Shown here: piece by piece, positions 1 to 64,000 of the stretch
Position numbering within the stretch: position 1 is the stretch's first letter
Layout of the letters: every line of letters begins with the position of its first letter
Source: Mameliella sp. MMSF_3455
GTDB taxonomy: Bacteria > Pseudomonadota > Alphaproteobacteria > Rhodobacterales > Rhodobacteraceae
Assembly: GCF_030733205.1 (NCBI RefSeq)
Contig: NZ_JASHJL010000011.1
Location: forward strand, 79,960-143,959
DNA length: 64,000 nucleotides
Reading direction: 5' to 3'
Notes under the pieces: generated by a model
What the model was told of the DNA's origin: nothing
What the model saw: only the letters and a program-made list of their open reading frames with translations
Databases searched by the model: none
Made by a program: the position numbers and the translations under genes

Positions 1-562
1 GGCCGATCATCCATAACGGCTGCGCGTCCTGGACCCCGCGCGTTGCCAGCCGCGCGGTACCATAGCGCCGGGACGGGTCGCCAAGAACCTGCAAGAGCGC
101 ATAGCCCGCGTCATGGTCGATCTCGATCGGCAGGTGATGGACGGTAAAGGTCTGTGCCGCCGAAGGCTTGTCGCGATCGACAAATCCCATCACCAACGTC
201 GCCATCACGATACCTCCCTCAGAGGGGAAGCAAAGGTCGGAGGTCAGGACAAGATCCTCATCCAGCACGACGGCGGTACAGTGGCGCACCTTGTTGCCTT
301 GGCTGGAATAAAGCACGTCCAGCCGCCCGACGGACCGGGCGGCCATGCGCATCGGGGATGTCTCGGCAAAGATCGACAGCGGCGTATTGATGTTCCGCGT
401 ACCCGCGGCGCCAACCCGGACAGACCTTACCGGAACCGGCTGGAGAACCCGGCCAAACGCCAATGGGTCGCCATCGAACGGCTGCGCCTGCGATGCGGGC
501 ACCATCGGACCAAGGATCAAGATCGCTACGGCGAAGACACAAGCTACCGTTCTGAACATCAT
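1..562 (-). CDS. Secreted trypsin-like protein with degenerate active site (partial, runs off left edge)
   Basis: The reading frame opens with ATG at 562 and is still open at base 1, so about 187 N-terminal residues are visible and the C-terminus is missing. The first 26 or so residues form a signal peptide ending near ASQAQ, so the product is predicted to be periplasmic or secreted. The body resembles the trypsin-like fold: a strand with the motif HCTAVVLDEDLVLTSDLC corresponds to the catalytic-His region (usually LTAAHC or LTNHHC) but Leu replaces His. A later segment DAGYALLQV corresponds to the catalytic-Asp region (usually DYALLRL), with Gly in the Asp place. The Ser region lies outside the window. 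A related complete protein is at 49960-51087. I read it as a probable pseudoprotease; a functional protease is unlikely unless the alignment is shifted. Confidence 0.6.
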   Translation of the reverse strand, partial: MMFRTVACVFAVAILILGPMVPASQAQPFDGDPLAFGRVLQPVPVRSVRVGAAGTRNINTPLSIFAETSPMRMAARSVGRLDVLYSSQGNKVRHCTAVVLDEDLVLTSDLCFPSEGGIVMATLVMGFVDRDKPSAAQTFTVHHLPIEIDHDAGYALLQVLGDPSRRYGTARLATRGVQDAQPLWMIG

Positions 563-589
563 TGATCCGTAACACACTGACAAGAAAAT

Positions 590-605
590 GGTGTGACGTC
601 ACACC
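590..605. promoter_or_regulatory. Perfect 16-bp palindrome, candidate operator
   Basis: GGTGTGACGTCACACC is a perfect palindrome starting 28 bp upstream of the pseudoprotease ATG at 562 and lying between that gene and the end of rraB. It has no loop and no following T-run, so it is not a terminator. Its position fits an operator or activator site for the leftward gene. The core TGTGA/TCACA resembles CRP half sites, but the spacing is 2 instead of 6, so a CRP assignment is not supported. Confidence 0.4.
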
Positions 606-624
606 TCGGCCGTCAAGGCCCCGT

Positions 625-960
625 TCACTCCTCCGGGCAGTTCCAGCCCTCGTACCGCCAGCGCCATTCAGCGAGAGCCTTTTCAAGCTCGGCTGTATGC
701 GCGTCGAAATCTTCGCCCGCCACGGCGCATTCCTCGGCAAAGGCAAAGCCCCCGCCCTCTGTGCCGCAGAGCTTGAACCCCTTCATGGCCAGGAAATCCT
801 GGACAACGGTGGCGTTGATATCCCCTGCCGGGCTGGGCGTCGTGCGATGCACCACACGCCGCGCCACGGTGCCATCGTCGCCTCGTTCCGCAAGCTCCGC
901 CCTCAGCGCGTCGTTGCGCACCCGGTGAGGGGCCTTTCGCTTGCGGAACAGGCCGAACAT
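625..960 (-). CDS. rraB: RNase E inhibitor RraB family protein
   Basis: A 111-residue soluble protein that I assign to the RraB (regulator of ribonuclease activity B) family from its overall pattern: a basic N-terminus, a central region with the segment DGTVARRVVH, and a C-terminal FDAHTAELEKALAEW helix. RraB proteins bind RNase E and alter which RNAs it cuts. The ATG at 960 overlaps the purC stop codon (TGATG arrangement), so translation is probably coupled to purC. An in-frame TTG lies one codon upstream, but the ATG is preferred. Family assignment is by recall of the sequence type and is fairly but not fully secure. Confidence 0.65.
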   Translation of the reverse strand: MFGLFRKRKAPHRVRNDALRAELAERGDDGTVARRVVHRTTPSPAGDINATVVQDFLAMKGFKLCGTEGGGFAFAEECAVAGEDFDAHTAELEKALAEWRWRYEGWNCPEE

Positions 961-1721
961 CAATTGATGAGCTTGGGCTTCGCCATGTGGGTTGCGGATT
1001 TCGGCATGACCCCCAGGCGGCGGGCCACCTCAGTGTAGGCGTCCGCAAGGTTGCCCAGATCCTGCCGGAACACGTCCTTGTCCAGCTTCTGGCCGGTCTC
1101 GATGTCCCACAGACGGCAACTGTCGGGCGAGATCTCATCCGCCACGATCAGGCGCTGGTAATCGCCGTCGTAGACCCGGCCGACCTCGATCTTGAAGTCC
1201 ACCAGCCGAATGCCGACGCCGTACATCAGGCCCGACAGATAGTCGTTCACCCGCAACGCCAGGGCCACGATATCGTCCATGTCCTGCTGGCTGGCCCAGC
1301 CGAACGCCGCGATATGCTCCTCTGTCACCAGCGGATCGCCCAGCTTGTCGTCCTTGTAGCAGTATTCGACGATCGGACGCGGCAGCGCCGTGCCCTCTTC
1401 GATGCCAAGACGCTTGGACATCGACCCGGCGGCAAAATTGCGCACGATGATTTCCAGCGGCACGATCTCGCAGGCACGGACAAGTTGTTCGCGCATGTTC
1501 AGCCGCTTTAGGAAATGGGTCGGGACGCCGATACCGTTCAGCCCGGTCATGAAGAACTCGGACAGCCGGTTGTTCAGCACCCCCTTGCCTTCGATCACGT
1601 CCTTCTTCTCGGCGTTGAAAGCAGTGGCGTCATCCTTGAAGTATTGCACGATGGTGCCCGGTTCGGGGCCTTCATACAGGATCTTCGCCTTGCCTTCGTA
1701 GATTTTCTTGCGCCGTGCCAT
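960..1721 (-). CDS. purC: Phosphoribosylaminoimidazole-succinocarboxamide synthase
   Basis: A 253-residue SAICAR synthetase that joins aspartate to CAIR in de novo purine synthesis, using ATP, in the cytoplasm. The N-terminal motif [14 protein letters not shown] and later segments [27 protein letters not shown] and [10 protein letters not shown] are characteristic. The start at 1721 ([10 protein letters not shown]) matches the usual length; a further in-frame ATG at 1736 would add five residues. The rraB gene follows with overlapping stop and start codons, so the two form a small operon. The roughly 180 bp to the divergent gene at 1903 must hold both promoters. Confidence 0.95.
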
Positions 1722-1902
1722 CGGGGCCCTTTCCAAACGGATAGACCGCGCATGGAGAATCCGGGCGCGGTGGCGTTTTCCTTATATCAGGGGCCGGAAT
1801 GCTGCAAGCCACGCGCGGCCTGCGGCGCTTCTACCTCTTGCACCGCGCGTCCCGGAGCGGCATATCCGAAGGGAAAGCCATGTTGCCGAGGGAGCCCTGC
1901 TC

Positions 1903-2217
1903 ATGACCACCTTCGACGATCGCGAAAATGCGTTCGAGAACAAGTACGCCCACGACGAAGAGATGAAGTTCAAGGCCGAGGCGCGCGCCAACAAGCTTCT
2001 GGGCCTGTGGGCTGCCGAACTGCTGGGCAAGACCGGTCCCGACGCCGACGCCTATGCGGTCGAGGTCATCAAGGCTGACTTCGAAGAAGCCGGCCACGAG
2101 GACGTGGTGCGCAAGGTCGCGGCCGATCTGGGCGACAAGGCCACGGCAGACGAGATCCGCAACAAGCGCGCGGCCCTGCTGGTCATGGCCAAGGACCAGG
2201 TCATGAAAGAGGCCTGA
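1903..2217 (+). CDS. DUF1476 protein, F1-ATPase inhibitor zeta-type subunit
   Basis: A 104-residue, highly charged, helical protein starting MTTFDDRENAFE, a pattern typical of the DUF1476 family found throughout alphaproteobacteria. In Paracoccus denitrificans the family member is the zeta subunit, which binds F1-ATPase and blocks ATP hydrolysis. The N-terminal segment with the acidic and aromatic residues is the inhibitory region in that protein. The ATG at 1903 has a GAGGGAG ribosome site about 10 bases upstream, so I prefer it to in-frame starts further upstream. It is monocistronic: purC diverges upstream and a strong terminator follows 20 bases after the stop. No ATP synthase genes are in the window. 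Confidence 0.85.
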   Translation: MTTFDDRENAFENKYAHDEEMKFKAEARANKLLGLWAAELLGKTGPDADAYAVEVIKADFEEAGHEDVVRKVAADLGDKATADEIRNKRAALLVMAKDQVMKEA

Positions 2218-2237
2218 AGGCGCCTCTCGTACGAGCG

Positions 2238-2267
2238 AAAAGCCGGCCGCCCTGGCCGGCTTTTTTT
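2238..2267 (+). terminator. Rho-independent terminator after the DUF1476 gene
   Basis: An 8-bp stem AGCCGGCC/GGCCGGCT (2241-2248 with 2254-2261) with a 5-base loop is followed by a run of seven T. It closes the zeta-type gene and separates it from the gene starting at 2298. Confidence 0.9.
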
Positions 2268-2297
2268 GTGCCGTTTCCCCGTCACCGGAGCCATACA

Positions 2298-3020
2298 GTG
2301 AAACGCCTGTTCAACCTGTTCCGCCCGCGTTTTGCCTCGCCTCATGTCATGGCCGAGGGCAACCACGAGGAAAACCTGGCCGCCCATCCGTATGTGCAGA
2401 TCCGCCCGGTCGGAACCGTGGCAGAGCTTGACCTGCCGGTTTGGGTCGATATCGCCCCTGACCTGCCCAGCGAGACCACCTACGAACAGCTGCTATGGGA
2501 GGTCGAACCCTGCGGCGAATACCTCTACCATCTGTCCGGGGACTTTCCCCGCAATGAAAAGGGCCTCTTGCGACATGGATCCGCCTCGCTCAGTGCAGAG
2601 GTCCATGTCAGCTTTGAATCCGATGCCATTGATGTCGCCCGGCATGACCAAGCCCGCTATGCGGACCTGGCCCGCAGCGCGGCCTGCGACGAGTCTGACC
2701 TTTCTGCGCTGACCGTTCCCGAGGCGCAGGCCATTCTGGCGCAAGGCACCGGATTTGCCCTGCTGCGGCACGCCCCGGACTGGAGCCATGTGGAAGGGCG
2801 GGCATGGGTCGGACCGCTGGACAAGGTCCACCGTCGGGCGATTGTCCTAACGACCTGCCTGGTCTACAACGCCGCCCCACGTCCACGCATGACGATGATC
2901 CGAACGGCCTGCTCGCGCGAGGATCAGCAGGTGGGGGCCCTGACCCGCCACCACATGACCCTTGTCGATCGCTATCGCGCGATTGCCCCGCACCGGCTCA
3001 GCGGCGCGATCCGCATGTGA
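2298..3020 (+). CDS. Hypothetical protein, 240 residues
   Basis: I do not recognise this protein. It is a soluble-looking product of about 240 residues with a basic start (KRLFNLFRPRF), no signal peptide and no membrane span. An acidic middle portion contains WVDIAPDLPSETTYEQLLWEV. The GTG at 2298 is favoured because CGGAG lies seven bases upstream; an in-frame ATG at 2268 falls within the T-run of the preceding terminator and is unlikely. The frame keeps the high-GC third-position pattern of the neighbours throughout, which supports a real gene. The next gene begins about 107 bases downstream. Confidence 0.6.
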   Translation: MKRLFNLFRPRFASPHVMAEGNHEENLAAHPYVQIRPVGTVAELDLPVWVDIAPDLPSETTYEQLLWEVEPCGEYLYHLSGDFPRNEKGLLRHGSASLSAEVHVSFESDAIDVARHDQARYADLARSAACDESDLSALTVPEAQAILAQGTGFALLRHAPDWSHVEGRAWVGPLDKVHRRAIVLTTCLVYNAAPRPRMTMIRTACSREDQQVGALTRHHMTLVDRYRAIAPHRLSGAIRM

Positions 3021-3127
3021 CTTTCCGTTTCCGGCGCCGGGTCTCCGGATGCCTCGCCTGCTGTCGGCTGGACATTTCCGCGCCGCTCTGCACAGATGCG
3101 CGGCAGATACGGAACGGGACCTCCCAC

Positions 3128-3991
3128 ATGCACGACACGTTGCGCGGCTGCCTCTGGATGACAGGGGCCATCGCCTCTTTCACTGTCATGGCCATCGCAG
3201 GGCGCGCGGTCAGCCTCGATCTCGATACCTTCGAGATCATGCTCTACCGTTCGCTCATCGGCATCCTGATCGTGCTGGCCGTGGCCGGGATGGCGGGCAC
3301 CCTGTCCCACATCACGACGCGGAACATGCGCACCCACCTGTTGCGCAACGTCTTTCACTTCTCCGGGCAGAACCTCTGGTTCTTCTCGATCACCGCGATC
3401 CCCCTGGCGCAGGTCTTCGCGATCGAGTTCACCTCGCCCTTCTGGGTCATGCTGCTGAGCGCGCTGATCTTGGGCGAGCGGCTGACCCCGAACCGTGTGG
3501 GTGCGGCGATCCTCGGCTTCATCGGCATTCTCATCGTCACCCGCCCCTCGCCCGAGACCGCCCATATCGGCCAGCTGACCGCCGCGCTGGCCGCCGTCGG
3601 ATTTGCCGGATCGGCGGTCTTTACCCGCCTCCTGACCCGGACCGAGCGGATCACCTGCATCCTCTTCTGGTTGACCGTCATGCAGGCCGCCTTCGGCCTT
3701 GTCTGTGCAGGGATCGACGGCGACATCGCCGTGCCCGCCGCCAGCAGCCTGCCCTGGGTGGTGCTGATCGCCATTGCCGGACTGGTGGCCCACTTCTGCC
3801 TGACCACGGCGCTTTCGCTGGCGCCGGCAACGGTTGTCATGCCAATCGACTTTGCCCGGCTGCCGGTGATCGCGCTGGTCGGCATGCTGATCTACGCCGA
3901 GGCGCTGGACCCGCTGGTCCTGCTGGGCGCTCTGGTCATTTTTGGCGCCAACTACGGCAACATCTGGTTCGAAACGCGCAAGACACGCTAA
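3128..3991 (+). CDS. EamA/DMT family transporter
   Basis: A 287-residue integral membrane protein of the drug/metabolite transporter superfamily with two EamA repeats and about ten predicted spans. The first half contains FHFSGQNLWFFSITAIPLAQVFAIEF and the motif LGERLTPNRVGAAILGFIGILIV, the usual end of the first EamA domain; the second half contains the matching YAEALDPLVLLGALVIFGAN. Family members export metabolites, amino acids or nucleotides, but the substrate cannot be read from sequence. The ATG at 3128 gives the usual N-terminus. Two more EamA genes, at 5449 and 51604, are only distantly similar. Confidence 0.9.
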   Translation: MHDTLRGCLWMTGAIASFTVMAIAGRAVSLDLDTFEIMLYRSLIGILIVLAVAGMAGTLSHITTRNMRTHLLRNVFHFSGQNLWFFSITAIPLAQVFAIEFTSPFWVMLLSALILGERLTPNRVGAAILGFIGILIVTRPSPETAHIGQLTAALAAVGFAGSAVFTRLLTRTERITCILFWLTVMQAAFGLVCAGIDGDIAVPAASSLPWVVLIAIAGLVAHFCLTTALSLAPATVVMPIDFARLPVIALVGMLIYAEALDPLVLLGALVIFGANYGNIWFETRKTR

Positions 3992-4069
3992 ACAGGACCG
4001 TTTCGCGGACAATGGCGCCCGGATCCGAGGTGTTACAATTTCGTGACGTTGCGTTGCGGACACGGGTGA

Positions 4070-4092
4070 TGACGTATCGTCACAGATTGACC
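4070..4092 (+). promoter_or_regulatory. Inverted repeat next to a possible -35 element upstream of the FadL-type gene
   Basis: TGACG-TAT-CGTCA (4070-4082) is a perfect inverted repeat. It is followed four bases later by TTGACC (4087-4092), which with TAGCCT about 18 bases on could form the promoter of the gene at 4158. The position immediately upstream of a -35 box fits an operator or activator site. No known regulator motif is claimed. Confidence 0.35.
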
Positions 4093-4157
4093 GTTTCCTT
4101 ACCCCCTCAATAGCCTATCCACAGGAGACTTCCCACACTCGGGGATAGAGGGACAAA

Positions 4158-5327
4158 ATGAAAAAACGACTTATAGGGGTGGGCGCGCTGGCGCTGGCAC
4201 CGCTGGCGGCGCAGGCTGGTGGCATCGACCGTTCGGGCCAATCGATCGGCGTGATCTTCGAAGAAGGCACCTATGCCGAATTCAGCTTCGGCTCGGTTTC
4301 GCCGGACGTGTCCGGCACGCAGCTCGTCACCTTTCCCGCCTCACTGGGCGGCTCGACGGCGGGCAGCAAGTCCGGCGACATGACAAACAGCTACCTGCAA
4401 TTCGGCGCCGCGCTGAAACACGACTACAACGACAAGTTGTCGGTCGCCCTGATCTTTGAACAACCCTTCGGCGCCGACGTGGAATACGACACCGGCACCG
4501 GCTACTTCGCTTCCAGCGCCAGCGCCAAGCTGCAATCCGAAGGGCTGACAGCCGTCGCGCGGTACAAGTTCAACGAGAACTTCAGCGTGCATGGCGGCGT
4601 CCGCTACCAGCGCCTCACCGCCGAAGCCTTCATTCCCTACATCACGCTGCCCGCCGGGCCGCTGGCCGGCACGCCCTATAGCGCGGATACCGACCGTGAC
4701 GGCGGTTGGGGCTACCTGCTGGGGGCCGCCTACGAACGGCCCGACATCGCCCTGCGCGTCGCGCTGACCTACAACTCGGGAATCCAGCATGATCTGCCGA
4801 CGGTCGAAAGCTCGGCCATCGGCCTCGCCAACAGTTCGACCACCGGGATCAAGACGCCGCAATCGGTGAACCTGGAATTCCAGACCGGCATCGCCCAGGA
4901 CACGCTGCTTTTCGGTTCGGTCCGTTGGGTCGACTGGAGCGAATTCGAAATCCGTCCCACCGATTACGACGCCCTGACCGGCACGCTGGCCGGCGGCCCG
5001 GGCGTTGCGCTTGTCGCCTACGAGGATGACACGATCACCTACAACCTCGGCGTCGGTCGCCGCTTCAACGAGAACTGGACCGGCTCCGTCTCGGTCGGCT
5101 ATGAGCCCGCGAACAGCAATTTCGCCTCCAACCTCGGACCCACCAACGGCAACTGGAGCATCGGACTCGGCGCTGCCTATACCCAGGGCAAATACGAGAT
5201 TTCCGGCGGCGTGCGCTATGTCCGCATCGGCGACGCGGAAACCGAAGTCGGCCCCTTCTCGCCCGCGACCTCCTTTGACGACAACCATGCCATCGGCGTC
5301 GGCATGAAAATCGCGGTCAACTTCTGA
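4158..5327 (+). CDS. FadL/OMPP1 family outer membrane transport protein
   Basis: A 389-residue outer membrane beta-barrel. Residues 1-20 form a signal peptide (MKKRLIGVGALALAPLAAQA), and the mature protein shows alternating-residue strands, for example SVSVGYEPANSN and YEISGGVRYVRIG, ending in the terminal aromatic (KIAVNF) expected for BamA-dependent insertion. Family members such as FadL carry long-chain fatty acids or other hydrophobic compounds across the outer membrane. It is shorter than E. coli FadL (about 446 residues), as is common in this order. GAGGG lies just upstream of the ATG. It stands alone between two EamA transporters and ends at a strong terminator. Confidence 0.85.
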   Translation: MKKRLIGVGALALAPLAAQAGGIDRSGQSIGVIFEEGTYAEFSFGSVSPDVSGTQLVTFPASLGGSTAGSKSGDMTNSYLQFGAALKHDYNDKLSVALIFEQPFGADVEYDTGTGYFASSASAKLQSEGLTAVARYKFNENFSVHGGVRYQRLTAEAFIPYITLPAGPLAGTPYSADTDRDGGWGYLLGAAYERPDIALRVALTYNSGIQHDLPTVESSAIGLANSSTTGIKTPQSVNLEFQTGIAQDTLLFGSVRWVDWSEFEIRPTDYDALTGTLAGGPGVALVAYEDDTITYNLGVGRRFNENWTGSVSVGYEPANSNFASNLGPTNGNWSIGLGAAYTQGKYEISGGVRYVRIGDAETEVGPFSPATSFDDNHAIGVGMKIAVNF

Positions 5328-5351
5328 TCCTGCACCGCACCGAACGGTTTG

Positions 5352-5381
5352 ACCCGGGGCTGCCAGCGGCCCCGGGTTTTT
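5352..5381 (+). terminator. Rho-independent terminator after the FadL-type gene
   Basis: A 9-bp stem ACCCGGGGC/GCCCCGGGT (5352-5360 with 5369-5377), with an 8-base loop, runs into five T residues. It lies 25 bases after the stop codon. Confidence 0.9.
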
Positions 5382-5448
5382 CATCTGGCGCTGTCCAATG
5401 CGCAGGTTTCGGATCGCGCGGCGGGCCGTTCGGGACTAATCCGGTGAC

Positions 5449-6354
5449 ATGACACAGACCTCGCTATCCCCCCGCGCCTGGGCCGAACTGATCCTGCTGG
5501 GCCTGATCTGGGGCGGCTCCTTTCTGGCCATCCGCACCGCGCTGGACGAGATCGGGCCGCTGACCTCCGTCCTCTTTCGCACCGGCATCGCGGCGCTCGT
5601 GCTCTGGCCGGTGATCCTCTGGCGCGGGATCGCCCTGCCGCGCGGCTGGCGGACATGGCGCGCTCTGCTGGTCATGGGCGTGCTCAACAACGTGATCCCC
5701 TTCACCCTCATGGCCTGGGGGCAGTTGCACATTCCTTCCGGCCTGACCTCGATCCTCAACGCGACGACGGCAATCTTCGGGGTGCTGGTCGCCGCGGCGG
5801 TCTTTGCAGACGAGCGGCTGACCCCGCGCAAGGCACTGGGTGTCACGCTGGGTTTTGCCGGGGTCGTGACCGCGATCGGTCCGGCGGCGCTGCTGAGCCT
5901 CGATTTGACCTCGACCGCGCAACTGGCCGTGATCGCCGGGACGTTCTCCTACGCCTGTGCGGGGGCCTGGGCGCGCATCCACCTGCGCGGGCTGGCACCG
6001 CTGGCCGCCGCCGCCGGAATGCTGACCTCCTCGACGCTGGTCATGGCACCGCTGACCCTGATGACCGAAGGGATGCCCAGCCTCGCGCTGTCCCCGGCCA
6101 CCTGGATCGGCATCCTCTACTATGCGCTGATCGCCACCGCGCTGGCCTACCTGCTGTATTACCGCGTGCTGGCGATGGCGGGCGCGGGCAACCTGATGCT
6201 GGTCACGCTGCTGATCCCGCCCACGGCCATCGCGCTTGGCGCACTGGTGCGCGCCGAGGACCTGCACCCGGGCGCCTACGCGGGGCTGGCGCTGCTTGCC
6301 CTTGGCCTGTGCGTTCTGGACGGACGGCTGTTCCGGACGGCGGTCAGGGTTTGA
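5449..6354 (+). CDS. EamA/DMT family transporter
   Basis: A 301-residue inner membrane protein with about ten spans and two EamA domains. Diagnostic segments are LILLGLIWGGSFLAIRTAL at the first span, LNATTAIFGVLVAAAVFADERLTPRKALGVTLGFAGV closing the first repeat, and GILYYALIATALAYLLYYRVL in the second. This belongs to the RhaT/YdcZ-like branch of metabolite exporters; the substrate is unknown. It begins after the terminator at 5352-5381 and is followed 46 bases later by the P-loop gene, possibly in the same transcript. Confidence 0.9.
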   Translation: MTQTSLSPRAWAELILLGLIWGGSFLAIRTALDEIGPLTSVLFRTGIAALVLWPVILWRGIALPRGWRTWRALLVMGVLNNVIPFTLMAWGQLHIPSGLTSILNATTAIFGVLVAAAVFADERLTPRKALGVTLGFAGVVTAIGPAALLSLDLTSTAQLAVIAGTFSYACAGAWARIHLRGLAPLAAAAGMLTSSTLVMAPLTLMTEGMPSLALSPATWIGILYYALIATALAYLLYYRVLAMAGAGNLMLVTLLIPPTAIALGALVRAEDLHPGAYAGLALLALGLCVLDGRLFRTAVRV

Positions 6355-6400
6355 CGCGGGCGCATGGCCCGCGTAATCCATCCCAAACCGACGAAACGGG

Positions 6401-7273
6401 ATGCGATCCACGATGCTCTACCCCACTGCCCAGGCCTGGCGCGATGCGCCCCGCAAACGCGTTGTGCTTTATGCCATGTCGGGCCTTGGCAAGACCCATG
6501 TGTCGAACCTGCTGCGCGAGGAAGGCGGCTGGTTCCACTATTCCATAGATTACCGCATCGGCACCCGCTACATGGGCGAATACATCGCCGACAATGCCAA
6601 GCGGCACGCCATGCAGGTGCCTTTCCTGCGCAAGCTGCTGCTGACGGATTCGATCTACATCGGCTCCAACATCTCCTTCGACAACCTCACGCCTGTCTCG
6701 ACCTACCTCGGCAAGCCCGGCAGCCCCGAGCTTGGCGGCCTGACGATGGACACGTACCGCCTGCGCCAGTCGCAATTCGAACGCGCCGAACGCCAGGCCC
6801 TGCTGGACACCGAGTATTTCATCTGGCGGGCCGAGGATCTCTACGGCTACCCGCATTTCATCTGCGACACCGGCGGCAGCATCTGCGAATGGGTCGACCC
6901 CGCGGACCCCGAGGACGAGATCCTGACCGCGCTCAGCCAGCAGGCCCTGATGGTCTGGATCAAGGGCAGCGAGGCCCATACCGAGGAACTGATCCGCCGG
7001 TTCGACCGCGCGCCCAAGCCGATGGCCTACCAGCCAGCCTTTCTCGAGGACGCCTGGGCCCGCTACCTGGATGAATTCGACCTGACCGAACAGCAGGTCG
7101 ACCCCGACACCTTCATCCGCTGGACCTATGCCCAGGCCCTGGCCCACCGCCAGCCTCTGTACGAGGCGATGGCCGAGAACTGGGGCGTGACGGTCGAGGC
7201 CACGGATATGGCGCAGGTGCGCGACCAGGCCGATTTCATCGAACTGATCGCCGCCGCCCTGCCACGGGGCTGA
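6401..7273 (+). CDS. P-loop ATPase-like protein
   Basis: A 290-residue cytoplasmic protein with a Walker A motif near the N-terminus (VVLYAMSGLGKTHVS, about residues 21-35). It fits the AxxxxGK(S/T) pattern and is preceded by the usual beta strand. A possible Walker B-type strand is HFICDTGGSICEW around residues 152-164. The rest is rich in Tyr, Trp and acidic residues and contains no domain I can name. I recognise it as an uncharacterised ATPase type common in roseobacters. ATG codons at 6401 and 6413 are both possible; neither has a convincing ribosome site. It ends 407 bases before metA. Confidence 0.7.
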   Translation: MRSTMLYPTAQAWRDAPRKRVVLYAMSGLGKTHVSNLLREEGGWFHYSIDYRIGTRYMGEYIADNAKRHAMQVPFLRKLLLTDSIYIGSNISFDNLTPVSTYLGKPGSPELGGLTMDTYRLRQSQFERAERQALLDTEYFIWRAEDLYGYPHFICDTGGSICEWVDPADPEDEILTALSQQALMVWIKGSEAHTEELIRRFDRAPKPMAYQPAFLEDAWARYLDEFDLTEQQVDPDTFIRWTYAQALAHRQPLYEAMAENWGVTVEATDMAQVRDQADFIELIAAALPRG

Positions 7274-7680
7274 TGCGCGGCACCTGAACCGGTCGCTGCA
7301 CAAGAATTGGACGCCCCCGGCAATATCTCTGCCTGAAACGCCGGGGAATGTTGCTCGGCATGATCCCGACACATAGTGTCGGGCGCATATGCGAACATCC
7401 TGGTTCACATTCGGAAAGACCGGCGGACAAACCGGGGCCCGGCCCCATCGGCGCGCCGGTGCCCGCGGAGGCGGACCGGCAATCCGGGCAGGCACGCATG
7501 TCTCCGGCACAAGGCCGCCCTGACGGTTCCCGTACCCCCGCCTCATCCCCGGTTTTCACCGCTGCCCCGGCTCCGCCCCGGCCATTTGGCCCGGATCCGT
7601 GCGGGCGGCCCGTTTCTCCCGCTTGCCCCATGACAGCCGATCCCCTATCTAGGCCTCCGCGCCGTGAAAGGACCCGACCG
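7274..7680 (+). other. Long intergenic/leader region upstream of metA
   Basis: No credible gene is seen in these 407 bases. They hold a perfect 8-bp inverted repeat, an adjacent 10-bp palindrome (7365-7393) and a long GC-rich stretch with several possible hairpins such as GGGGCCCGGCCCC near 7435-7446. I looked for SAM-II, SAM-V and SAM/SAH riboswitch consensus stretches and did not find them. Control of metA probably acts through this interval. Confidence 0.5.
7365..7393. promoter_or_regulatory. Two adjacent palindromes upstream of metA
   Basis: CCCGACAC-ATA-GTGTCGGG (7365-7383) is a perfect 8-bp inverted repeat with a 3-base centre. It is followed at once by the perfect 10-bp palindrome CGCATATGCG (7384-7393). 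The pair lies about 290 bp before the metA start. Without a T-run it is not a terminator, so a transcription-factor site is the more likely reading. Confidence 0.4.
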
Positions 7681-8616
7681 ATGCCCATCAAGCTGCCCTC
7701 CGACCTGCCCGCCTTCGACGTGCTCACGCGTGAAGGTGTCATGGTCATGACCGAGGAACAGGCAGCCCGGCAGGACATCCGCCCACTGCGCATCGGTCTG
7801 CTGAACCTGATGCCCAAGAAGATCCAGACGGAAAACCAGTTTGCCCGCCTGATCGGGGCCACGCCGCTGCAGATCGAATTCAGCCTGATCCGCATGTCGG
7901 AGCACCAGACCAAGAACACCGCCGCCGAGCACATGGAGACCTTCTATCGGCCCTTCGCCGAGGTCGCGGCCTCCGGTGAGAAGTTCGACGGGCTGATCAT
8001 CACCGGCGCCCCGATCGAACATCTGCCCTTCGACGAGGTCACCTACTGGGACGAGTTGCGCCAGGTCTTCGACTGGACCCAGACCCATGTGCATTCCACC
8101 TTCGGCGTCTGCTGGGGCGGGATGGCGATGATCAACCATTTTCACGGCGTCAAGAAACACATGCTGGAGGCCAAGGCCTTTGGCGCCGTGCGGCACCGCA
8201 ACCTGGAACCGGCCTCGCCTTACCTGCGCGGGTTCTCCGACGACATGGTGATCCCCGTGTCGCGCTGGACGGAAATCCACCGCGAAGAAGTGTCCGCCGC
8301 CGGCCTGCCTATCCTCATCGACTCCGAGGACACCGGCCCCTGCCTGGTCGAGGATTCCTGCCACCGGGCGCTCTATATCTTCAACCATCTGGAATACGAC
8401 AGCGGCACGCTGAAGGAAGAATACGATCGCGATGTTGCGGCGGGAAACCCGATCAACGTGCCCGCCAACTATTATCCGGACGACGACCCGTCGAAACCGC
8501 CGCAGAACCGGTGGCGCAGCCATGCGCATCTTCTTTACGGAAACTGGATCAACCAGATCTACCAGTCGACGCCGTTCGAACTATCCTTGATCGGAAAGGC
8601 CCCCGTCGACGCCTGA
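7681..8616 (+). CDS. metA: Homoserine O-acyltransferase, predicted acetyl-CoA specific
   Basis: A 311-residue MetA-family enzyme that acylates the hydroxyl of homoserine in methionine synthesis. The catalytic Cys is residue 144 (TFGVCWGG); the His-Glu pair is His236 and Glu238 (FNHLEYD). At the position that sets acyl specificity, E. coli has Gly (GAPLG, succinyl-CoA) while this protein has Glu113 (GAPIE). That is the residue reported for acetyl-CoA-using members, so the product is probably O-acetylhomoserine. The ATG at 7681 gives the standard N-terminus [11 protein letters not shown]; in-frame codons upstream lack the family pattern. A long leader with palindromes precedes it. Confidence 0.93.
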
Positions 8617-8645
8617 CAGGGGCCCGGTTCGACACGGAGTAAAAG

Positions 8646-9614
8646 GTGTTGCGTATTCTGGGTGCTGTTCTTCTTCTTTCGCTGCTGGGCGGTTGCGCCG
8701 TCACGCAGATCCGCGCCGACCGCATGGAACGCGAGGCAGAGACACGCTGGCCCCCCGTAGGCCAGTTCGTCGAGGTCGATGGCCTGCGCGTCCATTACGT
8801 CCAGAAAGGCCGCGGACCCGACGTTGTTCTGCTGCACGGGGCCAGCGGCAACCTGCGCGACTTCACCTTTCAACTGGTCGACCGGCTGGCGCGCGACTAT
8901 CGCGTGACCGCCTTTGATCGTCCGGGACTGGGCTACACCACGCGCGAGGTGCGCTTTCAGGGCGCCTTCAACGCCCGCGCGGAAACCCCGCAGGACCAGG
9001 CTGCCGCGCTGGCGGCGGCGGCGGAAAAGCTGGGGATCAGGCGGCCCGTGGTGGTCGGCCATTCCTTTGGCGGCGCGGTCGCGATGGCCTGGGGGCTGGA
9101 CCAGGACGCTGCCGCCGTTGTCAGCCTCGGCGGCGCGATCATGCCCTGGCCGGGGTCGCTCGACAGCCAGTACCAGGTGCTGGGCAATCCACTGGGCGGC
9201 GCGGTCGTGCCGCAATTCGTGACCGCCTACTACGGCAGCGACCGCGCCCGGCAGGCGGTGGCGGGCATCTTCGCGCCCCAGGACGTGCCCGAGGGTTACC
9301 TCGACCACATCGGCCCCGGCCTCAGCCTGCGGCGCGAGACGATCCGCGCCAACGGGCGGCAGGTCGCCGCCCTGCGCCCCGCGCTGGTCGAAATGTCGAA
9401 ACGCTACCCGCAGATGACAATTCCCGTCGAACTGCTGCATGGCACCGCCGATACGACCGTGGGCTATGAAATCCACAGCGTTGCCGCCGACAAGCTCTTG
9501 CCCAACGCCCGAGTCACCCCGCTGGATGGCGTCGGCCACATGCCCCAGCACGCCCGCCCCGGCGCCGTGGTCGAGGCGATCCGACGGGCCGCAGAACGGG
9601 CGGGCCTGCGCTGA
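8646..9614 (+). CDS. Alpha/beta-hydrolase lipoprotein
   Basis: A 322-residue alpha/beta hydrolase. A short hydrophobic N-terminus ends in the lipobox LLGGC with Cys17, so it is predicted to be membrane-anchored on the periplasmic side. The oxyanion region is VVLLHGASGNLRDF, the nucleophile elbow is VVGHSFGGAVA, the acid is in HGTADTTV and the catalytic His is in DGVGHMPQHA, so the Ser-Asp-His triad is intact. The substrate is unknown. GTG at 8646 with GGAG six bases upstream is the preferred start; TTG at 8649 is an alternative. It follows metA by 29 bases and may share its transcript. Confidence 0.85.
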   Translation: MLRILGAVLLLSLLGGCAVTQIRADRMEREAETRWPPVGQFVEVDGLRVHYVQKGRGPDVVLLHGASGNLRDFTFQLVDRLARDYRVTAFDRPGLGYTTREVRFQGAFNARAETPQDQAAALAAAAEKLGIRRPVVVGHSFGGAVAMAWGLDQDAAAVVSLGGAIMPWPGSLDSQYQVLGNPLGGAVVPQFVTAYYGSDRARQAVAGIFAPQDVPEGYLDHIGPGLSLRRETIRANGRQVAALRPALVEMSKRYPQMTIPVELLHGTADTTVGYEIHSVAADKLLPNARVTPLDGVGHMPQHARPGAVVEAIRRAAERAGLR

Positions 9615-9654
9615 TCCCCGCCCCCGTCCGGGCCGTCACGGGGGCGACAATGGT

Positions 9655-9683
9655 TTGCGTTAATCCTCTTAACATCCCATAGT
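9655..9683 (+). promoter_or_regulatory. Probable sigma-70 type promoter of ppk2
   Basis: TTGCGT (9655-9660) and CATAGT (9678-9683) are separated by 17 bases. They lie 30 bases before the ppk2 ATG, which leaves a short leader. An 8-bp hairpin (9620-9645) without a T-run lies just upstream. Confidence 0.4.
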
Positions 9684-9712
9684 GCCGGTCACTTAGACGC
9701 GCGAGGCCCTCC

Positions 9713-10582
9713 ATGACGCTCCCCTTCGACGGCGCCATCTCCAGCTACTTCGAGCATGACGCCCCCAAGCCCGTGCGCGAGGCGATCAGCCGCGCCGACA
9801 AGGACGACATCCTCGACACCAGCTATCCCTATTCCGAGGAGATGAAGCGCAAGACCTACGACAAGGAGATGGAACGCCTGCAGATCGAGCTGGTCAAGAT
9901 GCAGGCCTGGGCCAAGGAAAGCGGCGCCCGCCTTGCGCTGGTCTTCGAGGGACGCGACGCCGCCGGCAAGGGCGGCACGATCAAGCGTTTCCGGATGAAC
10001 CTCAACCCGCGCGGCGCCCGTGTCGTGGCGCTTGGCAAACCCTCGGACACCGAGGCCACGCAATGGTATTTCCAGCGCTACATCGACCACCTGCCGGCAG
10101 CCGGGGAAATCGTCTTTTTCGACCGGTCCTGGTACAACCGGGGCGTGGTCGAGCATGTCTTCGGCTTTTGCGACAACGCACAGCGCGAGCATTTCTTCAG
10201 CCAGGTCCCCGCCTTCGAAAAGATGCTGGTGGACGAGGGCATCCATGTCTTCAAGTTCTGGCTGAACGTCGGCCGCGCCGAACAGTTGCGTCGCTTTCTG
10301 AAGCGCGAGAACGACCCGCTGAAACAGTGGAAGCTCAGCCGTATCGACGTCGAGGGGCTGGCCCGCTGGGATGCCTATTCCGCTGCCATCCAGGAAACCC
10401 TGACCCGCACACATACCTCCCCCGCGCCCTGGACGGTGGTCCGTTCGGACGACAAGAAACGCGCCCGGCTGGCCGCAATCCGCCATGTGCTGACCCATCT
10501 CGATTACGCGCGCAAGAACAGCAAGGCCCTGGGCGCGCCCGATTCCAAGGTCCTGGGCGGGCCGGAGATCTGGGAGGCCTGA
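9713..10582 (+). CDS. ppk2: Polyphosphate kinase 2
   Basis: A 289-residue PPK2 enzyme that transfers phosphate between polyphosphate and nucleotides. It shows the Walker A motif [15 protein letters not shown], the Walker B region [21 protein letters not shown] and the lid-type segment [15 protein letters not shown]. The arrangement is that of a single-domain class I PPK2, whose members usually phosphorylate nucleoside diphosphates. It is followed 10 bases after its stop by a TetR-type regulator, so the two are probably co-transcribed. Confidence 0.93.
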
Positions 10583-10592
10583 GGGGCCGGAC

Positions 10593-11213
10593 ATGGTCAA
10601 GAAACGCGGATACCATCACGGCAACCTGCGCCAGGCCCTGGTCGAGGCCGCGCTGAAGCTGATCGAGCAGAAAGGCCCCTCGGGCTTTACCCTCTCGGAG
10701 GCGGCGAAACAGGCCGGCGTCACCCCGGCGGCGGTCTACCGGCATTTTTCCGGCCGCGAGGACCTGATCGCCGAAGCCGCGCGGCAGGGCTACGAGATAT
10801 TCGCCGATGTCATGCAATACGCCTATGACAAGGGCCAACCCTCGGCGCTGGCCGCCTTCGAGGCGACGGGCCGGGCCTACCTGGCGTTTGCGCGCAAATA
10901 TCCCGGCCACTACATCGCGATGTTCGAATCCGGCGTTTCGGTCAACCATTCTCCGGAACTGGCGATGGCCTCGTCCCGGGCGCGCGCGGTGCTGGAAACC
11001 GCGGCAGAGAAGCTCTCGCAGCATATTCCGCCCGAAAAACGTCCGCCCCCGGCGATGTTCTCGGCCCATGTCTGGGCTCTCAGTCACGGGGTTGTCGAGC
11101 TTTTCGCCCGCAACTCGCCCGGCACCCAGGCCCCCTTCCCGCCCGAGGACCTGCTGGAATCGGGCATCGGCGTCTACCTGCGCGGATTGGGCCTGATACC
11201 GCCGGATCAATAG
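10593..11213 (+). CDS. TetR/AcrR family transcriptional regulator
   Basis: A 206-residue repressor-type protein. Residues 5-55 carry the TetR helix-turn-helix (YHHGNLRQALVEAALKLI, then FTLSEAAKQAGVTPAAVYRHF). The remainder, including a WALSHGVVELF segment, is a ligand-binding domain of the WHG type. Its ligand and operators are unknown. The 10-base spacing after ppk2 suggests an operon and possibly self-regulation of that unit. It is followed by a hairpin and GAGGTATTT repeat element at 11240. Confidence 0.88.
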   Translation: MVKKRGYHHGNLRQALVEAALKLIEQKGPSGFTLSEAAKQAGVTPAAVYRHFSGREDLIAEAARQGYEIFADVMQYAYDKGQPSALAAFEATGRAYLAFARKYPGHYIAMFESGVSVNHSPELAMASSRARAVLETAAEKLSQHIPPEKRPPPAMFSAHVWALSHGVVELFARNSPGTQAPFPPEDLLESGIGVYLRGLGLIPPDQ

Positions 11214-11239
11214 AAGCGGCCGGGTGGCGGCTTGCCCCC

Positions 11240-11290
11240 GCTTGCCACAGGCAAGCCGCCCGAGGTATTTCCGGCCCAGCGAAACGACAG
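11240..11290 (+). repeat. Dispersed intergenic element, copy 1
   Basis: A perfect 7-bp inverted repeat GCTTGCC-ACA-GGCAAGC (11240-11256) is followed by CCGAGGTATTT and a GCCCAGCGAAAC stretch. A copy with the same hairpin and the same GAGGTATT tail is on the opposite strand at 13226-13271. A third element with only the tail is at 30082-30114. All three sit just after, or between, genes. Confidence 0.5.
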
Positions 11291-11322
11291 GCGCGCGCCA
11301 TGACCGCCGCCAGGGAGCCAGG

Positions 11323-12186
11323 ATGACCAAGACCTTCTTTCTCGGCCTCGGGGGCCAGAAATGCGGATCCTCCTGGATCCAGGCCTACCTGGCACGCCAG
11401 CCGGGATCGGATTTCGGCCGCTTGGGGGAATACCAGTCCTGGGAACATCACAGCGGCGGCGTCTTTGCCCGCTACCGCGCGCCCGAACCCTCCACTCTGG
11501 GCAAGCTGCGCGCCCGTGCCAAGATCGCGCTCGGCGCGCCGGAGCCGGCGGCGCATCTGCGCTGGCGCCTGCAACAGGACGAAAACGCCTATTTCGACTA
11601 TTTCGCCGGGCTTCTCGCACAGGACGGGATCACGCGCACGGGTGACATCACCCCCTCCTACGCGGCGCTTCCCGCCGATACTCTGGCCCGCATTCGCGAC
11701 GGGTTCGCCAGCCGGGGCATCGCCGTCAAGCTGCTGTTCTCCATGCGCGACCCGGTCGACCGCCTGCGCTCTCACATGCGGATGGAAATGGAAAAGGGCC
11801 GCCTGCCAGAGGCCGCCGAGAACGAGGCTCCCCTGCGCGCCTTCTACGCCACCCCGGAGGCCGAGGCGCGCAGCCGTTACGATCTGACCCTGTCGGCCAT
11901 AGAGGCGGTCTTTGACCCCGGCGACGTCTTTCTGACCCCGTTCGAGACGCTGTTCACGGCCAATGGAATCGCCGACCTGTCGCGCTTTGCGGATGTGGCG
12001 GTGGATGCCCAGGCCGGGATGCGCGCGGTCAACAGCCGCGCCAAGGGATCGGGCCTTTCGGAAGACCTGGAAGGCGAAATCGCCTGCCACTATGCCCCCG
12101 TCTACGAGGCAGCGGCCCTCCGCCTGCCCCAGGTCGCCGAGGCCTGGCCCTCGGCCCGTTTCGTGCTGCCGCCTACCAGCGCATGA
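11323..12186 (+). CDS. Sulfotransferase family protein
   Basis: A 287-residue PAPS-dependent sulfotransferase-like protein. The 5'-phosphosulfate loop is GLGGQKCGSSWIQAYL near the N-terminus and the 3'-phosphate motif is LLFSMRDPVDRLRSHMRM around residues 138-155. A third typical segment is DITPSYAAL. It probably sulfates a carbohydrate or other surface molecule. The ATG at 11323 has AGGA-type ribosome bases directly upstream; an upstream in-frame ATG would add 33 residues that overlap the repeat element. Its 3' end overlaps the convergent glycosyltransferase gene by 14 bp, and the pair may act on the same surface glycan. Confidence 0.85.
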   Translation: MTKTFFLGLGGQKCGSSWIQAYLARQPGSDFGRLGEYQSWEHHSGGVFARYRAPEPSTLGKLRARAKIALGAPEPAAHLRWRLQQDENAYFDYFAGLLAQDGITRTGDITPSYAALPADTLARIRDGFASRGIAVKLLFSMRDPVDRLRSHMRMEMEKGRLPEAAENEAPLRAFYATPEAEARSRYDLTLSAIEAVFDPGDVFLTPFETLFTANGIADLSRFADVAVDAQAGMRAVNSRAKGSGLSEDLEGEIACHYAPVYEAAALRLPQVAEAWPSARFVLPPTSA

Positions 12187-13210
12187 GCCCGCAGCGCAGC
12201 AGCTGCGCCGGTCCTTCGTAGGACACAGAGCTCTCATCGAGGAATCCATCCTCGACGTCCTGCATACGCTCCAGCAATTGGGCGTAATATCGATACTTGG
12301 CGGCAGCGTTGGCATGGGCGCCCCAGGCGGTCGCCCGGTCGATCTTGTCGGCAAACTGCGCCGTAAAGACGAAGTGCGCCACCGTCAGCAGCACCTCGGA
12401 CGAGGGGGCCAAGTTGCCATAATGTGACCCGGTCAGGCGGCTTTGCGCATCGCGCAGCACCAGCGGCGTCTTGTGTCGGGGCGATTTCTGGAACTGCTGC
12501 GCCTTCTTGGCGCGCGACGACATCCAGACCCGCTGCCAGCCCCGGCGCACCACCTGCGGTTCGACCCCGTACCGTTTGAACAGCCGGGCCGTCTTGGACT
12601 TGCCCAGCAGCTCGGGCTGGGCGCCCGGCCGCAGGGCGACCAGCGGCTCGCACTGGAAATACGGATAGGCCTTGATCAGCGCGTCGAAATTCTGCGGCAG
12701 TTCCCCTTTCAATCCATCGGCCGAGGCCGGAAAGAACTCCACCACCGAGGCCACCGCCGAAGGCGCGCCTTCTGTCCGCAACCGGTCGACCACCTCACGG
12801 ATCGAGGTGACACCCAATGGCAGGAACAGAAACTCATCCGCGTCGACATAACCGACAAAGGCACCATCGAAGAAAAGATGCGGCAGGGCGATCTTGAAAT
12901 AGGTCCCCGCCCGCTCCTCTCGCACGGCCCCGTCCGGATCACGATAGCGCAGCAGATCCCCGAAAGAGAGGTCCGAGTGCATCACCACCACGTCCGGCTG
13001 CGCGCACAGATAATCGAACGATCCGTCGTCGCTGGCATCGTCCCAGATCAGGAATTGTTCGAACCCGATGGCGCGATGATGGTCCAGCCAGGCCGGCAGG
13101 AAACCCATCTCGTTCTTCATCGTGGAAAACAGCGTCAGCCGCTCGGCATCGACCGTCCCCGACACAACATGCGCCAGCCTGCCCGCATCCTCGATCCCGA
13201 CCGTTTCCAC
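12173..13210 (-). CDS. Glycosyltransferase family 2-like (GT92-like) protein
   Basis: A cytoplasmic glycosyltransferase of about 345 residues. Its N-terminus has the pattern LTLFSTMKNEMGFLPAWLDHH, a nucleotide-sugar-binding segment IWDDASDDG and a DXD-type metal site VGYVDADEFLF. This is the type often annotated as glycosyl transferase family 2 or GT92 in Rhodobacterales. A GTG at 13210 with a purine-rich GGAAAGAAGGGGGG upstream is the likeliest start. Longer in-frame forms would run through the rpsI terminator and into rpsI and are rejected. Its stop overlaps the end of the convergent sulfotransferase gene. Confidence 0.8.
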   Translation of the reverse strand: METVGIEDAGRLAHVVSGTVDAERLTLFSTMKNEMGFLPAWLDHHRAIGFEQFLIWDDASDDGSFDYLCAQPDVVVMHSDLSFGDLLRYRDPDGAVREERAGTYFKIALPHLFFDGAFVGYVDADEFLFLPLGVTSIREVVDRLRTEGAPSAVASVVEFFPASADGLKGELPQNFDALIKAYPYFQCEPLVALRPGAQPELLGKSKTARLFKRYGVEPQVVRRGWQRVWMSSRAKKAQQFQKSPRHKTPLVLRDAQSRLTGSHYGNLAPSSEVLLTVAHFVFTAQFADKIDRATAWGAHANAAAKYRYYAQLLERMQDVEDGFLDESSVSYEGPAQLLRCGLMRW

Positions 13211-13225
13211 CCGCGCTGCCCCCCT

Positions 13226-13271
13226 TCTTTCCTGCGTCCCCAATACCTCCGGGGGCTTGCCACAGGCAAGC
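13226..13271 (-). repeat. Dispersed intergenic element, copy 2
   Basis: On the minus strand GCTTGCC-TGT-GGCAAGC is followed by CCCCGGAGGTATTGGGGAC. It matches copy 1 at 11240 in the hairpin stem, in the order hairpin then GAGGTATT, and in lying between genes. It sits between the rpsI terminator and the glycosyltransferase start. Confidence 0.5.
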
Positions 13272-13294
13272 ATCGGGCCGGAACCCCCACACCC

Positions 13295-13322
13295 AAAAAA
13301 GAAGGGGCCCCGAAGGGCCCCT
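13295..13322 (-). terminator. Rho-independent terminator of the rplM-rpsI operon
   Basis: Read on the minus strand, AGGGGCCC-TTCG-GGGCCCCT forms an 8-bp stem with a stable UUCG tetraloop, followed by TCTTTTTT. It lies 22 bases after the rpsI stop codon. Confidence 0.92.
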
Positions 13323-13343
13323 GCAATCGCGATGTCGAAACAT

Positions 13344-13832
13344 TTAGCGCTTCGAGAACTGGAACGAACGACGCGCCTTGCGCTTACCGAACTTCTTACG
13401 CTCGACGACACGGCTGTCGCGGGTCAGGAAGCCGGCCGCCTTGAGCGGGCCGCGCAGCGAGGGATCGTACAGTTGCAGCGCCTTCGAGACACCGTGCTTG
13501 ACCGCGCCGGCCTGACCGGTCAGACCGCCGCCCTTGACGGTGGCATAGACGTCGAATTCGCCTTCGACACCGGCCACCTGGAACGGCTGGCGCAGGATCA
13601 GCTGCAGAACCGGACGGGCAAAGTACTTGTCCATTTCCTTGCCGTTGACGGTGACCTTGCCGGAGCCCGGCTTGATCCAGACGCGGGCCACCGCGTCCTT
13701 CCGCTTGCCGGTGGCATAGGAGCGGCCCAGCTCGTCACGGACCGGCTCACGCGGGGTTTCCTCGGCGACGACGACGTCCTCGACGCCGGCTGCTGCGCCC
13801 AGCTCTTCCAGAGAGTTGATCTGATCAGCCAT
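13344..13832 (-). CDS. rpsI: 30S ribosomal protein S9
   Basis: A 162-residue S9 protein. The N-terminal 35 or so residues are an acidic extension; the conserved core starts [16 protein letters not shown] and ends with the basic tail [16 protein letters not shown] that reaches the P-site tRNA. The core segment [16 protein letters not shown] is typical. The start codon overlaps the rplM stop by one base (TAATG), which gives translational coupling in the usual rplM-rpsI order. Confidence 0.97.
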
Positions 13833-14296
13833 TATTTCGCCACCCGGGTGTTCTTGGAGTTCTTCGATTTCACGTCCAGAACCTCGGGGTTCTGGGCTTC
13901 GTGCGGATGCTCGGCGCCGGCGTAGATGCGCAGGTTGGTCAGCACCTTGCGCGACAGGCGGTTGCCCGGCAGCATGCGCTTGACGGCCTGGAAGACGACG
14001 CGCTCGGGGTGGGCGCCTTCAAGGATCTGCGCCTTGGTGCGCGACTTGATGCCGCCCGGGTGGCCGGTGTGCCAGTAGAAGTGCTCGTCGCGCTTCTTGC
14101 CGGTCAGCTGCACCTTGTCCGCGTTCACGATGATGACGTTGTCACCACAGTCCATGTGCGGGGTGAAGGAAGGCTTGTGCTTGCCGCGCAGCCGCGTGGC
14201 GACGATCGAGGCAAGACGACCCAGAACGAGGCCTTCGGCGTCGATCACGATCCATTTCTTGTCGATGTCTGCCGGAGTTGCAGAGTAGGTTTTCAT
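13832..14296 (-). CDS. rplM: 50S ribosomal protein L13
   Basis: A 154-residue L13 with the standard segments [42 protein letters not shown] and [15 protein letters not shown]13 binds 23S rRNA early in large-subunit assembly. A clear promoter lies about 65 bases upstream of the ATG at 14296. It is the first gene of the rplM-rpsI operon. Confidence 0.97.
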
Positions 14297-14360
14297 ATGT
14301 ATCGGTCCGTTTCGAGTGAGAAAGCCGAGGCGAAGCCCCGGCCCTGAATTCGATTGCGCC

Positions 14361-14388
14361 GTTATACGCAGGCAATTTTCCCAGTCAA
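14361..14388 (-). promoter_or_regulatory. Promoter of rplM-rpsI
   Basis: On the minus strand TTGACT (14388-14383) and TATAAC (14366-14361) are 16 bases apart, close to the sigma-70 consensus. The expected transcript start near 14354 leaves a leader of about 60 bases before rplM. Confidence 0.75.
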
Positions 14389-14554
14389 GCGCGCGGTCGC
14401 AGAATTAATTGTACAAAATCAATCGCTTGAGATTACGGTATCATATTACCCCAAATTTTCGCACCTCTCGACCACCGCACAAGGTCAGGGAATACTGCCT
14501 TGCGATAGGTCTGGCCGCCATGCAGTCTGCGCCCGAACAACGACAAGACCCCCG

Positions 14555-14878
14555 ATGCAACCATTTTCTCTTCTCGGTCCGCTCCTGTCCGGCCTCGCCC
14601 TTTTGGCACTGTCGACCGCCATTGGCGCCGGGGCCATGCGCAAGCTGGTCCACGTCTACGAGGCCAAGCACGAGCTGAAACAGGGATCCGCCGGGTTTCT
14701 GCGAACCATCGCGGGATGGTCCTGGATCGCGATCTGGGCAATGGCCACCTGGTTCCTGGCCACGATCATCGGCGACTGGGGCGCTTCGGGCGATCTCGAC
14801 GGTGCCATCGCGCGGTCCTGGCTGAGGCTTGAAGTCCTGCTGCACATCGCCAGCGCGCTTTCGGACGCGGATTCATGA
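14555..14878 (+). CDS. Small two-span membrane protein
   Basis: A 107-residue protein with hydrophobic spans at about residues 4-26 (LLGPLLSGLALLALSTAI) and 53-74 (GWSWIAIWAMATWFLATI). I do not recognise the family. The ATG at 14555 follows the sequence ACAAGACCCCCG with no strong ribosome site; in-frame codons upstream extend into an AT-rich intergenic stretch and are less likely. Its last codons overlap the ATG of the zinc-ribbon gene (ATGA), so the two are translated together and probably act together at the membrane. Confidence 0.65.
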   Translation: MQPFSLLGPLLSGLALLALSTAIGAGAMRKLVHVYEAKHELKQGSAGFLRTIAGWSWIAIWAMATWFLATIIGDWGASGDLDGAIARSWLRLEVLLHIASALSDADS

Positions 14879-15921
14879 ACGTCATCGACACCGACCAGTC
14901 AGAGCTCCGCTGCCCGAACTGCGGCGGCCAGTGTCTCTACGATCCTGCCGTGCAGGCGCTGGCCTGCACCAGTTGCGGCGACACCCGGACGCTGGAAACG
15001 CCCTGGGACGGGGCCGCCAGCGCCGAAACGGACTATCACGCCGACACGCCCGAAACCCTGCCGCCCGACCTGCCCGACAGCCGCGCCCACCGTTGCGAAA
15101 CCTGCGGCGGAGAAGTGGTCTTTACCGGTGCCGCCCTGTCGGACCGCTGCCCCTATTGCGATGGCGCCGTTGTGCTGTCCTCGGCGGACACGGGCTATCG
15201 CACCACTGCGCTGATTCCGTTTCGCGTCCCGGAAAAGGACGCGCAGAAACATGCGCTGGACTGGGTGCGCGGCCGGCTCGCGGCCCCCAAGGACCTGGCC
15301 GCGACCGTGGAAAAGGGCCGTGTCGCAGGGCTTTTTGCGCCTTTCTGGACCTTCGACAGCACCGAGGCCGTGGACTACTGGGCCAGCTACACCACCGGCA
15401 GCGGCAAGAACCGCCGTACCCGGCGCACCAGTGGCAGCATGACCGTGGATTTCGACGACCTTCTGATGCCCGCCAGCCCGCATGTCACGCCACTGATCCG
15501 CGACGGCATCCTGCATCATTTCGACCCCCGCCGCCTGCGCCCCTACCGCGCCGGATACCTCGCCGGTTTCGCCGCCGAACGCCATCACCAGAGCGTCGCC
15601 GAAGGCCTGGCCGCCAACGAGGCGGACAAGCGGCTGCTGATCCGCAACCGCATCAAGGGCCACATCAACAAGAGCCGCGTGTCCAACATCGGCTTCAACG
15701 CCGACACCTCGGGCATCCGCTATCGCCGCATCCTGCTGCCGGTCTGGATCCTGCACTATCGCTGGAACGACACGCCGATGAAGGTAGTCGTCTCCGGCCT
15801 CGACGGGCGCACCTTCGGCGAACGCCCCTTCTGCCGCTGGAAGCTGACGGGATACGCCGCCCTGGCCAGCCTGGCGGTGATCGGCTTCGGCCTGTTCTGG
15901 GGCATCGGCGCCGCGCCCTGA
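14875..15921 (+). CDS. Zinc-ribbon membrane-anchored protein
   Basis: A 348-residue protein with two zinc-ribbon knuckle pairs at the N-terminus: CPNCGG with CTSCGD (about residues 13-36) and CETCGG with CPYCDG (about residues 76-97). A soluble middle region of some 200 residues follows, then one hydrophobic span at the C-terminus (GYAALASLAVIGFGLFWGIG). The middle includes VAGLFAPFWTFDS and LLPVWILHYRW, which alternate Trp and Phe as in proteins that lie against a membrane. No enzyme motif is visible. Four-base overlap with the upstream membrane-protein gene suggests a two-component membrane assembly. Function is unknown. Confidence 0.75.
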   Translation: MNVIDTDQSELRCPNCGGQCLYDPAVQALACTSCGDTRTLETPWDGAASAETDYHADTPETLPPDLPDSRAHRCETCGGEVVFTGAALSDRCPYCDGAVVLSSADTGYRTTALIPFRVPEKDAQKHALDWVRGRLAAPKDLAATVEKGRVAGLFAPFWTFDSTEAVDYWASYTTGSGKNRRTRRTSGSMTVDFDDLLMPASPHVTPLIRDGILHHFDPRRLRPYRAGYLAGFAAERHHQSVAEGLAANEADKRLLIRNRIKGHINKSRVSNIGFNADTSGIRYRRILLPVWILHYRWNDTPMKVVVSGLDGRTFGERPFCRWKLTGYAALASLAVIGFGLFWGIGAAP

Positions 15922-15974
15922 CCGCCCTGTTCCGAACGCATGGCGGATTTTCTCGCGCTTGCAGAAATTTTCTC

Positions 15975-16081
15975 TTGAACGACTCAAGGCAGGCTCTTAG
16001 GTGGGCCTTACTTTCGGACCCGATCCCAACCCGGACGCCCAGCCATCGTGCTGGGCTCATGTGTCTTCGGGGGGCGCTAAG
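15975..16081 (+). promoter_or_regulatory. Candidate structured leader and promoter of speD
   Basis: The 201 bases before speD hold several nested pairings: CTTGA/TCAAG, GGGCC with GGACCC, CCCGGA (16030-16035) with TTCGGG, enclosing the 7-bp hairpin GCCCAGC/GCTGGGC (16037-16056), and an outer CTTAG (about 15996-16000) with CTAAG (16077-16081). A possible promoter, TTGAAC at 15975 with a weak -10 near 15998, overlaps the first pairing. I do not match it to a known riboswitch class; a regulatory RNA responding to SAM or polyamines would fit the gene context. Confidence 0.4.
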
Positions 16082-16122
16082 GGACCGACTGGAACGCACT
16101 GCTGGCTTGAAGGAGGCATGTC

Positions 16123-16644
16123 ATGAAGGACATCAACCTCTTCCAACTGGGGTACGGTCTGGAGACAGGCGCCCAAGAGGAAGACACCACCCGGGGTCTG
16201 GCCCCCGCAAATGAATCCGTGATGCCGCGCGACGTCTTTGACGAAAACCGCGACGATCACTTCATCCGCCGCGACGGCAGCGTCTTTGCGGGCACCCACC
16301 TGATCATCGAAGTGGTCGACGGAGAGGGTCTCGACGACGAGGCGCGCATCCAGCAGGCCTTTCGCGACTGCGTGGACACCTGCGGCGCGACCCTGCTGCA
16401 CATCCACACGCACAAGTTCAGCCCCCAGGGCGTGAGCGGCGTGGCCGTGCTGGCCGAAAGCCATATCTCGGTCCACACATGGCCGGAAATCGGCTACGGC
16501 GCCTTCGACGTCTTCATGTGCGGCGATGCCGAACCGTGGAAGGCCGTCGATGTTTTGGGCCGCGCCTTCTCGACTGCCGACGTCCGCGTCAAGGAACTCA
16601 AGCGCGGCGAAGGCGTGGTTGCCGAGGCCGGCGTCGCCGCCTGA
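16123..16644 (+). CDS. speD: S-adenosylmethionine decarboxylase proenzyme
   Basis: A 173-residue pyruvoyl-dependent enzyme that makes decarboxylated SAM for spermidine synthesis. The self-cleavage site is the Glu-Ser bond in LAESHISVHTWPE, and Ser113 becomes the pyruvoyl group. Other typical parts are FAGTHLIIEV at the start of the core and GYGAFDVFMCGDA after the cleavage site. GAAGGAGG seven bases before the ATG is a near-perfect ribosome site. speE follows after a terminator-like hairpin, so the pair forms a spermidine unit with possible partial termination between them. Confidence 0.94.
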   Translation: MKDINLFQLGYGLETGAQEEDTTRGLAPANESVMPRDVFDENRDDHFIRRDGSVFAGTHLIIEVVDGEGLDDEARIQQAFRDCVDTCGATLLHIHTHKFSPQGVSGVAVLAESHISVHTWPEIGYGAFDVFMCGDAEPWKAVDVLGRAFSTADVRVKELKRGEGVVAEAGVAA

Positions 16645-16665
16645 CCAATCCGCGCAGATCGCGTC

Positions 16666-16692
16666 AAAGGGCGGCCCCTGCCGCCCTTTTTT
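16666..16692 (+). terminator. Terminator between speD and speE
   Basis: AAAGGGCGG and CCGCCCTTT form a stem around a six-base loop, followed by a run of T. It lies 20 bases after the speD stop and 70 bases before speE, so it may end the speD transcript or reduce readthrough into speE. Confidence 0.8.
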
Positions 16693-16762
16693 CATTGCCC
16701 CCGTCGAGGTGGCCGGACCGCCCGCTATCCTCGCGCCCGCATACCGCAAGGAGACCGACCCG

Positions 16763-17614
16763 ATGACCGACAAGACCTGGATGCGCGAAGCCCTGCACGG
16801 CCATTACGCCCAGAGCTTTACCGTCGATGAACTGCTCTACGACAGCGAGACCGACCACCAGCGCCTGCGCGTCTTCCAGAACGGCACCTTTGGCCGGATG
16901 CTGACGCTGGACGACGTGGTGCAGACCACCGAGGGCGACAATTTCATCTACCACGAGATGCTGACCCATGTCCCGATGCTCGCTCACGGCGCGGCGAAAC
17001 GGGTCTGCATCGTCGGCGGCGGCGATGGCGGTATGGCACGCGAGGTGCTGAAACATGCAGGTGTCGAACAGGTCACGATGGTCGAGATCGACGCCGGCGT
17101 GGTCGAGTTTTCCAAGCAGTACCTGCCGATGCTGTCCCAGGGCGCCTTCGACGACGACCGCCTTGACCTGGTGATCGCCGACGGGGCCGAGTTCATGAAG
17201 GTCACCCAGGGCGGCTACGACGTCATCATCGTCGACAGCACCGATCCCATCGGCCCCGGCGAGGTCCTGTTCACCGACACTTTCTACGGCCATGCCAAGC
17301 GCGCGCTGGCCCCTGGCGGCATCCTGGTAACCCAGAACGGCGTGCCCTTCCTGCAGGGCGAGGAACTGACCAACACCATGCGTGCCTTCCAGGCCCTTTT
17401 CACCGATGCCACCTGCTACATGGCCACCGTGCCGACCTACGCGGGCGGACCGATGGCCTTCGGCTGGGGCACCGATGGCCCGGCGCGCAGCGTGACGGTC
17501 AAGGACCTGACAGAGCGTTTCGCCACCGCCGGCATCGCCTGCGACTACTACACGCCAGAGGTGCACAAGGCCGCCTTTGCCCTGCCCGGCTACGTGTTGA
17601 AGCTTATGCCCTGA
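16763..17614 (+). CDS. speE: Spermidine synthase
   Basis: A 283-residue aminopropyltransferase that joins decarboxylated SAM to putrescine. The cofactor motif is RVCIVGGGDGGMAREVLKH, the acidic end of the next strand is VTMVEIDAGVVEFSKQY, and the substrate-side motif is YDVIIVDSTDPIGPGEVLF. The ATG at 16763 has AAGGAG ten bases upstream; in-frame ATGs within the 3' end of speD are rejected. It works directly after SpeD. Confidence 0.95.
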   Translation: MTDKTWMREALHGHYAQSFTVDELLYDSETDHQRLRVFQNGTFGRMLTLDDVVQTTEGDNFIYHEMLTHVPMLAHGAAKRVCIVGGGDGGMAREVLKHAGVEQVTMVEIDAGVVEFSKQYLPMLSQGAFDDDRLDLVIADGAEFMKVTQGGYDVIIVDSTDPIGPGEVLFTDTFYGHAKRALAPGGILVTQNGVPFLQGEELTNTMRAFQALFTDATCYMATVPTYAGGPMAFGWGTDGPARSVTVKDLTERFATAGIACDYYTPEVHKAAFALPGYVLKLMP

Positions 17615-17657
17615 CGGCGGAGCACGGGTGGAGGGCGGGGGTCACCCCGCCGCCCCC

Positions 17658-18080
17658 TCACCGCGCGGGCGGAATCGAATAGGTCAGCGAGGCATGGGCC
17701 AGCGGTTTGGCCTCGCCCTCGCTGAACAGAAGAACATCCGTCACCGACAGCGTACGTCCCAGTTTCAACACCCGCGCCTCGGCCAGCACATCGACCCCGG
17801 CGGCGGGTTTACGCATGAAGTCGATCGAACAATGCGTGGTGACGGTCAGCGCCTGCTTTCCGATTCGCGCCAGCGTCGCCACATAGGCCGCCACATCCGC
17901 CAGGCTGAACATCGCGGGACCGGACACCGTGCCCCCGGGCCGCAGGTGCCGCTCGTCGTTGAACAGGCGCATGACCAGCAGGTCCTCGTCCAGCCTGTCG
18001 ATCCCGAACATGCCATCCACCTGCGGAAAGACCTCCTCCAGGTAGTCACTCACCTCTGCGGCATTCAGTTTCAGCGTCAC
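17658..18080 (-). CDS. PaaI family thioesterase (hotdog fold)
   Basis: A 140-residue hotdog-fold acyl-CoA thioesterase. Diagnostic parts are LRPGGTVSGPAMFSLADVAAYVA, the helix of the fold, and TTHCSIDFMRKPAAG, the strand that lines the thioester pocket. Start GTG at 18080 has GGAGG seven bases upstream. It is divergent from the enoyl-CoA hydratase gene with only 54 bases between starts, and both act on acyl-CoAs, so a shared control region is likely. Confidence 0.85.
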   Translation of the reverse strand: MTLKLNAAEVSDYLEEVFPQVDGMFGIDRLDEDLLVMRLFNDERHLRPGGTVSGPAMFSLADVAAYVATLARIGKQALTVTTHCSIDFMRKPAAGVDVLAEARVLKLGRTLSVTDVLLFSEGEAKPLAHASLTYSIPPAR

Positions 18081-18134
18081 CGTCTTTCCTCCCGATCTGG
18101 CGGCAGCTAATCTGCCCCAAACGAGGAGGACAAG

Positions 18135-18923
18135 ATGCAAATCCTGGAACGTCACGACACGGACGGCATCGCGCATCTGCACATGAACGCCCCCGAACGG
18201 CTGAACGCCCTCTCGGACGAGATGCTGGCCGCGCTGCAATCCCAGATCGACGCGCTGGCCGAAGACCGCGAAACCCGCGTGGTCGTGATTTCGGGCGCGG
18301 GCAAGGCCTTTTGCGCCGGGCATGACCTGAAGCAGATGCAGGCCGGACGCCAGGCCGAGGATGGCGGCCGCGGCTACTTCGCCGATCTGTTTGCCCGCTG
18401 CACCAGCGTCATGACCGGGCTGACCCGCCTGCCCCAGCCGGTGATTGCCCAGGTGCATGGCATCGCCACCGCCGCCGGCTGCCAGTTGGTCGCCTCCTGC
18501 GACATGGCCGTGGCGGCCGAGGGCACGCGCTTTGGCGTCAACGGGGTGAACATCGGGTTGTTCTGCTCGACGCCAATGGTGGCGCTGACGCGCAATGTCC
18601 ACCGCAAGAAGGCCTTCGAGATGCTGACTACGGGACGTTTCCTGTCAGCCGATGAGGCCGAGGCCGCGGGCCTCGTGAACAAGGTCGTGCCCCCTGACCA
18701 GCTGGACACCGCGACGCGCGACCTGGCCGAGACCGTGGCCGCCAAGCTGACGGCGGCGGTGAAAATCGGCAAGGGCACCTTCTACGAACAGATCACGATG
18801 GACCTCGACGCGGCCTATGCCCACGCCGGTCAGGTCATGGTCGAGAACATGCTGTGGCGCGACACCGACGAGGGGATCTCGGCCTTTCTGGAAAAACGTC
18901 CGCCCGACTGGCAGAAGGGTTAA
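18135..18923 (+). CDS. Enoyl-CoA hydratase/isomerase family protein
   Basis: A 262-residue crotonase-fold enzyme. The oxyanion-hole segments are SGAGKAFCAGHDLKQM and VHGIATAAGCQLVASCDM, and the trimer face includes the KKAFEMLTTGRFLSADEAEAAGLVNKVV segment in two parts. At the usual catalytic Glu positions the sequence reads AAGCQLVAS and GLFCSTPMVAL, lacking the paired Glu of classical hydratases. That places it with ECHDC3-like members of uncertain reaction. GAGGA lies upstream of the ATG. Confidence 0.87.
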   Translation: MQILERHDTDGIAHLHMNAPERLNALSDEMLAALQSQIDALAEDRETRVVVISGAGKAFCAGHDLKQMQAGRQAEDGGRGYFADLFARCTSVMTGLTRLPQPVIAQVHGIATAAGCQLVASCDMAVAAEGTRFGVNGVNIGLFCSTPMVALTRNVHRKKAFEMLTTGRFLSADEAEAAGLVNKVVPPDQLDTATRDLAETVAAKLTAAVKIGKGTFYEQITMDLDAAYAHAGQVMVENMLWRDTDEGISAFLEKRPPDWQKG

Positions 18924-18935
18924 GGCTTTCTGACT

Positions 18936-18996
18936 CGTTTGTACAAAACGTCGGAATCGGCGTACGTTTCGTACAAAACGTACAAAACGTACAAAC
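18936..18996. repeat. Clustered GTACAAAACG repeats upstream of trmFO
   Basis: Between the hydratase and trmFO the decamer GTACAAAACG occurs at 18941, 18971 and 18980, with a shortened copy GTACAAAC at 18989 and an inverted copy CGTTTCGTAC at 18965. They form the near-palindrome ACGTTTCGTACAAAACGT (18964-18981) plus head-to-tail copies at a 9-base step. A second near-palindrome is CGTTTGTACAAAACG (18936-18950). The position about 50 bases before trmFO suggests a multi-site operator. Confidence 0.5.
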
Positions 18997-19043
18997 TCCG
19001 AAGGGGTCTTGGCAGCGGCGCTGTCCTGGCCTAGATGCGCGCC

Positions 19044-20408
19044 ATGACACAGGAATTGCATATCGTCGGCGGCGGAATGGCCGGATCCGAGGCGGCCTGG
19101 CAGGCCGCCAACATGGGCGTGAAAGTGGTGCTTCACGAGATGCGCCCGGAGGTGAAGACCTTCGCGCATCAGACTGGAAACCTTGGAGAAATGGTCTGCT
19201 CCAACTCCTTCCGGTCGGATGATCACGAACAGAATGCCGTGGGCCTTTTGCATTGGGAGATGCTGCAGGCCGGCGGATTGATCATGGCCACGGCCTATGA
19301 CCGGCGCCTGCCCGCAGGTGGCGCCCTGGCCGTGGACCGCGAAGGTTTTGCCGAGAGCGTCACCGCCGCCTTGCAAGACCACACCAACATACTGATTTCA
19401 TACGAAGAAATCGACACGCTTCCGGACGAGGGCCAGTGGATCTTTGCCACCGGGCCGTTGACTTCCCCCGCCTTGGGCGAAGCGATCCAGCGCGAGACCG
19501 GCTCTGACCGGCTGGCCTTCTTCGACGCGATCGCGCCGATTGTTTATGCAGAAAGCATAGATATGTCAGTGGCTTGGCGGCAATCCCGTTATGACAAGGG
19601 CGAGACGGAGGAAGAGCGCAAGGCCTACCTCAACTGCCCGATGACCAGGGATCAGTACGAAGCTTTCATCGACGCCCTTCTGGTGGCGGACAAGACCGAA
19701 TTTCATGAAGGCGAAACAGCAGGTTACTTCGACGGCTGCCTGCCGATCGAGGTCATGGCCGAACGCGGACGAGAGACCCTGCGCCATGGGCCGATGAAAC
19801 CCATCGGTCTGACCAATGCGCACAAGCCCGAGGAAAAACCCTATGCCGTCGTGCAGTTGCGCCGCGACAATGCCCTGGGCACGCTCTACAATATCGTCGG
19901 CTTTCAAACAAAGATGAAGTATGGCGCGCAAGCCTCTGTTTTCAAAATGATTCAAGGGCTGGAGAATGCCAGTTTCGCGCGTCTCGGCGGGATCCACCGG
20001 AACACCTTCCTGAACAGCCCGACCCTGCTGGACGAACAGATGCGGCTGCGGTCCAAGCCGAACATCCGCTTCGCCGGCCAGGTCACCGGCGTCGAGGGTT
20101 ACGTGGAATCGGCGGCCATGGGGCTGATCGCCGGGCGCATGGCGGCCTCGGAAATCCTTGGAAAGACAATGCCTTCCGTGCCGCAGGACAGCGCTCATGG
20201 CGCGCTGATCCACCACATCACGGGCGGCGCCGAGGCCAAGACCTTTCAGCCGATGAACGTCAACTTCGGTCTGTTCCGCCCCCTCGAAGGTCTGCGCGGT
20301 GGCCGCAAGGGACGTCGGGAACGCTACAAGGGCTACACCGACCGTGCCAAGGAGGTCTGGAGCGCATGGCTCGCCGAACAGGGGGTTGACGACCAGGCCG
20401 CAGAGTAG
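19044..20408 (+). CDS. trmFO: tRNA (uracil-5-)-methyltransferase, folate/FAD-dependent
   Basis: A 454-residue flavoenzyme that methylates U54 of tRNA using methylene-tetrahydrofolate. It has the FAD Rossmann motif [16 protein letters not shown], the segment [17 protein letters not shown] with the conserved catalytic Cys, and the C-terminal [14 protein letters not shown] and [12 protein letters not shown] regions. ATG at 19044 gives the normal N-terminus; another ATG at 19035 would add three residues. No strong ribosome site is seen. Repeated GTACAAAACG motifs lie in its upstream region. The methyltransferase gene follows after 12 bases. Confidence 0.95.
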
Positions 20409-20420
20409 AACCCTGTCTGC

Positions 20421-21026
20421 ATGAGCGATCCCTATTTCGACAAGGTCTACAAGGCCCGCACAGACGAAGAGACCCGGGAACTTTATGACGCCTGGGCAAA
20501 GACTTACGACGCAGCGGTCGCGGGCGAAGGCTATGCCACCCCACGCCGCTGCGCCGAGGCTCTGCACACGTTCATGCCGGATCTGACCGCCCCGATCCTT
20601 GATTTCGGCTGTGGCACCGGCCTGTCGGGACTGGCATTGCGACTGGCCGGATTCACGACCATCGACGGGGTCGACCTGTCGCCCGGCATGTTGGAACTGG
20701 CACAAGAGCGCCAGACGTACCGCAACCTGACCCCGATCGGCACGGACGACCCTCTGCCCGGCGGCTATGCCGCAATCGCCGCCATCGGTGTCATCGGTGC
20801 AGGGGCCGCGCCCCTTGGCGCGCTTGAACGCATCTTTGACGCCTTGGAACCGGGTGCGAAATGCGTCTTTTCCTTCAACGATCATACGCTTGAGGATCCG
20901 GCTTTCGAAGCCCTGGTGGAACGCCGCGTGGCCGACGGGAGCCTGACGCAACTCTTCCGCGAGCACGGCCCGCACCTGCCCGGAAAAAACATTGAATCAA
21001 CCGTATATGTTGTTGAAAAGAAGTGA
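20421..21026 (+). CDS. Class I SAM-dependent methyltransferase
   Basis: A 201-residue Rossmann-fold methyltransferase. Motif I is APILDFGCGTGLSGLALRLAG and the acidic residue after strand 2 is in IDGVDLSPGMLELAQER. The substrate is not identifiable. It lies 12 bases after trmFO and its stop overlaps the gluQ start (GTGA), so it sits in the middle of a trmFO-methyltransferase-gluQ unit in which both flanking genes modify tRNA. That context makes a tRNA or small-molecule role possible but does not prove it. Confidence 0.85.
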   Translation: MSDPYFDKVYKARTDEETRELYDAWAKTYDAAVAGEGYATPRRCAEALHTFMPDLTAPILDFGCGTGLSGLALRLAGFTTIDGVDLSPGMLELAQERQTYRNLTPIGTDDPLPGGYAAIAAIGVIGAGAAPLGALERIFDALEPGAKCVFSFNDHTLEDPAFEALVERRVADGSLTQLFREHGPHLPGKNIESTVYVVEKK

Positions 21027-21901
21027 TATACACTACACGCTTTGCGCCGTCCCCGACCGGTCCGCTGCATCTGGGACATGCCTATTCGGCGCTGCTGGCG
21101 CATGATCTGGCGCGCGCAGCAGCCGGGCGATTCCTGTTGCGGATCGAGGACATTGACCACACTCGCTCTCGCCCGGAATGGGAACGTCAAATCCTGGACG
21201 ACCTGACATGGCTCGGGGTCACCTGGGATGCCCCGCCGATGCGCCAATCCGACCGCACGCAGGCCTATGAAGTCGCGCTGCAAGACCTGTGGTCGCGCGG
21301 CCTGCTCTACGGCTGCAGTTGTACGCGTCGCGACATCACCGCCGCCGTTGCCGCTCCGCAGGAAGGCGCCGAAGTGCCTCATGGGCCGGATGGCGTGGTC
21401 TACCCCGGCACCTGCCGACACCGCTATCCGCGCGACACCGCGAAGCCACCCGACGGGATGGCGCTGAGATTGGACATGGCCGCCGCACTGGCGACCTTGA
21501 AAACACCGCTGGCGGACTTCGTTGAAACCGGTCCCGACGGCGGCACGCCGGGCCGCAGGATCACCGTCTCCGGCGCGGACCTAGCATCAGGAGTGGGTGA
21601 TATCGTTTTGTCCCGAAAAGATTTTCTTGGATCATACCATCTATCGGTGGTGTTGGATGACGCCGCACAGGACGTCACCCATGTGATCCGGGGTAAGGAT
21701 CTTAACGACGCAACGCAGATCCACGTTCTATTGCAGGCGCTTCTGCGATTGGAGACGCCTGTCTACCTGCATCACCGCCTGATCCGCGATGAAAACGGTC
21801 GACGCCTCGCCAAGCGCGACGACGCCCGTGCCATCGCCACATATCGCGCCGAGGGCCGGACCCCTCGGGAACTTCGAGAAATGGTCGGCCTGACCGCGTA
21901 A
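21023..21901 (+). CDS. gluQ: Glutamyl-Q tRNA(Asp) synthetase
   Basis: A 292-residue paralogue of the catalytic half of glutamyl-tRNA synthetase that attaches glutamate to queuosine in tRNA-Asp. It has the HIGH-type motif APSPTGPLHLGHAYSAL, zinc-site residues in LLYGCSCTRRD with YPGTCRHRYP, and the KMSKS-equivalent GRRLAKRDDAR. It lacks the anticodon-binding domain of full GltX. The GTG start at 21023 overlaps the stop codon of the methyltransferase gene. It faces hisI with only four bases between stop codons. Confidence 0.92.
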   Translation: MIYTTRFAPSPTGPLHLGHAYSALLAHDLARAAAGRFLLRIEDIDHTRSRPEWERQILDDLTWLGVTWDAPPMRQSDRTQAYEVALQDLWSRGLLYGCSCTRRDITAAVAAPQEGAEVPHGPDGVVYPGTCRHRYPRDTAKPPDGMALRLDMAAALATLKTPLADFVETGPDGGTPGRRITVSGADLASGVGDIVLSRKDFLGSYHLSVVLDDAAQDVTHVIRGKDLNDATQIHVLLQALLRLETPVYLHHRLIRDENGRRLAKRDDARAIATYRAEGRTPRELREMVGLTA

Positions 21902-21905
21902 TCTC

Positions 21906-22268
21906 TTACCCGGTCATCGGCTTCATCAATTCCACTTCGTCGCCGTCGCGCAGCGCAGTGTAGAAACAACTGCGCCGGTTGGTATGGCAGGCCGGACCCG
22001 TCTGCCGCACCAGGGCCAAAAGGCAATCCCGGTCACAATCCACCCGCAGGTCGACCAGTTCCTGGATGTGCCCCGAACTTTCTCCCTTGATCCAGAAAGC
22101 CTGCCGCGACCGCGACCAATAGGTCACGCGGCCCGATTCCAGCGTTCTGGCCACGGCCTCGGCATTCATCCAGGCCATCATCAGCACCTCGCCCCCCTCG
22201 GCGTCCTGCGCAATGCAGGGGATCAGGCCGCGATCATCATACTTTAGTGTGGAGGTGTCGAAAGCCAT
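21906..22268 (-). CDS. hisI: Phosphoribosyl-AMP cyclohydrolase
   Basis: A 120-residue HisI enzyme that opens the adenine ring of PR-AMP in histidine synthesis. Zinc and catalytic residues appear in DLRVDCDRDCLLALV and TGPACHTNRRSCFY, and MMAWMNAEA and TYWSRSRQAFW are typical. ATG at 22268 gives the usual MAFDTSTLKYDD start; an upstream ATG at 22286 would add six residues. It is a stand-alone gene, not fused to HisE, and is divergent from the Fe-S scaffold gene. Confidence 0.95.
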   Translation of the reverse strand: MAFDTSTLKYDDRGLIPCIAQDAEGGEVLMMAWMNAEAVARTLESGRVTYWSRSRQAFWIKGESSGHIQELVDLRVDCDRDCLLALVRQTGPACHTNRRSCFYTALRDGDEVELMKPMTG

Positions 22269-22334
22269 TGGAAAAACCTTTTGCATCGGGGACCGTGCCG
22301 CCTATGTATGTGAGACCTGCAGCAGGAGAAAGCC

Positions 22335-22787
22335 ATGAGCGGCGAAACCGACCTGATCAAGCTCTATTCCGGTCGCATCCTCGAACTAGCGGCGGAGATT
22401 CCGCATAATTCCCGGCTCGAGGATCCGCAGGTCAGCGTCAAGAAGCGCTCGCCGCTGTGCGGTTCGACCGTGACTGTCGATCTGACCATGAAGGACGGCA
22501 AGGTTGCCGACTTTGGCCAGGACGTGAAGGCCTGCGCGCTTGGCCAGGCAGCGGCATCCGTCGTCGGCGGCGCCATCATCGGGCGCACACCGGAGGAAAT
22601 TCAGGCCGCCCGCGATTCCCTGCGCGCCATGTTGAAAGAGGACGGCCCGACACCACCCGCACCTTTCGACGGGCTGGAGGTGTTGCGCCCGGCAGCCGCC
22701 TACAAGAACCGGCATGCCTCGATCATGCTGGCGCTTGACGCGGCCAGCCAAGCAGTCGAGGAAGCGCGGGACTCGCAGTCCGCCTGA
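22335..22787 (+). CDS. Iron-sulfur cluster scaffold-like protein (IscU/SufU fold)
   Basis: A 150-residue member of the NifU-N/IscU superfamily. Two scaffold Cys regions are present, KRSPLCGSTVTVD and VKACALGQAAAS. The third ligand Cys usually found in the C-terminal helix (as in RIKCATL of SufU) is replaced: the matching stretch reads KNRHASIMLAL, with Ala. This suggests a cluster carrier or sulfur-handling paralogue instead of a classical scaffold. A gene of this type sits beside hisI in many relatives by my recollection. The ATG at 22335 has an AGGAGAAAG ribosome site. Confidence 0.8.
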   Translation: MSGETDLIKLYSGRILELAAEIPHNSRLEDPQVSVKKRSPLCGSTVTVDLTMKDGKVADFGQDVKACALGQAAASVVGGAIIGRTPEEIQAARDSLRAMLKEDGPTPPAPFDGLEVLRPAAAYKNRHASIMLALDAASQAVEEARDSQSA

Positions 22788-22812
22788 CTGGCTCAAGCCA
22801 CTATCCCGAAAA

Positions 22813-22851
22813 GAAAAAAGCCGCCGCACTCCGGGACAAGGAGGCGGCGGC
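22813..22851 (-). terminator. Terminator for the small SOS-linked gene
   Basis: Read leftward, GCCGCCGC pairs with GCGGCGGC (22851-22844 with 22827-22820) and the stem is followed by TTTTTTCTTTTC. It lies about 130 bases after the stop of the 40-residue gene and implies a long 3' untranslated region. It has no T-run in the rightward direction. Confidence 0.8.
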
Positions 22852-22982
22852 AAGGAGCGTGTTGATCCATAGGAAACCTTGGTCGTGACCGGTTACAGGC
22901 AGGCGAACCGATCTGGGGACAGGCGGCACATCCGGACAGGCGATGTGCGTTTGACCAGGGCTACAGACACGCAGGCAGAAAC

Positions 22983-23105
22983 TCAGAAAACGGACGGCAG
23001 GTGCAGCGCACCGATGAAGATCACCGCCAAGGCAACGGCGCCGAGGGCATCCTGCCAGAGCGTATCGTGCTGGCGGTTCAGGACGGTCTTGACGGTGTCG
23101 ATCAT
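22983..23105 (-). CDS. 40-residue single-span membrane protein, probably SOS-regulated
   Basis: A 40-residue protein starting MIDTVKTVLNRQHDTLWQD followed by one strongly hydrophobic span, ALGAVALAVIFIGALHL, and a short end PSVF. TGGAGCC just before the ATG at 23105 is a good ribosome site. A perfect alphaproteobacterial LexA box lies 62-76 bases upstream of the start, so DNA damage should induce it. In Caulobacter the SOS protein SidA is a comparably small one-span protein that blocks division, and in E. coli TisB is a small SOS membrane toxin. I see no sequence identity to either, so a similar role is inference. Similar small proteins seem to occur in other roseobacters. Confidence 0.7.
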   Translation of the reverse strand: MIDTVKTVLNRQHDTLWQDALGAVALAVIFIGALHLPSVF

Positions 23106-23166
23106 GGCTCGGCTCCAGTGTTCCGTTTGTTGACCCTTTGTTCTCATATTCTTAACGACCTGTAAA

Positions 23167-23181
23167 GAACTTAATGAGAAC
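23167..23181 (-). promoter_or_regulatory. LexA (SOS) box, alphaproteobacterial type
   Basis: GAAC-TTAATGA-GAAC on the plus strand (GTTC-N7-GTTC on the minus strand) is an exact match to the direct-repeat SOS operator known from Rhodobacter and other alphaproteobacteria. A further GAAC follows at 23188. It lies upstream of the 40-residue gene transcribed leftward; the other neighbour, recG, ends here, so the small gene is the only target. Confidence 0.75.
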
Positions 23182-23275
23182 ATTTGGGAACAAATTGTGA
23201 GGCCCACTGGAAATGCGCTCTCCCCGGCGATCGTAGCCATGCAGGTCCGGGTCCCCCCGGGTTGGCCGCATGATG

Positions 23276-27630
<4,355 letters not shown>

Positions 27631-27676
27631 TCACCTGCCCGAAGTGATAGGCGGGGTCAGGGACAAGGTCCAGCCA

Positions 27677-28393
27677 TCACCCGTTCGCTGCGATCGCCTT
27701 GGGTTCTTCCTGCGTGGGTTCAGGATCACGCAGGACGTAACCACGGCCCCAGACGGTCTCGATATAGTTGTCGTCGCCCGTAGCCTCGGACAGCTTTTTG
27801 CGCAATTTGCAGATGAACACGTCGATGATTTTCAGCTCCGGTTCATCCATGCCGCCATACAGGTGATTAAGGAACATCTCCTTGGTCAGCGTCGTCCCTT
27901 TGCGCAAGGAGAGCAGTTCCAGCATCTGGTATTCCTTGCCGGTCAGATGCACGGGCTTGCCCGCGACCTCGACCGTCTTTGCATCGAGGTTGACCGAAAT
28001 CTTGCCGGTCCGGATGATCGACTGCGAGTGGCCCTTGGAGCGGCGGATGATCGCGTGGATACGCGCCACCAGTTCGTCCCGGTGGAAAGGCTTTGTCATG
28101 TAGTCGTCGGCGCCGAAACCGAAGCCCTTGATCTTGGACTGCGTATCGTCCTCGCCCGTCAGGATCAGGATCGGCGTGTCGATCCGCGCGACGCGCAGCT
28201 GGCGCAGAACCTCATGCCCGTTCATGTCCGGCAGGTTGAGGTCCAGTAGGATCAGGTCGTAGTCATAGAGCTTTGCCAGGTCGATCCCCTCTTCGCCCAT
28301 GTCGGTCGAATAGACGTTGAGATTTGCATGGCTCAGCATCAGTTCGATACTTTTCGAGGTGGTGGGATCGTCTTCTACCAGCAAGATACGCAT
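27677..28393 (-). CDS. ctrA: Cell cycle response regulator CtrA
   Basis: A 238-residue OmpR-type response regulator. The receiver starts [20 protein letters not shown] with phosphoacceptor Asp51 ([13 protein letters not shown]) and Lys in [13 protein letters not shown]. The winged-helix output domain includes [37 protein letters not shown], split over two helices, and is close to the Caulobacter protein. In roseobacters CtrA controls motility, gene transfer agents and related traits more than viability. ATG at 28393 gives the canonical start. A TTAA-N7-TTAC site lies upstream and sciP is the next gene upstream on the same strand. Confidence 0.96.
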
Positions 28394-28445
28394 TTGGGTC
28401 TCCGGGCAATGTCTTAAGGTTGTACCCATGTTTCAGCGAAAAAGG

Positions 28446-28460
28446 TTAACGCCCTGTTAC
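28446..28460. promoter_or_regulatory. Candidate CtrA box upstream of ctrA
   Basis: TTAA-CGCCCTG-TTAC matches the CtrA consensus TTAA-N7-TTAA with one mismatch. It lies about 53-67 bases upstream of the ctrA start, in the gap after sciP. Autoregulation of ctrA is known in Caulobacter. A weaker candidate upstream of sciP, with one mismatch in a half site (TTCA-N7-TTAA on the minus strand), is near 28814-28828. Confidence 0.45.
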
Positions 28461-28487
28461 CATAACCAGAAGGATCCAGTTTTCAAC

Positions 28488-28766
28488 TCACGGTTGACGA
28501 TATTTCTGCACACGGGTGACTTTCAGGGCGTCCTCGCCGTGTTCGGTCGCGGCCTTCACCCACTCCATCAATTCCTCGTCGCTGAGATTGTAGTGATCCT
28601 TGGCCTGTTCCTGGCTGATCAGGCCGAAGGTCACTGCCTTGACCACCGCCGCCTTGCGAGAGGCGACCCAGCGGCGGGTTTCCTGGGGCGGAAGGTCGGC
28701 ACGAGTCATCGTGCTGCCATCGGGAAGCTTCACTGCGCGCGGACCATCGATCTTTTTAAGGTACAT
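28488..28766 (-). CDS. sciP: CtrA inhibitor SciP (DUF1153 family)
   Basis: A 92-residue helix-turn-helix protein of the DUF1153 family. The sequence from GPRAVKLPDGSTMTRADLP through RRWVASRKAAVVKAV to EDALKVTRVQKYR matches the SciP pattern. In Caulobacter SciP binds CtrA and blocks it from recruiting RNA polymerase in early phases of the cell cycle. ATG at 28766 has GGAG twelve bases upstream. Its place directly upstream of ctrA on the same strand puts target and inhibitor together, unlike in Caulobacter where they are apart. Confidence 0.88.
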   Translation of the reverse strand: MYLKKIDGPRAVKLPDGSTMTRADLPPQETRRWVASRKAAVVKAVTFGLISQEQAKDHYNLSDEELMEWVKAATEHGEDALKVTRVQKYRQP

Positions 28767-28889
28767 GTTGCCTGCTCCAACATTTCGTTGGCGGCCATAA
28801 AGCCACGCGGCACTTAACGACGACTGAAACGCCCCCTTGAGAATAGGTCGGATTTTCCTATATTTCCCGCCATTCCAAGGAGAGACGTC

Positions 28890-30032
28890 ATGCCCCTCGA
28901 CACGCGCCCACTGAACTCGCTGGGCCTGCCCAAACCGCCGTCCGAAACCCGCGTGGTCGTCGCCATGTCCGGCGGCGTCGACAGTTCCGTCGTGGCCGCC
29001 ATGCTCAAGGAAGAAGGCTATGACGTGGTCGGCGTGACGCTGCAGCTTTATGACCACGGCGCGGCCCTGGCCAAGAAGGGCGCATGTTGCGCCGGGATCG
29101 ACATCCACGACGCGCGCCGCGTCGCCGAATCAATGGGCTTTCCGCACTATGTCCTCGACTACGAGAACATCTTTCGCGAGGCGGTCATCGACGAGTTCGC
29201 CGACAGCTATCTGGGCGGCGCAACCCCGGTCCCCTGCATTCGCTGCAACGAACGGGTGAAGTTCAAGGACCTGCTGGAAACGGCAAAGGACCTGGACGCC
29301 GATTGCATGGCGACAGGCCATTACATCCAGCGCAAGATGGGTGAACGCGGTGCGGAACTGCATTCCGCCGCCGATGCCTCGCGCGATCAGAGCTATTTCC
29401 TGTTTTCGACCACCCCCGAACAGCTGGATTACCTGCGCTTCCCGCTGGGCCACCTGCCCTCCAAGGACGAGACCCGCGCGCTTGCGGCGAAGTACGGGCT
29501 GAGCGTCGCGATGAAGCCGGACAGCCAGGACATCTGTTTCGTGCCCGACGGAAATTATGCCGCGGTGATCGAGAAACTGCGCCCTGGTGCAGCCGAGCCC
29601 GGCCAGATCGTGCATGTGGATGGCCGCGTGCTGGGCGAACATGACGGTGTCATCCACTATACCATCGGCCAGCGCCGGGGCCTTGGCATCGGCGGCTTGT
29701 CGGAACCACTCTACGTCGTGAAACTGGACGTGGAGGCTCGGCAAGTGATCGTCGGCCCCAAGGAGAAGCTGGCGACCCGCAAGGTTCCCGTGCGCGAAAT
29801 CAACTGGCTGGGTGACGAGCCTTTCACCAGCCGCGAGGAGTGGCACCTCATGGTCAAGGTCCGCTCGACCCGGCCCCCGCGCGAGGCGGTGGTGCGCCCG
29901 ATCTCGGAGACGGAGGCCGAGGTGGAACTGGTGGTTGCCGAGGAAGGCGTCAGCCCGGGACAGGCCTGCGTCTTCTATGCGCCCGAAGGCTCTCGCATCT
30001 TTGGTGGTGGCTGGATCTGGCGCGGGTACTGA
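28890..30032 (+). CDS. mnmA: tRNA-specific 2-thiouridylase MnmA
   Basis: A 380-residue PP-loop enzyme that makes 2-thiouridine at the wobble base of Lys, Glu and Gln tRNAs. Motifs are the PP-loop [18 protein letters not shown], the Cys-bearing [14 protein letters not shown] with the second catalytic Cys in [11 protein letters not shown], and the C-terminal beta-barrel with [13 protein letters not shown]. The first 20 residues are a short extension typical of alphaproteobacteria. AAGGAGAG precedes the ATG. It is divergent from sciP across 123 bases. Confidence 0.96.
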
Positions 30033-30081
30033 CTGCAGCGTTGGCTCTCGGGACAGGAGCGAGAGGCCAGCCCCTCGCGCT

Positions 30082-30114
30082 CCCCGGAGTATTTTCAGCC
30101 CAAAGAAACACAGG
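30082..30114 (+). repeat. Dispersed intergenic element, tail-only copy
   Basis: CCCCGGAGTATTTTCAGCCC followed by AAAGAAACACAGG resembles the tails of the elements at 11240 and 13226 (GAGGTATT, then a GCCCA and GAAAC-like stretch) but lacks the GCTTGCC hairpin. It lies 50 bases after mnmA. Confidence 0.4.
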
Positions 30115-30125
30115 TCAACAAAGCG

Positions 30126-30156
30126 AGGGCCGCACCCCGATCGAGGGTGCGGCCCT
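30126..30156. terminator. Strong hairpin between convergent mnmA and phoD
   Basis: AGGGCCGCACCC (30126-30137) pairs perfectly with GGGTGCGGCCCT (30145-30156) around a 7-base loop. It lies between the ends of two convergent genes. T-runs are short on both sides, so termination efficiency is uncertain, but a shared bidirectional terminator is the simplest reading. Confidence 0.6.
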
Positions 30157-30177
30157 TCTGTCAGGAGCAGGCGGCTA

Positions 30178-31731
30178 TCAGGCGCGCTCGGGGTCCAGCG
30201 TCACGGACCAGAGTTCGGTGTCCGCACGGTCCATCAGGCGCACGGTCAGCTGCTCGGTCGAACCGTCGATGTCGACAAGGCCGAAGAACTGAAGACCGGC
30301 GGAGGGCGGCAGGTTCACCTGGCCTTCTTCCGGTGCTTTCACATAGCGGACCTCGGGACCAAAGGTCATGTCCAGGTCGTTCGGGCCGAAGGTGCCGGCG
30401 TGCAGCGGGCCAGAGACGAACTCCCAGAAGGGGGCGAAATCCTGGAACTGGGCCCGGTCGGGCGAATAGTGGTGCGCGGCGGTATAGTGCACGTCTGCGG
30501 TCAGCCAGACCGTGTTGCGGATCTCTGCAGCCTTGATGAAGCGCAGAAGACCCGCGATTTCCAGCTCACGCCCCTTGGCCTCGCCATTGTCACCGTTGGC
30601 GATGGCTTCCTGACCGCCGCCGACAACAAGGCCGATCGGCATGTCGGAGGCGATCACCTTCCAGGTCGCCTTGGATTGCGTCAACTCGCGCTTGAGCCAT
30701 TCGATCTGCTCGCGGCCAAGGATACGGCTCTCGTTTGTCAGTTCGCCCTGCAGGTTGTCCGTGTTCGGCCCGCGGTAGCTGCGCAGATCGAGGAAAAAGA
30801 TGTCCAGCATCGGACCGTAGGATATCTTGCGATACACCCGGCCCGGTTCGGCCGGCGTGTAGCGGATCGGCGCCATCTCGTGGAAGGCGCGACCGGCGCG
30901 GGCAGCCAGCACATGCACCGACTTCTCGGAATACCGGTCATCTTCCATCAGGCTGCGCGAGGAGGACCAGTTGTTGACCACCTCGTGATCGTCCCACTGG
31001 AAGAAGGTAGGCACGGCTGCGTTCATCGCCAGAACGTGCTCGTCCATCATGTTGTATTTCCACTGGCCGCGGAATTCGTGCAGCGTCTCGGCGACCTTGC
31101 GTTTTTCATCGGTCAGAACGGTGTTCTTCCAGATGACTTCGCCGTCCTTTTCGACCTGGTCCTGCATCGGGCCATCGGCATAGATGGTGTCGCCGGAATG
31201 CAGGAAGAAATCGGGCTGGTGCCCGGCCATCGTGGCATAGGTGCGCATGCCTTCGTCGTCGATGCCCCAGCCCTGGCCGGCGGTATCGCCCGACCAGGCG
31301 AAACGCACCGAGCGACGCGCGCCCGGCGCGGTGCGGAAACGACCGACGATGGGTTCGGACACCGCGTTGATGTCGCTCAGGTCGGCGGCCGTGAAGCGGT
31401 AAAAGACGTCCTGATCCGAAGCGAGGTCGGTGAGCAGGCGCTTCACCGCGAAATCACTTTCGGGCAGCGCATCCAGCGGCGCAAGACGGCGGGCATCTGC
31501 AAAGCTCTCGGTGGTCGAGACCTCCATCATCACCCGGGCCGGACGGTCGGTGCGAGTCCAGATCATGCCCGAGGACATGTCGACGTCGCCGGACTGGACA
31601 CCATGCGTAAAGACCGGGCGCGCCGAGGCGCGGCTGATCGCCGGCATCGCCAGCGATGCGGCAAAGGCGGTCGATCCGGCCAGAAAGGCGCGGCGATTGG
31701 GGCGGGGCAACAAGAGGTTGGCTTTGGACAT
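30178..31731 (-). CDS. phoD: PhoD-type alkaline phosphatase/phosphodiesterase
   Basis: A 517-residue secreted phosphatase. The N-terminus is a Tat signal with PNRRAFLAGSTAFAASLAM. Metal-site segments appear as FAWSGDTAGQGWG, DFFLHSGDTIYADG, QWDDHEVVNNW and WLTADVHYTAAH, which fit the PhoD calcium/iron centre that frees phosphate from organic esters. It acts outside the cytoplasmic membrane. A tandem PHO-box-like site lies about 100 bases upstream, and the ornithine-lipid gene olsB is next on the same strand, so both fit a phosphate-starvation response. Confidence 0.9.
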   Translation of the reverse strand: MSKANLLLPRPNRRAFLAGSTAFAASLAMPAISRASARPVFTHGVQSGDVDMSSGMIWTRTDRPARVMMEVSTTESFADARRLAPLDALPESDFAVKRLLTDLASDQDVFYRFTAADLSDINAVSEPIVGRFRTAPGARRSVRFAWSGDTAGQGWGIDDEGMRTYATMAGHQPDFFLHSGDTIYADGPMQDQVEKDGEVIWKNTVLTDEKRKVAETLHEFRGQWKYNMMDEHVLAMNAAVPTFFQWDDHEVVNNWSSSRSLMEDDRYSEKSVHVLAARAGRAFHEMAPIRYTPAEPGRVYRKISYGPMLDIFFLDLRSYRGPNTDNLQGELTNESRILGREQIEWLKRELTQSKATWKVIASDMPIGLVVGGGQEAIANGDNGEAKGRELEIAGLLRFIKAAEIRNTVWLTADVHYTAAHHYSPDRAQFQDFAPFWEFVSGPLHAGTFGPNDLDMTFGPEVRYVKAPEEGQVNLPPSAGLQFFGLVDIDGSTEQLTVRLMDRADTELWSVTLDPERA

Positions 31732-31828
31732 GGCATGTCACCTTGAAGCTGTTGGAAAGACGTCCGATCTTTGGACTGCCGGACCTTTCCCCCGCGAAGA
31801 CGACAGGACGATGGCACTCTTGCAAAGG

Positions 31829-31850
31829 TTTCGACACGGCTTTGTAACAG
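31829..31850 (-). promoter_or_regulatory. Candidate PHO box upstream of phoD
   Basis: On the minus strand CTGTTACAAAG and CCGTGTCGAAA are consecutive 11-base units. The first is close to the PhoB half-site CTGTCATAAA-N; the second keeps C, GT and AA positions. A looser third unit CCTTTGCAAGA follows (31828-31818). The 11-base step and the position upstream of a phosphatase gene support PhoB control. Confidence 0.4.
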
Positions 31851-31883
31851 ATCGCCCCGCCCTGCCCCTTCCAGGGTCGGTCG

Positions 31884-32612
31884 TCAGCCCGCCACCGCGC
31901 GCAGCAATTTCTTGCGGGCCGGCGGGATCGCTGCGATCTCGACGCCGGTAAAGACGTGAAGCGTGTTCATCCGGGCATCCACGACCGCATGATCCGACAC
32001 CCATCCCCCCATCATCAGGTAGGTCCGCAACAGCGGCGGCATCCGCAACATCGCCATTTTCGCATCGGGCTTGCGCCGCAACCGCGCGGCGAACCGGAAG
32101 ACATCCGGCGCCTTGACCCGCGGCAGCCAGCGCCGCGGCGCCAGGTGACGGGCCTTGAGCATGGCGAAGGCATCATAGTAGGCGCGCGCATCCGTCCCCG
32201 AGAAACTGGCACAGCCGAACAGCAACTCGACCCCCTGCGCATCGACATAGGCGGTCATCGCGCCCCAGGCGACGCGCAGGATGTCCGGGTCCTTCAGGTC
32301 CGGGTCGATGCAGAACCGCCCCATCTCGACCATTGGGCCCTGAAAACTTTCCAGCGCCGAAAGCTCGTAGTACTGGGCTGAATAGCTGCGCCCGATCTCA
32401 CCGCCGCTCGCCAGCGGCAGAAAACGAAAACAGCAGACCAGAGCGCCGCTGCGGCTGTCCTCGACCAGAACGTGATCGCAGAGCGGATCGAAATCGTCCG
32501 CATCCATGCCGCCGCCGTGAAAGGCCCTGCCGCGCAGGCGTTGCGCTGCCTCGATGTCTGCCGCGCCCGCGGCCATCCGGGCCCGATAGCGCCCACGGCT
32601 CAGCTTTATCAT
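31884..32612 (-). CDS. olsB: Ornithine N-acyltransferase (ornithine-lipid synthesis)
   Basis: A 242-residue GNAT-fold protein that I assign to OlsB, which puts a 3-hydroxy fatty acid from acyl-ACP on the alpha-amino group of ornithine. Supporting segments are EAAQRLRGRAFHGGGMDADDFDPLCDHVLV, here split as the start of the acceptor region, SYSAQYYELSAL, VEMGRFCIDP and LLFGCASFSGTDA. ATG at 32612 has CAGGAGAAC upstream. OlsA is not in the window. The gene precedes phoD on the same strand with a PHO-box-like site between them. Ornithine lipids replace phospholipids when phosphate is scarce. Confidence 0.75.
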   Translation of the reverse strand: MIKLSRGRYRARMAAGAADIEAAQRLRGRAFHGGGMDADDFDPLCDHVLVEDSRSGALVCCFRFLPLASGGEIGRSYSAQYYELSALESFQGPMVEMGRFCIDPDLKDPDILRVAWGAMTAYVDAQGVELLFGCASFSGTDARAYYDAFAMLKARHLAPRRWLPRVKAPDVFRFAARLRRKPDAKMAMLRMPPLLRTYLMMGGWVSDHAVVDARMNTLHVFTGVEIAAIPPARKKLLRAVAG

Positions 32613-32721
32613 CTCACGTTCTCCTGCCCGGACGCTCGATTCGAACGCCCGTCTTCGGCAGGGGATGCCAAAACCGCGTGACAATCGAATGACGCTTTCA
32701 CGGCGCCGCTCGACCGGACGT

Positions 32722-33180
32722 TCACCCGCCGAGCAGGTTGCTGGCCGAGATGCCGCCGATGTTGCCGAAGAGCTTGCGGATAAAGCTGATGTCGCCATCG
32801 GTGGTCTGGGTCACCCGACGGTTGATCGCCACGACGCGGCCATCCTCCAGCCCATAGGTCGTGATGTTGGTGACGACATCGGCCTCGTCGAAGGTGATGG
32901 CGACGATGGTGCGTTCGACGACCTTGGGCTTCTGGTAGGCGAAATGGCGAACTTCGCTCTCGATGTAGTAGAAGCCCGATCCGTTCAGGACCCCCGTGGC
33001 GTTGGGCACACCGATCAGGTCCTCGACAGAGGCCTTGGTGTCGACGCCGGGCACGATCTGTTGCAGATCCGCCTCGGAGGGCAGATACCCGTGGGTGCGG
33101 TACTGCGCGGCACAGGCCGACAGCCCGACGATCATCAGCATGGCAATCACAGCCTTGAGCTTGCCTGCAAATACGTTCAT
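32722..33180 (-). CDS. bamE: Outer membrane assembly lipoprotein BamE
   Basis: A 152-residue SmpA/OmlA-type lipoprotein of the BAM complex that inserts beta-barrels into the outer membrane. The signal peptide ends in the lipobox GLSAC with Cys23. The core fold is seen in IVPGVDTKASVEDLIGVPNATG and YYIESEVRHFAYQKPKVVER, the usual BamE pattern. It is divergent from yceD with 89 bases between starts, a standard arrangement in alphaproteobacteria. Confidence 0.88.
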   Translation of the reverse strand: MNVFAGKLKAVIAMLMIVGLSACAAQYRTHGYLPSEADLQQIVPGVDTKASVEDLIGVPNATGVLNGSGFYYIESEVRHFAYQKPKVVERTIVAITFDEADVVTNITTYGLEDGRVVAINRRVTQTTDGDISFIRKLFGNIGGISASNLLGG

Positions 33181-33269
33181 CTCACGCCCCTCTTGTCACG
33201 GGCCTTTTCGCCACCTATCCCGCTTACAGAAGGAACGCCCGCCATTCAAGCGCAGGAAAACCCGACACA

Positions 33270-33848
33270 ATGACCACCGACAAACCCGATGGATCCCCGA
33301 CACCGGCGCGGCTGCGCGTCTCCGGCCTGCGGCAAACGGGCCCGACCCCGTTCCGGCTGGAGCCGGGGCCAGAGGCACGCGCCACCCACGCCGCCGAACT
33401 CGGCGCGCAAAGCCTGAGAAAACTGCGGTTCACCGGCCAGCTGACCCCGCTCGGCAAATACGGGTGGCGATTGGAAGGAGACCTGGGCGCGACGGCCGTC
33501 CAGTCCTGCATCGTCACGCTGGACCCGGTGACGACGCGGATCGACACACAGGTCGTGCGCGAATTCTTGCCACCCGAGCGCATTGCCCAACCCGAGGCCG
33601 GGACAGAGACGGAGATGCCCGAAGACGACAGCGTCGAGGAACTCGGGGACGAAATCGACCTCGAGGCGGTGATGCTGGAGGCACTCTCGCTGGCTTTGCC
33701 GACCTATCCGCGCAAGGACGGCGTGGAACTGGGCGAGGCACAGTTTGCCGCCGAAGGTGTGACCCCGATGACCGACGAGGACAGCAAACCGTTCGCAGGA
33801 CTGGCAGACCTGCGCGAAAAAATGCAGAAGAAGGGCGAGGACGACTGA
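33270..33848 (+). CDS. yceD: YceD family (DUF177) protein
   Basis: A 192-residue protein of the YceD/DUF177 family, linked to 23S rRNA metabolism and almost always encoded next to rpmF. The core includes LRKLRFTGQLTPLGKYGWRLEG and GATAVQSCIVTLDPVTTRID, where a Cys marks the family. The acidic middle EDDSVEELGDEIDLEAVMLEAL and the C-terminal DLREKM segment are also typical. It starts the block yceD-rpmF-plsX-fabH-ihfA. Confidence 0.88.
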   Translation: MTTDKPDGSPTPARLRVSGLRQTGPTPFRLEPGPEARATHAAELGAQSLRKLRFTGQLTPLGKYGWRLEGDLGATAVQSCIVTLDPVTTRIDTQVVREFLPPERIAQPEAGTETEMPEDDSVEELGDEIDLEAVMLEALSLALPTYPRKDGVELGEAQFAAEGVTPMTDEDSKPFAGLADLREKMQKKGEDD

Positions 33849-33856
33849 GAATCCGC

Positions 33857-33884
33857 TTGCCAAATCCTCGGCACTGCGTATTTT
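33857..33884 (+). promoter_or_regulatory. Possible promoter upstream of rpmF
   Basis: TTGCCA (33857-33862) and TATTTT (33879-33884) are separated by 16 bases, about 120 bases before rpmF. It could supply extra transcription of rpmF-plsX-fabH beyond that from yceD. Confidence 0.35.
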
Positions 33885-34003
33885 CGCGCGCTCATGAGAA
33901 CGTCTGGCGCATGTCGCCGCGGGCACCTTCCGGGGGCAGCGCGGCATGGCCCATCCGAAACTTCCGGGAGGCCCTGCCCCCGACGACAAAACGAGGTTGA
34001 GAC

Positions 34004-34210
34004 ATGGCTGTCCAACAGAACAAGGTTTCCAAGTCGCGCCGCAACAACCGCCGCGCTCACGATGCACTGACCGCAGCGAACCCGAACGAGTGCGACAACT
34101 GCGGCGAGCTGAAGCGTCCGCACCATGTCTGCCCGTCCTGCGGCCACTATGCAGAACGCGAAATCGTCGCGATGACCGACGACATCGACCTGGACGAAGA
34201 CGCGGCCTGA
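34004..34210 (+). CDS. rpmF: 50S ribosomal protein L32
   Basis: A 68-residue L32 beginning [20 protein letters not shown] with a zinc-ribbon pair CDNCGE and CPSCGHY. The four Cys are intact, so it is the zinc-binding form. GAGGTTGAG precedes the ATG. Placement between yceD and plsX is the classic arrangement linking ribosome and phospholipid synthesis. Confidence 0.97.
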
Positions 34211-34234
34211 TAGCCCAACCGGGACATTGCCTGC

Positions 34235-35335
34235 ATGACCTCGCTGAAGGACAACAAGGACGCAGGCCCGTCCCGAATTGTGATATCGGTCGACGCTATG
34301 GGCGGCGACAGTGGGCCGGCGACGGTGGTCGCCGGCATCTACAAATCCGCCCGCAAGAATCCCCAGATTCATTTCATCCTGCACGGTCCGGCCGATGAGC
34401 TGGAGAAGCTGGTCGCGCGTCGCCGCGGCCTGTCAGACCGTTGTGAGATCCGCGATGCCCAAGGCGTCGTCAGCATGGAGGACAAGCCCAGCCAGGTTAT
34501 GCGTCACGGCAAGGGCACCTCGATGTGGTCTGCACTGGACTCCGTCCGCGAAGGCGAGGCGACCGTGGCGGTCAGCTGCGGCAACACCGGCGCGCTCATG
34601 GCGCTGTCGATGATCCGTCTGCGCAAGCTGCCGGGCGTCAACCGCCCCGCCATCGCGATTCTCTGGCCGTCGCGCAATCCCCAGGGCTTCAACGTCATGC
34701 TGGATGTCGGTGCGGACATTCGCGCCGACGCCGAAGACTTGCTGCAATACGCATTGATGGGCGCGGCCTATGCCCGCAACGGTCTTTCGCTGACACGCCC
34801 GCGCATCGGCCTGCTGAACGTCGGAACCGAGGAACACAAGGGCCGGGCCGAGCTGAAAGAGGCGCATGATCGCATCGCCGCACATGAGACCGAAGGCAAC
34901 TACACATTCGTGGGCTTCGTCGAGGGCGGCGACATCCCCGGCGATTCCTGTGACGTGATCGTCACCGACGGCTTTACCGGCAACGTTGCGCTCAAGACCG
35001 GCGAAGGCACGGCCAAGCTGATTGGCGACCTCCTGCGTGAGGCCTTTGCATATTCGCCCCTGTCCCGCATCGCCTCACTGCTGGCGCTGACCTCTCTCAA
35101 ACGCCTGCAGAAACGGATCGACCCGCGACGCGTAAACGGCGGCGTCTTCCTGGGGCTCAACGGGACCGTGGTGAAATCGCATGGCTCCGCGGATGCGACC
35201 GGGGTTTCGGCCGCCGTGAAACTGGCCTTCGAACTTGCGCGCGCCGGCTTTGCCGACCGTCTGGCGGCACGGGTTGCCTCTGCCGCCGAGGCGGCGCAGG
35301 ATGGCGCCTCAGAAGAGGACCGCAATATATCATGA
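34235..35335 (+). CDS. plsX: Phosphate acyltransferase PlsX
   Basis: A 366-residue enzyme that converts acyl-ACP to acyl-phosphate, the donor for the first acylation of glycerol-3-phosphate. Typical parts are ISVDAMGGDSGPATVVAGI, AVSCGNTGALMALSMIRL, VMLDVGADIRADAEDLLQYA and VIVTDGFTGNVALKTGEG. It has an N-terminal extension of about 12 residues. fabH begins within its last codons (ATGA overlap), so the two fatty-acid genes are coupled. Confidence 0.96.
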   Translation: MTSLKDNKDAGPSRIVISVDAMGGDSGPATVVAGIYKSARKNPQIHFILHGPADELEKLVARRRGLSDRCEIRDAQGVVSMEDKPSQVMRHGKGTSMWSALDSVREGEATVAVSCGNTGALMALSMIRLRKLPGVNRPAIAILWPSRNPQGFNVMLDVGADIRADAEDLLQYALMGAAYARNGLSLTRPRIGLLNVGTEEHKGRAELKEAHDRIAAHETEGNYTFVGFVEGGDIPGDSCDVIVTDGFTGNVALKTGEGTAKLIGDLLREAFAYSPLSRIASLLALTSLKRLQKRIDPRRVNGGVFLGLNGTVVKSHGSADATGVSAAVKLAFELARAGFADRLAARVASAAEAAQDGASEEDRNIS

Positions 35336-36303
35336 CCACACGCGCCGTCGTCACCGGCGTCGGGCATTACCTGCCCGACCGAGTCGTCGAAAATGCCGAA
35401 TTCGAAGCAACGCTGGATACATCGGACGCTTGGATCCGGTCCCGCTCGGGCATCGAGAGACGGCATTTCGCGGCCGAAGGACAGACCACATCCGATCTGG
35501 CCACCCGCGCCGCGCGCGCCGCGTTGCAGGATGCGGGGCTGGAACCGGACGACGTCGACGCGATCATCGTCGCCACTTCGACCGCGGATCTGACTTTCCC
35601 TTCGGCAGCGACGATGGTTCAGGCCGAACTCAAGATGATGCACGGTTTCGCGTTCGACGTTCAGGCCGTCTGTGCCGGGTTCATCTATGCCCTGACCACG
35701 GCGAACTCTATGATCATCTCGGGTCAGGCCAAGCGTGTCCTCGTCATCGGGGCCGAGACGTTCTCGCGCATCATGGACTGGACCGACCGGTCGACCTGCG
35801 TCCTGTTCGGCGATGGCGCCGGTGCTCTGATCCTCGAAGCACAGGAAGGCAACGGCACAGGGGCGGATCGCGGCATCCTTGCAACCGACCTCAACAGCGA
35901 CGGCCGTTACCGTGACATCCTTTATGTCGACGGCGGCGTCAGCACGCAGTCCACGGGTTTCCTCCGGATGCAGGGCAAGGAGGTCTTCCGCCACGCCGTC
36001 GAAAAGCTGGCCTCGACAGCCATGACGGCGCTCTCCAAGGCGGGGCTGAGCGCGGATCAGATCGACTGGGTCGTGCCGCACCAGGCCAACATCCGCATCA
36101 TTGCCGGAACCGCCAAGAAACTGGGCCTGTCGATGGACCGGGTCGTTGTAACCGTCCAGGATCACGGGAACACCTCGGCAGCCTCGATTCCCCTTGCCTT
36201 GTCCGTCGGAAAGGCACGCGGCCAGATCAAGTCCGGCGATCTCATCGTCACCGAGGCAATTGGAGGCGGACTGGCCTGGGGGTCGGTGGTCCTGCGCTGG
36301 TAA
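35332..36303 (+). CDS. fabH: 3-oxoacyl-ACP synthase III
   Basis: A 323-residue KAS III that starts fatty acid synthesis by condensing acetyl-CoA with malonyl-ACP. The catalytic triad is Cys in FDVQAVCAGFIYAL, His in DWVVPHQANIRI and Asn in DHGNTSAASIPLAL. The N-terminus has VTGVGHYLPDRVVENAEFE. It overlaps plsX by four bases and ends 130 bases before ihfA, where a separate promoter is seen. Confidence 0.96.
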   Translation: MTTRAVVTGVGHYLPDRVVENAEFEATLDTSDAWIRSRSGIERRHFAAEGQTTSDLATRAARAALQDAGLEPDDVDAIIVATSTADLTFPSAATMVQAELKMMHGFAFDVQAVCAGFIYALTTANSMIISGQAKRVLVIGAETFSRIMDWTDRSTCVLFGDGAGALILEAQEGNGTGADRGILATDLNSDGRYRDILYVDGGVSTQSTGFLRMQGKEVFRHAVEKLASTAMTALSKAGLSADQIDWVVPHQANIRIIAGTAKKLGLSMDRVVVTVQDHGNTSAASIPLALSVGKARGQIKSGDLIVTEAIGGGLAWGSVVLRW

Positions 36304-36378
36304 CAGGCGCGCATGCTTGCGTCTGTTGCATAACCGTCTTTCAGCTATGGATAAATTGCTCACCGCAAGTCGTTGATA

Positions 36379-36406
36379 TTGACTTGTGATTTTTGACGTC
36401 GATAAT
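36379..36406 (+). promoter_or_regulatory. Promoter of ihfA
   Basis: TTGACT (36379-36384) and GATAAT (36401-36406) are separated by 16 bases, a good sigma-70 match. It lies 28 bases before the ihfA ATG, with GGGAGGGACC as ribosome site between them. Confidence 0.65.
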
Positions 36407-36433
36407 CCCGTTAAAACACCGGGAGGGACCAAA

Positions 36434-36736
36434 ATGGGTGACAAGACCCTGACGCGCATGGATCTGAGCGAAGCGGTATTTCGCGAGGTAGGCCTGTCGC
36501 GCAACGAAAGTGCCGAACTGGTCGAGGCGGTGCTGCAACATATGTCCGATGCGCTTGTCGAAGGCGAACAGGTCAAGATCTCGTCCTTCGGGACGTTTTC
36601 GGTGCGCGAAAAGGCGGCCCGGGTCGGGCGTAATCCCAAGACTGGCGAAGAGGTTCCAATTCAGCCGCGCCGAGTCCTGACTTTCCGCCCGTCGCACCTG
36701 ATGAAAGACCGCGTCGCCGCGGGCAACAAGCACTGA
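36434..36736 (+). CDS. ihfA: Integration host factor subunit alpha
   Basis: A 100-residue DNA-bending protein starting [15 protein letters not shown]. The beta-arm region has [14 protein letters not shown] with the intercalating Pro, and the C-terminus reads [16 protein letters not shown]. It pairs with IHF beta in replication, recombination and promoter control. ATG at 36434 fits the family and the GGGAGGG site; upstream in-frame ATG at 36386 lies in the promoter. The MerR gene follows after 10 bases. Confidence 0.95.
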
Positions 36737-36746
36737 GGCACTTTTC

Positions 36747-37907
36747 ATGCCCAAGTCCCGCGATGCCTTCCGCACCATCTCGGAAGTTGCGGAATGGCTG
36801 GATACGCCAGCCCATGTCCTGCGTTTCTGGGAAAGCAAGTTCACCCAGGTGAAGCCGGTCAAGCGCGCTGGCGGGCGCCGATACTATCGGCCCGCCGACA
36901 TGGAATTGCTGGGCGGAATCAAACGGTTGCTGCACGATGATGGAATGACCATCAAGGGCGTTCAGAAGGTGCTGCGCGAACAGGGCGTGCGCCATGTCGC
37001 CGCCCTTGCATCGCAACCGGTCGACGAGGACACCACAAAGGATGACGGCGCATTGATCGAGGATGCGCCCTATGCCGAGGTCCCGCTGCAAGAGGAGGCG
37101 GATTCCGTCGTCGCCTTCCCGGGTGAACACCTGCAACAACAGGCCAATGGGATGCCAGCGGCCGACGAGGATCCGGAAAGCACCCCGGAAAACGATTCTG
37201 GACGTGATCCGGACGACGCACAGGACACCGCGCCGGAAGCAGGACCAGAGGCACCGGATGACCCTGCCTCGAAAGAGCCCGACAAGATAGAGGCGGCAAC
37301 GCCCGAACTGGCCGATGCCGCACTTGCCGCAGACGACTTGGACGACAAAACCGAATCCCTTCCGGATACCGCCGTGGAGACCGGAGAATCGCCCACTGCA
37401 CCCATCGACGCCGAGCATGCACCGGCCGAAGAGGCGGCAATTGCCGGTGATGAGACCGAAGACGCGGAACCGGTGCCCCAAAACGGCGAAAATACGCCTG
37501 ACAGCGTGACAGCGTCGGGTACTGCACCGACCCCGAAGCTCTGGGGTGACAGCGACGCTCCGGAACTGCCGTTTGACCTGGCTCCGCCGGCACGCAAGCC
37601 TTCGCTGCCCGATAATCTGCTCGAAGCCCTGCACTCCGACACCGCGGAGGTTCTTGAGCCCCCCGACCCGGAGGAAGCGCCAGACATTCCGGCGGAAACC
37701 GCACCAGTCTCGGCCGGGCTCGACCTGCCGGATTTCGCGGCTGGTCCCGAAGTGGATCCCGTACCCTCGACCCCTACCCCGGCCATCGGACCCTTGGGAC
37801 AACTGGCACGAATCCGTTCGCTGACCCCCGATCAGAGGGCGGCCCTTTCGGCGCAGCTCCCCGCGCTGAAGGCGCGTCACGACCGGCTTTCGACACCTCT
37901 GTCCTGA
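36747..37907 (+). CDS. MerR family regulator with long acidic C-terminal tail
   Basis: A 386-residue protein. Only residues 8-85 form a MerR winged helix ([25 protein letters not shown], then [21 protein letters not shown]). The rest, about residues 95-340, is low-complexity and rich in Glu, Asp, Ala and Pro, without the usual coiled dimer helix or metal site. A short ordered end has [29 protein letters not shown]. Its place right after ihfA is conserved in alphaproteobacteria, where it is annotated only as MerR-like. Its target is unknown. Confidence 0.85.
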
Positions 37908-37973
37908 AGCGCAAAAATTCGTCATTCGGGGGGTTGCTCTTGCCGAAAAATAGCGTAAGACACCCCGACAAGT

Positions 37974-38050
37974 CGGGCTATGGCGCAGCCTGGTAGCGCG
38001 TCCGTCTGGGGGACGGAAGGTCGCAGGTTCGAGTCCTGCTAGCCCGACCA
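37974..38050 (+). tRNA. tRNA-Pro (anticodon GGG)
   Basis: A full cloverleaf is visible: acceptor CGGGCTA/TAGCCCG, D arm GCGCAGCCTGGTAGCGC, anticodon stem TCCGT/ACGGA with a seven-base loop that puts GGG at 38008-38010, T arm GCAGG-TTCGAGT-CCTGC, and an encoded 3' ACCA. It reads CCC and CCU codons. It stands alone 66 bases after the MerR gene; no integrated element follows it. Confidence 0.96.
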
Positions 38051-38286
38051 AATCAAACCACCCCACAAAATTCTTATGACGACAAGTAGTTGTTCCCCCT
38101 ATGGGGGTAACGCTGTGTGTTGGTCATATGGCAAACATTGACCAGCGTGAAACTGCCTGGCGAAAGCTGGCAAACACGTCACCGCTGCGACGTGAATTGA
38201 TCGTAACAGACACCTTCTATTGTGTACGCCGCCGCCCCGTGCCCCAAGGGGCAATCAGTCTCGGACCAGCGACAGGGACGGCAAGG

Positions 38287-39744
38287 ATGCCCCAATCGGT
38301 TTCGCAGTACATCTTTGGCAATTCACTGGTGAACTACACCGACACCGGCGCAGTCCATGCCAATGTGCCGATCTGGATGGATCTTTTCGCGGATACTGCG
38401 GGGCTCGCCTATGCCGTCTCGGGCAGTTACGGATTTCTGCGGAATTTCGCGGATTGGCCAGAACCTTATGATCAGTGGGGATTTCCCGGGGTCGCGGGGG
38501 CATGGGGATCTGACCAGATCGCTTTTGCCGATGCCGTCTTCGACATGATCCTGATCACACCGGCGAATTTCATACAGGACCTTTCCCCGGATACGGACTA
38601 TGGCGGCGACACCCGTTCCCCCTTCGACGCGGTGATCGACCTGGTCGACGGGATGCTTGCAGATCATCCCGCAGCACAGTTGCTGATCTACGAAGGCTGG
38701 GCCGACATGGGCCCTTATGCCCCGGAGTTCCCGATTTCGACCGACGCGCTGACTCAATATCACGCCTACAACATGGGCGCCTATCACGACTGGTTTCTCG
38801 ATCTCGTGGATATGGTGAACAGCGCACGGCCCACCGCCGATCTGGCGCTCTTGCCCGTGGGCTCGATCCTGTCGGACCTCATGACAGGCGTTCTGTCATC
38901 TGTGCCCGCAACGGCCTTTTATGTCGACAACGCGCCGCACGGGACGGACACCACCTATTTCCTTGCGGCGATGATCACTTTCCAGGCCAGCTATGGACAA
39001 TTGCCGCTTTTGCCCGCGACGCTGCCTGTTGCTGTTCACCCCGATGTCCTTGCCAATTTCGACGCGATCAACGCGCAGATCGAATTGGCACTGGAAAATG
39101 CAGGTTTTGACGTGTTGGCCCCGGCCCCGGACTCCCCCGGGTACTATGACGCCGAGTACTTTGTTCTGGCCGAGGGTATAACCGACCTGGACGAGGTGGA
39201 CTTCAACACACCCGATGCCGTGGCCACACGGATCATGATCGATTTCCTTGACGAAACCGGCCCGATCTGGCCAGTGGGACCAGAAGATCACATGGCCGCA
39301 CGCTATACACGCACCGTGGAAAGCCCCGATGGCGGGATTTATGGCCTGCGCCTGACGGCCGATGACACCGCCCGCGTCTACGTCGATGGCACACTGGTGC
39401 TGGACAGCGCCGACGCCGAACGCAACGATCCCATCATTGCCGAGGTCAACCTGACCCCAGGCACGCACTTGGTCGAGATTCGCTATATGGACATCGCGCA
39501 AGAGGCCTCGCTCGAGGTCGCATGGGACTATCGCCGCCCCTTGCCAGAGGTCACGGATCCCCTGCCTCCGCAAGAGCCGATCCCGACGGACCGAGACAGC
39601 CTGGAACCCGGGTTGATCGATCCCGAACTGGTCCCACCGCCCGACAGCGGCACGCCGTACCTCTTTGCGCAAAGCTTTGACCCGCCTGACCCGGAGCCGG
39701 AACCGCTGGCGGCCGACGCCTTCGTCTTTGATCTGGCATATTGA
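38287..39744 (+). CDS. SGNH-hydrolase-like protein with C-terminal PA14-like domain
   Basis: About 485 residues, no signal peptide or membrane span. The N-terminus MPQSVSQYIFGNSLVNY looks like block I of SGNH hydrolases with Asn in place of Asp (GNSL for GDSL), and VDNAPHGTDTTYF resembles the closing Asp/His block. Residues from about 380 (MAARYTRTVESPDGGIYGLRLTADDTARVYVDG, in two strands) to LVEIRYMDIAQEASLEVAWDY look like a PA14 carbohydrate-binding domain. A Pro-rich acidic tail follows. I prefer ATG 38287; upstream in-frame ATGs at 38101 and 38128 add residues without family character. It may act on an acylated glycan; the reaction is inferred. Confidence 0.6.
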   Translation: MPQSVSQYIFGNSLVNYTDTGAVHANVPIWMDLFADTAGLAYAVSGSYGFLRNFADWPEPYDQWGFPGVAGAWGSDQIAFADAVFDMILITPANFIQDLSPDTDYGGDTRSPFDAVIDLVDGMLADHPAAQLLIYEGWADMGPYAPEFPISTDALTQYHAYNMGAYHDWFLDLVDMVNSARPTADLALLPVGSILSDLMTGVLSSVPATAFYVDNAPHGTDTTYFLAAMITFQASYGQLPLLPATLPVAVHPDVLANFDAINAQIELALENAGFDVLAPAPDSPGYYDAEYFVLAEGITDLDEVDFNTPDAVATRIMIDFLDETGPIWPVGPEDHMAARYTRTVESPDGGIYGLRLTADDTARVYVDGTLVLDSADAERNDPIIAEVNLTPGTHLVEIRYMDIAQEASLEVAWDYRRPLPEVTDPLPPQEPIPTDRDSLEPGLIDPELVPPPDSGTPYLFAQSFDPPDPEPEPLAADAFVFDLAY

Positions 39745-39816
39745 GAGGCCACGCGGCAATTTGCTCTCCACCTTCGTCAACCCGCTTGATAAGACGACCG
39801 AAACGAGGGGGAAGCG

Positions 39817-40893
39817 ATGACCGGTGTCCTGGCAAGCCAGCAGATCGAAAAGTTGATCGCAAGCGGTGCGATCCGAGCGGAGGCCCCCTTTGTTGACGGC
39901 CAGGTGCAACCCGCCAGTCTTGACTTGCGGCTGGGCAACGTCGCCTACAGGGTGCGTGCGTCTTTCCTGGCAGGCGAAGGGCGCAGCGTCGCCGCCCGCA
40001 TCGACGAATTCGAGATGCACAGGATCGATCTTGGCCAAGGCGCGGTGCTCGAAAAAGGCTGTGTCTACCTCGTCCCCCTGATGGAAAGCGTGACCCTTCC
40101 GGACGATGTCCAGGCGATCGCCAATGCCAAGAGTTCGACCGGGCGGCTGGACCTTCTGACCCGCGTCATCACGGACGGCGGCATCGAATTCGACCGTATC
40201 GCCACCGGCTACGACGGCCCGCTTTTCGCCGAAATCTGCCCGCGCTCCTTTTCCGTCCTCGTGCGGCCCGGAATGCGCCTGAACCAGATCCGGTTCCGCC
40301 GGGGACGGTCGGTCCTGACGGATGCGGAACTGCAGACCTTGCACGTCGAACAAACACTTGTCGGTGGCGGGCCGGCGGTGATCTCCGAAGGTCTCGGCTT
40401 TTCGGTGGACCTGCAACCGGGGGAAAGCGGGCTGGTTGGCTATCGCGCGCGGCCTCATACCGGGGTGATCGACCTCGACCGGATCGGTGCCTATGACCCG
40501 ATGGAATTCTGGGACGAATTGCGCAGCGACAGCGAACAACTGATCCTGGATCCCGGGGCCTTTTACATCCTCGTCAGCCGCGAAGCCGTCCACATTCCGC
40601 CCGGCTATGCCGCTGAAATGGCGCCCTACCTGGCGATGGTGGGCGAATTCCGCGTCCATTACGCGGGGTTCTTCGATCCGGGGTTTGGCCATGCGGCCGC
40701 CGGTGGTGCGGGTGCGCGCGGTGTCCTCGAGGTGCGCTGTCACGAGGCGCCCTTCGTTCTTGAACATGGGCAGATCGTCGGACGGCTCGTCTATGAGCGC
40801 ATGTCACAGGTGCCGGGGCAGCTATACGGTGCGGGCATCGCCTCGAACTACCAGGGCCAGGGGTTGAAACTCAGCAAGCATTTCCGGGCGTGA
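39817..40893 (+). CDS. dcd: 2'-deoxycytidine 5'-triphosphate deaminase, double-length form
   Basis: A 358-residue protein made of two Dcd/dUTPase-like halves. The first half has QVQPASLDLRLGNVAYRVR and ANAKSSTGRLDLLTRVITDGG; the second has GYAAEMAPYLAMVGEFRVHYAGFFDPGFGH, of which AGFFDPGFG is the classic Dcd motif. Single-domain Dcd is about 190 residues, so this is a tandem version common in alphaproteobacteria. It turns dCTP into dUTP for dTTP synthesis. The 224 bases that follow hold no convincing gene. Confidence 0.85.
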   Translation: MTGVLASQQIEKLIASGAIRAEAPFVDGQVQPASLDLRLGNVAYRVRASFLAGEGRSVAARIDEFEMHRIDLGQGAVLEKGCVYLVPLMESVTLPDDVQAIANAKSSTGRLDLLTRVITDGGIEFDRIATGYDGPLFAEICPRSFSVLVRPGMRLNQIRFRRGRSVLTDAELQTLHVEQTLVGGGPAVISEGLGFSVDLQPGESGLVGYRARPHTGVIDLDRIGAYDPMEFWDELRSDSEQLILDPGAFYILVSREAVHIPPGYAAEMAPYLAMVGEFRVHYAGFFDPGFGHAAAGGAGARGVLEVRCHEAPFVLEHGQIVGRLVYERMSQVPGQLYGAGIASNYQGQGLKLSKHFRA

Positions 40894-41117
40894 CGCGCAC
40901 CGTCTGGAACCGGCGGACCTGGCGCGTGGCGCATTTCACCTGATTGCCCCTGAAGGCCGCCCGCTTCGGCGCGATCGTTCCCCGCGTCATTGCCCTTGGT
41001 CACCAGAATGGGCAGCACCTTGCGAAAGCACAATCTTGACCGGCTGATGCGCGGTCATGTCCTGGACCTGTCGGATTTCAGTCAACGCTAGCTTGGGATT
41101 GCGCCGATTTGCAGGCG

Positions 41118-41804
41118 TCAGTCCTCGAACAACTCGCTCTGGCCCTCCTCCATGCCTTCCTCTGCATCAACGTCGCCTTCGCCAGCCTGAGGGGCACCCA
41201 AGGGCGAGGGACGGCTTTCCAGCAGGCCGGCGGCGCGCAGATCGGCCAGACCCGGCAGGTCGCGGGCGGACTCCAGCCCGAAATGATCCAGGAACTCCTG
41301 CGTCACGACGAATGTCACCGGTCGCCCCGGCGTCATCCGACGACGACCGAACCGGATCCACTCCATCTCCAGCAGTTGGTCAACGGTGCCCCGGCTGACG
41401 GATACGCCACGGATCTCTTCGATCTCGGCACGGGTCACCGGCTGGTGATAGGCGATGATGGCCAGCGTCTCGATCGCGGCGCGGCTCAGCTTGCGGGTTT
41501 CAACCGTCTCGCGCTGCATCAAGAACCCCAGATCCGGCGCGGTGCGGATTGCCCAGGCATCGCCGACGCGAACCACGCGCACCCCCCGTCCCTCGTACCG
41601 CTTGCGCAGGTGAACCAGCGCCTCTGCGGCATCGCAACCATGCGGCATACGTTCATTCAACTCCCTGACGGTGACGGGTTCCGTGCTGGCAAAAAGGATC
41701 GCCTCGACCATGCGTTCCTGTTCGCCCATGACCGGGGCCTCGAACAGGCTTTCGCGCGGGGCGCCCTCTTCTCCGGGCGTGATCTCGGGCGTGTCACTCA
41801 TCAC
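41118..41804 (-). CDS. scpB: SMC-ScpA-ScpB complex subunit ScpB
   Basis: A 228-residue protein with two winged-helix domains (about residues 30-105 and 110-190), seen in MVEAILFASTEPVTVRELNERM and ETLAIIAYHQPVTRAEIEEIRGVSVS. ScpB binds ScpA and with SMC forms the bacterial condensin that organises and separates chromosomes. The tail is acidic. Its start lies 11 bases inside the end of scpA, so the two are coupled. Confidence 0.93.
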   Translation of the reverse strand: MMSDTPEITPGEEGAPRESLFEAPVMGEQERMVEAILFASTEPVTVRELNERMPHGCDAAEALVHLRKRYEGRGVRVVRVGDAWAIRTAPDLGFLMQRETVETRKLSRAAIETLAIIAYHQPVTRAEIEEIRGVSVSRGTVDQLLEMEWIRFGRRRMTPGRPVTFVVTQEFLDHFGLESARDLPGLADLRAAGLLESRPSPLGAPQAGEGDVDAEEGMEEGQSELFED

Positions 41805-42591
41805 GCGACTCCTTGCGGCGCAGCAGAATGGGCTCGAACGTCCCGGACTGTTTCAACTCTGCCTTGCCCTCTTTGACAAGCTCAAGCGACGCGGCAAAAG
41901 TCGCCGCCGTGGCCGAACGCCAACGCACCGGATCCTCTCCCCAGCCGTCGGGGAGGTAGCTCTGGATGTCGGTCCATTGCCCTGCAAAGCCGATCATCCC
42001 GCGCATGCGGTCCAGCGCCTGTTCCATCGTGAAAACCTTGTCCCGGTCCATGACGAAAGGACGAAACTCGTCGCGGGTCCGGATCCGGGCATAGCCCTGC
42101 ATCAGGTCCAGAAGCGTGGCCGTGTACTTCACCTGCCGCACCTGTTCCATCTTTTCCGGCAGGCCCCGGGCAAAGAAATCCCGCCCAAGCTGATCCCGCG
42201 CCATCAGCCGCGCAGCGGCATCCCGCATCGCCTGCAGGCGCTCCAACTGGAACGCAAGGTGCGCGGCCAGGTCTTCGCCCGAGGGGCCTTCTTCGGTCGG
42301 GTCAGGCGGAAGCAGAAGACGCGATTTCAGGAAGGCCAGCCAGGCTGCCATGACCAGGTAATCCGCCGCCAGTTCGATCCTGAGCGCTTTGGCTTTTTCG
42401 ACGAAGGACAGGTACTGCTGGGCCAGCTGAAGGATAGAGATCCTCCGCAGATCCACCTTTTGCGACCGCGCCATGTTCAACAGCAGGTCAAGTGGCCCCT
42501 CGAACCCGTCGACATCGACAACCAAAGCCTCGGCCGCAAGGCGTTCCGAGACGGACAGCTGGACAAGATCGGGAGTGTCGGGATCGCTCAT
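41794..42591 (-). CDS. scpA: SMC-ScpA-ScpB complex subunit ScpA
   Basis: A 265-residue kleisin. The N-terminal SMC-neck binding part reads VDGFEGPLDLLLNMARSQKVDL with QYLSFVEKAKALRIELAADYLVMAAWLAFLKSRLLL following in helices, and the C-terminal winged helix ends in ATAATFAASLELVKEGKAEL. It bridges SMC heads in condensin. The ATG overlaps the nagZ stop codon (ATGA). Confidence 0.93.
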   Translation of the reverse strand: MSDPDTPDLVQLSVSERLAAEALVVDVDGFEGPLDLLLNMARSQKVDLRRISILQLAQQYLSFVEKAKALRIELAADYLVMAAWLAFLKSRLLLPPDPTEEGPSGEDLAAHLAFQLERLQAMRDAAARLMARDQLGRDFFARGLPEKMEQVRQVKYTATLLDLMQGYARIRTRDEFRPFVMDRDKVFTMEQALDRMRGMIGFAGQWTDIQSYLPDGWGEDPVRWRSATAATFAASLELVKEGKAELKQSGTFEPILLRRKESRDE

Positions 42592-43598
42592 GCGGGATCG
42601 GGGCGCAGGTCCTGGACAAAGAAGGCGTCAGCCTCGGCGCACAGCCCGTCGATGTCAACCGGCTGGGGCGCCGTGCGCGCGGCCAGAGCCCGCTCTGCGC
42701 GCCTTTGCGCCAACCTATCCATGCTGCCGACGGCCGCACACAAGTCACGCATCTCTGACAAGTCGCCGTTGCAGTGCAGGATCACGTCACAACCGGCCGC
42801 GCGCGCGGCACGCCCCCTTTCAGCGACGCTGCCCGAAAGGGCTTGCATCGAGATGTCATCGGTCATCAACAAGCCGTCAAAGCCGATTTCCTCCCGGATC
42901 AGCCGGATCATGACAGGTGACTGCGTGGCCGGGCTCTTGTCGATATCCTCAAAGACAAGATGCGCGGTCATGCCCATCGGTAGGTCGGCAAAGGCCGAGA
43001 ATGTGGCAAAGTCCTCGTCCGACAGGACGGGTTTCGGCGTGGACACGCGCGGCAGATCCAGATGACTGTCCAACGTGCCGCGCCCGTGTCCGGGCATGTG
43101 TTTCATCACGGGCAGCACACCACCCTGCCGGCATCCCGCCACCAAGGCGCGCCCGTTGCGGATCACGCTGTCACGGTCAGTGCCATAGCAGCGATTGCGC
43201 AAGACGGCATGAGTGTCGGGACGGGCTATATCCAGCGTCGGAACACAGTTCCCGTCAATCCCCAGAGCCCGAAGTTCATGCGCGATCAAACGCCCCCGGA
43301 CGAAGAACCGGCGCTCGGCATTCTCGGCGCCGGCATCCTCCAGCGGCGGTGCCCATGTCCGCGCCAGTGGCGGGCGCAGGCGCTGAACGCGGCCTCCTTC
43401 CTGATCGATGAAAACCGGGGCGTCGTGTCCTGCGGCGGCGCGCAATCCATCGCACAATGCCCGGATCTGGTCGGCGTTCTGAAGGTTCCGGTCAAAAAGG
43501 ATAAAGCCGATGGGGCGCATCTCGGAAAAGAGAGCAATCTCTTCATCCGAGAGAACCGGACCGGCGCAGCCCAGGATGACCGCGCCGAAGCAGCTCAT
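42588..43598 (-). CDS. nagZ: Beta-N-acetylhexosaminidase
   Basis: A 336-residue family 3 glycoside hydrolase that removes N-acetylglucosamine from anhydro-muropeptides during cell wall recycling. Typical segments are PVFIDQEGGRVQRLRPP, the flexible catalytic loop KHMPGHGRGTLDSHLDLP, and the nucleophile Asp in DGLLMTDDISMQALSG. ATG at 43598 overlaps the stop of the SPOR gene; longer in-frame forms are rejected. It lies in the conserved SPOR-nagZ-scpA-scpB order. Confidence 0.94.
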   Translation of the reverse strand: MSCFGAVILGCAGPVLSDEEIALFSEMRPIGFILFDRNLQNADQIRALCDGLRAAAGHDAPVFIDQEGGRVQRLRPPLARTWAPPLEDAGAENAERRFFVRGRLIAHELRALGIDGNCVPTLDIARPDTHAVLRNRCYGTDRDSVIRNGRALVAGCRQGGVLPVMKHMPGHGRGTLDSHLDLPRVSTPKPVLSDEDFATFSAFADLPMGMTAHLVFEDIDKSPATQSPVMIRLIREEIGFDGLLMTDDISMQALSGSVAERGRAARAAGCDVILHCNGDLSEMRDLCAAVGSMDRLAQRRAERALAARTAPQPVDIDGLCAEADAFFVQDLRPDPA

Positions 43599-44587
43599 CT
43601 GGTGACCACCGGGATGCAATCCACTTTCTGCGCGACGAAGGCGGCGCAGAAACGGCGGGCATCCGAGAGGTCCTCGAACCCATGCGCGCGCAACCGGTAG
43701 AATGTACGCCCGCCGGACGAGGCTTTCTGGATCACGCGATCCTTGCCGGCAAGATAATCGCCAAAGCGACCATCCAGCCGCTCCCATTCGCTGCGCGCGG
43801 TTTCCGGGCTGTCAAAGGCACCGATCTGCACGAGGCGCGTGCCAGCCGACAGCGTGGCCGGGTCAATCTCGTTCACGGGTTTGGAGGTGTCCCATTCGAC
43901 GGCAGCGCCGGGGGCCGCGGCCACCCGAACCGTCGCCGACAGCCCCGCGGGCCGCAGTCGCGGACGCAGGGACCGGGCAAGCCCCGGACCGGTATACCGC
44001 TCGGGCTTGGCCTGATCCGGCAAAGCCGTCGCCAGAGCCGTCACAACCTCGGCCTCCGTGCCCTCGGGCAGCGGGCTGAGCGGCTTGGACTTGGCGGCGA
44101 TCTCGTCCGCAAGGGCGGCAAAGGGCCCGGTATCCTTGGGGTCCGCGCTTTCAGGGATCGGTGCCCCCTCGGGCTGCAGTGCGATCACCTCGGCGTTGCG
44201 CGCCATTGCCGGTTTGGGATCGATGGGCTTGTCCGGCGTCAGCACGCCAAGGGCCACGTCATCGGCCTGCAGGCCGGCCGGACGCGGCGCAAGGGTCAGG
44301 CGATCCGCGGGGTCGGCGGCGGCGCCGCTGCCCGCAACGGCGTTGACCGCCAGCCCCTGGTGATCGGCCAGCAGACCGCCCGGATCCTTGGGGGCTTCGC
44401 GCATCGGGCCCGACATGGCTTGAACGATGGGGACACCGGAAACATCCCGCGCCACCACACGATATCCCCAGACCGCGATCCCGGCGATCAGCGCAAGCGA
44501 CACAGCCGCCCCGGCCCAATTCGCGACCGAGGCCATTTTTACCGTAGCCGGGGCCGCCGGGGCCCCATCATATGTGAAATCCGCCAT
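43595..44587 (-). CDS. SPOR domain protein
   Basis: A 330-residue bitopic membrane protein. One span lies at about residues 24-46 (NWAGAAVSLALIAGIAVWGYRVV). A long Pro/Ala/Asp-rich periplasmic stretch of 200 residues follows, then a C-terminal SPOR domain (about 250-328) beginning RLVQIGAFDSPETARSEWERL and ending VAQKVDCIPV. SPOR domains bind denuded peptidoglycan at division sites, which fits its neighbour nagZ. It begins 80 bases after argS. Confidence 0.88.
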   Translation of the reverse strand: MADFTYDGAPAAPATVKMASVANWAGAAVSLALIAGIAVWGYRVVARDVSGVPIVQAMSGPMREAPKDPGGLLADHQGLAVNAVAGSGAAADPADRLTLAPRPAGLQADDVALGVLTPDKPIDPKPAMARNAEVIALQPEGAPIPESADPKDTGPFAALADEIAAKSKPLSPLPEGTEAEVVTALATALPDQAKPERYTGPGLARSLRPRLRPAGLSATVRVAAAPGAAVEWDTSKPVNEIDPATLSAGTRLVQIGAFDSPETARSEWERLDGRFGDYLAGKDRVIQKASSGGRTFYRLRAHGFEDLSDARRFCAAFVAQKVDCIPVVTR

Positions 44588-44667
44588 CTCTGCCTCTTGT
44601 CCCCGGGCGGTGCATCGCCGCCCGAATGCCTTGACTGCTCGAACAGCCCCGGCAGAGGCGCGTTTTG

Positions 44668-46410
44668 TCAGCGCATTTCTTCTACCGGGGTCACGCCCAA
44701 GATACCAAGACCGGCGGAAATCACAACCGCGGTCGCCCGTGCCAGCGCGATTTTCGACTGTGTTGCAGCCGGGTCATCCTGCAGGAAACGCAACTCGGGC
44801 GCGTCGTTGCCCCGGTTCCAGAGCCCGTGCAAGTCGGCGGCCAGTTCGCCCAGGTACGTCGCGATCCGGTGCGGTTCCTGCGTCCGGGCGGCGATTTCCA
44901 CCAGGCGCGGCCATTCAGCCAGCTTGGTCGCCAGTGACAGTTCCGATGCATGGGTCATGCCCGACAGGTCGGCCCCGGCCAGTGCCGCATCGCTGACGTC
45001 AACGCCATCCTCTGTCGCCTTGCGCAGGACCGAACAGATCCGCGCATGGGCATACTGGACATAAAACACCGGGTTTTCCTTGGACTGTTCGACCACCTTG
45101 TCGAAATCGAAATCCAGCGCCTGGTCGCTCTTGCGGGTCAGCATGTGGAACCGCGCCACGTCCGGACCCACCATTTCCACGAGGTCACGCAGGGTGATGA
45201 AGGTCCCTGCCCGCTTGGACATCTTGAAGGGCTCGCCGTTCTTGAACAGCTTGACCAGCTGGATCAGCTTGATCTCCAGCGGCACCTTGCCGTCGGACAG
45301 GGCCGAAACGGCGGCCTTCATCCGCTTGACGTAGCCACCGTGATCGGCGCCGAAGATGTCGATCAACAGGTCGAAACCCCGGCTCACCTTGTCATAGTGA
45401 TAGGCGATGTCGGGCGCGAAATAGGTCCAGCTGCCGTCGGATTTCATGATCGGCCGGTCCACGTCGTCGCCGTGGTCGGTGGACTTGAACAGGGTCTGCT
45501 CGCGCGGCTCCCAGTCCTCGGGTTTCTTGCCCTTGGGCGGTTCCAGCACGCCGCGATAGATCAGCCCCTTGTCCTTCAGGCTGTCGATGGCCGCCTCGAT
45601 CTTGCCCGTACCGTAGAGCGACTTCTCGGAAAAGAAGTGGTCCATCTGCACGCCCAGCATGCCCAGATCGGCCTGGATCACCTGCATCATCGCGTCGGTG
45701 GCGAACTCGCGCACCTCGGCCAGCCAGACCTCTTCGGGCTGGTCGATATAGGCCTCGCCCACCTTGGATTTAAGCGCCTCGCCTACCTCGACGAGGTAAT
45801 CGCCCGGATAGGTGCCATCGGGGAATTCGACCTCGTGGCCATGCGCCTCGAGGTAGCGCAGGTAGACGGACCGCGCGAGAACGTCGACCTGTGCGCCGCC
45901 GTCGTTGATGTAGTATTCGCGGGTCACGTCATAACCGGCATAGGCCAGCAGAGAGGCCAGCGCGTCGCCCACGATGGCACCCCGCGCGTGGCCCACATGC
46001 ATCGGTCCCGTGGGGTTGGCCGAGACATATTCGACGTTCACCTTCTTGCCCTGTCCGAAATCGGACCGGCCATAGGCGGTGCCTTCCTTCAGGATGCGGC
46101 CCGGCAGCGCCTGCCAGACAGAGGGGGCCAGCCGCAGGTTCAGGAACCCCGGCCCGGCCACCTCGGCGCTGGCGATCCGGTCGTCGATGCGCAGTTTCGC
46201 GGCCAGTGCCTCGGCGATGTCGCGCGGCTTGGCATTGGCGGGTTTGGCCAGCACCATGGCGGCATTTGTCGCCATGTCGCCGTGCAGCGGATCGCGCGGC
46301 GGCTCGGTGGTCACGGGATCGGTGTTCAGCCCGTCGGGCAGCGTACCTTCGGACTGGCAGGCGGCGATGGCATCCAGCACGAGGCTGCGAATATCGGAAA
46401 ACAGGTTCAT
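44668..46410 (-). CDS. argS: Arginyl-tRNA synthetase
   Basis: A 580-residue class I synthetase. The HIGH-type motif is [16 protein letters not shown], the KMSKS-type loop is [19 protein letters not shown], and the N-terminal Arg-tRNA domain starts [15 protein letters not shown]. The C-terminal DALR anticodon domain contains [16 protein letters not shown]. Length is standard. In relatives dgt usually lies directly upstream; here an antiporter gene separates them. Confidence 0.97.
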
Positions 46411-46458
46411 GTAAGCGGCTCCAATGTTGGCCGGTCTCTATCACTTTGGAGGGTGGCG

Positions 46459-48297
46459 TCAAACGTCCTCGGCGGCGGCCTCGGGCGCCTGCCGTTCCGC
46501 ACGTTTCGGCAGTCGGGCAAGAAGGCGCGTGCCCGGTGCGCCGCGCAGTTCATCCTCGGGTCCCAGGAGGCGCAGCGTACCCCCCGGCCCAAGCTCGGCC
46601 ATGGGTACTGCTTCGGGTTGGGCCGCGCGCCAGTCCGCTGCGGTGAACTCCTCGGTCAGCTTGGTGACGCGGAACTCGCACCCGCCCGCAATGGCGGCAT
46701 TGGCCTCGAAATAGGTTTCGTTGGCGCCGAATGCCTGCCCACCCAGCGTGGCCGGCAGGGAATGCCGGCTGGAGGTTTCGCGCACGCGCTTGACCTGAAA
46801 GACATTCTCGCGGCCGAATTCCGGCGCCAGGTCGGTCGCCACCAGCGTGTTATAGGCGTCGTTGTCGCTGGCGCAGATGAGTTTTTCATAGGCCACCAGG
46901 TCGACCCGATCTTCTGCCGCCTCCGAGAGGATGTCTCCGTAGAAGGTGTCCAAACCTGCCTCACGCGCGCTGCGAAGATGGGCGTTGTTGGGATCGGCGA
47001 TGATCACGGGCAGATCCATCTTCTTCAAAGCCGCGCCCAGTTCAACGGCCCATTTCGATCCGCCCATGATCAGCACACCCGGCAGGCGCGATGCAGTCAG
47101 CCCCAGCAGGCGCGCCATCGGGGCCAGGGTGAAGCCGTGCAGGACGACCGTTGCCGCCACCAGCGCAAAGGCCAACGGCGCGATCCGTTCTGCATCCGGC
47201 AGGCCAAGCTGCGCCAGCCGCTCCCCGAAAAGCCCGGCCACAGCCACCAACACCACACCGCGCGGCCCGGTGAACGCGACAAGCAGGCGTTCTCGCAAGG
47301 GCACATTGGTAAAGGCCAGCGCCGCGAGCACGGGCAAGGGACGCGCCAGCAGGATCACCGCCAGAACGAAGGCTCCGGCCCGCCAGTCGAGCACCGCCAG
47401 CCGATCAAAGCTCATCCCCGCCGCCAGCAGGATGAAGACCCCGGAGACCAGCAAAACGGTGGCATGTTCCTTGAAGCGGTAGATCTCCGCGAAACTGGGC
47501 AATTTCGCGTTGGCAATCCAGAGGCCCATGATCGTCACGGCCAGCAGGCCGGATTCATGCAGGACATGATCGGCCAGTGCAAAGACCGCAAGCAGCACGA
47601 CGAACAGAACCGGCACCTTCATGTACTCGGGCACCAAGGCTTGGCGAAACGCGCGCACCACGCTCCAGCCAGCGGCCAGGCCCAGCACCGTGGCGATGGC
47701 AACGCCCATGCCGATCTCGATCATCGCATGGCCTGCGCTGGTCGCAGTGCGCAGCACCATGACGACCTCGAAGGCAAGCACCGCGGCCAGCGCTCCGACG
47801 GGATCGTTGACGATGGCCTCCCACTGCATCAGCGCGGCGGGGCGGCGCTGCAACCGCGCCTGGCGCAACAGCGGCGCGATCACGGTCGGCCCCGTGACGA
47901 TCATGATACCGCCAAAGACGGCCGAGGACTCCCAGCTGAGGCCGGCGACGAAATGCAGGGCCGCGGCAGATGCGATCCAGCCCAGCGGCGCGCCGATCAG
48001 CACCAGCCGCCGCACCCCCTTGGCCGCGTCCGACAGGCGGTGCAGGTCAAGCGTCAGACCGCCTTCGAACAGGATGATGGCCACCGCCACCGCGATCATC
48101 GGTTGCAACATGTCGCCGAACTGTGCCGCCGGATCCAATACACCGGTCACCGGACCGATGATCAGCCCCGCGACCAGCATCAGGACGATGGCGGGCAGGC
48201 GCAGCCGCCAGGCCAGCCACTGGCTGCCGACCCCAAGCGCCCCAACCAGCCCGAAGGCCAGGACGGGATCCAACCCGCCCGTTTCCGCAACTGCCAT
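46459..48297 (-). CDS. CPA-type cation:proton antiporter with TrkA-N domain
   Basis: A 612-residue inner membrane protein with about twelve spans followed by a cytoplasmic regulatory part. The transport domain shows IVLMLVAGLIIGPVTG, AVAIILFEGGLTLDL and QWEAIVNDPVGALAAVLAFE, where the ND pair is typical of Na+/H+ exchangers. From about residue 405 (GVLIMGGSKWAVELGAALKKM) a Rossmann-type TrkA-N/RCK domain follows, then a TrkA-C-like end. It exchanges Na+ or K+ for protons. It sits between dgt and argS, which are adjacent in many relatives, so it may be a later insertion. Confidence 0.88.
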   Translation of the reverse strand: MAVAETGGLDPVLAFGLVGALGVGSQWLAWRLRLPAIVLMLVAGLIIGPVTGVLDPAAQFGDMLQPMIAVAVAIILFEGGLTLDLHRLSDAAKGVRRLVLIGAPLGWIASAAALHFVAGLSWESSAVFGGIMIVTGPTVIAPLLRQARLQRRPAALMQWEAIVNDPVGALAAVLAFEVVMVLRTATSAGHAMIEIGMGVAIATVLGLAAGWSVVRAFRQALVPEYMKVPVLFVVLLAVFALADHVLHESGLLAVTIMGLWIANAKLPSFAEIYRFKEHATVLLVSGVFILLAAGMSFDRLAVLDWRAGAFVLAVILLARPLPVLAALAFTNVPLRERLLVAFTGPRGVVLVAVAGLFGERLAQLGLPDAERIAPLAFALVAATVVLHGFTLAPMARLLGLTASRLPGVLIMGGSKWAVELGAALKKMDLPVIIADPNNAHLRSAREAGLDTFYGDILSEAAEDRVDLVAYEKLICASDNDAYNTLVATDLAPEFGRENVFQVKRVRETSSRHSLPATLGGQAFGANETYFEANAAIAGGCEFRVTKLTEEFTAADWRAAQPEAVPMAELGPGGTLRLLGPEDELRGAPGTRLLARLPKRAERQAPEAAAEDV

Positions 48298-48401
48298 GAA
48301 ACGCTCCCTGCCCTGCTGCCCGGCCCGATGCCCCGCGTCAAACTAGCAGGCGCCCGCGCCGCCGCAACCGCGCAGCATGCCGGCCCCGAGGAGGCGTGGC
48401 G

Positions 48402-49607
48402 TCAGCTGACCTCGTCGCCGGGCCACATGCCCTCGAGAACGTCGCGCCCGGTCAGCCGCGCGTGCTGTTGCAGCGCGAACCGGTCGGTCATCCCGGCAAT
48501 GTAATCCGCCACCAGCCGTGCCAGCGCCGCTTCGCCCTCGGCCGCGGCGACGTCGCCCTGCCAACGCTGAGGCAGCAGCGTCGGATCTCCCATGTAGATC
48601 GGGAACAACTCGTTGACCGCCAGCGTGACCCGGGCGCGCTGTTCCATGACTTTGGGCGCGCGGTACATGTTGGCGAACAGAAAGGCGCGGATCTGCTTGA
48701 GGTCGGTCCACATTGCGTCTGAAAAGGCGATCACGGGACGGCCAAGGTCCCGCACCTCCTGCGCGGATTGCGCGCCCGACCCGATCAGCTTGGCACGCGA
48801 GGTGTCGATCAGGTCCGACACCATCGCCCCGAAGACCCGCCGCAGCGCCTCGTGCCGGCGCCGGTAGGAATCCGTGCCGGGGTACTTGCGGTCGACCTCG
48901 GCGTAGGCCTCGCCCACGATGGGCAGCGCGGTGATCTCTTCTTCCGTGAACAGCCCGGCGCGCAGACCGTCGTGCAGGTCATGGTTGTTGTAGGCCACGT
49001 CGTCGGACAGTGCGGCCACCTGCGCCTCGGCGCTGGCATGGGTGTGCAGCTCCAGGTCATCCTGCGCATTGTATTCCGCCAGCGCATGCGGGATCTCGCC
49101 GACCAGCGTTCCATCCGGACCAAGCGGCGCCACGGGGCCGTTGTGCTTGGCGATGCCTTCCAGCGTGTCCCAGGTCAGGTTCAGCCCGTCGAACTCGGCA
49201 TAATGACGTTCCAGACGGGTGACGATGCGCAGGGTCTGCGCGTTGTGATCAAAGCCGCCATAGGGTGCCATGAGCGCATGGAGCGCATCTTCGCCAGTGT
49301 GGCCAAAAGGCGTGTGTCCCAGGTCATGCGCCAGCGCCACTGCCTCTGTCAGGTCGGTGTTCAGGTCCAGCGCATTGGCGATGGTTCGTGCCACCTGCGC
49401 CACCTCGATCGAATGGGTCAGCCGGGTGCGATAGAAATCGCCCTCGTGTTCGACGAAAACCTGCGTCTTGTGTTTCAGCCGGCGGAAGGCAGAGCAGTGA
49501 ATGATCCGGTCGCGGTCGCGCTGGAAACAGGACCGGTGAGCGCTTTCTTCTTCCGGGAAGTGGCGTCCCCGCGCACTGTCATGTGTCGAGGCAAAGCTGG
49601 CGCGCAT
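48402..49607 (-). CDS. dgt: Deoxyguanosinetriphosphate triphosphohydrolase-like protein
   Basis: A 401-residue HD-domain enzyme that cleaves dNTPs to nucleoside and triphosphate. The N-terminal part has CFQRDRDRIIHCSAFRRLKHKTQVF; metal ligands are in THSIEVAQVART and ALAHDLGHTPFGHTGE, with a later Asp in ALSDDVAYNNHDL. ATG at 49607 gives the usual start. An upstream TTG is not favoured. Length and end are normal for the short Dgt subfamily of alphaproteobacteria. Confidence 0.93.
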   Translation of the reverse strand: MRASFASTHDSARGRHFPEEESAHRSCFQRDRDRIIHCSAFRRLKHKTQVFVEHEGDFYRTRLTHSIEVAQVARTIANALDLNTDLTEAVALAHDLGHTPFGHTGEDALHALMAPYGGFDHNAQTLRIVTRLERHYAEFDGLNLTWDTLEGIAKHNGPVAPLGPDGTLVGEIPHALAEYNAQDDLELHTHASAEAQVAALSDDVAYNNHDLHDGLRAGLFTEEEITALPIVGEAYAEVDRKYPGTDSYRRRHEALRRVFGAMVSDLIDTSRAKLIGSGAQSAQEVRDLGRPVIAFSDAMWTDLKQIRAFLFANMYRAPKVMEQRARVTLAVNELFPIYMGDPTLLPQRWQGDVAAAEGEAALARLVADYIAGMTDRFALQQHARLTGRDVLEGMWPGDEVS

Positions 49608-49959
49608 GTGAAACAGTCCCAAGTTGCTTGTCCCGCGGCTCTCTTATCCGGCTGCTCTTGCAATAACAACGACTTGCGACATACCGCCCGGTCGGGCCCC
49701 GGCGCGGCCGCCAAATTCGGCGCCCAATCGCCGGTATACACCAGATGTAGAGAACCGATTTTATCCCCACGTCCGGCATCGCAGCAACGGATTCGCGGAC
49801 CTTGATGCCACGAACGCCGGAAATGGCCGATTGAGCCTTTTCAGGCACTTGGAGAATTCCGCGCCCTCCCAAACGTCCGGGGTTCCTTACTTTGCCGGGT
49901 TCCGGCGAGAAGCTAGACTGGGGCCAAGATTTTTTAGCGTTCAACCCTTGGAGAAAGCC
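49608..49959. other. Intergenic region between divergent dgt and the pseudoprotease gene
   Basis: These 352 bases hold no gene I can support. They must contain the leftward promoter of dgt and the rightward promoter of the gene at 49960, whose ribosome site TTGGAGAAAG is at 49949-49958. No repeats or strong hairpins stand out. Confidence 0.5.
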
Positions 49960-51087
49960 ATGTTCAGCCCCCTGCGCAGCGTCGCGTTTTGCTGCATCAC
50001 CCTCGCCCTGCCGGCGCCCGCGCTGGCCGATCTTGTCCTCGACAAGGACAGTGACCCCAAGAAGCGGATAAACGAAACCCTTGTCCTTGATCCGACGGCC
50101 AAGCCGGACAAGGACGATGGCACGATCACGATCAAGTCCAAGAACCCCACCGCGATCAATCCGGGCGCACCGCCCGCCAAGGCCCCCAATCCCTCGACGC
50201 GCCCGCCGCGCCCGAACCCGCCGGGCGGCCCGATTGTCACCCAGCCCATCAAGAATCCAGGCGCCACGCCGCCGCCCGGACCCAGCCCGGTAGAGCCGCA
50301 ACAGGCACGCAGCCCGCTGCCCACCCCGGTGCCGCCCGCAGGCAGTCCGCCACCGCGCAACGCCGGTGCCCCGATCGATCCGACGCCCTCGGTCGATGTA
50401 ACACCGGTCGAGGAAATGCCCTATATCTCCTTCGCGGCGCCGGCCTACAGCGACGGCTACGAGGTCTCGGTCATCAACAGCATGCGCGGCGCAGGCCGCA
50501 TCCGCGTGACCACGGACTATGGCCCGGTCTATTGCTCTGGCTTCGTCTTTGGCCCCTCGGTGGTGGCGACCTCCTATGCCTGCGTGCCGGGCATCCTTGA
50601 AGATCCACGCGTCAGCGCCAGCAAGATCGAGGAAATCCGCATCGTGTTCGACCACGTCTTTCCCGACCAGCGCCTGTGGACCGCGCAGGGATATGTCCTG
50701 ACCCTGGACAGCGAGCTGTCCAGCCGGGAAACCGGGCTGGCGATCCTGCACATCGCCGATCCCGACACGAAGTTCTCTGCCGACCGCATCCAGCGCGTGG
50801 GCCAGGCCACGCCCGATCCGCGCGCACCGCTCTACATGCTCAGCTTTCCGCGGGGCGGATCCATGCAGATGCAGCATTGCAGCGCGCTGCCGACGGATCC
50901 GGCCTACCTGCCCGCCAAGTCCTACGAGCACAACTGCCTGAGCGATTACGGCGACCTCGGCGCGCCGATCTACGATGCCGCGACCGGCGCGGTCGTCGGG
51001 TTGCACCTGAGCCACGAACTGTCGACCGGCCGCCGCTTTGCGCAGCACACGATCGACCTCGCGAACTGGATCGGCGACCAGCAATAA
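49960..51087 (+). CDS. Secreted trypsin-fold pseudoprotease with Pro-rich linker
   Basis: A 375-residue exported protein. Residues 1-24 are a signal peptide ending ALA-DL. Residues about 60-140 are low-complexity and Pro-rich (PPGPSPVEPQQ type). From about 150 a trypsin-like domain follows, but all three catalytic positions appear lost: the His region reads VVATSYACV (for LTNHHCV), the Asp region reads SSRETGLAILHI (for DYALLRL), and the Ser region reads CLSDYGDLGAPIYD (for GDSGSPV). The flanking Cys, the GAPIYD strand and VVGLHL are kept, so the fold is probably intact. It likely serves as a binding or inhibitor protein. A relative is at the left edge of the window. Confidence 0.75.
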   Translation: MFSPLRSVAFCCITLALPAPALADLVLDKDSDPKKRINETLVLDPTAKPDKDDGTITIKSKNPTAINPGAPPAKAPNPSTRPPRPNPPGGPIVTQPIKNPGATPPPGPSPVEPQQARSPLPTPVPPAGSPPPRNAGAPIDPTPSVDVTPVEEMPYISFAAPAYSDGYEVSVINSMRGAGRIRVTTDYGPVYCSGFVFGPSVVATSYACVPGILEDPRVSASKIEEIRIVFDHVFPDQRLWTAQGYVLTLDSELSSRETGLAILHIADPDTKFSADRIQRVGQATPDPRAPLYMLSFPRGGSMQMQHCSALPTDPAYLPAKSYEHNCLSDYGDLGAPIYDAATGAVVGLHLSHELSTGRRFAQHTIDLANWIGDQQ

Positions 51088-51205
51088 GCGTCAAAAACAC
51101 GTAAACTGCCCACTGCGCCGCCCCTTCCCGAACCGGGAGGGGGCGGCTTGCTTGAAGGGGCCAATGTGATGCATATATTGAGGCCGAACAGGTTGAGAGG
51201 ACACA

Positions 51206-51529
51206 ATGCAACTGCCGCCGAAAGTGACCGACCGTGCCTTTGCCCGCCTCGCCGAGATCGGCGCGGGCGCGGATGGCAAGGCCCTGCGCGTGGCCGTCGA
51301 GGGTGGCGGCTGTTCGGGGTTTCAATACGACATCAAGCTGGACGACCCCGCCGATGACGACATGATCATCGCCGAGGGCGAGGAGCGCGTGATTGTCGAT
51401 CCCGTGTCCCTGCCCTTCCTGTCCGGTGCGGTCATCGACTTCACGGACGAACTGATCGGCGCGCGGTTCACCATCGAAAACCCCAATGCGACCAGTTCCT
51501 GCGGCTGCGGCACATCGTTTTCAATGTAG
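51206..51529 (+). CDS. erpA: ErpA/IscA-type iron-sulfur insertion protein
   Basis: A 107-residue A-type carrier that delivers Fe-S clusters to target proteins. The three Cys ligands are in VEGGGCSGFQY and SSCGCGTSF. AGAGGA precedes the ATG at 51206. In related genomes an erpA-type gene lies divergent from dgt; here the pseudoprotease gene has come between them. A terminator follows. Confidence 0.93.
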   Translation: MQLPPKVTDRAFARLAEIGAGADGKALRVAVEGGGCSGFQYDIKLDDPADDDMIIAEGEERVIVDPVSLPFLSGAVIDFTDELIGARFTIENPNATSSCGCGTSFSM

Positions 51530-51556
51530 TCCGGGCCGGTCGGGAAGAATTGGAAA

Positions 51557-51592
51557 AGGGCGCCACGTATGGGCGCTCTTTCTGTTTCAAGC
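51557..51592 (+). terminator. Terminator after erpA
   Basis: AGGGCGCC (51557-51564) pairs with GGCGCTCT (51572-51579), one G-T pair included, around a 7-base loop; a T-rich tract follows. It lies 28 bases after the stop and just before the end of the convergent transporter gene. Confidence 0.65.
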
Positions 51593-51603
51593 TGACTGCC
51601 GGA

Positions 51604-52497
51604 TCATTCGGCCGGGATGACACGGGGCCGCGACAGGTGTTCCTCGAAGACCAGCCAGAAGCCAGATCCGACCACCAGCATCACGCCCGCCCAGGTGCCC
51701 AGCGTCGGAACCTCGCCAAAGACCAGGAAGCCGATCACGACCATCCATACGAACTGCAGGTTCATCAGGGGCGTGGCGACATAGGCCGGCAGCAGGCGCA
51801 GCGCCTCGGCGACAACATAGCGGGCTGCGAAGAGGGCGGCGGCATAGGCGCCGACCCAGCCAAGGTCGGTCAGGCTCATTGGTTTCCAGACGAAAGGCAG
51901 CGCCAGCGCCATCACCACCATGAGTGCGGCATTGGGCCAGAAGACCTGTGCCAGAGGCGCACGCTCGACCTTGGCGATGGCCCGCGCGGCCAGCATCGAG
52001 CCACAGCCGGACACGGCGGCCAGCAAGGCCCAGGCATGACCGGCCTGAGCACCGGACAAACCGCCCGGCATCAGGAAGAGGATGCCGCCGACACCAAGTC
52101 CCAGAGCCGCCCAGGCCGCGGGACGCGGCGTCTCGCCCAGAACCGGGCCGGACAGGGCAGCCGCGATCAGCGGGATCAGACCGATGAACAGGAACACATC
52201 CGCGAAGGGAAGCAGGCGAAAGGCCTGAAAGAAGGCCAGCGAAGCGATCACCGTCAGCACGGCGCGGATCGCCATCGCCTTTTTCGAGCGGACCCGCAGG
52301 CCGGGTCCATTTGTGTCGGCCCGTGCCCCCGCCAGGGAGAACAGCAGAACCAGTGCCGAGGACAGGACGAAGAGCTGCGGCGCCGCATATCCGCCCGCGA
52401 TGAACTTGGTGATCCCGTCCGCGGCGGCCATCATGCCGGTGTAGACGAGGATGAGCGCCGCGCCCAGCGTCGCCCCGGAAAGCGCCACCCGGGTCAT
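51604..52497 (-). CDS. EamA/DMT family transporter in the repeat-protein operon
   Basis: A 297-residue inner membrane protein with about ten spans and two EamA repeats. Characteristic parts are ASLAFFQAFRLLPFADVFLFIGLIPLI in the first repeat with the pair-motif LGETPRPAAWAALGLGVGGI, and LLPAYVATPLMNLQFVWMVVIGFLVFGEVPTLG in the second. The ATG overlaps the stop of the 352-residue gene (ATGA), so its translation is coupled to it. In that setting it is a candidate exporter for a product of the operon, although many EamA proteins export common metabolites and chance linkage is possible. Confidence 0.88.
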   Translation of the reverse strand: MTRVALSGATLGAALILVYTGMMAAADGITKFIAGGYAAPQLFVLSSALVLLFSLAGARADTNGPGLRVRSKKAMAIRAVLTVIASLAFFQAFRLLPFADVFLFIGLIPLIAAALSGPVLGETPRPAAWAALGLGVGGILFLMPGGLSGAQAGHAWALLAAVSGCGSMLAARAIAKVERAPLAQVFWPNAALMVVMALALPFVWKPMSLTDLGWVGAYAAALFAARYVVAEALRLLPAYVATPLMNLQFVWMVVIGFLVFGEVPTLGTWAGVMLVVGSGFWLVFEEHLSRPRVIPAE

Positions 52498-53552
52498 GCG
52501 CGGCCTGCCCGGGCAAAGCCTTCGAAATAGGCGTCGAACAGATCGCTGGACTGCGAGGCAACGCTGAGCAGATCGCGCGCCTCGGGGGACAGAGACGGTT
52601 CCATCCGTGGCCGCATCCTGTCCCAGTCACCCGACCGGTGGTCCAGCCCGTAGATCGCCTGGCTCAGCTCGCGCAGGACGGTCTGGGCTCGGGCGCCGCG
52701 TTCGAACCGCAGCCGCTCATCGCAGACCGGCTTGCGGAACAGGGGCGCGCCGGTGACGGCCTGGTGCCAGTTGCACACGAGGTATTCGTGATAGTCGTCG
52801 TTGATCGAGGCATGAGCATCCGCGACGACACCGTAAGCTCCGGTTTCCTGTTGCAGCCAGGCCGTCCAGACGGCGGGCGGCATCTGTCCCGCATGGCGCA
52901 GGGCAATGCAGATTTCCGCCAGCAGGTCGGCGTTCTGGTCCAGGAAAGCGGTCAGCCCGGCGAAATGCAGGCTCTGGATGGCCTCCGGGGGCAGGTCCGG
53001 ATCGCGGCGGCCATACTCGGACAGGTAGTAGACGATGTGCGTCAATTCATAGGCGGCCTTCTTGTTCGGCAGCGCAAAGGTCTTTGTGCGCAAGCAGAAG
53101 GCACGCAGCCGATCGTTCAGGCCGGGATCGCGGATCGGATCGACGCCGCGACGGGTCATCAAGCGCCGCGCCTCGGCACGCTGCAAGTCCGAAAGTTCGG
53201 CCTCTGCCAGCCCTTCGCGGGCCGCGAAATCCACCATTTTCTGCGCCTCGTACCCCGGCATCCCGAGGTCCTCGAGATCCAGCGCCAGCGAGAGAATGAA
53301 ACGGTAGTACTGCGGAAAGAACTCCAGCCGTTGCACCGCCTGGGCGTAGAACCCCGCATGGCGGGCCAGCGCCTCTGGAGCGACGGCCTGACCTGTGCAT
53401 TCAAGGATGTTCAGAAGCTCCGCGTTCTCCTTCAGCCAGAAAACGTCGTCGCCGTGGCGGCGATGATCGGCGAAGGCTCCCAGAAGCGCGGTGATCCGCG
53501 CTTCCAGGGGGGCTATCCGGGTCGGGACGGTCAGTTGGACGACATTGTTCAT
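52494..53552 (-). CDS. Unrecognised helical protein encoded after the repeat protein
   Basis: A 352-residue soluble protein with no signal peptide or membrane span that looks almost wholly alpha-helical. I cannot assign a function. Conserved-looking polar clusters are YELTHIVYYLSEYGRRD (about residues 170-186), DLLAEICIALRHAG and DDYHEYLVCNWHQAV, which place His, Asp and Glu on helices as in a metal or substrate site; Cys residues are few. ATG at 53552 has AGAGGAG eight to nine bases upstream, so the longer form is rejected. It starts 63 bases after the repeat-protein gene and its stop overlaps the transporter start. A maturation enzyme for the repeat protein is the most interesting reading but is inference. 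Confidence 0.75.
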   Translation of the reverse strand: MNNVVQLTVPTRIAPLEARITALLGAFADHRRHGDDVFWLKENAELLNILECTGQAVAPEALARHAGFYAQAVQRLEFFPQYYRFILSLALDLEDLGMPGYEAQKMVDFAAREGLAEAELSDLQRAEARRLMTRRGVDPIRDPGLNDRLRAFCLRTKTFALPNKKAAYELTHIVYYLSEYGRRDPDLPPEAIQSLHFAGLTAFLDQNADLLAEICIALRHAGQMPPAVWTAWLQQETGAYGVVADAHASINDDYHEYLVCNWHQAVTGAPLFRKPVCDERLRFERGARAQTVLRELSQAIYGLDHRSGDWDRMRPRMEPSLSPEARDLLSVASQSSDLFDAYFEGFARAGRA

Positions 53553-53615
53553 CGCTTGGCTCTCCTCTGTCTTGGCAGAGCGCACTGCGCCCCGCCCGGG
53601 TATCAGTGACGTCGA

Positions 53616-54095
53616 TCAGGCGCGCGCCGGGCCGGACCACGAGGTGAAGGCTTCGACATTGTCGCCTGCTTCACGGTCGCCGGCTGCGGGACCGGACCAG
53701 CTGGTGAAGGCCTGGACGTTGTCGCCGCTCTCGATGTCGCCAGCCGCCGGGCCGGACCACGAGGTGAAGGCCTCGACGTTGTCGCCTGCGTCGCGGCTGC
53801 CGCGCGCCGGGCCGGACCAGCTGGTGAAGGCTTCGACATGGCCACCGTTTTCCATGTCACCCGCAGCGGGACCGGACCAAGAGGTGTAAGCTTCGACTGC
53901 ATCACCAGATTCGCGGGTACCTGTCGCCGGACCGGACCAGGATGTGTAGGCTTCGACAGAGGCACCCGCGAACAGGTCGCCATCGGCCGGGCCCGACCAC
54001 GAGGTAAAGGCCTCGACGGCGTCGCCGGCGAAGGCGCTCGTTTCCGCTTTGGAAACGGTTTCTTTAGAGGTGTGCAGCTTGATGAGGGCAGTCAT
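53616..54095 (-). CDS. Seven-repeat protein, candidate multi-core precursor peptide
   Basis: A 159-residue protein. Residues 1-20 (MTALIKLHTSKETVSKAETS) form a Lys/Thr-rich leader-like start with no signal peptide character. Residues 21-159 are seven units of exactly 20 residues (the last one residue short). Each carries EA(F/Y)TSWSGPA (QA in unit 6) preceded by a G-(D/A/G)-x-V type stretch; the five or six linker positions vary. There is no Cys. AAAGGAG eight or nine bases before the ATG is a strong ribosome site. The gene is first in an operon with a helical protein and a transporter. It could be a precursor of modified peptides, or a structural repeat protein. Confidence 0.8.
   Translation of the reverse strand: MTALIKLHTSKETVSKAETSAFAGDAVEAFTSWSGPADGDLFAGASVEAYTSWSGPATGTRESGDAVEAYTSWSGPAAGDMENGGHVEAFTSWSGPARGSRDAGDNVEAFTSWSGPAAGDIESGDNVQAFTSWSGPAAGDREAGDNVEAFTSWSGPARA
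53619..54035 (-). repeat. Seven 60-bp in-frame tandem repeats
   Basis: The coding units repeat every 60 bases without a single insertion or deletion. The stretch for TSWSGPA is nearly the same in DNA (GGACCA with CTCGTGG or GCTGGTG-type wobble changes), while linker codons differ. This shows expansion by duplication followed by selection on the core. Confidence 0.9.
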
Positions 54096-54119
54096 GGGAT
54101 CGCTCCTTTTTCAGGTTGA

Positions 54120-54430
54120 GCAGCTATGCCCTTGAAATCTGCACGCAAAAATAGTTTGCAAAAAAGTTAATTCTTGTTAAGGTTGTTTAAGGAAAAGTTT
54201 ATCCACAGATGCGATTCGCGCAGGCGTTTCGGATCGCGCGACAATACGGGTTATCCACAGATACAAATTTTCTGTGGATAAATCCGGACTTTGCAGCGCA
54301 ACGGCACTTTGCAAACTCCTAAATCCACGAATCATACCCGAATCGAGCGGGTTCCAGAGGGTGCTTTGTGCCAGGCTTTACGCCGATAGGTTGCAGGTAC
54401 GTCACAAAGCTCAACCAAACTGATACAAAA
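54120..54430. other. DnaA-box-rich AT-rich region, candidate replication origin
   Basis: Three perfect DnaA boxes TTATCCACA lie at 54199-54207 (+), 54251-54259 (+) and 54273-54281 (-). Next to them is an AT-rich tract (about 54140-54200) with TTAA at 54167, 54177 and 54187 and the near-repeats TTGTTAAGG and TTGTTTAAGG, a possible unwinding element. GANTC sites, the CcrM methylation target, are at 54213, 54329 and 54340. No gene is visible. The rest, to 54509, contains the promoter region of xthA and, on the other strand, of the repeat-protein operon. Confidence 0.55.
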
Positions 54431-54509
54431 CAGGGCTTTACCTGACGCGCTTGACCGTCAGCCCCGCGCCTGCGATCCATGGCCCCCGGACAGGCAGGAG
54501 AAACGCGCC

Positions 54510-55292
54510 ATGAAGATCGCTACCTTCAACATCAACGGCATCAAGGCCCGCCTGCCCGCGGTGCTCGACTGGCTGGACGAGGCTCAGCCGGATGTCGTTC
54601 TCTGCCAGGAGATCAAGTCGATCGACGAGAATTTCCCGCGCGAGCCCTTCGAGGACCGCGGCTACAACGTCGAGACGCACGGACAGAAAAGCTTCAACGG
54701 GGTGGCGATCCTGTCCAAGCGCCCGCTCGAGGATGTCCGCCGCGGCCTGCCCGGCGACGACGCGGACGAACAGGCCCGCTGGATCGAGGCAACCGTCATG
54801 GGAGACGAACAGGCCGTGCGCGTCTGCGGGTTGTACCTGCCCAACGGCAACCCGGCACCGGGCCCGAAATACGACTACAAGCTGGCATGGATGGAACGGC
54901 TGGAAACCCGGGCCCGGGATCTGCTGGCCGAGGAAACCCCGGCGTTGATGGCGGGCGACTACAACGTGATCCCCCAGGCCGAGGATGCCGCCCGGCCCGA
55001 GACCTGGACCGAGGACGCCCTGTATCTGCCGCAGACCCGCGCGGCCTTTCGCAGGATCCTGAACCTCGGTTTCACCGAGGCGTTTCGGGCACGGACGCAG
55101 GCGCCGGGGCATTACAGTTTCTGGGATTACCAGGCCGGCGCCTGGCAGCGGAACAATGGAATCCGCATCGACCACCTGCTGCTGACGCCTGCGGCCGCGG
55201 ACCTGATGACCGACTGCCAGATCGACTCTGCCATTCGCGGGCGCGAAAAGCCCTCGGACCATGTCCCTGTGTGGATCGAGCTTGCCGTCTGA
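54510..55292 (+). CDS. xthA: Exodeoxyribonuclease III
   Basis: A 260-residue Mg-dependent AP endonuclease/exonuclease of base excision repair. Typical motifs are KIATFNINGIKARLPAVLDWL, CQEIKS with the metal Glu, NGVAILSKRPL, MAGDYNVIPQ with the active-site Asp/Asn, and RIDHLLLTP and EKPSDHVPVW at the end with the catalytic Asp-His pair. CAGGAGAAA precedes the ATG. It is the first gene to the right of the DnaA-box region. Confidence 0.95.
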   Translation: MKIATFNINGIKARLPAVLDWLDEAQPDVVLCQEIKSIDENFPREPFEDRGYNVETHGQKSFNGVAILSKRPLEDVRRGLPGDDADEQARWIEATVMGDEQAVRVCGLYLPNGNPAPGPKYDYKLAWMERLETRARDLLAEETPALMAGDYNVIPQAEDAARPETWTEDALYLPQTRAAFRRILNLGFTEAFRARTQAPGHYSFWDYQAGAWQRNNGIRIDHLLLTPAAADLMTDCQIDSAIRGREKPSDHVPVWIELAV

Positions 55293-55390
55293 CCGCCGCC
55301 GCCCCTGCCCGGCTTGATGCGCGTGCCTTGCACGCCGCTCGCTGGCACACTAATTCTGTAACAGACACCAGACGCGTGGAGACGCCTTAT

Positions 55391-55627
55391 ATGCCGATGT
55401 ATGCCCAGGAAATCGAGGACCTGTTGCGCGAGTCCTTTCCAGACGCCACGATCACCGTCGATGGAGAAGACGGCGTGCACATGTCGGCGATGGTCATCGA
55501 CGAGAGCTTTCGCGGCAAGAACCGGGTCCAGCAACAGAGAGCGGTCTATGCAGCCCTGAAGGGCAAGATGGATGGGCCCAGCGGCGCGCTTCATGCCCTT
55601 GCTCTCACAACAAAGGCCCCAGACTGA
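55391..55627 (+). CDS. bolA: BolA family protein
   Basis: A 78-residue BolA/IbaG-type protein. The fold is seen in QEIEDLLRESFPDATITVDGEDG and the loop and helix HMSAMVIDESFRGKNRVQQQRAVYAAL, where the His in ALHALAL near the end can bind a cluster. BolA proteins pair with CGFS glutaredoxins in Fe-S trafficking, and grxD lies 290 bases downstream. GGAG precedes the ATG at 55391; a second ATG two codons later is also possible. Confidence 0.9.
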   Translation: MPMYAQEIEDLLRESFPDATITVDGEDGVHMSAMVIDESFRGKNRVQQQRAVYAALKGKMDGPSGALHALALTTKAPD

Positions 55628-55633
55628 TCCCAT

Positions 55634-55867
55634 ATGCCCCTAGGCGTCATCGTTCCCCTGCTGCTTCTGCCCTTTCTTGCCATTTTCGTCTATGCGGCGT
55701 GGCATGAATACCGACGCTTCAGAGCGGAAGGCAAATCGACCTATGGTTTGACCTATGACCCCGAGTCGAACACCACCTTCGTGGGCACGATCCCGGACAG
55801 CGAGGACAGCTACGATCCGCAGGACTATGACCCCGAGAATACTGGATCGGACCGGGACCACGAGTGA
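55634..55867 (+). CDS. Small membrane protein between bolA and grxD
   Basis: A 77-residue protein with one span at about residues 4-22 (GVIVPLLLLPFLAIFVYAA) and an acidic, Tyr-rich tail (PDSEDSYDPQDYDPE). It starts 6 bases after bolA and is 48 bases before grxD, so all three are probably one transcript. I do not recognise the family. The acidic tail could face the cytoplasm and bind metal or protein, which is a guess. Confidence 0.75.
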   Translation: MPLGVIVPLLLLPFLAIFVYAAWHEYRRFRAEGKSTYGLTYDPESNTTFVGTIPDSEDSYDPQDYDPENTGSDRDHE

Positions 55868-55915
55868 TCGGGCCGATGACACCAGCAAAGACCACACAGA
55901 ACAGGACACCCCCAG

Positions 55916-56278
55916 ATGACCGACGTTAAGACCCGTATCGACGACACCGTGAAATCCAACGATGTCGTGCTCTTCATGAAGGGCAACAAGACCATGCCGC
56001 AATGCGGTTTCTCCAGCCGCGTGGCCGGCGTGCTCAACTACATGGGCGTTGACTACCAGGACGTGAACGTGCTCGAGGACGACGGCCTGCGCCAGGGGAT
56101 CAAGGATTTCTCCGACTGGCCGACCATCCCGCAGCTCTACGTCAAGGGAGAGTTCGTGGGCGGTTGCGACATCATCACCGAGATGACCCTCTCGGGCGAG
56201 CTGGACCAGCTTTTCGACGACAAGGGCGTTTCCTACAACAAGGAAGCCGCCGACAAGATCCGTGAAGCCAACGCCTGA
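55916..56278 (+). CDS. grxD: Monothiol glutaredoxin Grx4
   Basis: A 120-residue CGFS-type glutaredoxin. The active site is [16 protein letters not shown] and the glutathione-binding parts are [19 protein letters not shown]. Such proteins hold a [2Fe-2S] cluster between two monomers or together with BolA and pass it on. The linkage to bolA matches that partnership. A terminator follows. Confidence 0.96.
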
Positions 56279-56303
56279 GCCATGTGATTGCCTGATGATA
56301 CCG

Positions 56304-56333
56304 AACGGGCGGGGCTTTCCCTGCCCGTTTTTC
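56304..56333 (+). terminator. Terminator after grxD
   Basis: AACGGGC (56304-56310) pairs with GCCCGTT (56323-56329) and is followed by five T and CTTTG. It closes the bolA-grxD unit. Confidence 0.8.
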
Positions 56334-56368
56334 TTTGATCGGTTGGATTTGAGTACAGGAGTTTCGTC

Positions 56369-57055
56369 GTGGAGTATTTCGTAGCCGCAGTCCTGATATT
56401 GGCCTCTTTCGCCGGCACCGGGCTGATCGCCTATGCCATCCGGCACAGCCAGAAGCGCCGAGAGGCACTGAAGACCCTGTGCGCGGAACGAGGCTGGTCC
56501 TTCGACTACCAGCCGCAAACCGGCGGGCGCGGAAGCCGAACCGTGATTTCGGACCGGTCCGAAGGCTGGGAACTGGTCCTCTATTTCCGGTCCAATTCCT
56601 CTACCGGCGGCACCACAAGTCATTGGACGGAGTTCACCCAGCCACGGCTGGCGCTGCCGGACGGGATGGCCCTGCTGGGGCCCGACATTCCCGAAAAGAC
56701 CGCCGCGATAGCCGACAAGATGCTGGACAAGATGGGCGGAGGCGGTTTCGGCCAGATGGTGCTGAACAAGTTGACCGGCGGGCTTGCCGCCGAAGCGGCT
56801 GATCTGCGGTCGGTGCCCGGGGATGGATCAGGGACATTGTTTGCGACACCCGGGCGCGAAACGGCGCTGGACGCCCTCCGAGAGGCACCGGAACTGCTCG
56901 AGGCACGCAGCGGGCGCAACGAGGCACAACAGCCCATCGTCGCGCTGAGCCGTCACGGCTTGCGGCTGAGATTGCGCCACATCCTGCGTCGCCCCGAAGA
57001 GGTGGCCGAGTTCATGGAACTGGGCCGCGCTTTGACACGGCAGCTCGACGGCTGA
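56369..57055 (+). CDS. Hypothetical membrane-anchored protein
   Basis: A 228-residue protein with one N-terminal span at about residues 4-24 ([21 protein letters not shown]) followed by basic residues, so the bulk probably faces the cytoplasm. Its middle has a Gly-rich helix region ([20 protein letters not shown]). No known domain is apparent. Start GTG at 56369 has ACAGGAG upstream. It converges with zapA, with 19 bases between stop codons. Confidence 0.65.
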
Positions 57056-57074
57056 AGCAGACGACACGCGCCTG

Positions 57075-57476
57075 CTACTCGGCCTTCGTCTCGTCGAACC
57101 TGTTGGCCAAGGCCTCTGCACGGGCAGCGATCTCGGCCAGTGCATCGGTCACGTCCGCCGGGATTACCGGCACTTCACGTTGCTCGGGGGCTGGCGCGGG
57201 TTTGCTCCTGAGATCGGCCAACTCGGCCTCTACCGACTTCAGCTTGTCCTGCGCCTCGCGCAGCCGTTCTTCAAGGCCCGCGGTCTTGTCCGCCAGCATC
57301 AGCCCGGCCATCAGCAGCATCCGCGCCTCCGGCATCCGCCCGATCTGCGTCACAAGCACCTGCGCCTCGGTGTCCAGAAGCTGCGCGGCAGACAACAGGT
57401 ATTGTTCCTCGCCCTGCTGGCAGGCCACTTCAAAGCTGCGGCCACCGATCTTGATCTCGACTTCGATCTGGCTCAT
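57075..57476 (-). CDS. zapA: Cell division protein ZapA
   Basis: A 133-residue ZapA. The N-terminal globular part reads [22 protein letters not shown] and the following coiled coil includes [23 protein letters not shown] heptads. ZapA bundles FtsZ filaments. It overlaps the upstream coiled-coil gene by four bases (ATGA), so the two are coupled. Confidence 0.88.
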
Positions 57477-58354
57477 TCCCGTGCCTCCCCGTCTGCGGCT
57501 TCGGCCAGAAGCGGGCCAAGCGCCTCGATCACCGCGCCAGTCTCCGCCGCATCGGTCGCCCGCATGGTGCGCATCGCATCCAGTTCGGCCTGCAGACCCC
57601 GGTTGATCAGTTCCGGATCGCCCACACCCTGCGCATTCGCCTCGCGCAGCGCGGTGTTTGCGGCAATCAGCTCTTCATTGGCGGCGCGCAGGTCCTGCAA
57701 TTGCTCATCCAGCGCGATCAGGGCCTCGGGCGACGGGGCTGTCTCGGGCTCGGGGGCCTCGGCGCTTTGGGCCTCGAGGTCTGCCAGACGCGCGCGCAAC
57801 ACGCGCAACCGCTCTTCAAGCTGGGCATTGGCCATCTTTTCGTCTTCCAGAGCCTCTTCCAGCTCCGTGACCTCAAGGGCATCGGTCGGCGTTGCCTCAG
57901 GCTCAGTCTCGGGGGCTGCCACCGGTGCCGGCTCGGTGTCGACCTCTGCCCGGGCCTCGGCAAGGGCGCGTTCCAGTTGCGCTGCGGCCTCGGACTTGAC
58001 GGCGGCAATCGCGGCATCGCGGTCGGCCTCTGCCTGTTCGCGGGCCGCGGCCACGGCAGCTTCGCGTGCCTCTTCGGCCTGGGCAAGAGCGTTGGCAACC
58101 GCCATGTCCCGCTCGGCCTCGGCCGCTTCTCGCGCGCTGGCCAAGGCCGTGTCACGGTCCACCTCGGCCTGCTCACGGGTGGCGGCCAGCGCTTCCTGTG
58201 CCTCCGCCAATGCCTGTTCCGCCGCTTCGGCGCGGCTGCGCAATGCTTCGAAATCCGCGGGTTCGGCGGCGCCGTGGTCCAGCCCGTCGATCCCCTGTCC
58301 TATACGATCCAGCGCGCGCGTGATGCGCGCCTGCAAGTCCTCGATCTGGCTCAT
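57473..58354 (-). CDS. Coiled-coil protein encoded with zapA
   Basis: A 293-residue protein, rich in Ala, Glu and Arg, with long heptad stretches from about residue 35 to 135 and again from 160 to 260, separated by a Pro/Glu linker ([15 protein letters not shown]). Degenerate 11- to 22-residue repeats of the [13 protein letters not shown] type are visible. No enzyme motif is present. Coupling to zapA suggests a role at the division ring, perhaps as a ZapB-like partner, though there is no clear similarity to ZapB. Confidence 0.8.
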
Positions 58355-58533
58355 CTGCCCTGCTTCGTCCTCTTGCCCGGCCCCGCGGCCTCAATCCCGC
58401 GCGGCCCATCGCGACACGGAACGAATCGTCCCGCATCCGGTCAATGAAAGTTTAACAAGCGAAAAAGGAAAATGCGCCCCCTTATCTTCCAAGGCCTTAG
58501 ACGGCGCCCTTCATGCGACGTCAAGCGCTTGGC

Positions 58534-58561
58534 TTGCACTTCGGCGCGGGACTGCTATTCA
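58534..58561 (+). promoter_or_regulatory. Probable promoter of tkt
   Basis: TTGCAC (58534-58539) and TATTCA (58556-58561) are 16 bases apart and lie 35 bases before the GTG start of tkt, which leaves a short leader. Confidence 0.55.
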
Positions 58562-58595
58562 CGCCGCAAACCCCCAGCCAGAGGATCGAAACCCG

Positions 58596-60614
58596 GTGGA
58601 TATCCAAGAGCTTCGCACCCGTAACCCTGATCATTGGATGCGCGCCACGGCGATCCGTGCGCTTGCGCTCGACGCCGTCGCCGCGGCCAATTCCGGCCAT
58701 TCGGGCATGCCCATCGGCATGGCGGACGTGGCCACCGTTCTGTATTCCAAGCACCTGAAATTCGACGCCGCGCGCCCCGACTGGGCCGACCGCGACCGGT
58801 TCATCCTGTCTGCGGGACACGGCTCGATGCTGCTGTATTCGCTGCTCTACCTTTGCGGCGATCCGGAAATCACCCTCGACGAGGTCAAGAACTTCCGCCA
58901 GCTGGGTGCCAAGACTGCCGGCCACCCAGAGAACTTCCTGGCCAAGGCAATCGAGACCACGACCGGCCCGCTGGGTCAGGGCATCGCCAACTCCGTCGGT
59001 TTCGCCATCGCCGAAGAGGCGCTACGCGCGCGCTTTGGCAAGAAGCTGGTCGACCACAACACCTATGTCATCGCCGGCGACGGCTGCCTGATGGAAGGTG
59101 TCAGCCAAGAGGCGCTGGGCCTTGCCGGCCGCTACGAACTGGGCCACCTCATCGTCTTCTGGGACAACAACGACATCACCATCGACGGCAAGGTGTCGCT
59201 CTCTGACCGCACCGACCAGATTGCACGCTTCAAGGCGTCGGGCTGGCACGTTCAGGAGATCGACGGCCACGACCCCGAAGCCATCGACGCCGCCATCGTC
59301 GAAGCCAAGAAGACCGCGCAGCCTTCGATGATCGCCTGCAAGACCCATATCGCCCTGGGCCATGCCGCACAGGACACCTCGAAGGGTCACGGCGCGCTGA
59401 CCAACGCGGATCAGAACGAAGCCGCCAAGGCCGCCTGGGGCTGGACCTCCGCGCCCTTCGAGATCCCCGCCGAGATCAAGACATGGTGGGAAGAGGTCGG
59501 GTCCCGTGGGGCCGCCGAGCGCGAGGCCTGGGAAACCCGTTTCGCCGAGACCAGCGCGGCGCGGCAAAAGGAATTCACGCGCGTCATGGACGGCGAGGCG
59601 CCGAAAAAGCTGTCTGCCGTGGTCAAGGCGTTGAAAAAGCAGGTCTCGGAAACCACGCCCAAGGTCGCGACCCGCAAGGCAAGCGAAATGGCGCTTGAGG
59701 TCATCAACCCGATCATGCCGGAAACCATCGGCGGTTCCGCGGACCTGACCGGTTCCAACAACACGCTCACCGGCGATCTGGGCGTCTTCGACACCGACAA
59801 CCGCAAGGGCCGTTACATCTATTTCGGCATCCGTGAACACGGCATGGCCTCGGCGATGAACGGCATGAGCCTGCATGGCGGCGTGCGCCCCTACGGCGGC
59901 ACCTTCATGGCCTTCACCGATTATGCGCGTCCGGCAATGCGCCTGGCGGCACTGATGAAGACACCCACCGTCTTTGTCATGACCCATGACTCCATCGGCC
60001 TCGGCGAGGACGGTCCAACCCACCAGCCGGTGGAACATGTTGCCATCAGCCGCGCCACGCCGAACACGCTGGTCTTCCGCCCTGCGGACGCCGTCGAAAC
60101 CGCCGAGGCCTGGGAAATCGCGCTGCGCCAGACGGACACGCCCTCGGTCCTCTCGCTGACCCGCCAGGGTCTGCCGACCGTGCGGCTGGAACACAAGAAC
60201 GCCAACCTTGTCGAGAAAGGCGCCTATGTGCTCGCCGAGGCCGAAGGCAAGCGCCAGGCGATCCTGATGGCGACCGGTTCGGAAGTCTCCATCGCGCTGG
60301 CCGCGCGGGACCTGTTGCAGGCTGAAGGCATTGGCACGCGCGTCGTGTCCATGCCCTGCTGGGAACTGTTCGAAGCCCAGGACGAAAGCTATCGGCGCCG
60401 GGTCCTGCCCCCCGCCGGTCCGGTGCGCGTTGCAGTCGAGGCCGGCGTGCGCATGGGCTGGGACCGTTGGCTGTGCGGCGAGCGTGGCAGCGCCAAGAAG
60501 GCCGGCTTTGTCGGCATGGAGAGCTTTGGCGCCTCGGCCCCGGCGGACGTCCTGTTTGACCACTTCGGCATCACCGCCGAGGGCGTCGCCGCCAAGGTCA
60601 AGTCGCTGCTCTGA
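58596..60614 (+). CDS. tkt: Transketolase
   Basis: A 672-residue thiamine diphosphate enzyme of the pentose phosphate pathway. Diagnostic parts are [23 protein letters not shown], the ThDP/Mg motif [18 protein letters not shown] with [12 protein letters not shown], and the pyrimidine-domain motif [18 protein letters not shown]. The GTG at 58596 gives the usual start [20 protein letters not shown]; the frame stays open far upstream, but that part is antisense to zapA and the coiled-coil gene. A strong terminator follows. Confidence 0.96.
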
Positions 60615-60637
60615 GCGCGCAACGCACTACAAGAGCA

Positions 60638-60669
60638 GGGCCGGAAACGCAGGTTTCCGGCCCTTTTTT
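60638..60669 (+). terminator. Terminator after tkt
   Basis: A 12-bp stem AGGGCCGGAAAC/GTTTCCGGCCCT with a GCAG loop is followed by TTTTTT. It lies 24 bases after the tkt stop and just before the end of the convergent lpxB. Confidence 0.95.
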
Positions 60670-60686
60670 CGTCACACGATCCGAAC

Positions 60687-61850
60687 TCAGTTGAGCGTAT
60701 TGCCGTCACGCAGGCGGTCAAGAACCGCGCGCGCCGCCCGAAGACCCGGGCGTTCACCGCCCCGGCCAAGGCGTTCCATCGTCAGGTCCATCGCCTCGAT
60801 CTGCGCCCCAGGAGCCTCCAACACCTGGCCCACCGCATCCGCGATTGGGCCAGGCTGACATTTCGCGCCGATGAATTCCGGCACCGTCCGGCTTTCGGCC
60901 ACCAGGTTGACCAGCGTCACGCTGTCGACGCGCAACATCCGCCCGATGATCTGGCGGCTGAGCCAGCTCATGTCATAGGCGATGACCATCGGCGTACCCG
61001 CCGCGGCGAGTTCGAGCGAAACCGTCCCGGAGGCCGCAAGCGCCACATCGGCCGCCCTGAAGGCCGCTCGTTTCTGCGTCCCGCCCGGATCTTCCGAAGG
61101 GGCGATCACCAGCGGGTCACCGGGCCAGTCGGCCACTGCCTCGCGCACCGCCACAGCCACCGGTCCCGCCGCCGGAATCACCAGGCGCAGACCCGGCCGC
61201 GCGGCCAACAAGGCGCGTGCCGCCCGGGCAAAGACCGGCAGCAGACGCCCCACCTCGGACCGGCGCGAGCCCGGCAAAACCAGCATCATCTCGCCCGCTA
61301 TACCGTGGGTCGCACGAAAAGCTGCGGCCTCCGCCTCGCTGGCCTGCGGCTCCATCACCACCGGGTGGCCGACGAAATCGCAGGCGATCCCCGCCGCCTC
61401 CATGTAGGGCGGTTCAAACGGCAATAGCGCCAGCACCTGATCCACATGCGCGGCCATCTTCTGCGCCCGCTTGGGCCGCCACGCCCAGACCGTCGGCGCA
61501 ACGTAATGCACCACGTGTACGTCGGACACGGCCTTGACCAGCCGCGCCACGCGCAGGGAAAACTCTGGCAGATCCACGGTGATCAGAACGTCTGGCTGTT
61601 CTGCCACAACCGCGTCGGCGGTCTGCCGGATACGGCCCTTCAGCGCGCGGTATTCACGCAGGATCTCGGTGATCCCCATAATGCTGATCTCATCCATTGG
61701 GAACAGGCTGTCGAGGCCCTGTGCCTGCATCAGCGGCCCACCGATCCCGCGAAAGGTCACATCCGGCACCAGTTCCTTGAGCCCTGCCATGAGCGCCGCA
61801 CCCAATCGGTCGCCGGACGGTTCTCCCGCTGTGATGAAAACTCGCATCAT
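60687..61850 (-). CDS. lpxB: Lipid-A-disaccharide synthase
   Basis: A 387-residue GT-B glycosyltransferase (family 19) that joins UDP-diacylglucosamine to lipid X. The N-terminus is RVFITAGEPSGDRLGAALM; later segments HYVAPTVWAWRPKRAQKMA, LLPFEPPYMEAAG and VLPGSRRSEVGRLLP are typical, and the sugar-binding part has ASGTVSLELAAAGTPMVIAY. The ATG at 61850 overlaps the lpxI stop (ATGA). It is the last gene of the lipid A operon in this window. Confidence 0.95.
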   Translation of the reverse strand: MMRVFITAGEPSGDRLGAALMAGLKELVPDVTFRGIGGPLMQAQGLDSLFPMDEISIMGITEILREYRALKGRIRQTADAVVAEQPDVLITVDLPEFSLRVARLVKAVSDVHVVHYVAPTVWAWRPKRAQKMAAHVDQVLALLPFEPPYMEAAGIACDFVGHPVVMEPQASEAEAAAFRATHGIAGEMMLVLPGSRRSEVGRLLPVFARAARALLAARPGLRLVIPAAGPVAVAVREAVADWPGDPLVIAPSEDPGGTQKRAAFRAADVALAASGTVSLELAAAGTPMVIAYDMSWLSRQIIGRMLRVDSVTLVNLVAESRTVPEFIGAKCQPGPIADAVGQVLEAPGAQIEAMDLTMERLGRGGERPGLRAARAVLDRLRDGNTLN

Positions 61851-62635
61851 GTTTCCCTTTCACGCACCCAGAGGAACAGGCCAGCGGCTTCCAGCCGCTC
61901 CAGCACCTGTGGCAGGTCCAGAACCATGACGCCATCAGCCTCGATCACGATTCCCGACAGACCTGCCGCAACGGCACCCTCGGCAGTCTGAAGGCCGATG
62001 ACCGGCAGGTCGGCGCGGCGCTCCTGCCCCGGTTTCGGCGCCTTGTAGAGCACGCCGCCCCGCGCCTCGTGACCAAGCCCCTGCAACATGGCATCGGTGC
62101 CGCGGTCATCCTCGCGGGCGATGACGGTGCCCTCCTTGACAACGCAGGCCTGTCCAAGATCGTGCCGCGCCTGATCCTGAGAGATCCGGTCCCCGAGGCG
62201 CGCCGCCGCGCTCGCCACCTTATCGGGTTGGGCGCTAGTGGGCACACCGGCGGCCGGCAACAGGGACGGCGCCAGTTCATGCGCGGCCAGAACCGTGAAC
62301 CCGGCGTCTTCGAGAATGTCGATGGCAATGCGCAACGCCCCGTCATCCCCGCGCCGCAGCGCCCGCATGACCCGGGGCAACAGAGGCAGGGTTCGCCATC
62401 CGATCCGGGACACCGCGACATCCGGACGATCGACGGACCCGCACATGCAGACCCGCGACACGCCCCGCCGCTTGAGCCAGGCCAGAAAGGCCCCCAACCG
62501 TTCGATGGCAAAGAGATGCTCGGCCACGACCTGATCTGGCGGGGAATGCGCCATGCCGCAAATCACGACCGGTTCGCCGGCGGCGCCGGCAACGGCGGCA
62601 GGCAAGGCCCCGCGCCCGGCAATCAACGCCAGCAT
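61847..62635 (-). CDS. lpxI: UDP-2,3-diacylglucosamine pyrophosphatase LpxI
   Basis: A 262-residue DUF1009 protein. LpxI takes the place of LpxH in alphaproteobacteria and makes lipid X from UDP-2,3-diacylglucosamine. Typical segments are MLALIAGRGALPAAVA, GSVDRPDVAVSRIGWRTLPLLPR near the middle and VIGLQTAEGAVAAGLSGIVIEADG at the end. It lies between lpxA and lpxB, in the order of the pathway. Confidence 0.93.
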   Translation of the reverse strand: MLALIAGRGALPAAVAGAAGEPVVICGMAHSPPDQVVAEHLFAIERLGAFLAWLKRRGVSRVCMCGSVDRPDVAVSRIGWRTLPLLPRVMRALRRGDDGALRIAIDILEDAGFTVLAAHELAPSLLPAAGVPTSAQPDKVASAAARLGDRISQDQARHDLGQACVVKEGTVIAREDDRGTDAMLQGLGHEARGGVLYKAPKPGQERRADLPVIGLQTAEGAVAAGLSGIVIEADGVMVLDLPQVLERLEAAGLFLWVRERET

Positions 62636-62642
62636 GGTCCGC

Positions 62643-63431
62643 TCAGCCCGGCGTCAGAAAGCTGCGGTCGCTGTCGCCGAGTACGAAATCGACGATCTCG
62701 CGGACGTAATCGCTCTGGGTTTCGTCGCCCAGACGGCGGGCCCGGTCCTGAAAGGCACCCTCACCCTGCGCCAGCATCTGAAACGCCGCGCGAAGCGCGG
62801 TGATGTCCGATCGTTTGACGCCGCGGCGTTTCAGCCCGACCAAGTTCAGCCCGTCCAGCTTGCCACGCGGTCCCTGAACAAGGCCGTAGGGGATCACGTC
62901 ATTGGTGACCATCGTCACGGCACCGATGATGGCGCCGCGCCCGATACGCACCCACTGGTGAACCCCGGAAAGGCCGCCGATGATCACGTCATCCTCGATC
63001 ACGCAGTGCCCCGCCAGCGCGGCATTGTTCACCAGGATCACCCGGTCGCCCACCTGCGCGTCATGGGCCACATGACAGCCGGCCATGAACAGGCCGTCAT
63101 CGCCCACCCGTGTCACACCGCCACCGCCCTCGGTGCCGGTGTTCATGGTGACATGTTCGCGGATGCGGTTGCGGGCACCGATCACCAGTCGGGTCTTTTC
63201 CCCCCGGAACTTGAGATCCTGCGGGATCTCGCCGATCACGGAGAAGGGAAAGACCAGGGTCTCTTCGCCGATCTCGGTCGCGCCGGTCGCGACCACGTGG
63301 CTTTTGAGTTCGACCCGGTCGTGCAGCACCACCTCGGGCCCGACATGGCAGAACGGCCCGACCACGCAGCCCTGGCCGATCACCGCGCCTTCTTCGACCA
63401 CGGCGGAAGGATGGATCACGGTTTCGGTCAA
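62643..63431 (-). CDS. lpxA: UDP-N-acetylglucosamine O-acyltransferase
   Basis: A 262-residue left-handed beta-helix enzyme that starts lipid A synthesis. Hexapeptide repeats run from [21 protein letters not shown] onward; the catalytic His is in [15 protein letters not shown], and the helical C-terminus begins [17 protein letters not shown]. The start is TTG at 63431, which overlaps the fabZ stop codon (TTGA) and gives a normal-length N-terminus; no ATG is available in frame at a sensible position. A GTG at 63419 is a weaker alternative. Confidence 0.93.
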
Positions 63432-63889
63432 GACGGCAGATCCATCATCGCGGTGAACTCGGCCTCGGCGGCCATCTCGCCTTCGACCTCGGCAACGCCG
63501 CCAAATTTCCAGACCTTGCCGCCGGGTTTCCCGCGCAGAGTCGTCAGACGCATCTTCAGTTGGTCGCCTGGCACGACCTTGCGCCGGAACTTGCACTTGT
63601 CGATGGACATGAAATAGACCTTCATCTCCTTGTCGGCCATGTCCAGCGCCGTACCCACCATGACGGCGGCGGTCTGGGCCATCGCCTCGACGATGGTCAC
63701 CCCCGGCATGATCGGCAGACCGGGGAAATGGCCCTGGAAGTGCGGCTCGTTCATGGTGACGTTCTTGATCCCCAGGGCCGACTGCGTGCCGTCGATCTCT
63801 TCGACGCGGTCGACCAGAAGAAAGGGATAACGATGCGGCAGGATACGCTGGATCAGCTGGATATCCGCGCTCAGAAGCGTGTCGGTCAT
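63428..63889 (-). CDS. fabZ: 3-hydroxyacyl-ACP dehydratase FabZ
   Basis: A 153-residue hotdog-fold dehydratase of fatty acid synthesis. The active-site His is in [26 protein letters not shown], with the acid Glu in the same helix; [13 protein letters not shown] is the usual N-terminal strand. ATG at 63889 fits the family length. It stands between ompH and lpxA, both branches using the same hydroxyacyl-ACP. Confidence 0.96.
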
Positions 63890-63954
63890 GACTGGCGGCC
63901 TTTCTTGTTTTGGCGCACCCCTAGCAACGGCGGCGCTCAGGGGCAAGCACGCCT

Positions 63955-64000
63955 TCAATCCTGTTCCGCGGGCGGCTCTGGTGTTTCCAGGTCCGGGGTG
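63955..64000 (-). CDS. C-terminal end of an upstream gene, probably OmpH/Skp chaperone (partial)
   Basis: On the minus strand an open frame enters from the right edge and ends with [14 protein letters not shown] and TGA at 63957-63955. Only 14 residues are visible, an acidic Pro-rich tail. The periplasmic chaperone gene ompH (skp) usually precedes fabZ-lpxA-lpxI-lpxB in this order, and its products often end in such a tail, so that is the best guess by position. Confidence 0.5.

Follow-up and report, generated by a model that had tools for sequence, protein, structure and literature searches.

The window, by which we mean the whole 64,000-nucleotide stretch of DNA from the marine bacterium Mameliella sp. 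MMSF_3455 that was analyzed, holds three consecutive genes on the minus strand, with exactly the coordinates and anatomy given by an earlier reading of the letters (the sequence-only reading). The first (53616..54095) encodes a 159-residue repeat protein with a pI of 4.15, the second (52494..53552) a 352-residue protein that belongs to Pfam family DUF6902, and the third (51604..52497) an EamA-family membrane protein, a possible exporter. As had been described, the DUF6902 gene starts at 53552, 63 bases past the stop of the repeat gene and behind the ribosome-binding-site-like sequence GAGGAG (53567-53562), and its TGA is overlapped by the ATG of the EamA gene (52497). The cassette is flanked by an exonuclease-III-like gene (xthA; Exo_endo_phos) on one side and by an Fe-S assembly gene on the other. 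A large plus-strand ORF (49624-51087) lies between the Fe-S gene and an HD gene; its last 401 residues have no Pfam match, and relatives of this ORF are found at 6 of the best 80 of 308 DUF6902 loci.

The repeat protein, a predicted multi-core precursor, consists of a 24-residue leader (MTALIKLHTSKETVSKAETSAFAG, 54024..54095) followed by seven units of exactly 20 residues, an array that TRF recovered independently. The heptapeptide TSWSGPA is invariant in all seven, starting at residues 31, 51, 71, 91, 111, 131 and 151. Taken with the residue before it, the core reads FTSWS at 53994..54008, YTSWS at 53934..53948 and 53874..53888, and FTSWS at 53814..53828, 53754..53768, 53694..53708 and 53634..53648, all on the minus strand. 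When all pairs of copies were compared, the 7-codon core showed 66 synonymous and no non-synonymous differences (147 codon comparisons) and the 9-codon spacer 41 synonymous and 112 non-synonymous differences (189 codon comparisons). The first core Ser codon, for example, is written TCG, TCC, TCT or AGC. With 66 synonymous differences against none that alter the protein, the core in the window is thus under protein-level selection, and its conservation over seven copies is not a matter of chance. The protein is predicted to be disordered and gave no Pfam match over the cut-off and no NCBIfam match; a genome search returned no second copy, the only two other matches having E values near 0.3. The earlier statement that the core is free of Cys is true of the window, where the entire protein has none, but not of some relatives, whose cores include FTSCA, FTTSC and FTNWC.

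The 352-residue protein had been taken to belong to no recognized family. This does not hold, as it matches DUF6902 (PF21843) over the entire profile (1-351 of 351) with an E value of 2.7e-159 and 530.2 bits against a curated cut-off of 27. It also matches DUF6895 (PF21836) through residues 29-245 (profile 20-253 of 289; E 1.1e-22; 81.2 bits against a cut-off of 23.8). By these Pfam matches, the two families form one homologous superfamily, although their sequences are only about 14–21% identical. The enzyme matched no other Pfam family, and in particular none of the radical SAM, YcaO or ATP-grasp kind. Residues Y168, H172, G181, D209 and E213 are invariant in 122 sequences spanning both families, and His255, together with Tyr168, His172, Asp209 and Glu213, is essentially invariant across the two. 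In the window, the codons from Tyr168 (53049-53051) to His172 (53037-53039) occupy 53037..53051, those of Asp209 to Glu213 (DLLAE) 52914..52928 and those of the near-invariant Tyr254-His255 pair 52788..52793, again on the minus strand. The protein is predicted to have an alpha/alpha-toroid-like fold, as its model is almost all-helical and has toroid matches, while no calcineurin-like Pfam match was found. It should be noted that the Foldseek matches of this model, which list helical repeat proteins, came without significance, and that the absence of calcineurin-like and other folds from the VIA list was not counted as exclusion. By sequence, no convincing relative of solved structure was found, the only two matches being at chance level. 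When the last three units of the repeat protein were folded as a fusion to the enzyme, they stayed disordered in the model.

The association of the two genes was considered both at single loci and across genomes. At the best 80 of 308 DUF6902 loci by homology (L004-L083), a repeat ORF precedes the DUF6902 gene in all 80, at a distance of 36–136 nt except in L040 (342 nt); this ORF is partly masked in L006, L010 and L065 and cut by the contig end in L004, L009, L016, L058 and L059. Among 292 sampled Rhodobacterales genomes, DUF6902 was found over the cut-off in 80, and in 81 at an E value of 0.001. The precursor model (A4, built from 41 N-terminal pieces and used at a threshold of E 1e-5) matched 72 of the 292 genomes, all of them among the 81, and none of the 211 genomes without a DUF6902 match, the two genome sets being compared by hand. 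Nine of the 81 genomes were missed by this model. Seven of these do have repeat ORFs, namely with STSSF (G353 and G387), SSTC (G579 and G615), MTSVA (G643), MPTSN (G645) or both FVSGL and FCCSI (G664). In G508, no precursor is visible beside DUF6902, while in G567, where the DUF6902 match is under the cut-off, a DUF6895-type enzyme stands beside a single Trp-containing peptide. As seven of the nine missed genomes carry repeat ORFs and G567 falls under the cut-off, the precursor is present in 79 of the 80 Rhodobacterales genomes with DUF6902. The sequence-only reading had proposed that the two proteins be sought together across Rhodobacterales, with varying repeat number, and that independent occurrence would speak against it; the proteins indeed co-occur, and the number of copies ranges from 2 to 20 (median 8 in 106 precursors). 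In G540 (L205, C14:84900-87200), where the DUF6902 match is split in five pieces and that of the precursor is interrupted by a stop, the two genes appear, from their sequences, to have decayed together. One database record (L011, JAFKDC010000021.1) is titled Enemella evansiae TN21-6, an actinomycete, and has the gene order of a genome of the window's family (G007), so that it is probably mislabeled.

The statistics of the cores are based on 106 distinct enzyme-precursor pairs, with copies counted when within one mismatch of the dominant pentamer of each precursor. These counts, 868 copies in all, depend on regular expressions that fit L063 and L099/L100 poorly. There are 29 dominant pentamers, among which FTSWS (18 precursors), FTSGS (18), FSSGS (16) and FTSGL (11) are frequent. 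Of the 106 dominant cores, 104 begin with F. The second residue is T or S in 97 of them and V, I, M, C or P in the others; 99 have S as the third residue, the others N, T or C. At position 4, G (56) is followed by W (27), S (12), A (6) and C (5), while the residues seen at position 5 are S, L, A, C, M and I, never G or P. In 71 of the 106 precursors, the C-terminus falls exactly at core position 5, and most of the remaining 35 end 10 residues or fewer past a last core. Enzymes that are 55–60% identical share the dominant core in only 76 of 2409 pairs, compared with 19 of 22 pairs at 85–90% identity. Within a precursor, the counted copies have a mean identity of 94% to the dominant core, a value that is conditional on the one mismatch allowed. 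Near-uniformity inside a precursor with variation between lineages is the pattern that product-defining cores would show. A leader followed by core repeats of variable number, the layout by which multi-core precursors of ribosomally made, modified peptides (RiPPs) are recognized, is seen over the 106 precursors and in the leader alignment, in which the consensus MxAQxK recurs in precursors other than that of the window. Enzyme residues that could predict Trp or non-Trp cores were also sought; the top positions track phylogeny and are mostly not shared by Trp lineages that lie apart from the rest (L075, L082 and L128).

DUF6895 is the sister family of DUF6902. Excluding the sub-cut-off matches in L102 and L103, a short peptide ORF was found upstream of the enzyme in 12 of 13 DUF6895 loci that are not DUF6902: L092 (Rhizobium sp. 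CF122), L093, L095, L134, L138, L204, Kitasatospora L164 and L207, Pseudalkalibacillus L165, Streptomyces L166 and L167, and Cupriavidus L208, L209 being the remaining locus. The Cupriavidus peptide is uncertain and the L138 enzyme looks truncated. Two units are present in the peptides of L093 and L095, and an extra small gene lies between peptide and enzyme in L167, L207 and L208. No lasso genes are annotated within 6–7 kb of DUF6895 in five annotated plasmid records. In a Streptomyces fungicidicus plasmid (L167, 3833-7688), a short peptide and an unknown protein are accompanied by two DUF6895-type genes and a PF00144 serine hydrolase, and in a Kitasatospora fiedleri plasmid (L207, 5950-8945) by one DUF6895-type gene and a serine hydrolase; from their gene content, these two sets look like an undescribed peptide cluster. 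The PF00144 family includes enzymes that act on D-residues, and this neighbor of the two DUF6895 genes in S. fungicidicus may serve as a weak hint of D-residues. A DUF6895 lasso-peptide epimerase is named in the title of a recent paper (Shi et al., ACS Catal. 2026, doi 10.1021/acscatal.5c08590), which is cited in a review on interlocked peptides from 2026 (PMC13352647). As the DUF6902 superfamily, judging by this title, has one reported peptide epimerase, and as the repeat gene adjoins DUF6902, the repeats are likely to be peptide cores. The chemistry, which the sequence-only reading held to be new if the system is of this kind, thus need not be wholly so.

The EamA protein of the window (PF00892, E 1.2e-14) had been described as the exporter of the operon. 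Among the best 80 of 308 DUF6902 loci, an EamA gene directly follows DUF6902 in 62 and lies 464 nt further on in L076, but no EamA match was found in 17 loci that keep precursor and enzyme, so that it is not a fixed part. No EamA match was found beside xthA in 25 genomes without DUF6902, 17 of which show both flanks. Being present at 63 of 80 loci and absent beside xthA where DUF6902 is lacking, EamA travels with the cassette, yet is optional; from this company, it likely exports a product. No linked peptidase for core release was found at the cassette. The scanned proteins, the three genes and four neighboring ORFs, gave the Pfam families DUF6902/DUF6895, EamA, Fe-S_biosyn, Exo_endo_phos and HD, with one further ORF giving no match. 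A lasso, graspetide, YcaO or radical-SAM cassette was considered and rejected, as none of the corresponding Pfam families is among them; likewise, the asparagine-synthetase-like cyclase and leader peptidase by which a lasso precursor is recognized are not found among the scanned neighbors. A defense system was rejected as well, there being no PADLOC match.

The region upstream of the precursor holds the only three exact DnaA boxes of the window (54199..54281), TTATCCACA at 54199-54207 and 54251-54259 and TGTGGATAA at 54273-54281. TTATCCACA is one of three motifs for predicting Rhodobacteraceae origins (PMC6699656). Across the 5.7-Mb genome, a single site has a convergent pair of boxes with 5–35 bases between them. 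Of 102 precursors, 75 have an exact box no more than 350 nt away (84 with one mismatch), whereas shuffling that keeps local base composition, though not dinucleotides, gives an expectation of 0.004 per locus. In genomes without DUF6902, the region upstream of xthA has an exact box in 0 of 24 cases and a box with one mismatch in 1 of 24. That the boxes mark a replication origin was considered and rejected, as the window shows no skew switch. Replication-linked expression of the cassette would be a guess. Two further words each occur in 18 of 102 precursor upstream regions (window 54096-54509, also L005, L010 and L012), namely TTTGCAAA and, with one mismatch allowed, TTAACAAGAATTAAC-like words.

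Taken together, the cassette very probably pairs a multi-core precursor of the RiPP type with an enzyme dedicated to it. The peptide-maturation cassette of the sequence-only reading is retained in this respect, as the proteins co-occur and the repeat number varies, while the enzyme has proved to be of a recognized family and the exporter not to be fixed. We infer the chemistry, target residue, cleavage, export and role as follows, and give the resulting reading a probability of roughly 0.55: the three genes would encode a multi-core precursor with the core [FY]TSWS, a DUF6902 enzyme and an EamA membrane protein. The precursor would be made in the cytoplasm as a disordered chain, and DUF6902 would hold each unit around the FTSxx core, flipping one residue per core from L to D; epimerization is the chemistry that we somewhat favor for this enzyme. 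His172 and His255, with Asp209, Glu213 and Glu42, may form an acid/base or metal-assisted center that removes and replaces the alpha proton, which we liken to that of MslH, an unrelated epimerase with two His/Asp pairs. Position 4 is not a general target of epimerization, since Gly, which is achiral, stands there in 56 of the 106 dominant cores, and position 2 is an unlikely one, since one lineage (L075) has Pro there; from the core alignments, positions 5, 3 and 1 remain as candidates. A peptidase would then cut the spacers and EamA would export the product. A bolder version, which we regard as rather doubtful, sees an undescribed and widespread Rhodobacterales RiPP class in which a DUF6902 toroid epimerizes every copy (2–20) of a lineage-specific FTSxx core, a DnaA-box promoter ties expression to replication, and the pentapeptide-like units with their D-residue serve, once released, as signals or inhibitors specific to each lineage.

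A different chemistry on the same kind of precursor has a smaller but real share of the probability. Here, a diverged DUF6902 would make, for example, a crosslink, an ester, a dehydration or a cleavage at the core Ser/Thr, with the [TS]-[ST] pair rather than an alpha carbon as its target. The prevalence of T/S at position 2 and S at position 3 is consistent with this, as are the low identity between DUF6902 and DUF6895 and the cluster of His, Asp and Glu residues, which would be in keeping with a metal hydrolase or lyase, too. However, both positions tolerate other residues, as detailed above, and the sole chemistry reported for a relative, by its title, is epimerization. It is improbable that the repeat protein goes unmodified and has a structural or binding role, with DUF6902 as a dedicated chaperone or partner. 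Structural proteins often contain repeat arrays, the units are predicted to be disordered and helical repeat proteins appear in the Foldseek list, though without significance; a core that changes between lineages while being near-uniform within a precursor is, nonetheless, unlike a fold-preserving motif, the invariant Tyr, His, Asp and Glu residues fit an enzyme, and the sister DUF6895 genes adjoin short peptides with a single unit or two. Least probable is a cell-cycle element, in which a DnaA-controlled gene or DnaA-titrating site would go with an intracellular repeat protein whose activity is tuned by DUF6902. The enrichment of exact boxes over the empty sites and the single convergent pair in the genome point in this direction, but boxes would explain timing and neither the repeats nor the enzyme, and 27 of the 102 upstream regions have no exact box.

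Returning to the epimerization reading, one of its closest known counterparts is the DUF6895 lasso-peptide epimerase, of a superfamily that is homologous by Pfam; DUF6895 genes likewise stand behind a precursor-like peptide, in 12 of 13 loci. DUF6902 is, however, a Pfam family of its own, the window cassette has no lasso genes among the scanned neighbors, and the substrate here would be a tandem multi-core protein. MslH, the epimerase of the lasso peptide MS-271, epimerizes the alpha carbon of the last residue of its substrate by acid/base chemistry, using two His/Asp pairs located next to Ca(II) (PMC10406935). Its His/Asp pairs provide a model for His172 and His255 with the acidic residues of DUF6902, whereas its calcineurin-like fold differs from the predicted all-helical, toroid-like one and its substrate has a single core. 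The multi-core RiPP precursors of cyanobactins and graspetides combine a leader, tandem near-identical cores and an adjacent modifying enzyme. The window shares this layout, with a predicted modifying enzyme, but differs in that the enzyme has no ATP-grasp, YcaO or radical-SAM Pfam match and in that the cores are short motifs inside 20-residue units. The EamA domain places the third protein with the EamA/DMT transporters (PF00892), for which peptide export would be a presumed role here, and its absence from 17 of the best 80 of 308 loci is unlike a fixed cassette part. In the literature searched by core motifs and Pfam names, the peptide family was not found, DUF6902 was not mentioned and DUF6895 was named in PMC13352647; among the titles listed for broader topics, none dealt with it either.

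If this reading is correct, the pathway would be a variant of ribosomally made, modified peptides in which the repeats are epimerized cores, acid/base peptide epimerization would be extended to tandem multi-core substrates, and two DUF families would be joined in one peptide-modifying superfamily. More than 100 natural precursor-enzyme pairs with 29 dominant cores would then be at hand for probing substrate tolerance. Given its DnaA-box promoter, the product could be tested for a role as a signal linked to replication, and 80 of the 292 sampled Rhodobacterales genomes, or about one in four, would make this peptide family.
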